Source: Magnetococcales bacterium
GTDB taxonomy: Bacteria; Pseudomonadota; Magnetococcia; Magnetococcales; JADFWU01
Direction: 5' to 3'
NCBI GenBank assembly: GCA_015234045.1
Contig: JADFWU010000042.1
Location: forward strand, 1-28,534
Length of the DNA stretch: 28,534 nucleotides
The notes under the pieces were generated by a model. That model did not search any database, was not told the DNA's origin, and saw nothing but the letters and a program-made list of their open reading frames with translations. Of this stretch, positions 1 to 28,534 are shown piece by piece. Every line of letters starts with the position of its first letter. The first letter of the stretch is position 1. The position numbers and the translations under genes were made by a program.

Positions 1-1
1 C

Positions 2-535
2 AGCAGCCGTGGCGCTATTGTGGTGGGTGAGGATGGCAGTATCGTTGGTATTGTCACCATTAAGGATGTACTCAACTTCATCTTCGGTGGTGTTTCAGAA
101 GATATGAGGCTGTTGGAGAAATACAAAGTCACAGCCGATACCGACAGCTTCTTCCTGCCTGGTGATATGCGTCTTAAAGATTTTAACGATCTGACAAATA
201 TCAATGTGACCGATGCACGTATGACCACACTGGGTGGTTTTGCACTGCGTCTGTTTGGTGAGGTTCCCAAGGTTGGTGACAGCGTCAAGAGCCGTGAAGG
301 TGTTAAGTTAATCGTCACAGAGATGGATCGCTTCAGGATTCAATCTTTGGAAGTACGTCTTGTATTTGAAAAAGACAAGAAGTCTTATGACGATTCCAAC
401 GCCGAAGAGGGTGTAGCCGAAGAGGGTGTAGCCGAAGAGGAGAGTGTAGTCGAAAACGAGACTGCCACATCGGAATCGGAAACAACATCCGATACGGCTG
501 CCGATGATACCACGGCTGATGAAGACAAGAAGTGA
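2..535 (+). CDS. CNNM/CorC-HlyC family protein, C-terminal part (5' end outside window)
   Basis: The reading frame is open from the first bases, so the gene starts upstream of the window. What remains is the end of a CBS domain (SRGAIVVGEDGSIVGIVTIKD), followed by a CorC/HlyC transporter-associated domain (MRLKDFNDLTN, then GEVPKVGDSV). In this family an N-terminal CNNM (DUF21) membrane domain precedes a CBS pair and this cytosolic regulatory domain, and members are linked to Mg2+/Co2+ efflux or membrane-damage resistance. The last 50 residues are an acidic low-complexity tail rich in E, D, T and S, built partly from a 15-base DNA repeat. The next gene, 58 bases downstream, is a paralogue, so the two are probably a co-transcribed pair. 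The family is sure; the transported ion is not. Confidence 0.85.
   Translation, partial: SSRGAIVVGEDGSIVGIVTIKDVLNFIFGGVSEDMRLLEKYKVTADTDSFFLPGDMRLKDFNDLTNINVTDARMTTLGGFALRLFGEVPKVGDSVKSREGVKLIVTEMDRFRIQSLEVRLVFEKDKKSYDDSNAEEGVAEEGVAEEESVVENETATSESETTSDTAADDTTADEDKK
401..448 (+). repeat. Tandem 15-base repeat in the acidic tail
   Basis: The unit gccgaagagggtgta occurs at 401-415 and 416-430. A third, slightly expanded copy lies at 431-448. It encodes AEEGV-type pentapeptides in the disordered acidic tail of the first CNNM protein. It keeps the reading frame, so copy-number change would only lengthen or shorten the tail. Confidence 0.85.
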
Positions 536-593
536 CGTCCATCCACCTGAATCGGTTTATCCGCTCAACGGTGGGTTGCCAGGAGCTTGAATC

Positions 594-1862
594 ATGAGTT
601 TTGAAATCATTATCCAACTGATCGCCATGGTGGTGCTGTTGCTTTTGAAAGGATTCTTTTCAGGATCCGAAATCGCCATGGTTAACTGTGACAAATTGAA
701 AATGGCCCACATGGCCAAACAAGGCAATCGTGGTGCTCAAAAGGTACTGGAACTATTTGAAACACCCGATATCATTCTGGGTACGACACTGGTTGGCACC
801 AACGTAGCCACCGTTGGCGTTTCCACCATGGGTGCGTTGATCTTTATTGAGGCGATGGGGTCAATCGGTGACTTTATCTCTGTGCTGATATTGACACCTT
901 TTATGTTGATTTTGGGCGAGATCGTACCCAAGAGCATCTATCAACAAAAAGCGGATATCTTTGCTCCTTGGATCATCTATCCTCTACGCTTCTCTTCCCT
1001 GGCCTTCATGCCAGTGATTTTTGTCTTCAGTCGAGTTGCTCGTATGGCGACTAAGCTGGTTGGTGGTTCTGGCAATTCGCAGAATCAGATCACCCGCGAA
1101 GGCATTCGGATGATTCTTGAAATGTCTGAGACACAAGCCGGTGTTGAGCGTATTGATAAAGAGCGTATTCGCCGGATCATCCGCTTTGCCGATACCACGG
1201 TTGGTGAAACTATGGTGCCGTTGGCTGAAGTTGTCGGTATTCCTCAGGATACATCGGTTGTTAATGCAGTGAGAATTGTCCGCGAAAGTGGATTCAACCG
1301 CTTGCCGGTTTATAAAGAGAATATCACCGATATTGTTGGTGTATTGACAATCAAATCCAGAGATTTGTTGATGCCAAAATCGGTTATGGAGAGCAAGACG
1401 CTTGATGATTTTGTCACTAAGCCGCTCTACCTCTCACCAGTTCAGAATATTGACCGGGTTATGCCGGATCTTCGGACACGTCACGATCATTTTGGTGTGG
1501 TGGTTGATGAGTTTGGCTCTGGTATCGGCATCGTCACCATGGAGGATATTTATGAAGAGGTGGTGGGCGAGATTGATCTCGGCATTAACTTTGAAGAGTA
1601 TCGTTCACATACAGCACGCTACCATATTGACCATCTTGATGAAGATACATATGTGGTGGATGGCCGTACGCCTATCTCTCATCTCAATGATGAGCTCTCC
1701 TTCCAACTGCCGATTGGTGAAGCACATACCATTGCTGGTTTCATGAGTTTGCGCCTTGGTAGAATTCCCAAGGAAGGCGATAAGATCACTGAGCTTGATT
1801 ATCACTTTGTTGTTCAGGAAGCCGATGATCGTACTGCTCTGAAGGTACATATTTCCCGCTAA
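594..1862 (+). CDS. CNNM/CorC-HlyC family membrane protein (hemolysin-like, CBS pair)
   Basis: A full-length 422-residue protein. An N-terminal CNNM (DUF21) domain spans about residues 1-190 with several hydrophobic helices and the family motif GFFSGSEIA near residue 20. Then come a CBS pair (about 200-330; FNRLPVYKENITDIVGVL and FGVVVDEFGSGIGIVTMEDI) and a CorC/HlyC domain (about 340-420; GEAHTIAGF, RIPKEGDKI). Such proteins sit in the inner membrane and are associated with divalent cation (Mg2+/Co2+) export or homeostasis. The start has a GGAG ribosome site about 10 bases upstream. It follows a paralogue and is followed by a strong terminator. The general family is certain; the specific substrate cannot be read from sequence. 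Confidence 0.9.
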   Translation: MSFEIIIQLIAMVVLLLLKGFFSGSEIAMVNCDKLKMAHMAKQGNRGAQKVLELFETPDIILGTTLVGTNVATVGVSTMGALIFIEAMGSIGDFISVLILTPFMLILGEIVPKSIYQQKADIFAPWIIYPLRFSSLAFMPVIFVFSRVARMATKLVGGSGNSQNQITREGIRMILEMSETQAGVERIDKERIRRIIRFADTTVGETMVPLAEVVGIPQDTSVVNAVRIVRESGFNRLPVYKENITDIVGVLTIKSRDLLMPKSVMESKTLDDFVTKPLYLSPVQNIDRVMPDLRTRHDHFGVVVDEFGSGIGIVTMEDIYEEVVGEIDLGINFEEYRSHTARYHIDHLDEDTYVVDGRTPISHLNDELSFQLPIGEAHTIAGFMSLRLGRIPKEGDKITELDYHFVVQEADDRTALKVHISR

Positions 1863-1883
1863 GTTCGGGATAACATGGTGTAT

Positions 1884-1920
1884 AAAAAAGGCCTGGAACT
1901 GTGTTCCGGGCCTTTTTTTT
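1884..1920 (+). terminator. Rho-independent terminator after the CNNM pair
   Basis: A 9-bp stem (ggcctggaa pairing with ttccgggcc, one G-T) has a 5-base loop, is preceded by A residues and is followed by a run of eight T. It ends the CNNM transcript before dnaQ. Confidence 0.9.
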
Positions 1921-1982
1921 GATTTATGATGGGATGATTAATTTTTTCTGTGGCCCTTACACAAAAGCAACTGGAGACAGCT

Positions 1983-2678
1983 ATGGAGCGTCTGATAGTG
2001 CTGGATACAGAGACCACTGGTTTCTCTCCGGCAGATGGAGACCGGATCGTTGAAATTGGCTGTGTTGAGCTGATTGACATGCGCGTAGGCGCTCATAAGC
2101 AGTGGTACATCAATCCAGAGCGAGACATTCCACAAGAGGCCATTGATGTACACGGTATCACCAATGAACAGGTTGCCGATGCACCTAAATTCCACGAAAT
2201 TGCCCAGGAATTTCTCGACTTTGTTGGCGATAGCAAAATGGTGATCCACAATGCTACCTTTGATATGCGTTTTCTCAATGCAGAACTGAAAAAAGACAAG
2301 CGCCCTCCCCTTCCCGATGATCAAGCCATTGATACATTGCCTATGGCACGACGGACTTTTCCGGGTAAAGCCGCCAGTCTGGACGCATTATGCCGTCGAT
2401 ATGGGATTGACAATAGCCGACGGAACTTTCACGGCGCGTTGTTGGACTCACAACTTCTCGCTGAAGTATATGTTGAGTTGACCGGCGGTAATCAATTTGC
2501 AATGGAGTTAAGTGACACATTAAGACAGAAAAAGGCCAGCGTTGAGGTGTTGAAGCCGTTGACCGATATTCCCAAACGACATTGGCCGATTCCGCAGCAT
2601 GAAGCGGATGCACACCTGCTCTATCTGGATATGCTTCAGAGTAAATCCGGGGCCTGTATCTGGTTGGAAGATAAGTGA
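1983..2678 (+). CDS. dnaQ: DNA polymerase III epsilon subunit (3'-5' proofreading exonuclease)
   Basis: DEDDh-type exonuclease, about 231 residues from the chosen start. Exo I is VLDTETTGF at the N terminus. Exo II is the VIHNATFDMRFL block near residue 90. The Exo III His-Asp pair lies in NFHGALLDSQLLAEVY. The protein proofreads replication errors as part of the Pol III core and is the usual length for DnaQ. An in-frame GTG at 1950 would add 11 residues. The ATG at 1983 is preferred because the exonuclease motif begins five residues later, as in other DnaQ proteins, and a GGAG lies about 8 bases before it. Its stop codon overlaps the earliest possible start of the downstream channel gene, so the two are likely translationally linked. 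Confidence 0.93.
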   Translation: MERLIVLDTETTGFSPADGDRIVEIGCVELIDMRVGAHKQWYINPERDIPQEAIDVHGITNEQVADAPKFHEIAQEFLDFVGDSKMVIHNATFDMRFLNAELKKDKRPPLPDDQAIDTLPMARRTFPGKAASLDALCRRYGIDNSRRNFHGALLDSQLLAEVYVELTGGNQFAMELSDTLRQKKASVEVLKPLTDIPKRHWPIPQHEADAHLLYLDMLQSKSGACIWLEDK

Positions 2679-2680
2679 CC

Positions 2681-4060
2681 ATGGAACAATTTCCCAATCA
2701 ACAGGATCACAATACTCTACCCAAAAGTGTAATCAGGCCGGGTGGTCGATTCAAAACGGTCTGGAACTATTTGGTGCTACTGGCAACCTTTTGGTACGCC
2801 ATGATCGTTCCCTTTCAAGTGGCCATGAGCAGTAATCATGAGCTTGAACCGGCTTGGATTTTTACTGTTGATCTGTTGTTAACGCTCTTTTTTATTACTG
2901 ATATCTGGATTAGTTTCCGAACCGCTTTTATGCAGGATGGAGAGACTATCGCTGATCTGAAAATCATTCAACAGCGCTATCTCAGAGGATGGTTTGCACT
3001 GGATCTATTGGCGACCCTGCCTTTAGGCTGGTATTTCCTGATGCAAGGTGATTTTGAAAGTGGCACGTTATTGGGCCTGTTTCGACTGCTGCGCGTGGTG
3101 AAATTACACGCTCTGTTCCGGCTGTTTAATCTAGGTGTTTCATTACGTTTTCATGCACAGTTGGCCCTTCTGTTTTTCTGGATCAGCGTGGGTATCAACT
3201 GGCTCGCTTGTGGTTGGATGTGGTTGGTGCCCAATCAAAGCGGTGATGATTGGGTGAGCTTTACCATTGAAGCCTACTATTGGGTGGTCACCACATTGAC
3301 CACCGTGGGCTATGGCGATATTACACCGATAGATAACCCGACCCGGATCTATACCATGGGCGTGATGCTGGTTGGTGTCGGCATGTACGGTATGGTGATT
3401 GGTAATATCTCATCACTGCTCGTGAGCAGCAATCAGTACAAGTATAAAAAGCGCCAGAAAATCGAAAATCTGGTGAGTTTCATGCGTCAATACAAGGTGC
3501 CAATCAACATTCAAAATGAAGTGTATGGCTTCTACAGGCACTTTCTGCTCGAACAGGCTGCGGATGATCGGACAATTCTCCAAGAGCTTCCTGAGGCGAT
3601 CCAGAGCCGCATATACAGCCATATTAACGTCATGTTATTGAGACAGGTTCCACTGTTTGAAAAAGCTTCTGAAGAGTGTCTTATGGACCTGGAGAAGCGT
3701 TTGGAATCGATGGTCTGCTCTCCGGGCGAAGAGCTGTTCAAGGCGGGCACCATGGGTGAGGATATGTATTTTCTGACCCATGGCGCGGTGGAAGTATTCA
3801 GTGCTGACGGACGATTGTTAGCAAAACTAAGGCGCAGAAGTTTCTTTGGTGAGCTTTCGTTGATCTATGAAAAACCCCGCAATGCGACTATAAGAAGCGC
3901 TACGTTTTGCGATATGTTCCGCTTGAAAAAATCCGATTTCCTACAGGTGATATCCAACTGTCCGCATTTTAAAAACAGCTTGGAAAAAGCGTTGGCAACC
4001 CGCTACGGTGAGGAGACAAAAGGCTTGGTGCCGGTCTGGAATCAGAGGCAAAAAAACTAA
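2681..4060 (+). CDS. Six-helix potassium channel with cytosolic cyclic-nucleotide-binding domain
   Basis: About 459 residues. The N-terminal half has hydrophobic helices S1-S6. A weakly charged S4 (LFRLLRVVKLHALFRLF) and the K+ selectivity filter TTVGYGD (residues about 207-213) are clear. A C-linker follows, then a CNB domain (about 325-440) with a PGEELFKAG start and an FGELSLIYEKPRNATI phosphate-binding cassette that keeps the Glu and Arg expected to bind a cyclic nucleotide. It resembles bacterial CNG/HCN-like channels. The start is ATG 2681; a GTG at 2675 overlapping the dnaQ stop would add two residues. It sits in a tight run with dnaQ and priA, with no functional link known to me. Ion selectivity is well supported; which nucleotide gates it is unknown. 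Confidence 0.9.
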   Translation: MEQFPNQQDHNTLPKSVIRPGGRFKTVWNYLVLLATFWYAMIVPFQVAMSSNHELEPAWIFTVDLLLTLFFITDIWISFRTAFMQDGETIADLKIIQQRYLRGWFALDLLATLPLGWYFLMQGDFESGTLLGLFRLLRVVKLHALFRLFNLGVSLRFHAQLALLFFWISVGINWLACGWMWLVPNQSGDDWVSFTIEAYYWVVTTLTTVGYGDITPIDNPTRIYTMGVMLVGVGMYGMVIGNISSLLVSSNQYKYKKRQKIENLVSFMRQYKVPINIQNEVYGFYRHFLLEQAADDRTILQELPEAIQSRIYSHINVMLLRQVPLFEKASEECLMDLEKRLESMVCSPGEELFKAGTMGEDMYFLTHGAVEVFSADGRLLAKLRRRSFFGELSLIYEKPRNATIRSATFCDMFRLKKSDFLQVISNCPHFKNSLEKALATRYGEETKGLVPVWNQRQKN

Positions 4061-4064
4061 CGCC

Positions 4065-6320
4065 ATGTTTGCCGAGATTGCCCTGCCTATTCCAAAGCGC
4101 ACACTGTTTACCTATGCGGTTCCCGATGCGCTGAAAGCGGTTTGTAAGCCGGGTTGTCTGGTATTGGTTCCCGTTGGAAACCGCTTCCAAACCGGTGTTG
4201 TCTGGCGACTCAGTGAACAGCCTGCATGGCAGGATGGCAAAGTTAGAGCGCTTAAAAATGTGCTCAATCCTGAGCCTCTTTTGGATGAAGGATTGCGTCA
4301 TCTGCTGGATTGGATGGCACGCTATTATCTTAAACCTTTGGGCACTGTTGTTGCGGGCGCACTGCCTAAATATCTGCGCTATGATCGACAACGGCGCTAT
4401 ACCATCACAGAAGAAGGACGCGCTGTTCTGGCTGCGTCCAATGATTCCATAACCGACAAAACAGGCGAAATTCTCAGCCGATTAAGCAAGCGAAAAAAAG
4501 GTCTGACAGAGCAAACTCTCAGTAAACATTTGGGTAAAACCGGCCTGAAATCGCTCTTGACCAAGCTGGAAAAAAAGGACTGGATTCATTGTGAAGAGTC
4601 CTGGAAAGCCAATCTGTCAGAACGGGATTCCAAGATTGATTCCACATCAAGCGGTGTGATTCACGATAGCGAAATATTAAGGCTGACCGATGAACAATAC
4701 CGGGCAGTCGGTGCGCTGCAAGAGGCCATATCAGCAGGAGAATATCGACCATTTTTACTGGAAGGCGTGACCGGTAGCGGTAAGACAGAGGTCTATTTCA
4801 GGGCGATAGAAACATGCCTGGAAAAGGGCAGACAGGTGCTGTTCCTGGTGCCGGAAATCGGACTGACTACACATTTGGTAGAGCGCTTTAGAAAGCGGTT
4901 TCATGAGGTGTTGGCGGTGTTCCATTCCGGCCTGTCAGATCGGCAACGGTTTGAAGCCTGGCAGCGTGTGCGGGCGAATGAGTCCCGGATTGTGGTGGGT
5001 GCCCGTTCGGCACTGTTTGCCCCTTTTTCCAATCTGGGTCTAATCGTGGTGGATGAGGAGCATGATAGCGCTTACAAGCAAGAAGGCGGTGTGCCGTATC
5101 AAGGGCGGGATATGGCGGTTGTTCGCGCTCACAGGGCTAATGCGACGCTTATATTGGGTAGTGCTACTCCGTCATTGGAAAGCATGCTAAATGCCGATAA
5201 TGGTCGTTATACACGGCTTAAATTGATGCAGCGTGCAACGGGTGCCAAACTGCCGGAAGTGATTTTGATTGATCTGCGAAAAGAGATTGAAAAGGGTCCA
5301 AAAGGGTCGTTGATTGGTAACAGCTTGCACCGGGCAATTGCTGATACAGTTGATGGTGGTCGGCAGGTATTACTGTTTCTCAATCGGCGTGGATTTGCAC
5401 CCTCTTTGATCTGTTCCCGATGCGGTTCTGTGATCCAATGTCCCAACTGTTCGGTTGCACTGACTTATCATAAAGCGAAGGCGCGTTTGGTTTGTCATCA
5501 CTGCGATCACTGGCATAAAGCCGAAGAGGTTTGCCCCACCTGTGGACAGCTTTCAATGGTCCATTTCGGGCCAGGAACCGAACGCTTGGAAGAGGAAGTT
5601 GGACGACTTTTCCCTGAGATGCGAATTGCTCGATTGGACAGGGATACCGTAAGCGGACGACAAGGCGTGGACTTGGAAAGCGTACTGAACAGGTTTCGGG
5701 ATCGAGAAATTGATTTGTTAATCGGAACCCAGATGGCAGCCAAAGGATTTCACTTTCCCGGGCTTAGTCTGGTTGGCGTAATCATGGCAGAAACAACGCT
5801 GTTTCAACCCGATTTCAGAGCCGCAGAAAGGACCTTTCAGCTCATCACTCAGGTGGCTGGACGGGCGGGAAGAGAGAAGGACGACCCTGGCGGATTGATG
5901 GTGAAAAACCAGGTGTTAGTACAAACATATGACCCAGAAAATCCGGTATTGCAGGCAGCTATTAATCACGATATGCGAGGATTTTTGAATGGAGAAATGC
6001 CTATTCGTGAAGAGGTGGAATATCCGCCATTTAATAGAATTGCTCTGTTGCGTTTTTCCTGTATAAATATGGCGGAAGGGGTAGCATATGGACAGGCGCT
6101 CATAGAAAAATTACCTATGGAAGAGGCGGTTTCCATCCTTGGTCCAGCACCCGCGCCTATTCATAAATTGCGTAATAAATTCCGCTGGCAATTACTGATT
6201 AAGGAAGAAATAAAAGGACGGCTGCATGGTGTAGCAATTGATATATTGAGGTTGGCTGAATGGTTGGCAACTAGCCGAATTAAGGTGGATTTGGATATTG
6301 ATCCATATGATTTTTACTAG
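4065..6320 (+). CDS. priA: Primosomal protein N', replication-restart helicase PriA
   Basis: A 751-residue superfamily 2 helicase that reloads the replisome at stalled forks. The N-terminal 3'-DNA-binding domain begins FAEIALPIPKRTLFTYAVP. Walker A is GVTGSGKT (residues 234-241) and Walker B is DEEH (330-333). A zinc region holds eight cysteines as four CxxC pairs (450/453, 459/462, 477/480, 490/493), the PriA hallmark. Later helicase motifs include LIGTQMAAKGFHFP and QVAGRAGR. An upstream in-frame start at 4008 lies inside the channel gene. ATG 4065, four bases after that gene's stop, gives the usual PriA N terminus. Length and motif order are normal. No terminator is obvious after the stop. 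Confidence 0.96.
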   Translation: MFAEIALPIPKRTLFTYAVPDALKAVCKPGCLVLVPVGNRFQTGVVWRLSEQPAWQDGKVRALKNVLNPEPLLDEGLRHLLDWMARYYLKPLGTVVAGALPKYLRYDRQRRYTITEEGRAVLAASNDSITDKTGEILSRLSKRKKGLTEQTLSKHLGKTGLKSLLTKLEKKDWIHCEESWKANLSERDSKIDSTSSGVIHDSEILRLTDEQYRAVGALQEAISAGEYRPFLLEGVTGSGKTEVYFRAIETCLEKGRQVLFLVPEIGLTTHLVERFRKRFHEVLAVFHSGLSDRQRFEAWQRVRANESRIVVGARSALFAPFSNLGLIVVDEEHDSAYKQEGGVPYQGRDMAVVRAHRANATLILGSATPSLESMLNADNGRYTRLKLMQRATGAKLPEVILIDLRKEIEKGPKGSLIGNSLHRAIADTVDGGRQVLLFLNRRGFAPSLICSRCGSVIQCPNCSVALTYHKAKARLVCHHCDHWHKAEEVCPTCGQLSMVHFGPGTERLEEEVGRLFPEMRIARLDRDTVSGRQGVDLESVLNRFRDREIDLLIGTQMAAKGFHFPGLSLVGVIMAETTLFQPDFRAAERTFQLITQVAGRAGREKDDPGGLMVKNQVLVQTYDPENPVLQAAINHDMRGFLNGEMPIREEVEYPPFNRIALLRFSCINMAEGVAYGQALIEKLPMEEAVSILGPAPAPIHKLRNKFRWQLLIKEEIKGRLHGVAIDILRLAEWLATSRIKVDLDIDPYDFY

Positions 6321-6784
6321 TGAAATCAATATATTATAGTTATTGTTTTTGACTATACATGCAAATGAGTCAAATCACCTGTATCAGCTAATCAGCTTGA
6401 GAACTGTTATTCTCGCGTGCATGGAAATAACGGTTTTCTAGCAAAGTGATAAATCCTGTTATTGCTTGTACATTTTGAGCCAAAATTACTAGAGAGTGGA
6501 TTCGTGTAAACTTTGACCAGCCAGCCGTTCCAGCCCTGGTAATATTTTTGCTCTGATGATCTGCTTCGCATATCAAAAGCGGCGCAAAAACATCACCAAG
6601 GCTTCCACTCAGGTTGGGAACTATTGTCTATTTTGAATCGAAACCACTATGTTTTTGATGACTTACTTCGAATTAAGAGTTATGCAGTTGAATGAATTTT
6701 GTACCCGTCCTTTAGTAGCAGGTTTGAGCCTTTTTTTTCGAGACACTAAAGAGGCGTTATTCTTTAAGGCGAGAGTGAGATACT
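6321..6784. other. Gene-free gap between priA and the Cys-cluster gene
   Basis: An AT-rich 464-base gap. No intact gene is convincing. On the minus strand 6388-6627 is an open frame without a normal start that may be a transposase end (listed separately). Close to the downstream gene there is a run of eight T (about 6731-6738), but I cannot fit a stem before it. No confident promoter was found. Confidence 0.5.
6388..6627 (-). pseudogene. Possible decayed transposase C-terminal fragment
   Basis: About 79 sense codons stay open on the minus strand, entered directly after a stop and without an ATG. The middle reads TRAGTAGWSKFTRIHSLVIL followed by AQN. This resembles the C-terminal helix pattern of some DDE transposases (G-x-x-G-[FW]-x-x-x-x-R-x-x-x-L-x-x-L-A-x-N). 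No upstream DDE core and no terminal repeats are visible. It may equally be a chance open frame. Low confidence. Confidence 0.3.
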
Positions 6785-7723
6785 ATGTCCGATCAGGATA
6801 AAAAGGGCACAACAATGGATGCGTTTGATGAGGAGTACGCCTTTGTTTCTCGAGAGGTGCGGAACTTTATTAAACCTGTTCGCCTAGGTCGTAAGGAAAC
6901 AATAAAATTTCGGTGTTATCCGGGTATTTCCTGTTTCAATGCGTGTTGTAAGGATATTGATATTATTCTAACGCCTTATGACATGCTCCGTCTGCGTAAG
7001 AGATTGGACGTGACGCCAGAGGCGTTTCTGTATCGCTATGCGAAACCGAGTACCTTGGCCAAGGGCCAACTGCCCATTGCTCTGATCAAGATGGATAAGG
7101 AAACCGGTATCTGTCCATTCAACACCCCCGAAGGGTGTACCGTATATGACGACCGCCCGGTGGCGTGTCGCTACTATCCCGTTGGTATGGCGTTGATGCA
7201 CAAACAGGCGGAAGAGGGGCATGAGGATTTCCACTTTCTGATCAAAGAGACGTTCTGTAAAGGGCATGCAGAAGAGAATCTCTGGACCGTTGGCGCGTGG
7301 CGTGAAGATCAGGGTGCCGATGTGTATGATAGCCAGAATAATGGCTGGATGGAGATAATCATTAAACGGCGTTCGGCGGGTGATGGTGTGGCCACAGGGC
7401 TGCCGATTTCCGAGTTTTTCTATATGGTCAGCACCAATCCACCAGAGTTGCGGCGGTTTTTCTTTGAATCGTCCTTTTTCAAACGCTATGAAGTGGCTGA
7501 AGAGACTCAGGAGATGATGAAGGATGATGATGAAGCACTCATTGAGTTTGGCTTTGCCTGGTTGAAGAGTGTGTTATTTGGTGATCGACATGTCAAAGTG
7601 CGGGAAGATGCGATTAAAGAGGCTGAAGCACGTCGTAAGATCCGAGAAGTAGAGATCAAGGCTGAGTTGAAGCGGCGCATTGATGCAGAAGCGGCGAAAG
7701 CTGAAAAGAAGGATGATAAATAG
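6785..7723 (+). CDS. YkgJ-family cysteine-cluster protein
   Basis: A 312-residue protein. The N-terminal half carries the YkgJ/CxxCxxCC-type cluster: Cys at 44, 50, 54 and 55 (FRCYPGISCFNACCKDID), then GICPFNTPEGCTVYDDRPVAC, CRYYPVG and a further ETFCKGH. The family is thought to bind zinc or an Fe-S cluster; no reaction is established. The C-terminal 60 residues are a highly charged, K/E/A-rich helix that probably forms a coiled coil. A GGCGAGAG stretch 8-15 bases upstream of ATG 6785 can act as ribosome site. A NUDIX gene follows 39 bases downstream on the same strand and may be co-transcribed. Confidence 0.8.
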   Translation: MSDQDKKGTTMDAFDEEYAFVSREVRNFIKPVRLGRKETIKFRCYPGISCFNACCKDIDIILTPYDMLRLRKRLDVTPEAFLYRYAKPSTLAKGQLPIALIKMDKETGICPFNTPEGCTVYDDRPVACRYYPVGMALMHKQAEEGHEDFHFLIKETFCKGHAEENLWTVGAWREDQGADVYDSQNNGWMEIIIKRRSAGDGVATGLPISEFFYMVSTNPPELRRFFFESSFFKRYEVAEETQEMMKDDDEALIEFGFAWLKSVLFGDRHVKVREDAIKEAEARRKIREVEIKAELKRRIDAEAAKAEKKDDK

Positions 7724-7762
7724 CACACTGATCCATCAGAGCCTATTGTAAAGAGCAAGGAC

Positions 7763-8200
7763 ATGATACTAAGACCATGTGGATTATTAATACAAAACAA
7801 TAGCATACTCACTATGCATTATCAGTATGGTGGTCGGGACCGATACAATTTTCCAGGCGGTAAGCCTGATACGGGTGAAACAGTACCGGAGGCTCTGAAG
7901 CGTGAATGGTTTGAAGAGCTGGGAGTGCAAGCCACAGTTGGTGATCTCGCCTGTATTGCCGAAACACATGTCGGTGGTCGGGATATGTTGCACATGGTGT
8001 ATTGGATTGAAACAATAGAAGGTGAGGTGATACTGAATGCGGACCAGACTAAGGCTCTTGATGTTGTCTGGATTGATATCGAACAGATGATTGGAAAAGA
8101 TTTTTATCCTGCTATTGAATTTTGGATAGATAAGGGATTGCGCTCAAAGGGTGATCGAATTCCAGTCGATTTGAAGGTGGTAAATCAGCCATGGTATTGA
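7763..8200 (+). CDS. NUDIX hydrolase
   Basis: A 145-residue single-domain protein with a complete NUDIX box: FPGGKPDTGETVPEALKREW, directly followed by FEELGV. This matches Gx5Ex7REUxEExGU with the metal-binding Glu residues present. NUDIX enzymes cleave nucleoside diphosphates linked to another moiety, such as oxidised nucleotides, ADP-ribose or dinucleotide polyphosphates. The substrate cannot be assigned from the box alone. An AAGGA lies just before ATG 7763. It follows the Cys-cluster gene by 39 bases. A second NUDIX gene at 21202 is only distantly similar. Confidence 0.9.
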   Translation: MILRPCGLLIQNNSILTMHYQYGGRDRYNFPGGKPDTGETVPEALKREWFEELGVQATVGDLACIAETHVGGRDMLHMVYWIETIEGEVILNADQTKALDVVWIDIEQMIGKDFYPAIEFWIDKGLRSKGDRIPVDLKVVNQPWY

Positions 8201-8546
8201 AGTGATAGTGCAGACTGACAATAATAGCGTGTAAATTTAACAATGCAAAAATGACATATCAAGTCAAGGATGAAAAAAATTATAGACCATTTTTGTGATT
8301 TTATTGGAATCTGTAATGAATAAGGCATTTTGACCAGTTGAGTAACATTCGAAAATGACAGTCTTTTTTTGGAGAACTGAGAATAGATCACATATTAGAG
8401 GTAGAGAATATTCTGAATTTCTTCTTATTATATTTGTAAATGGGGGTTGACATGGACCGGTATGTGAAATCATGCTGCTCCGTCAGTATCATTGTTTATC
8501 AACCGATAATTAAGAACAAAATAAGCGTGAAACGGAGTGTCAAAGA
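8201..8546. other. AT-rich gene-free gap before the DUF302 gene
   Basis: This 346-base stretch holds no convincing gene. It is more AT-rich than its neighbours. A perfect -35-like TTGACA lies at 8447-8452, about 95 bases before the next start, but the matching -10 region (catgct, 18 bases on) is poor. I see no clear terminator hairpin after the NUDIX gene. Confidence 0.5.
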
Positions 8547-9113
8547 ATGGGGTTGATTCGGAACATCTTGGCGTTGTTAGGCGCTGCTGCGGTTGCGGGA
8601 ATGCTGTATGGTACGACTATCTTGTCAGAGTTTGATTCTGGCGCAGTGCCAATGTACAAAGCGTTTGCTGGTCGTTTATTGGAATCAATGGATCCTGGAA
8701 AAGCCATGGTCTATTCGGTTCAGGTCAATGAAGACCTAACCGCAGAAGATGTCAAAGAATCGCTGAAAAGTCTTGCATCAGCTGAAAACTTTCTGTTCGT
8801 AGGTGAAGCGCCTTTCTATAAACAGGTTGAAGCCATGACTGGTGAACCATACCGTCATGTAACATTCTTGTCTTTCTGTGATGCGTCTGTTGGTCAAATG
8901 ATGCTCGAACACAATGATGTGTATGCTGCATTTATGCCTTGCCGTATTGCGTTAGTGGAAGATAAAAACGGTCGTCTTTGGATGCACACCATGGCTTTGG
9001 ATATGATGATCTATGGTGGCCGGGAATTGCCTCCTGAGTTGAAGTCAGAAGCTCAGCGTATCTGGGGCATTATGCAAAAGATCATGCAAGGCGCAGCTGA
9101 AGGTGAGTTTTAG
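8547..9113 (+). CDS. Membrane-anchored DUF302 protein
   Basis: A 188-residue protein. Residues about 4-27 are a hydrophobic segment (ILALLGAAAVAGMLYGTTIL), probably an uncleaved anchor that places the rest in the periplasm. The remainder matches the DUF302 pattern: a VQVNEDLTAEDVKESLKSLA stretch, CDASVGQMMLEHNDVYAAFM, then PCRIALVEDKNGRLW. DUF302 folds as a small alpha/beta domain and often occurs beside sulfur-oxidation and cytochrome genes; its biochemical role is unknown. A GGAG about 10 bases upstream supports the start. It lies 206 bases before fccA on the same strand, so a role around the sulfide-oxidising system is plausible but inferred. Confidence 0.78.
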   Translation: MGLIRNILALLGAAAVAGMLYGTTILSEFDSGAVPMYKAFAGRLLESMDPGKAMVYSVQVNEDLTAEDVKESLKSLASAENFLFVGEAPFYKQVEAMTGEPYRHVTFLSFCDASVGQMMLEHNDVYAAFMPCRIALVEDKNGRLWMHTMALDMMIYGGRELPPELKSEAQRIWGIMQKIMQGAAEGEF

Positions 9114-9319
9114 AATCGTTGATTGAGACTGTCATCCCGATTGAGGGCATGCGTCATCCAACGTATTTGGTAGTATCATCAGCACACTCCGCTTTGGTTA
9201 AGTGGGGCAGGTTTACTGCGAACACTCTGTATGAAGCGTTGGTAAGGTTGGTGAAGATAAAGAACAGGTAGATAAAGCCTGACCCGAGATTCTGTCTCTG
9301 TGGAGATCTGGAGGGAAAA

Positions 9320-9937
9320 ATGCAACACAAGAAATTGACATTGTTGGCAGCCGGAGTCCTGGTTGCCGGAGGTTTGCTGAGTGGTAGCCCCGCATCAGCA
9401 GGTGAGGCCACAGCATCCATGCTGGCCAACACCTGTGCTGGCTGTCACGGTACGGATGGTGTGTCTGCTGGCCCATCCATGCCATCGCTGGCAGGAATGC
9501 CCGCCGGCTACCTCAAAGAAGTAATGGCTGACTTTGCGTCCGGTGATCGTCCTTCAACGATCATGCAACGGATTGCCAAAGGCTATTCCGAATCTGAGAT
9601 TGCAAAAATTTCTAGTCACTTTGCCGCTCAGAAGTGGGTGAATGCCAGCCCTGGTCCCAATTTGAAAAACGGAACCATGGTTGACTCTGCCAAAGCTGCT
9701 CAGGGTGAGAAGAGCGCCAAGAAGTGTGGCAAGTGTCATGAAGACAGTGGCCGGAGCATCGAAGACGATACCCCGCGCTTGGCTGGACAATGGACCGATT
9801 ACATGCGGATCAAGTTCAATGAGTACAAGGACGCTGATCTCGACATGCCTCAGCCCAAGAAAATGAAGAAGCAGATTGATAAGCTTTCAGCTGAACAGCT
9901 TGACGCTATCGCTCACTTCTATGCCAGCCAGAAATAA
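9320..9937 (+). CDS. fccA: Flavocytochrome c sulfide dehydrogenase, dihaem cytochrome subunit
   Basis: A 205-residue periplasmic cytochrome. A Sec signal peptide ends at ASA near residue 27. Two haem c sites follow: CAGCH at 39-43 and CGKCH at 136-140. The sequence aligns by eye with the Allochromatium FccA pattern (MLxNxCAGCHG, STIMxRIAKGYS, LAGQWTxY, FYASQ at the C terminus). The subunit takes electrons from the FAD of FccB after sulfide oxidation and passes them to a soluble cytochrome. GGAGGG lies just before the ATG. fccB starts 25 bases after the stop, so the two form one operon ended by a terminator. A cytochrome c4 label is possible from the two-haem layout alone, but the neighbour settles it. 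Confidence 0.94.
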   Translation: MQHKKLTLLAAGVLVAGGLLSGSPASAGEATASMLANTCAGCHGTDGVSAGPSMPSLAGMPAGYLKEVMADFASGDRPSTIMQRIAKGYSESEIAKISSHFAAQKWVNASPGPNLKNGTMVDSAKAAQGEKSAKKCGKCHEDSGRSIEDDTPRLAGQWTDYMRIKFNEYKDADLDMPQPKKMKKQIDKLSAEQLDAIAHFYASQK

Positions 9938-9962
9938 GAAGGGTCGCAAGGAGCAAAACGCT

Positions 9963-11261
9963 ATGTCTAAATTGACGCGTAGGAATTTCATCAAAGTTGC
10001 CGGCGGCGCTGCGGCTGTTGCTGGAACCACCGGTTGTTCACTGTTCTCCGGTGCTGCACACGCCAGTAAAAAGGGCCGTGTTGTTGTTATCGGTGGTGGT
10101 TATGGCGGCGCTGTTGCTGCCAAGTATATCCGTAAGGCTGACCCCGGAATTGAGGTCACCCTGATCGAGAAAAATACGCACTATGTCTCCTGCCCATTGA
10201 GTAACTGGGTTGTTGCCGGTTTCCGTTCCATTGAGGAACAAACCTGGAGCTATGACGGCCTGCGTAAGCATGGTGTGAACGTTGTTCATGACTTGGCTAT
10301 CGAAGTCGATGGTGCAGGTAAGAAAGTCAAAACCCAAAGCGGTAAGACTTTCGCCTATGATCGTTTGGTTGTATCCCCTGGTGTTGGTTTCAAAGACGGC
10401 GCTATCGCTGGCTATGACGAAGCTGCAATGCATCAGATGCCTCACGCATGGAAAGCCGGTCCTCAGACCGTTCAGTTGCACAAGCAATTGAAAGCCATGA
10501 AAGATGGTGATCCCTTTATCATCGTTGCACCACCCAATCCGTTCCGTTGTCCTCCTGGACCTTACGAGCGTGCTGGTCTGGTTGCTTGGTATCTGCAACG
10601 CCACAAGCCCAAGTCCAAGGTCATCATTCTTGATGCCAAAGACAAGTTCTCCAAGTTTGGTCTGTTCACAGGCGGTTGGAAAGAGCTGTATGGCTACGGC
10701 ACTGACAACAGCATGATTGAGTGGGTGCCTGGTGCTCAGGGTGGTAAAGTGACTGAGGTTGATGTCGGCAATATGACCGCCATCACCGATATGGACGAGT
10801 TCAAGGGTGGTGTGGTCAACGTGATCCCCGCTATGACCGCCAATAAAATCGCTCACACTGCTGGCCTGACCGATGAATCCGGTTGGTGTCCCATTGATTA
10901 CCACACCTTTGAATCCACACAGGTCAAAGGTATTCACGTAATCGGCGATACCAGCAAAGCCACGGGTATGCCCAAGTCTGGCTATGCAGCCAACTCTCAG
11001 GCTAAAGTTACTGCGGCAGCCATCGTTGATATCCTCAACGGTCGCACACCGGGTGAGCCTTCACTGGTCAACACATGCTACTCCATGATCAGCCCTGACT
11101 ACGGTATTTCCGTGGCTGTGGTCTGGAAAGTGGTAGACGGCAAGGTTAAAGCGTTGAGCAAAGGTGTTTCTCCCACTAAAGCCAGCAATTCCTTCCGCAA
11201 GCATGAAGGTATGTACAATGAGGGCTGGTATCAGTCCATCATGAGCGACTCTTTTGGCTGA
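9963..11261 (+). CDS. fccB: Flavocytochrome c sulfide dehydrogenase, flavoprotein subunit
   Basis: A 432-residue periplasmic flavoprotein that oxidises sulfide to sulfur. A Tat signal (TRRNFIKVAGG) leads to an AHA-type cleavage site. The FAD-binding motif is VVVIGGGYGGAVAAKYI. Three cysteines known to matter in Allochromatium FccB are all present at a constant offset of 35: Cys77 (FAD thioether), Cys196 (FRCPPGPYE) and Cys372 (NTCYS), the last two forming the redox-active disulfide. The C-terminal FCSD flavin-binding region ends SIMSDSFG, as in the family. ATG 9963 has AAGGAG 7-12 bases upstream. An in-frame ATG at 9876 lies inside fccA and would place 29 residues before the Tat motif, so it is rejected. 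Confidence 0.96.
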   Translation: MSKLTRRNFIKVAGGAAAVAGTTGCSLFSGAAHASKKGRVVVIGGGYGGAVAAKYIRKADPGIEVTLIEKNTHYVSCPLSNWVVAGFRSIEEQTWSYDGLRKHGVNVVHDLAIEVDGAGKKVKTQSGKTFAYDRLVVSPGVGFKDGAIAGYDEAAMHQMPHAWKAGPQTVQLHKQLKAMKDGDPFIIVAPPNPFRCPPGPYERAGLVAWYLQRHKPKSKVIILDAKDKFSKFGLFTGGWKELYGYGTDNSMIEWVPGAQGGKVTEVDVGNMTAITDMDEFKGGVVNVIPAMTANKIAHTAGLTDESGWCPIDYHTFESTQVKGIHVIGDTSKATGMPKSGYAANSQAKVTAAAIVDILNGRTPGEPSLVNTCYSMISPDYGISVAVVWKVVDGKVKALSKGVSPTKASNSFRKHEGMYNEGWYQSIMSDSFG

Positions 11262-11286
11262 GTTCGCTGCATATGATTGAAAGATG

Positions 11287-11319
11287 AAAAAGGCGGGGTG
11301 TTCTATGCTCCGCCTTTTT
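11287..11319 (+). terminator. Rho-independent terminator after fccAB
   Basis: The stem aaaaaggcgggg / ctccgccttttt is closed by a short loop, with five T at the 3' side and five A at the 5' side. It lies 26 bases after the fccB stop and separates fccAB from the tetrahaem cytochrome gene. Confidence 0.85.
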
Positions 11320-11349
11320 CTGTCTGTATTTGCAAAGCATCTTTAACAA

Positions 11350-11426
11350 TTCCATGAAAATCCAGATTGATAGGTGTATTCCTCACCGTTTGATCGTCAT
11401 TTCAACTTCATGGCATCTTCATGGAA
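11350..11426. promoter_or_regulatory. Candidate operator: three TTCATGG sites, one inverted
   Basis: TTCCATGAA at 11350-11358 is the exact reverse complement of TTCATGGAA at 11418-11426. A further CTTCATGG at 11406-11413 repeats the one at 11417-11424 with an 11-base step, one helical turn. All lie upstream of the possible -35 at 11441. The pattern fits an activator or repressor binding array, but no regulator is encoded nearby. Confidence 0.4.
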
Positions 11427-11526
11427 ACCGTTTTATGGCCTTGCCGGTTTGTAAAACAATGATGTAGGATGCATCGCAGCAGACGAGACAGAGATTAATA
11501 GAGTGTCAAAGGGGGTCTGTCCCGTG

Positions 11527-11535
11527 TGCTAGAAT
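11527..11535 (+). promoter_or_regulatory. Possible extended -10 promoter element for the tetrahaem cytochrome gene
   Basis: TGC followed by TAGAAT (5 of 6 to consensus) forms an extended -10 about 49 bases before the ATG. No good -35 lies at the right distance, as expected for some extended -10 promoters. Weak support. Confidence 0.35.
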
Positions 11536-11583
11536 CATCGGCCTTTTCTCAAAGAAACGTGCCCCCTGGCATAAGGAGTTCAC

Positions 11584-12168
11584 ATGATCAAGTCACTATG
11601 GAATTGGCTCTGGAAACCGAGTCCAACAGCCTTGGGCATTTTGCTCATTGTTGGCTTTGTTGGCGGTGTGATTTTCTTCGCTAGTTTCCATTTTATCATG
11701 CAGTCCACCAATAGCATGGACCTGTGCGTGTCATGTCATGAGATGGAAGGTGTGTACAAAGAGTATAAAGAAAGCGTTCATTACAAGAATCCCGCTGGTG
11801 TGCGTGCTACCTGTGCTGACTGTCATGTTCCACATGATAAAGGCGTAGCGGGTTGGTTGGATAAGGTCTACTTTAAAGTGACCGTTGGTGTTAAGGATAT
11901 CTGGCACCATGCCATTGGCACCTATCCCACTGAAGAAGACTTTGAAAAAGACCGCTATCGGTTGGCCCAACGTGTTATTGAAGATATGCGTCATCGAGAC
12001 TCTAAAGAGTGCCGTTACTGCCATAGCTTTGAAGCCATGGATGTGGATGAACAGGGGCGTAGTGCCAGTAAGAAGCATAAGCGCATCATGGAATCCAGTG
12101 AAAAAACCTGTATCGATTGTCATACTGGTGTAGCCCATGAAGAGCCAGATGAGCCTGAAGAAGAATAA
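11584..12168 (+). CDS. NapC/NirT-family tetrahaem cytochrome c, membrane-anchored
   Basis: A 194-residue protein. One N-terminal membrane helix (residues about 16-38) is followed by a periplasmic domain with four CxxCH haem sites: CVSCH 48-52, CADCH 77-81, CRYCH 143-147 and CIDCH 176-180. Order, spacing and length fit the NapC/NirT/NrfH-like quinol-dehydrogenase family, which moves electrons between the membrane quinone pool and periplasmic partners. No nap, nir or nrf reductase gene is near. Instead it lies between fccAB and soxYZ on the same strand, so a link between sulfur oxidation and the quinone pool is inferred. AAGGAG sits just before the ATG. The C terminus is acidic (EEPDEPEEE). The family is certain; the electron direction is not. 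Confidence 0.92.
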   Translation: MIKSLWNWLWKPSPTALGILLIVGFVGGVIFFASFHFIMQSTNSMDLCVSCHEMEGVYKEYKESVHYKNPAGVRATCADCHVPHDKGVAGWLDKVYFKVTVGVKDIWHHAIGTYPTEEDFEKDRYRLAQRVIEDMRHRDSKECRYCHSFEAMDVDEQGRSASKKHKRIMESSEKTCIDCHTGVAHEEPDEPEEE

Positions 12169-12263
12169 GTTGGTAAGGGATGAGTCGATGCAGTTAATGG
12201 CTTGTCTTTCCAACCAGCAGGTCTGGTAGCGTCTGTTTGGTTACGCTGCAAGGAAAATAACGA

Positions 12264-12338
12264 GGCTATTGAATAGGTTTTCTCAGTGTGGATAGCGAGT
12301 ATGACAGCTCTTTCACCGATTGAATCCGTTCAATAGCC
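12264..12338. promoter_or_regulatory. Inverted repeats upstream of soxY (candidate operator)
   Basis: GGCTATTGAA (12264-12273) is a perfect 10-bp inverted match to TTCAATAGCC (12329-12338). The right half also forms a compact dyad, ATTGAA-TCCG-TTCAAT, at 12319-12334. The left copy reads CTATTGAATAG, itself almost palindromic. Both lie 60-140 bases before the soxY ATG. This is typical spacing for a repressor with two operators or for a looped site; no regulator is known here. Confidence 0.45.
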
Positions 12339-12400
12339 ATTTGCCTGCAATGTCTGTTACCGGGCAGCAATAGAGATAACCTGAATGGAGATAATCAATT

Positions 12401-12883
12401 ATGAGTGACATTTCCGGGAAAGATGTGACCCGTCGTGGGTTTTTCCGCAAAATGGGCACTGGTGCTGTTGCCTGTGTCGCTGTTAGTGGTGTTATGGGTG
12501 GTGTGGCAGGTAATGCCCAAGCCAGTGATATCAATGCCCTGATCAGCGAGAAAATGGGTGCTGGTGCCATTGAAGAGGGTAAAGTACAACTGAAGATGAA
12601 GGACAAAGCCGACAATGGTGCGCTCGTTCGTGTGCCTGTCAAGGTAGATCATCCTCAAGAGGCGGGGAACTACATTGAGTCCATTGGCATCTTTGTGGAT
12701 AACAATCCTCGTCCAGCAGTGGCCCAATTCAATCTGACCCCGCATAGTGGTAAGGCTGAAATGGAAGTACGCATCAAAATGGCCAAATCTTCAGCGATTC
12801 GTGTCATTGCCAGAACCAACAGCGGCAAGCTTTACGGCGCGACCAAAAATATTGAGGTTGCTGCGGGTGGCTGTGTAGGTTGA
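12401..12883 (+). CDS. soxY: Thiosulfate-oxidising carrier protein SoxY
   Basis: A 160-residue periplasmic protein. A Tat signal (VTRRGFFRKMGTGAVA) ends near NAQA. The SoxY immunoglobulin-like domain follows, with VRVPVKVDHP and SIGIFVDNNPRP. The C terminus is GGCVG with Cys158: the sulfur-carrying cysteine sits on the usual flexible glycine arm, but the second-last residue is Val rather than the Gly of the common GGCGG end. SoxYZ carries the sulfur intermediate for the other Sox enzymes, none of which is in this window. GGAG 10 bases upstream supports ATG 12401. soxZ follows after an unusual 186-base gap. Confidence 0.95.
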   Translation: MSDISGKDVTRRGFFRKMGTGAVACVAVSGVMGGVAGNAQASDINALISEKMGAGAIEEGKVQLKMKDKADNGALVRVPVKVDHPQEAGNYIESIGIFVDNNPRPAVAQFNLTPHSGKAEMEVRIKMAKSSAIRVIARTNSGKLYGATKNIEVAAGGCVG

Positions 12884-13021
12884 TCATCTCACCGTGAAGG
12901 TTGTTTATCACGCATTACCATTATGAGTTGAGCGTGATTTTCCCTTTTGGGTTTGAAAAGATACAGCCTTCTCTAAGGATTGACAGATACCATGAGAATT
13001 GTTTCGCAAATTTCATGGTCG

Positions 13022-13047
13022 GAAGGGGGAGGGACGCTTCCCCATTC
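13022..13047 (+). other. Possible hairpin just before soxZ
   Basis: gaa-ggggg-a (13022-13030) can pair with tt-cccc-a-ttc (13038-13047) around a 7-base loop, with one bulged base. It ends 22 bases before the soxZ ATG. It has no T tract, so it would act as an RNA-processing or stability element rather than as a terminator, if real. Confidence 0.35.
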
Positions 13048-13069
13048 AAGAACGTAAGTGGAGTAGAAC

Positions 13070-13399
13070 ATGGCCATTGGTTCACCCAAGGTTCGCGGAC
13101 CACGTAAGCCGGTCAGTGCAGGCAGTGTGGTTCAAATCAAAACCCTGATTAAACATCCCATGGAAAGCGGTCTGCGCAAGGATTCCAGCGGCAACCCTAT
13201 CCCTGAGCACTACATCAAAACCGTCAAAGCTGTGTATGATGGAAACACTGTCATGACTGCTGATTGGACTGCTGGTGTCTCTGCCAACCCGTTCTATGCA
13301 TTCTATGTGAAAGCGACTAAGACCGGTGATGTTGTGGTGACATGGGAAGACAGCAAAGGCCAGAGCTTTACTGGTAAAGCAACGCTCAAGATTGCCTAA
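13070..13399 (+). CDS. soxZ: Thiosulfate-oxidising protein SoxZ
   Basis: A 109-residue protein without a signal peptide; it is known in the family to be exported as a complex with Tat-targeted SoxY. It shows the SoxZ pattern: KTLIKHPMESGLRKDSSGNP near the start, IPEHYIKTVKAVYDGNTV, then ANPFYAFYVKA and a final WEDSKGQSFTGKATL stretch. SoxZ binds SoxY and presents its cysteine arm to partner enzymes. A GGAG lies about 9 bases before the ATG. It is the last gene before a terminator shared with the convergent mla operon. Length is normal for the family. Confidence 0.95.
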   Translation: MAIGSPKVRGPRKPVSAGSVVQIKTLIKHPMESGLRKDSSGNPIPEHYIKTVKAVYDGNTVMTADWTAGVSANPFYAFYVKATKTGDVVVTWEDSKGQSFTGKATLKIA

Positions 13400-13426
13400 C
13401 GCTAATTTTCTTTCGCAGGTTGAATA

Positions 13427-13463
13427 AAAAAAGCCGCTTCTTATTTTAAGGAGCGGCTTTTTT
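13427..13463. terminator. Bidirectional terminator between soxZ and mlaC
   Basis: An 8-bp stem (gccgcttc with ggagcggc, one T-G) has a 9-base loop, flanked by A residues on the left and T residues on the right. It can therefore work in both directions. It sits between converging soxZ and mlaC. Confidence 0.9.
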
Positions 13464-13486
13464 GGTGGCTCTTATCAGAAATTGGA

Positions 13487-14131
13487 TTACGGTTTAATAT
13501 TGACTGCCTCGGTCACTTCTTTGGCTTTCTGTTTGGCGACTTTTTCCTGTAGTTTAATCAAAAGTGCTTCGATGCTTTCATTACGAAGCAGCCGATTGAA
13601 CTGACTACGGTAGTTGGAAACCAAACTCACACCTTCGATAATGACATCAAACACCCGCCATTGATCACCATCGGCGAGCATTCGATAGGAGAGTCTGAAC
13701 TCCTGTCCTTTGGAAATAACCGTGCTGTCTACTCGGCGGGTTGCGGCTGACTCTTCAACTTCTTTGTCAAAGCGGAAAACTTCGCCTTGATAGTCAACGA
13801 TTTTATCCAAGTATGCGGTTTCCAGAACCTCTTTGAACAGGTCGATAAACCGGTTTTTTTGTGAGTCGTTAAACTTACGCCAGGGGCGGCCGATGGCACC
13901 TGTTGACATCTGTTCAAAATCAAAGCGATTAAAGATCACCTGGCGTAGTTTTTCCCGCTGGGCGATTCGGCCTTCAACCTCTTTATCAGCAGGTTCCTGA
14001 AGCACGGTCAGTGCCTCTTTAACTGTTGCTTCTATTTGCTCCATTGCGGAAGGCACAGCAAATGCTGTGCTGTGATACGCTACAGCGAGAAGTAAAGCGA
14101 TTAAAAATACTCTACTGAATTGGATGATCAT
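13487..14131 (-). CDS. mlaC: Periplasmic phospholipid-binding protein MlaC
   Basis: A 214-residue protein. The signal peptide ends AFA near residue 25. The body is a MlaC/Ttg2D domain, with motifs such as NRFDFEQMSTGAIGRPWRKF, VDSTVISKGQEFRLSYRML and WRVFDVIIEGVSLVSNYRSQ. MlaC shuttles phospholipids through the periplasm between the outer-membrane MlaA complex and the inner-membrane MlaFEDB transporter. Here it is the last gene of mlaE-mlaF-mlaD-mlaC on the minus strand. A GGAGG lies just upstream of the ATG. It ends in the terminator shared with soxZ. Confidence 0.94.
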   Translation of the reverse strand: MIIQFSRVFLIALLLAVAYHSTAFAVPSAMEQIEATVKEALTVLQEPADKEVEGRIAQREKLRQVIFNRFDFEQMSTGAIGRPWRKFNDSQKNRFIDLFKEVLETAYLDKIVDYQGEVFRFDKEVEESAATRRVDSTVISKGQEFRLSYRMLADGDQWRVFDVIIEGVSLVSNYRSQFNRLLRNESIEALLIKLQEKVAKQKAKEVTEAVNIKP

Positions 14132-14163
14132 AGAAGGAGCCTCCTGATCTTATTGACTGTTAA

Positions 14164-14208
14164 CCACCTTCATAATAGAGAGATCCTTTCCTCTTCAATT
14201 GAAGGTGG
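14164..14208. repeat. Nested palindromes in the mlaD-mlaC gap
   Basis: CCACCTTC (14164-14171) pairs with GAAGGTGG (14201-14208). CTTCAATTGAAG (14193-14204) is a perfect 12-base palindrome that overlaps the right arm. The two pairings exclude each other. In the mla transcript this could be a processing or attenuation element between mlaD and mlaC. Confidence 0.45.
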
Positions 14209-14226
14209 GTTTTTGAAAAAGGCTGA

Positions 14227-14676
14227 CTATTGAATAGCACCATGAATAAACTGGCTGATCAGCTCTTCAAAATTGATAGCAGGTTCAGTATTGATCAGTT
14301 TATCACCGTTTTTCAATACAAGATCTGATGCACCAGGACTGATTTTAACATACCGATCACCAATCAATCCTTTGGTGCGGACAGAGGCTATAGCATCGTC
14401 CTGGATACTGACATGAGGATCTATCAACAAGATAACGTCGGCTTCATAATCTTCCATATCAAGGGAAATACTATCAACGCGACCGACTTGCACGCCAGCG
14501 ATTTCAACATTGGCTCCGTTTTTAAGGCCGGATACCGACGAGAAACGGGCGTGTATGGCAATAGAGTTACCGCCCATCAGTTCCATGCGAGCCAGTTTTG
14601 TTGAGAGCCATCCCAAAGCGATGAGGCCGGTCAGGACAAAGAGACCAACGGCCAGTTCCAAACGATACTGTTTCAT
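14227..14676 (-). CDS. mlaD: MCE-domain lipid transport protein MlaD
   Basis: A 149-residue protein with one N-terminal membrane helix (LAVGLFVLTGLIALGWL, residues about 8-24) and a single MCE domain: ARFSSVSGLKNGANVEIAGV, QVGRVDSISL, then VRTKGLIGDRYVKISPG. MlaD forms a hexameric ring on the MlaFE transporter in the inner membrane and hands phospholipid to or from MlaC. Length matches short MlaD proteins. It lies 89 bases after mlaF and 95 bases before mlaC on the minus strand. An AGGA about 5 bases upstream supports the start. Confidence 0.94.
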   Translation of the reverse strand: MKQYRLELAVGLFVLTGLIALGWLSTKLARMELMGGNSIAIHARFSSVSGLKNGANVEIAGVQVGRVDSISLDMEDYEADVILLIDPHVSIQDDAIASVRTKGLIGDRYVKISPGASDLVLKNGDKLINTEPAINFEELISQFIHGAIQ

Positions 14677-14765
14677 CCTTGTTCCTCTTTTATCTGCGCC
14701 AATCGCAGAGGGGATGCGATTGGTTAAACTCTATTATATGACTAAAACTGTAATACGCCTGTTTG

Positions 14766-15779
14766 TTACATCACCTTGACAGGGCCATCCAGTTCACCAT
14801 TGATAAACTGTTTGATGACTGGGTGTTTCGAGTTGACGATATCAATGGATGGTCCAGCGGCAAGTACTTTGCCTTCGTGAAGTACGATGCCGTGATGTGC
14901 CCAGTTGAAAATCTCGGGAACTGCATGACTGATTACCACCATTGTATAGCGGGTACGCATATATGTGTCGCAGATCAAGTAGTGTATTGAGCGTTCGATA
15001 ATTGGGTCGAGTCCTGCGGTGGGCTCATCAAGCATGATGATCGAAGGCTGGGTGACCATGGCACGCGCAAGGGCAACACGTTTGACCATGCCACCACTGA
15101 GTTCTTCCGGGAATTTTCCACCCATATTGGGTAGATGTACTTCCCGAAGGGCTTTCTCAACGCGGCGCCGGATTTGATCTTCCTTCATTTTGGTTTTTTC
15201 CCGCAGAGGGAAAGCGATATTGTCGAACACGCTCATGGAGTCAAATAGAGCACCGCTCTGAAACAGCATGGAAAATTGCTGTCTAACCTTATTAAGTTGT
15301 GCATTGTTGAGCGTTGTGATGTCCTGGTCACCAATCCAAACGGAACCACTGTCGGGTTTCATTAAACCGATCATATGCTTCAGGCTGACAGATTTGCCGC
15401 CACCACTCAGACCGATAATAGCGGTGATTTTCTGGTTGGGAATTTCCAGATTGACATTATCCAGAATCCGGCGACCATCAAGTTCCTTCACCACATTTTC
15501 AAAGCGGATAATGGGCGCACATTCTCGGCTGCGCTGGTACTCCTGGCGTTCCTGATTCAGTTGTCTGCGCAGACAGTCCAACAGATCATGTTGGGTGATA
15601 TAGCCGAGAGAAACCAGGGCTTCACCGATCAGATCAGTATCGCTTTCCAGCTGATGGCTTAGTGCCTCTTCCACCTGCTGTTCAGTGACCAGACCTGCTT
15701 TGACCAGGAGAATACCAATCTGCCCAAGCTTGATGGCTTTGTCGGTGGTGGAGAGTGTTTGTGTCGTTGTTGCAGTCAA
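14766..15779 (-). CDS. mlaF: MlaF ABC ATPase with an N-terminal MshEN-like domain
   Basis: A 337-residue protein, about 70 longer than normal MlaF. The ATPase part (about 90-335) has Walker A GLSGGGKS (123-130), the signature LSGGMVKRVALARAM, Walker B IIMLDEPTAGLDP and an H-loop His in VVISHAVPE. It powers the lipid transporter with MlaE and MlaD. The extra N-terminal part contains two 24-residue repeats, residues 20-43 (QIGILLVKAGLV... to Q43) and 50-73 (LIGEALVSLGYI... to Q73). Both follow the MshEN motif xxGxxLxxxGxxxxxxLxxxLxxQ (Val for Leu at one site in the first). The usual first Arg is Gln or Leu. The start is TTG; the next in-frame Met lies inside the ATPase, so the extra domain belongs to this gene. 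Confidence 0.92.
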   Translation of the reverse strand: MTATTTQTLSTTDKAIKLGQIGILLVKAGLVTEQQVEEALSHQLESDTDLIGEALVSLGYITQHDLLDCLRRQLNQERQEYQRSRECAPIIRFENVVKELDGRRILDNVNLEIPNQKITAIIGLSGGGKSVSLKHMIGLMKPDSGSVWIGDQDITTLNNAQLNKVRQQFSMLFQSGALFDSMSVFDNIAFPLREKTKMKEDQIRRRVEKALREVHLPNMGGKFPEELSGGMVKRVALARAMVTQPSIIMLDEPTAGLDPIIERSIHYLICDTYMRTRYTMVVISHAVPEIFNWAHHGIVLHEGKVLAAGPSIDIVNSKHPVIKQFINGELDGPVKVM

Positions 15780-15846
15780 AGGAAGTTTCCCACTTAATAT
15801 CAGTGCGGATAGGCACTACCCGCAGTATCTATAGTGTGACAGTAGA

Positions 15847-16683
15847 TTATAACATCAGTGCGGTGATGAAGTAGTCACTCACCAAAATTAATACTGAGCA
15901 GAGAACAACAGCTGATGTCATGGCGGAACCGAGTCCTTCAGCTCCACGCTGAGTAAAATAGCCCTTGAAGGTACATATCCAGGCGATGATCAAACCAAAG
16001 CAGACGGATTTGATCAAACTGACGGTGATGTCCTTAGCCACAATCGCTGTTTCAATGCCACCAAAATAGGTGCCTTGACTCAGTCCCAACAGTTGAACAG
16101 CAACCAGATAACCGCCGTAGATACCAACGACACAGAAGATCACATTCAATAATGGCAGACTGATCAACGTGGCTTCGATGGCAGGTGTGACCAGAAGTTT
16201 CATGGAGTTGATACCCATGGTTTCCAGTGCGTCGATCTGTTCAGTGACGCGCATCATACCTAGCTTGGTTGTCAGTGCGGAGCCTGCGCGGCCTGTGACC
16301 ATGATGCCGGATAACACAGGGCCAAGTTCACGAATAATACTGGCGGCCACAGCAGGCCCGAGCATTGCTTCTGAGCCGAATCGAGATAGCGTGTAATAGC
16401 CCTGAAGAGCCAATACCATTCCAACAAAGGCACCAGTCAGTATGATAACAAACAGAGAGCGGATACCAATAAAATGGATCTGCGCCATGAGCGTTCGAGG
16501 CCGAAAGGGCGGCAGAACCATTTGTTTGATTGCCGCCAGTAGAAAAATAAACATGCATCCCATTTGATGCACGGTATTTAAACAATATTCTCCAAGAGCA
16601 CGGATAGGCTCCAGTAAAGAAGATTGTTGAGGATTGGATGCAGAAGGCGTTGCAGCCATGAGCGTACCTAGTAATTTATTCAT
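15847..16683 (-). CDS. mlaE: Phospholipid ABC transporter permease MlaE
   Basis: A 278-residue inner-membrane protein of the MlaE/YrbE family. About 20 N-terminal residues are polar. An amphipathic segment and several membrane helices follow, with the family signatures TGAFVGMVLALQGYYTLSRF, IRELGPVLSGIMVTGRAGSA, EQIDALETMGINSMKLLVTP and a GAEGLGSAMTSAVV end. It forms the membrane core of the MlaFED transporter. It is the first gene of the minus-strand mla operon, so the order is E-F-D-C rather than the F-E-D-C order of E. coli. Two ATG starts (16683 and 16659) are possible; neither has a strong ribosome site. mlaA lies divergently upstream. Confidence 0.94.
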   Translation of the reverse strand: MNKLLGTLMAATPSASNPQQSSLLEPIRALGEYCLNTVHQMGCMFIFLLAAIKQMVLPPFRPRTLMAQIHFIGIRSLFVIILTGAFVGMVLALQGYYTLSRFGSEAMLGPAVAASIIRELGPVLSGIMVTGRAGSALTTKLGMMRVTEQIDALETMGINSMKLLVTPAIEATLISLPLLNVIFCVVGIYGGYLVAVQLLGLSQGTYFGGIETAIVAKDITVSLIKSVCFGLIIAWICTFKGYFTQRGAEGLGSAMTSAVVLCSVLILVSDYFITALML

Positions 16684-16819
16684 GAATTATTGCAAACCAC
16701 CTCATGATCCACCATTATCAGCTGTGTTGGCAAGTGGGCAATTGGTTTTCAGTCGAGTTTTATTCCCTAATGGTGAATGGTGCGGCTCTCTTTTTTGTTG
16801 TGAGAGGCGTTTTTTGGGC

Positions 16820-16847
16820 TTGACGATTGATGCCCTGTTACTATCAA
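16820..16847 (+). promoter_or_regulatory. Possible promoter for mlaA
   Basis: A -35 TTGACG (16820-16825, 5 of 6) is followed after 16 bases by TATCAA (16842-16847, 4 of 6). It lies about 40 bases before the preferred mlaA start, in the divergent gap between mlaE and mlaA. Confidence 0.4.
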
Positions 16848-16889
16848 TGTGATACAAAATGTACTGCCTAAATGGTCAGAGGATTTGAC

Positions 16890-17630
16890 ATGACGGTCAC
16901 CCGCACCTGGATATTCTGCATTCTTTCATTTTTATGGATCATGGTCACGCATCCAGTTTATAGCAATCCGCCTGAACCGGTGGATCTTTGGGGTGATATG
17001 GATGCTGCCGAAGAGGCGGTATCCATTTCTGACCCGTTGGAGCCATTAAATCGTCTGATGTTCACGGTGAACGATAAACTCTATTTTTGGGTGTTGAAGC
17101 CTGTGGCCCAAGGGTATAGCGCATGGGTGCCGGAGGGTGGTCGCATTGCGGTGGACAACTTTTTCCACAATCTGGCGATGCCGGTTCACTTTGTCAATGC
17201 ACTGCTCCAAGGAAAGATTGGCCAAGCTGCGACAGAGGTCGGACGTTTTGGATTGAATACAGTTTTTGGTTTGTTTGGTCTGTTTGACGTGGCTGATGAA
17301 CATTTTAACATGAAAAGTGCTGATGAAGATTTTGGCCAGACCTTGGGACACTATGGTCTGGGTGAAGGGTGTTATATCGTCTGGCCTCTGTTTGGACCTT
17401 CCTCGCTTCGGGATTCGGTTGGTTTGGTGGCAGATGCCTATGTCCATCCACTCAGCTATGAACCAGAACATGAAAATGATCGTCTGGCACTTCGCGCTTT
17501 TGATCAGGAAAACGGTGTTTCCTTGAAAATAGGACTCTACGAGGGAATCAAAAAAGATGCCATCGATGATCCTTATCTGGCTCTCCGTGATTTCTGGGTA
17601 CAAAATCGGCGTGCCCGTGTTTCTGAATAG
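16890..17630 (+). CDS. mlaA: MlaA/VacJ-family outer-membrane phospholipid-removal protein
   Basis: A 246-residue protein from ATG 16890. The MlaA/VacJ domain (about 45-235) is clear: DPLEPLNRLMFTVNDKLYFW, VPEGGRIAVDNFFHNLAMPV, GRFGLNTVFGLFGLFDVA, DFGQTLGHYGLGEGCYIVWP, then LFGPSSLRDSVG. MlaA pulls misplaced phospholipids from the outer leaflet of the outer membrane and hands them to MlaC. The signal sequence (WIFCILSFLWIMVTHPVYS) ends like a normal signal-peptidase site. I see no lipobox, although E. coli MlaA is a lipoprotein. GAGGA lies 7 bases before ATG 16890; an ATG at 16872 lacks such a site. Divergent from mlaEFDC. Confidence 0.92.
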   Translation: MTVTRTWIFCILSFLWIMVTHPVYSNPPEPVDLWGDMDAAEEAVSISDPLEPLNRLMFTVNDKLYFWVLKPVAQGYSAWVPEGGRIAVDNFFHNLAMPVHFVNALLQGKIGQAATEVGRFGLNTVFGLFGLFDVADEHFNMKSADEDFGQTLGHYGLGEGCYIVWPLFGPSSLRDSVGLVADAYVHPLSYEPEHENDRLALRAFDQENGVSLKIGLYEGIKKDAIDDPYLALRDFWVQNRRARVSE

Positions 17631-17725
17631 CGCTCCATGTTTTTGAATGGTTCACAGACTGGGGTTTGGAAATCAAGACCAGTAGGCAGAAATAAGGGTC
17701 GCAGTAGGGTTTGAATCCAAGCTAA

Positions 17726-18469
17726 ATGAGAAATCACAGCGTTTGTGTCAATCGAATCAGCAGAGCGATAGTGATATGTGTGGTATTTCTATTGGGCGGT
17801 TGTACTTCCATGACCATGGAGGAGTTCCAACAGGCTGCTGATGAGTTTCAGTTCAGCGATATTGCCAAGAGCGATGTCAATCTGGTGGTGGAGGTTCATC
17901 AACAGGAGGTGATGGCTTCACTTCGCAAGCTGATGGTTAAGATGTATCGACGTAATCCGCGTGAATTCAAGAAGGCGGGCTTGGCCTATACGGAAGCGCA
18001 GATTGAGTCCTATGTTGCGGCGTTGTTTGATACTGAACATGATTGGCGTTTTGCAGAACTGGATTACCGCAAAAATATTGACAGCATACACCTTGCCTTT
18101 AATCCACGCTATCAGGGCGACCGCGTTTTTGCGTTGTTCGTGGGTTTGGGTTCCATGATCATGACCTCTTACAATGATAAGCGGGAGTTTTTTGTCCTTG
18201 ACGATCTGGATGCACAGAAACTCTATAACAGTGCTCGAAATGTTGAAATTGCCATTTGGAAACTCAATCATATCCGCGATGAACAGGGTGCGTTGCTGTT
18301 ATTGAGTAACGAGGATGGCGGTTTGGTTCGAAATTTCAGTTTTGAACGGTTGGCGGGTAAGGTGATTGCGCTTCAGGATGCCATGTCCAAGGTCGTGGCG
18401 ACCAAGAGTAAGCGCATTATTAAGGATGCTATTCAGTTTATCGCCTCAAAGGTGTTTCTGCCGATTTAG
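17726..18469 (+). CDS. Predicted lipoprotein of unknown function
   Basis: A 247-residue protein. A long signal sequence ends in a clear lipobox, LLGGC, with the lipidated Cys near residue 26. The residue after Cys is Thr, with no Asp retention signal, so sorting to the outer membrane is likely. The rest is helical and charged, with VEVHQQEVMASLRKLMVKMY, RRNPREFKKAGLAYTEAQIE and a hydrophobic stretch VFALFVGLGSMIM near residue 135. I do not recognise a named domain; similar lipoproteins of unknown function are known to me from other proteobacteria. It follows mlaA by 95 bases on the same strand, so co-transcription and an envelope role are possible, but this is inference. Confidence 0.75.
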   Translation: MRNHSVCVNRISRAIVICVVFLLGGCTSMTMEEFQQAADEFQFSDIAKSDVNLVVEVHQQEVMASLRKLMVKMYRRNPREFKKAGLAYTEAQIESYVAALFDTEHDWRFAELDYRKNIDSIHLAFNPRYQGDRVFALFVGLGSMIMTSYNDKREFFVLDDLDAQKLYNSARNVEIAIWKLNHIRDEQGALLLLSNEDGGLVRNFSFERLAGKVIALQDAMSKVVATKSKRIIKDAIQFIASKVFLPI

Positions 18470-18503
18470 GGGGATGGGAAAATAATCATCCCTCTCTGTT
18501 TTC
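18469..18503 (+). terminator. Weak terminator after the lipoprotein gene
   Basis: GGGATG (18471-18476) pairs with CATCCC (18487-18492) around a 10-base loop, and the pair extends by one or two weaker base pairs. An interrupted T-rich stretch follows. Its strength is uncertain. Confidence 0.45.
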
Positions 18504-18509
18504 GATATA

Positions 18510-18538
18510 TTGAGCTTACTGTAAAGCAACGCTATACT
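18510..18538 (+). promoter_or_regulatory. Promoter upstream of the TPR - L,D-transpeptidase pair
   Basis: TTGAGC (18510-18515) and TATACT (18533-18538, 5 of 6 to consensus) are separated by exactly 17 bases. The promoter follows the weak terminator and lies about 115-130 bases before the TPR gene start. Confidence 0.55.
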
Positions 18539-18653
18539 GTGGTTTTAGCTTATAATCAGTAACTTTATTGCTTGATATATGTTTCAAATCGGCCTCAAAA
18601 CAATCGCATAAACGCAGGCAGGCCGTTTGTTTGGCAAATAGAGTTGACCTGCT

Positions 18654-19901
18654 ATGGACGACCTCATGAAACTGTTCCAGATAATCCTGTTGGGTCTTTT
18701 GGTTATATTTCAGGCCAGTAGTGTTTCTGCTACTCCTGAAGATGCGTTGGATCGCATTCTTTCTCTGGCAGACCAGGAGAAATATCAAGAGGCAACGGAT
18801 CAGCTAGATCGGTTTTTGCACACCTATCCAACAAATCCTCAAGGTCAATTTTTGCATGGTTTGCTGTTAACTCATATGGGTAAACACAAAGATGCGATAC
18901 GCATTTTCAAACAATTGACCGAAGCCTACCCTGAATTGCCGGAACCCTATAATAATCTAGCGGTTCTCTACGCTGAACAAGGCGATCTGGAGCAGGCAAG
19001 AATGGCGCTGTTACGGGCCATTAAGACTGATCCGGTATACAGCACAGCGTTGGATAATTTGGGCGATATCTATGCTTTGATGGCCACCAGTGCCTATACT
19101 AAAGCATTGAAAATGAGCAAGGATAGTGAAGAAACCCGCGCCAAGCTTAATTTGGTCAATCAGTTGACCAATCGCGGCGATGGAAATCACAATAGTGGTG
19201 TGATTGGTGCGTTTAAACGCAGTGAAAAGACACAACCGTCAGCAGCTAGAGTAGCGCATAAATCAGAGATCAAATCCGCTTTGGTTACATCCAGTTCGCC
19301 CACACCCATACCGGTTCATAAGAGCATACAAAAGCCAGTTGAATCAACAAAAACAGCTGAGATCAAACCAGCAACTCAATCTCTGGTACTCAGTCGTACA
19401 CCGCCTGTTTATCCAGGGAAAGCACAGAAGCTTGCACCGGTTGTTTCTCCACGAAGAGTCGTACAGGCACCAACACCTGCACCAGCCATGAAGCCGCCGG
19501 TTCCAAAACCGGTTCAGCGCAGAGTGGTGGATAAGGCTGCCCAACAACAGCAACTTTTGAGACAGGAGATCCAAAATATGGTCTCCCGATGGGCGACTGA
19601 TTGGTCGGCTCAAAAAATATCTGGCTATACCAGTCACTATGCCCCAAATTTTCGGGGTATGGATGCCGAAACACGGCGCGTTTGGGAAAAGAAACGCAGT
19701 TGGGTGCTAAGTCGTCCCAAGTATATCCGCGTTCAAGTGTCAAACCTCAAGACTGTCTTGCGTGGAAATGATCAGGCTGAAGCGACCTTTATGCAGGATT
19801 ATCGTTCAGACCGTTATCATGATCGGGTGTCCAAAACGCTATTTTTGCAGAAAAAAAAGGGACGCTGGAAAATAGTTCAGGAACGTTCAAATGGAGGATG
19901 A
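18654..19901 (+). CDS. Periplasmic TPR protein with C-terminal NTF2-like (Cds6-type) domain
   Basis: A 415-residue protein. A signal peptide ends SVSA near residue 26 (an ATG at 18666 would shorten it by four). TPR-type repeats follow at about 35-170 (DALDRILSLADQEKYQEATD, FLHGLLLTHMGKHKDAIRIF, NNLAVLYAEQGDLEQARMAL, ALDNLGDIYALMATSAYTKA). Next comes a proline-, lysine- and threonine-rich linker of about 130 residues. The end is an NTF2-like domain (about 305-415), with RWATDWSAQKISGYTSHYAP and FMQDYRSDRYHDRVSKTLFL. This TPR plus Cds6-like layout occurs with L,D-transpeptidases, and here the next gene is one, overlapping by 11 bases. A role as its periplasmic partner or scaffold is inferred. 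Confidence 0.85.
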   Translation: MDDLMKLFQIILLGLLVIFQASSVSATPEDALDRILSLADQEKYQEATDQLDRFLHTYPTNPQGQFLHGLLLTHMGKHKDAIRIFKQLTEAYPELPEPYNNLAVLYAEQGDLEQARMALLRAIKTDPVYSTALDNLGDIYALMATSAYTKALKMSKDSEETRAKLNLVNQLTNRGDGNHNSGVIGAFKRSEKTQPSAARVAHKSEIKSALVTSSSPTPIPVHKSIQKPVESTKTAEIKPATQSLVLSRTPPVYPGKAQKLAPVVSPRRVVQAPTPAPAMKPPVPKPVQRRVVDKAAQQQQLLRQEIQNMVSRWATDWSAQKISGYTSHYAPNFRGMDAETRRVWEKKRSWVLSRPKYIRVQVSNLKTVLRGNDQAEATFMQDYRSDRYHDRVSKTLFLQKKKGRWKIVQERSNGG

Positions 19902-21135
19902 CCTTCAAATAGTCAAACGCGCAAAAGGTGGTTTTATTCACCTGTTTGCTCTGATATTTTTGTGTTTTTCGCATGCTGTTCTGGCCTCTAATCCTCCTGC
20001 GGTTGATATTCTTAAATTGAGTAATGCCGACATTAAAACAGCCCAGCATGAACGGCTGTTTATTCAAGGTATTCAAACGATTGGTCAGGGGCATATTGCA
20101 GTTGCCTTGCAGCAGTTTGCAACGTTGACCACTGAAGCACCTGATTTTCGATTGGCGCAATTGATCTACGGTGATCTACTATTGGCGCAAGCCCATCCAT
20201 TGTCTGGATTTGGCAATGGTGCGTTAGCCAATCAGAGATTGAATAGTTTGCTGGAAGAGGCGCGATCTCGTATTCGTCACTGGAGTGCGCACAATTCTGC
20301 CAATCGTATTCCCGCCTCTTTGCTACATTTGTCACACAGTCAAGAAAAAGTGGTGGTGGTGGATGTTGAAAATGCCCGACTCTACCTTTTTCACAATGAA
20401 GAGGGTGTGCCGGATCTGGTGGCAGATTACTATGTGTCCAGTGGTCGCAATGGTGCTGAAAAGCGTTGGGCAGGTGATAAAAAGACACCGGTTGGTCTCT
20501 ATTTTGTGACAGATTATCTGCCGGGCAACAGTTTACCTGATTTTTATGGATCAGGAGCACTACCGTTGAACTATCCCAACGAATGGGATAAGCGACATCG
20601 TCGTACTGGTTCTGGTATCTGGTTGCATGGTACGCCGACCAATACCTACAGCCGTCCACCACGGGCCAGTGATGGCTGTGTGGCATTGACCAATCTGGAT
20701 TTTGAGTTTCTTGAAGAGCAAGTTGGTGTTGGTACACCGGTGATTATTACCGAAAATATCGAATGGCTGGACCCTTTGGAGTGGAAACAGCGCAAAGAGA
20801 TATTCTTAGATCAATTTCAGAGTTGGAGCCATGATTGGCTTAGCCACGATCTGCATCGTGCCATTCAGCACTATTCTGAAGGGTTCCACAATCATCGACA
20901 CGATTTCAAAGAGTGGCAGCAGGTGATGCCTGATATGTTTAACCAATGGCCTGCCCATACTGAATTGCCCTCGGATCTCAGTGTCATCGGTTATCCTGGT
21001 GAAAAAGATCTGATGGTTGTGACATTTTCACAGAGTGACGTTTCAAATGATCTGCCGCGCCCGGTATTGAGAAGGCAGTATTGGCAGATGGAATCGGTTG
21101 GTGCTTGGAAGATCGTCTATGAAGATCAAGGGTAA
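19891..21135 (+). CDS. L,D-transpeptidase (YkuD domain) with C-terminal NTF2-like domain
   Basis: A 414-residue secreted protein. A signal segment spans about residues 14-33 (IHLFALIFLCFSHAVLAS). A helical region carrying short repeats follows. The YkuD catalytic domain (about 150-290) contains VVVVDVENARLYLF and has catalytic His246 in LHGTP and Cys263 in SDGCVALTN. The C-terminal 110 residues form a Cds6/NTF2-like domain resembling the end of the preceding protein. Such enzymes make 3-3 peptidoglycan cross-links or attach or cleave proteins at meso-diaminopimelate. Which of these applies is unknown. The start overlaps the TPR gene by 11 bases, so translation is probably coupled. A YafK-type enzyme is another label I considered. 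Confidence 0.92.
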   Translation: MEDDLQIVKRAKGGFIHLFALIFLCFSHAVLASNPPAVDILKLSNADIKTAQHERLFIQGIQTIGQGHIAVALQQFATLTTEAPDFRLAQLIYGDLLLAQAHPLSGFGNGALANQRLNSLLEEARSRIRHWSAHNSANRIPASLLHLSHSQEKVVVVDVENARLYLFHNEEGVPDLVADYYVSSGRNGAEKRWAGDKKTPVGLYFVTDYLPGNSLPDFYGSGALPLNYPNEWDKRHRRTGSGIWLHGTPTNTYSRPPRASDGCVALTNLDFEFLEEQVGVGTPVIITENIEWLDPLEWKQRKEIFLDQFQSWSHDWLSHDLHRAIQHYSEGFHNHRHDFKEWQQVMPDMFNQWPAHTELPSDLSVIGYPGEKDLMVVTFSQSDVSNDLPRPVLRRQYWQMESVGAWKIVYEDQG

Positions 21136-21201
21136 CGCTTTGTTTGGAGCCTTCGGTTATCAAATGGAATATCAAGCAGTGAACCCAATATTGGGCTGTC
21201 T

Positions 21202-21669
21202 ATGCTGGTAAAAGCGACAATTTCAGCACATGCACTGATTGTGGATCAATCAGCCATCGAGAACGGCCTTCGGGTATTGATGGTACGCTTGGCGTATCGT
21301 GATCATCGCTGGCGCACATGGTCTTTTCCCGGTGGATATGTGGATGAAAATGAAACCCTCGAATCTGCGCTTGCACGTGAAGTAGTGGAAGAGGTGGGCG
21401 TTGTCTTGAAACAGACTGTTCAGGTTCAGACTGTGCCGATTATTGGACCGGAAAAAAAGCCGCATGTGGGCTTTTTATTTCGTTGTGATGCCTGGGAAGG
21501 TGAACCTACCCGTGTGAGTCATGAACTGTTGGAAGTGGCTTGGTTTACCGAGTCGGATTTCCACCAAAAGGCCCGTGAATCCAAACTGGCCTATGCTGAA
21601 ATGTGTAACCAGGTTTCATGCCTGGGTTGGACACTACCTGAAAGGAGTGGATCATGCGATCAATATTGA
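21202..21669 (+). CDS. NUDIX hydrolase
   Basis: A 155-residue protein with a complete NUDIX box: FPGGYVDENETLESALAREV, followed by VEEVGV. The metal-binding glutamates are present. A second recognisable strand is KPHVGFLFRCDAWEGEP. The substrate is not assignable. The gene follows the L,D-transpeptidase by 66 bases and its 3' end overlaps the next small gene by 16 bases, suggesting a shared transcript. It is not closely similar to the NUDIX protein at 7763. Confidence 0.88.
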   Translation: MLVKATISAHALIVDQSAIENGLRVLMVRLAYRDHRWRTWSFPGGYVDENETLESALAREVVEEVGVVLKQTVQVQTVPIIGPEKKPHVGFLFRCDAWEGEPTRVSHELLEVAWFTESDFHQKARESKLAYAEMCNQVSCLGWTLPERSGSCDQY

Positions 21670-21998
21670 TAGCAGTGCTTATGGGATTGAGCATATGTGT
21701 AATCGTTCAGCCGCTCCAGGCTCAGGAAGCTGTAGAGACTAACCCGGAAAGTACACAGTCTGGTCCGGTTAGTGAGCACCTTGGCGCGGCGGGCCATCAT
21801 CTTTGGGAAGCGATGAAATCCATGGGTGAAGCCAGCAGCGACGCGCTTGTAACCCATGGCGGTTCCATAAAAGAGGGTGCCAAGCAGATGTGGCAGAGTA
21901 CTGGTGAAGCCCTAAAGGATCTTAAAGAACAGATGTTTGGTGATGATACGAATATGGACCAACTGAAAACACCTGATACGCATCAACCGACAATTTAA
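21654..21998 (+). CDS. Small secreted protein of unknown function
   Basis: A 114-residue protein with a clear Sec signal peptide (residues 1-24, ending PLQAQ). The mature part is about 90 residues and predicted mainly helical, with amphipathic stretches HHLWEAMKSMGEASSDALV and KQMWQSTGEALKDLKEQMF. There is no lipobox and no domain I recognise. AAAGGAG is located about 8-14 bases before the ATG. The overlap with the NUDIX gene and the good ribosome site argue that it is real. Confidence 0.7.
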   Translation: MRSILIAVLMGLSICVIVQPLQAQEAVETNPESTQSGPVSEHLGAAGHHLWEAMKSMGEASSDALVTHGGSIKEGAKQMWQSTGEALKDLKEQMFGDDTNMDQLKTPDTHQPTI

Positions 21999-22025
21999 AC
22001 CTTTCTGGAAACCATCACTAGCGTC

Positions 22026-22059
22026 ATTACAGTACGTCAAATTTTCCTAACCCTGTAAT
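22026..22059. repeat. Inverted repeat ATTACAG...CTGTAAT
   Basis: ATTACAG (22026-22032) and CTGTAAT (22053-22059) are perfect 7-base inverted arms separated by 20 bases. They lie in the gap between the small secreted gene and the converging kinase gene. There is no strong T tract. It could be a weak convergent terminator or a chance match. Confidence 0.3.
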
Positions 22060-22161
22060 TACTGCACACTCAAATATTGCACAAAAGCTTCACCATGGTC
22101 TTCACTCAGTTTGTAATTCATTGTCTAATTTCGGATCGAAATTACTCTATTTGAAAAAGGA

Positions 22162-25100
22162 TTAGCGAGCATAGTGAAGAATGGCTTTGAGTAATTCCGC
22201 TTTACGGATTGGTTTGGTTAAGTGTCCGTTACAGCCGGCATCCAGGCTTTTTTGTGTATCTTCCGGCATGGCATGTGCCGTGAGTGACACAATGGGTGTT
22301 GGTGATTGATTGTTGGCCTGTTCCCATTGACGAATCGCTTTTGTGGCGCTCAGACCATCCATTTCTGCCATTTGTACATCCATTAGTATCAGATCAAACG
22401 ACTCTTTTTTTGCGATTTCCAAAGCTGTCTTACCGTTTTCCACAGTGATTAATGTGTAGGGCTCGGTTTTGAGGTAGGAGCGGACCAGCAACGTGTTGTC
22501 GGGTGAATCTTCCGCTAAAAGAAGCCGAAGTGAACGCTGAGCGTGGTGACGCTCTGTGGATGTTGGCGCGGAAGCGGTTATTAAAGGGGGAGTGATCTCC
22601 ATTTTCCATGTGACTTTAATGGCGTTGAGTAGCGCACGTCGTTTGACTGGTTTGGCCAGGCAGAGTGCATGGCATTCGGCCGCACGTTCAAAAGCGGTAT
22701 GGTCGGGCTCAGGGATTAGAATAACCAATCCGCATTGGCTGGGATCAAGCTGATGGCGTATGGCATCAGCTGCGGATAATCCTGGTTCTGCACTGTCATC
22801 ACCGCTGTCGATTACCACGATTTTTGCGGCATCTTCTGCCATTACATAGTCGGTCAGGTTCTCATAACTTCGAATCGGCTGTACCGCCAGTTCGGCGCTT
22901 TCCAGTAGTTCACGAATAACGCCAAAATAGGTGCCATCTCCTGCCAGTATCAGCGGAAGGCCTGCGGGCAGATTGGCCGTTTGTTTCGGCGTTATATGAT
23001 CATGAACCGTTAATGGAATATTAAAGAAAAACCGGCTACCGCGTCCTGGTTGGCTATGTACACCGATTGAACCGCCCATATGTTCAACCAACCGTTTACA
23101 GATTGTCAGACCCAGGCCAGTACCACCGAATCGACGGGTAACGCTGTCGTCAGCTTGGCTGAAGGCATGAAAGACCTGCTCTTTTTTTTCTTTGGCAATA
23201 CCGATACCGGTATCTTCTACTTCAAATCGAATCCGATTTGGTTCTGGTTCACCGACCCAGATTGATACTTTACCGATGCTGGTAAACTTGATTGCATTGC
23301 CGATTAAATTGACTAATATTTGACGAATCCGGGCAGGGTCGCCATAGCGTTCAGTGATCAGGTCTGGTTCAAAACGGGAAATCAGTACCAGGCCTTTTTC
23401 ACGGGCACGTGTGGCCATCATGTCTGCCACGTCACCAACGATCTCTTCCAGATCCAGTTCAATCTGTTCCAGCGTCAATCGATCTGCTTCAATTTTGCTG
23501 AGATCAAGAATATCATTGATCAGTGAGAGCAGCGCATCTCCAGCATGGCGAAAGATGTGTACATAACGGGATTGCTCATCACTGAGAGGCGTTTCAGCCA
23601 ACAGTTCTGCCATGCCGAGAATGGCATTCATAGGTGTGCGGATTTCATGGCTCATTACCGCAAGAAAAGCACTTTTAGCACGGTTCGCGGTTTCAGCGGC
23701 ATCCCGCGCCAGAGTCAACTCCTGTTGGATGCGTTTTAAATGGGTAATATCCGTACCGATGCTGAGGATCTCGGTCAGTTCTCCTTGTTTATTCCATAAC
23801 CCTCTATTGGCCCAGGCAACCCAGCGGCGATGGCCGCCTCTATCCTGATTCTCATTTTCATGGTAGGCGAAGGCATTGGGATTGAGTCCGATCTCTTTTA
23901 GGCGACTGTGCAGGTCGCGTCCATTGACTTCTGTTTTCGGAACAATGGTTTCAAATAGAGAACGTCCGATAATATCCTGCTCTGAAAAGCCGAAAAACTC
24001 CTGAGCATACTCGTTGAAAAAAGTCACCGTTCCGTTGGGATTCCAGCGCAGAATGATACTACGGGCATGTTCAATCAGGTAGCGGTAGTCCGCTTCACTG
24101 GCTGCCAGAGTTTTCAGTGATGTTTGGAGTTCTTCAGTACGTTCGGTGACTCGTTGCTCCAGTTCTTGTTTTGCTTGAAACAGTTCGGATTCCCGAAACT
24201 GGATTTTCTCAGAGAGGGTATTAATGGCCGAAGCGATTCGACTGATTTCATCATTACCGGTGATCGCAATAGGATGAGCATAGTTGCCATCACGCATGCG
24301 CTGGATGCCTGAATCCACCATTGCAACACGGGTCAACAGCCAGCGATAAATCACCCGCTCCAAAAGAAAGTAGGCCATCAGTGAGGCGAATAGAGCCAAT
24401 GCCAGGATGCTCAAGGGCATGTCCCGCGTTACGCTGGCAGGCAGTCGGCTATCAAAAACGGTTTTACTGTAGTAACTGAATCCGGAAATCGTATCCCGTC
24501 GTTCCAAGGTGTTATAAACCGTGCGCTGATTGGTTGTTTGGATCTCATGGTGTTTCTGTTGGCGCAGAAGTTGGGCGATCTCTTTATCCATGGCCACGCC
24601 TTCGCGCAGTAGTGACCACTGGGCCAGATCATCGGCGATGAAAAGATCCAGCTCAAGTAATAGATCATTACTGTCCACCAGACTTTGAAAGAACTCTCCA
24701 AGAAAAAAACGTTTTTGTGCTTCACTGCCAAAGGTGTCAGCGCCTTCCCACATGTTGAGAGATGCTTCAACCAAATAGTCTGAACCGACAGGACCATGAT
24801 AGGCGTATTTTTTGATGATACCTGTTTGATTGGACATGGAAACCCGATCAACTTCAACACGACCGCTGCCAATGAGGCTGTTAAGCCGCCGTTTAAGGTT
24901 GTCCGACAGGTTGCCGAGATTGAGATTCATATCCGGCAAAAAAGTGGTGTTGAAAATGACCAGATCAGGTCCGATTAAATAAATATCACGTACTTTGAAC
25001 TCTGCTGCGAGTGTGTGCAGATCTTGTTTGGTCCACTCCAGTTCTGGGTCTCGTTTTAGAATACGGTCAGCGATGATTGGCATCACTTGACTCAAACGTC

Positions 25101-25299
25101 GATCCATCTCCTGTTCAATTTCCTGCATAAAGAGATCAAAGGAGTGAAATTTATTCTGTAATTCGGTGTGTGTTTGTTGAATACGGCGTTCAAGTTGGTT
25201 GGAAAATTCTGCGCGTGCCAAGGCCCATACACCATATCCCACCGTAGCGGCGGTAAGCATGATCATGCTCAAGAGAAGAAGATTCAAGCGACGCTTCAT
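22162..25299 (-). CDS. Hybrid sensor histidine kinase with HAMP, PAS and receiver domains
   Basis: A 1045-residue inner-membrane kinase. TM1 is at about 8-28 and TM2 at about 294-315, enclosing a periplasmic sensor of about 265 residues that I cannot assign to a named fold. HAMP follows at about 316-370, then a PAS domain (about 400-525) and HisKA with phospho-accepting His551 (MSHEIRTPMNAILGM). The HATPase_c domain (about 660-780) shows LVNLIGNAIKF, DTGIGIAKEKKEQVF and GGTGLGLTICKRLVEHMGG. A degenerate receiver-like part lies at about 785-905 (VVIDSGDD, LAKPVKR). A complete receiver at about 920-1045 has Asp974 in LILMDVQMAEMDG and the KP pair. No separate response regulator or HPt gene is adjacent. 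The signal sensed is unknown. Confidence 0.94.
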   Translation of the reverse strand: MKRRLNLLLLSMIMLTAATVGYGVWALARAEFSNQLERRIQQTHTELQNKFHSFDLFMQEIEQEMDRRLSQVMPIIADRILKRDPELEWTKQDLHTLAAEFKVRDIYLIGPDLVIFNTTFLPDMNLNLGNLSDNLKRRLNSLIGSGRVEVDRVSMSNQTGIIKKYAYHGPVGSDYLVEASLNMWEGADTFGSEAQKRFFLGEFFQSLVDSNDLLLELDLFIADDLAQWSLLREGVAMDKEIAQLLRQQKHHEIQTTNQRTVYNTLERRDTISGFSYYSKTVFDSRLPASVTRDMPLSILALALFASLMAYFLLERVIYRWLLTRVAMVDSGIQRMRDGNYAHPIAITGNDEISRIASAINTLSEKIQFRESELFQAKQELEQRVTERTEELQTSLKTLAASEADYRYLIEHARSIILRWNPNGTVTFFNEYAQEFFGFSEQDIIGRSLFETIVPKTEVNGRDLHSRLKEIGLNPNAFAYHENENQDRGGHRRWVAWANRGLWNKQGELTEILSIGTDITHLKRIQQELTLARDAAETANRAKSAFLAVMSHEIRTPMNAILGMAELLAETPLSDEQSRYVHIFRHAGDALLSLINDILDLSKIEADRLTLEQIELDLEEIVGDVADMMATRAREKGLVLISRFEPDLITERYGDPARIRQILVNLIGNAIKFTSIGKVSIWVGEPEPNRIRFEVEDTGIGIAKEKKEQVFHAFSQADDSVTRRFGGTGLGLTICKRLVEHMGGSIGVHSQPGRGSRFFFNIPLTVHDHITPKQTANLPAGLPLILAGDGTYFGVIRELLESAELAVQPIRSYENLTDYVMAEDAAKIVVIDSGDDSAEPGLSAADAIRHQLDPSQCGLVILIPEPDHTAFERAAECHALCLAKPVKRRALLNAIKVTWKMEITPPLITASAPTSTERHHAQRSLRLLLAEDSPDNTLLVRSYLKTEPYTLITVENGKTALEIAKKESFDLILMDVQMAEMDGLSATKAIRQWEQANNQSPTPIVSLTAHAMPEDTQKSLDAGCNGHLTKPIRKAELLKAILHYAR

Positions 25300-25378
25300 G
25301 GGTAGCTCGCTGGGAAGGAGAGATAATGTTACATGAATAGTATCAAAATTATTTTAATGGGAAAGTGCTTTGTTGAGA

Positions 25379-25430
25379 AGGCTTGCTCACAAATTGATCA
25401 TTAAATGGGCGATCAAGGGTGAGCAAGCCT
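25379..25430. repeat. Large perfect hairpin between two minus-strand genes
   Basis: AGGCTTGCTCAC (25379-25390) and GTGAGCAAGCCT (25419-25430) are perfect 12-base inverted arms. Inside them TTGATC and GATCAA form a second 6-bp stem around ATTAAATGGGC. The hairpin lies 22 bases downstream of the stop of the secreted-protein gene and 80 bases upstream of the kinase start, in transcript sense. On the minus strand no long T run follows, so it may be a terminator with a poor tail, an RNA-stability element or a protein-binding site. Confidence 0.75.
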
Positions 25431-25452
25431 GTTTGTTCATGTGAATAGCGCG

Positions 25453-26289
25453 TTAGTGGAACTGCTGTCCTTGTTGAGAATCATGCTGTTGCTGTTTGGG
25501 TTGGCGTGGTTTTGGTGGTGCGATTTCCTGGTAGTTAGACGGAATATCAAATAGATGATCGGGTTGTGACCCTTCGAGAATATTGGTTAATTCAGCAGTG
25601 ATATTGCCTTTTTCATCCATGACCCGAACCGGTACATAAAGCTTGGCATCAATCCATTTGGTCATGGTGAGGGATTTATCCTTAAAGGATTGCACCAAGG
25701 TCCACTTCTCAGATTTGCGGCCGTTTAAAGTTTCGTAGCCACCCCAACGCCGTTCCATGGTTGGACCGTTTTCAGTTTGTTGACGCAGAATGACCCGGCG
25801 TTGAGGAGAAATCCATAGCATCATCTGTTGGCTGCGGTTGTTATTGGAAAGCGTGATCTGCCATTGATCAACAGCCATTCCATCAATCTTGTCTGAGGCC
25901 AATTTTTTGCAGCGAATCTTCTCACCACCGGTTGCACAGGGGCTGTCCGGGTCTGACGGTAGATATTCGGCATCGGGTCTGGGTGGCATGGGCGCATTGC
26001 CCAAGCCTTTATGAAACTGTTTTTCATTCGGCAAAATGGTCCAGATCTTCTTTTTATTAAAGTCGATGATCACCCCTTTGCTTTGGGTGCCGTGTGTCCC
26101 TTCTGCGCGGACTTGATGTTGTCCTACGTGGAGTGTTCCCTGGGCGGTCATGCTGGGATCTTTAGGGCTTTTCATGATAATATCAGCACTGAAAGTGCCA
26201 CCATACCAGGGCAGGGAATAGCCCAGTGCAGGAAGCATCATTGCCAGTACGGTAACCAACCACATCAGCGATGACTTTGAGGATTGCAT
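25453..26289 (-). CDS. Secreted protein, LolA-like/DUF4412-like, function unknown
   Basis: A 278-residue protein with a Sec signal (LMWLVTVLAMMLPALGYS) and no lipobox. The mature part is rich in beta strands: YGGTFSADIIMKS, GTLHVGQHQVRAEG, GVIIDFNKKKIWTILPNEKQ, DQWQITLSN and LWISPQRRVILRQQ. It resembles the curved sheet of LolA-type or DUF4412 proteins, which bind lipid-like ligands in the periplasm, but no ligand can be assigned. The C-terminal 30 residues are rich in Gln, Pro and His. A Cys pair (CATGGEKIRC) may form a disulfide. It lies upstream of the kinase gene on the same strand, with the large hairpin between them. Confidence 0.65.
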   Translation of the reverse strand: MQSSKSSLMWLVTVLAMMLPALGYSLPWYGGTFSADIIMKSPKDPSMTAQGTLHVGQHQVRAEGTHGTQSKGVIIDFNKKKIWTILPNEKQFHKGLGNAPMPPRPDAEYLPSDPDSPCATGGEKIRCKKLASDKIDGMAVDQWQITLSNNNRSQQMMLWISPQRRVILRQQTENGPTMERRWGGYETLNGRKSEKWTLVQSFKDKSLTMTKWIDAKLYVPVRVMDEKGNITAELTNILEGSQPDHLFDIPSNYQEIAPPKPRQPKQQQHDSQQGQQFH

Positions 26290-26425
26290 AACTGTCTCCG
26301 GTAAAATTTACTCTAAGCACCGTTTTTTTGACTCACGGGCCATGGAAAGGTCGAGTTGAATCCTCCATACTACCGGAGGTCGGCAAAGAGACCAACTATC
26401 TTATACATACAGGAGAAAATTGATC

Positions 26426-26854
26426 ATGGCAGAACGCACCTTTTCCATTGTTAAACCTGATGCAGTGGCCAAAAACGTTATCGGTGAGATTTACTCCCGA
26501 TTTGAAAAGGGCGGTCTTCGGATTGTGGCTAGTAAAATGATCCATATGACCCGCGCACAAGCTGGTTCCTTCTATGATGTCCATGAAGGCAAGCCTTTCT
26601 TTGATGATCTGACCGAGTATATGAGTTCTGGTCCTGTCATGGTTCAGGTGCTTGAAGGTGAGAATGCTATTGCACGCAACCGTGAAATCATGGGTGCCAC
26701 CAACCCAAAACAGGCCGCACCCGGAACCATCCGCGCTGATTTTGCTGAAAGCATCGAAGCCAACGCTGTTCACGGCTCTGACGCACCGGAAACCGCTGCC
26801 CGTGAAATCGCGTTTTTCTTCAATAATCTTGAACTCTGCCCACGTTCCGAGTAA
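26426..26854 (+). CDS. ndk: Nucleoside-diphosphate kinase
   Basis: A 142-residue protein that transfers the gamma-phosphate from ATP to other (d)NDPs. The signature [12 protein letters not shown] contains catalytic His116. N-terminal [12 protein letters not shown] and [17 protein letters not shown] are typical. Length is normal. ATG 26426 has AGGAG 11 bases upstream; a TTG two codons earlier is possible but less likely. rlmN follows after nine bases, a common ndk-rlmN pairing in proteobacteria, so one operon is likely. Confidence 0.97.
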
Positions 26855-26863
26855 TCGGATACC

Positions 26864-27994
26864 ATGACTTCATTGCCCAAGGATGACCAACGAGCGTCTG
26901 TTTCTTCGCAGACTGATATCATATCCGCTGATGACCGTATTCAACTTATCGGTTTGACGCGCTCCGAGATGGAAGATTTGTTCGTCTCCTGGGGTGAGAA
27001 GCCTTTTCGGGCACGGCAAATTTGGTCATGGCTCCACGCCAAGTTGGTTGATGACGTGGATGCCATGACCGATATCGCCAAGTTGTTTCGTGCGCGATTG
27101 AAGACGTTGTGTGCACCGTTCACCCTGACCGAAAGCGCTCATCTTATCTCCAAAGATGGCACTCAAAAATGGTTGATGGCGTTGGATGATGGCCAGGAGA
27201 TCGAGACAGTATTCATCCCCGATGAGGAGCGCGGTACGCTGTGTGTTTCTTCTCAGGTAGGATGTACATTGAACTGTCCATTCTGTTACACCGGTGCTCA
27301 GGGATTTGCCCGTAATCTGACTACGGCTGAAATTGTTGCACAGGTTCGACAAGCCCGTGCAACGCTGCATAAACAGCAAAAGCGTATCACCAATCTGGTC
27401 CTGATGGGCATGGGTGAACCGCTCTATAACTATGATAACGTGATCCGTGCCATTAAAATCTTCAATGATGATGCCGGGTTGGCGTTTGGACTACGTAAGA
27501 TTACTCTTTCTACTGCGGGCGTTGTGCCGCGCATGCTTCAGGCGGGTCGGGCTGTTGGAGTCAATCTGGCTGTTTCGCTCCATTCGGTAAATGATCGCGT
27601 TCGTGATCAGCTGGTGCCTATCAATAGAAAATACAATCTTGCTGCATTGCAAAAGGCGGCCAAAGCCTATCCGTTACGCGGTAAAAAACGTATCACCTGG
27701 GAATATGTCATGTTGGATGGCGTGAATGACTCTCTGGCAGATGCCAAGGCGTTTGCCCAGTGGATGCGTGGGATTCCTTCAAAGGTCAATCTAATACCAT
27801 TTAATCCTTGGCCGGGCACACCATATACACCCAGTGACAGAGCTCAGATTGAGCGCTTTCAGGAAGTCCTTCGTCATGCAGGGTATGTGACCGTGATTCG
27901 AGACAGTCGCGGTGATGACATTGAGGCGGCTTGCGGCCAACTCAAAGGCGCTTTGCGGAATGTTAGACCTAGAAAAATTGCTCAGAACTGCTAA
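26864..27994 (+). CDS. rlmN: Dual-specificity 23S rRNA/tRNA adenine C2-methyltransferase RlmN
   Basis: A 376-residue radical-SAM enzyme that methylates C2 of A2503 in 23S rRNA and of A37 in some tRNAs. The Fe-S binding CxxxCxxC is C134-C138-C141 (CTLNCPFC). The usual VLMGMGEPLYNYDNV, ITLSTAGVVPRM and NLAVSLHSVNDRVRDQLVPI follow. The second catalytic cysteine is Cys357 in DDIEAACGQL. The N terminus has an extra polar stretch of about 25 residues before the conserved LIGLTRSEMEDLF. The start is ATG 26864, nine bases after ndk. In many relatives a pilF/TPR gene follows; here the next DNA is a chemoreceptor fragment. Confidence 0.97.
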   Translation: MTSLPKDDQRASVSSQTDIISADDRIQLIGLTRSEMEDLFVSWGEKPFRARQIWSWLHAKLVDDVDAMTDIAKLFRARLKTLCAPFTLTESAHLISKDGTQKWLMALDDGQEIETVFIPDEERGTLCVSSQVGCTLNCPFCYTGAQGFARNLTTAEIVAQVRQARATLHKQQKRITNLVLMGMGEPLYNYDNVIRAIKIFNDDAGLAFGLRKITLSTAGVVPRMLQAGRAVGVNLAVSLHSVNDRVRDQLVPINRKYNLAALQKAAKAYPLRGKKRITWEYVMLDGVNDSLADAKAFAQWMRGIPSKVNLIPFNPWPGTPYTPSDRAQIERFQEVLRHAGYVTVIRDSRGDDIEAACGQLKGALRNVRPRKIAQNC

Positions 27995-28037
27995 AAGATG
28001 CCTCTGCGATATTTTTTGATTATCCATCTGCACTAAG

Positions 28038-28193
28038 AATACTCCCGCGTTTGTGGGAACGATTATTCAGACCATGGTGCCCGATATTCAACGTACCGCT
28101 GAATTGGTCCAAGAGATCGCCGCAGCCAGCCAGGAACAGAATCAAGGCGCTGAACAGATCAATCAATCCATTCAACAACTTGGTTTACAGTAA
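28038..28193 (+). pseudogene. Orphan C-terminal tail of a methyl-accepting chemotaxis protein
   Basis: The frame entered after a stop at 28017-28019 reads, from about 28041, [20 protein letters not shown], then [20 protein letters not shown] and [10 protein letters not shown] before TAA. This is the coiled-coil signalling-domain tail of a chemoreceptor, of the kind that carries the methylation helix ([25 protein letters not shown]). No membrane, HAMP or hairpin-tip segment is present and no plausible start precedes it. It is therefore a truncated remnant, about 50 codons long, just downstream of rlmN. Confidence 0.85.
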
Positions 28194-28352
28194 AAGCAGT
28201 ACTGACATATCAACAAGGTACAAAAGATGACAATTAGAGTCTATAGGCTCAAAGAATGCTTTCAGCTTGCTTTAATAGCTCAGAAATTTATAATATTGAT
28301 ATAGAAATTAAATAATTACCCAATGATGAAAACACTAGAAAAGCAAAGACCT
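28194..28352. other. AT-rich gap between the chemoreceptor remnant and the antitoxin-like gene
   Basis: This short AT-rich stretch has no gene. Base composition changes clearly from that of rlmN, in keeping with recently joined DNA. No promoter of good quality was seen. Confidence 0.4.
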
Positions 28353-28534
28353 ATGAATATCACACTTGATATTGAAGTTCCTGACGAAGTAGGGGAGCAA
28401 TTGCGAGCATTACCAAATCTCAGTCAAATTGCTTCAGAACTGTTGCAGAATTTCAGTCAACAAGAGGAGAGACCACTTTCTGATTTAGAGAAAGAATTCA
28501 TTCTCAAGTCTAGAGAGGATGCAAGGAATGGTGA
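28353..28534 (+). CDS. Antitoxin-like small protein, start only (runs off the window)
   Basis: An open frame from ATG 28353 (upstream in-frame ATGs at 28323 and 28326 are also possible) runs to the end of the window. It begins MNITLDIEVPDEVGEQLRAL and continues with PNLSQIASELLQNFSQQEER. This resembles the short N-terminal part of type II antitoxins paired with PIN-type or RelE-type toxins: a beta strand with a VPDE motif, then a helix. No toxin can be seen because the window ends. Family assignment is tentative. Confidence 0.5.
   Translation, partial: MNITLDIEVPDEVGEQLRALPNLSQIASELLQNFSQQEERPLSDLEKEFILKSREDARNG

Follow-up and report, generated by a model that had tools for sequence, protein, structure and literature searches.

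The window, meaning the whole stretch of DNA analysed here (28,534 nucleotides of contig JADFWU010000042.1 from a Magnetococcales bacterium), carries mlaF within an mlaEFDC operon that mlaA adjoins, each neighbour being assigned with Pfam. The genes, and the features within mlaF, are as follows:

13487..14131, minus strand: mlaC, periplasmic lipid carrier (PF05494, 2.6e-44)
14227..14676, minus strand: mlaD, with MCE domain (PF02470, 4.9e-21)
14766..15779, minus strand: mlaF, an MshEN_N-like domain plus an MlaF-type ABC ATPase, 337 aa, predicted TTG start (ORF, translation)
14769..15515, minus strand: ABC ATPase domain of MlaF, residues 89-337 (PF00005, 6xbd, model)
15516..15593, minus strand: helix 4 and extension with conserved ER..Y, residues 63-88 (single-sequence model, conservation)
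15561..15632, minus strand: MshEN motif II, residues 50-73, LIGEALVSLGYITQHDLLDCLRRQ (motif pattern, NF053729, alignment)
15651..15722, minus strand: MshEN motif I, residues 20-43, QIGILLVKAGLVTEQQVEEALSHQ (motif pattern, NF053729, alignment)
15847..16683, minus strand: mlaE permease (PF02405, 2.1e-76)
16872..17630, plus strand: mlaA, outer-membrane lipoprotein, divergent from mlaE (PF04333, 3.4e-66)

The gene is a genuine mlaF, by its ATPase matches and its mlaE, mlaD and mlaC neighbours. Pfam finds ABC_tran (PF00005, 4.4e-32), a PDB search finds E. coli-type MlaF (6xbd, 7.4e-52 over residues 95-335), and a full-length model, with alignment depth in the ATPase part only, superposes on 6xbd with an rmsd of 1.6 A. 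Against PRK11831, the NCBIfam MlaF model, the protein scores 209 (5.6e-62), below an equivalog cut-off of 441 that was presumably set for MlaF of the enterobacterial type. The ABC domain is about 40% identical to that of MlaF from E. coli, A. baumannii and P. aeruginosa (6xbd, 7d06, 7ch8), with the same LSGGM signature and the same mlaE, mlaD and mlaC neighbours, but unlike these MlaFEDB proteins the window MlaF is some 75 residues longer at its N-terminus, lacks the C-terminal handshake and is encoded in an operon without mlaB. Beside mlaA lies a putative lipoprotein gene (17726-18469, plus strand) for which no Pfam family matched. Two overlapping plus-strand genes nearby (18654-19901 and 19891-21135), a TPR protein and YkuD L,D-transpeptidase pair, each carry a Cds6_C NTF2-like domain at the C-terminal end (Pfam), and this common end suggests a shared partner or a domain duplication.

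The N-terminal region holds two MshEN motifs, at residues 20-43 and 50-73 with a spacer of 6, exactly where a sequence-only reading of this DNA had placed them (its span, 15555-15728, corresponds to residues 18-75). Within the N-terminal 89 residues a relaxed form of the motif occurs at positions 20 and 50, and among 200,000 composition-preserving shuffles a single motif turned up in a fraction of 1e-5 and the double motif in none. The NCBIfam model NF053729 ("c-di-GMP_motif, MshE-related") gives the protein 51 bits against a cut-off of 38 (E 9.4e-14) and matches all 20 order members scanned; phmmer against the PDB retrieves MshE (5htl, E 1.4e-6), and a PDB search with the order's N-terminal profile retrieves PilF (2.9e-22), PilB (1.4e-13) and MshE (2.9e-13). 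The Pfam MshEN family, which the same reading had put forward as a test, gave a negative answer: PF05157 has no match in the MlaF protein, and a search of the genome yields three other loci and not mlaF. The Pfam test alone would thus have missed the domain. The negative result fits a missing C-terminal subdomain and not a missing domain. Full MshEN spans residues 1-145 and includes the alpha/beta subdomain MshEN_C, for which MlaF has neither a PF05157 match nor room, since the first strand of its ABC domain starts at residue 89 in the full-length model. MshEN_C is not needed for binding in MshE, where isolated MshEN_N binds c-di-GMP at 0.35 uM (PMC5013675), and we therefore limit our claim to the MshEN_N subdomain.

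The strongest test of this identity is one independent of homologues, for which AlphaFold2 was run on the window sequence alone with no alignment. It predicts four helices (residues 11-27, 33-43, 51-58 and 63-86) with a mean pLDDT of 73.9, mostly 86-90 within the helices. The top Foldseek match is the c-di-GMP complex of V. cholerae MshE (5htl; prob 1.00, rmsd 1.1 A, 55 columns, 40% identity), followed by the c-di-GMP complexes of T. thermophilus PilF GSPII-B (8pdk, 8pfa, 9gl5). The E-values are modest owing to the small size of the domain (best 0.03), and the first seven rows are all of one family with prob >= 0.96. By VIA the Z-score is 8.3 for 5htl and 7.1-7.6 for PilF GSPII-B, with MshEN-type chains spanning 5.7-8.3 against 3.9 for the first unrelated chain; the matches include the N-terminal domain of X. 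citri PilB in complex with a PilZ protein (7lkm, 7lkn). The structure prediction that had been proposed as a check thus returns a four-helix MshEN_N bundle with MshE nearest, and the curated HMM, the PDB profile search and the alignment-free structure together bear out an MshEN-type identity for the N-terminal subdomain only.

This MlaF is found in 39 of the 48 genomes of the order, and a survey of the kind suggested earlier finds the fusion in 36 of those 39; the N-terminal domain is covered across 12 families, in one case split over two contigs. Judging from this distribution of sequences, the MshEN domain on MlaF looks ancestral in the order. In the remaining three genomes (G003, G031, G037) MlaF starts after the N-terminal domain, and because these belong to two families there must have been at least two losses. 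Their MlaFs (L172-L174) have lost helices 1-3 and retain helix 4 with ER..Y; in the order alignment E77 is invariant and Y81 nearly so. Eight of the nine genomes without this MlaF also lack a match to MlaE, including three of family f11 (G010, G018, G023), in which neither MlaE nor MlaF is matched at the thresholds used and the transporter appears to have been lost. Outside the order, none of the matches listed from some 250 further genomes in the phylum sample has MshEN on MlaF, and the MlaF matches listed from those genomes start at or near the ATPase domain. A scan of contigs with the MlaF alignment likewise gave, among the matches listed, only loci that the N-terminal profile marks as domain-less, a scan from which near relatives may be missing and which is no measure of spread beyond the phylum.

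Does the domain bind c-di-GMP? The published contacts are the backbone of Gly3, aliphatic triads at positions 2, 17 and 21, Gln24, and stacking at position 1 (PMC5013675, PMC11731258). All of these are kept in the window MlaF except position 1: the pocket reads I2 G3 V17 L21 Q24 in motif I and I2 G3 L17 L21 Q24 in motif II, with aliphatic substitutions only. At position 1 the Leu of motif II fits the extended consensus of Arg, Lys or Leu (PMC11731258), whereas the Gln of motif I does not. The sequence-only reading was right that the usual first Arg is replaced in both motifs, and its suggestion that binding could thereby be lost is weakened by two precedents: changes to Arg9, Asp12 or Gln32 of MshE cost at most about fivefold in affinity (PMC5013675), and PilF GSPII-B, whose position-1 residues are Lys and Leu, binds c-di-GMP at 6 nM (PMC11731258). 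These published cases, which concern position-1 residues other than Gln, Pro or Ser, indicate that loss of the first Arg need not abolish binding. The 38 GGDEF domains encoded in the same genome make it very likely that c-di-GMP is produced, and by analogy with MshE and PilF we consider its binding by the window MlaF likely. Among 34 fused relatives, Gly3 is kept in all of motif I and in 33 of motif II, Leu1 of motif II is present in 31, and Gln24 is present in 26 (motif I) and 24 (motif II); position 1 of motif I is mostly Pro or Ser, and the spacer reaches 12 residues, compared with 6 in the window and 5 in MshE. With Gln24 missing from about a quarter of relatives, binding is perhaps not kept throughout the order and may have been partly lost within it.

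On balance we favour a model in which c-di-GMP, bound by the N-terminal bundle, adjusts the activity of the MlaF motor; the binding, the allosteric coupling and the direction of the effect are what we infer. Residues ~11-86 would fold as a four-helix MshEN_N bundle holding one c-di-GMP, with the guanine faces stacked on the aliphatic triads I21/L66/L70 and I51/V36/L40, the guanine edges meeting the backbone of G22 and G52, Q43 and Q73 contacting phosphate and ribose, and Leu50 forming a hydrophobic lid over the ligand. In PilF GSPII-B the first turn of helix 1 unwinds and the subdomains reorient upon ligand binding (PMC11731258), and by analogy the most economical route would be a similar change passed to the ATPase via helix 4, which is predicted to continue into the first strand of the ATPase domain. 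Such a ligand-induced change at helices 1 and 4 could alter MlaF ATPase dimerisation or the engagement of MlaE, and this in turn would shift the rate of phospholipid transport between the inner and outer membranes. A point against the model is that, in vitro, c-di-GMP had little effect on the ATPase activity of MshE (PMC5013675).

In E. coli the known handle on Mla activity is MlaB. There, MlaB contacts the helical subdomain of MlaF and a C-terminal extension that belongs to the neighbouring subunit; assembly requires MlaB and the extension alike (PMC7367683). We find neither of these E. coli-type features here: no MlaB (STAS) gene occurs in the window operon, no STAS domain is detected in mlaE by Pfam (PF02405 is the sole family), and the window MlaF ends at GPVKVM, without the extension, which is absent from all 21 aligned MlaFs of the order. 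Among 11 control operons a STAS gene lies within ~3.5 kb of mlaF in six, and the MlaF of each of the six carries the extension. With MlaB missing from the operon and the extension from the protein, the domain may offer another route to assembly or control. One version of this idea, which we hold only tentatively and below even odds, is that direct c-di-GMP control through MshEN_N has taken over the regulatory and assembly role of MlaB and the handshake.

It is also conceivable, if rather unlikely, that the MshEN_N fold persists without any nucleotide sensing, as a structural or docking module that does the work of MlaB and the handshake by steadying MlaF dimers or their grip on MlaE. The missing STAS gene, the pairing of extension with MlaB in the controls and the assembly requirement in E. 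coli would all be accommodated by such a module, as would the survival of helix 4 with ER..Y after deletion of helices 1-3 and the predominance of Pro and Ser at position 1 of motif I. Against it, Gly3, which is required for ligand binding in MshE, is almost perfectly kept, and the Gln24 contact is mostly kept. Replacement is also unnecessary, as two control MlaFs (L194, L198) do with neither MlaB nearby, nor extension, nor MshEN, and no STAS gene is seen to have been gained in the operons of the domain-less relatives. The existence of such MlaFs means that substitution is not obligatory, and they, with a nearby STAS gene in only 6 of the 11 controls, weaken any general rule that MshEN replaces MlaB.

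Improbable, in our judgement, is a bundle with a different cyclic dinucleotide as its ligand or a protein, for instance a diguanylate cyclase or PilZ, as its partner, an arrangement that would anchor the transporter at a local hub of signalling. MshE does bind cGAMP weakly (PMC5013675), NfrB acts together with DgcJ (PMC8669469), and the PilB-PilZ complexes appear among the structural matches, but the model and pocket are closest to c-di-GMP binders and the operon contains no cyclase gene. Finally, the notion that the N-terminal segment is not translated within MlaF, to which the sequence-assigned TTG start might lend some weight, can hardly be right and is countered by a fused frame that is open in 36 genomes of 12 families, by motif conservation at the protein level and by a codon periodicity resembling that of the ATPase part, which together support translation of the segment.

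Viewed against known systems, MlaF with MshEN joins familiar parts in a new way, and the combination is conserved across the order. MshEN fusions have been described for kinases, receivers, HD-GYP, CheA and glycosyltransferases (PMC8669469, PMC5013675), and our search of the open-access literature turned up no paper describing MshEN attached to MlaF or to another ABC ATPase, or linking c-di-GMP with MlaF. The two 24-residue motifs, the four-helix bundle, the aliphatic triads, Gly3 and Gln24 are shared with the MshEN_N of MshE (5htl) and PilF GSPII-B (8pdk), the latter also having Leu at position 1 of motif II; unlike in those proteins, MshEN_C is missing, the bundle sits on an ABC ATPase instead of a secretion or pilus ATPase, motif I begins with Gln, and the spacer is 6 instead of 5 residues. 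A functional precedent is E. coli NfrB, an inner-membrane envelope enzyme controlled by its MshEN domain (PMC8669469), but NfrB is a glycosyltransferase and has MshEN at its C-terminus. OpuCA-type ABC ATPases also have a cyclic-dinucleotide receptor domain inside a transporter ATPase (PMC5919688), the ligand in MlaF being a predicted one; in OpuCA, however, the receptor consists of unrelated c-di-AMP-binding CBS domains and serves osmolyte uptake in Gram-positive bacteria. A built-in c-di-GMP receptor, if that is what MlaF has, would link the lipid balance of the outer membrane to the signal controlling motility and attachment, and c-di-GMP would gain a new class of output. Within this single order, relatives that are fused, deleted or Mla-free provide a natural test set.

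Two further loci in the order are worth recording. In genome G001 (C9; L176, 2482-3720) there is a second MlaE-type locus with a longer N-terminal region that looks, by eye, like a STAS-like fusion to MlaE. Separately, many genomes of the order, the window's own among them (C62:25045-26700; elsewhere L150-L158), have a STAS_2 gene that stands alone in the neighbourhood of an ORF whose MshEN-like motifs occur as halves or in pairs.
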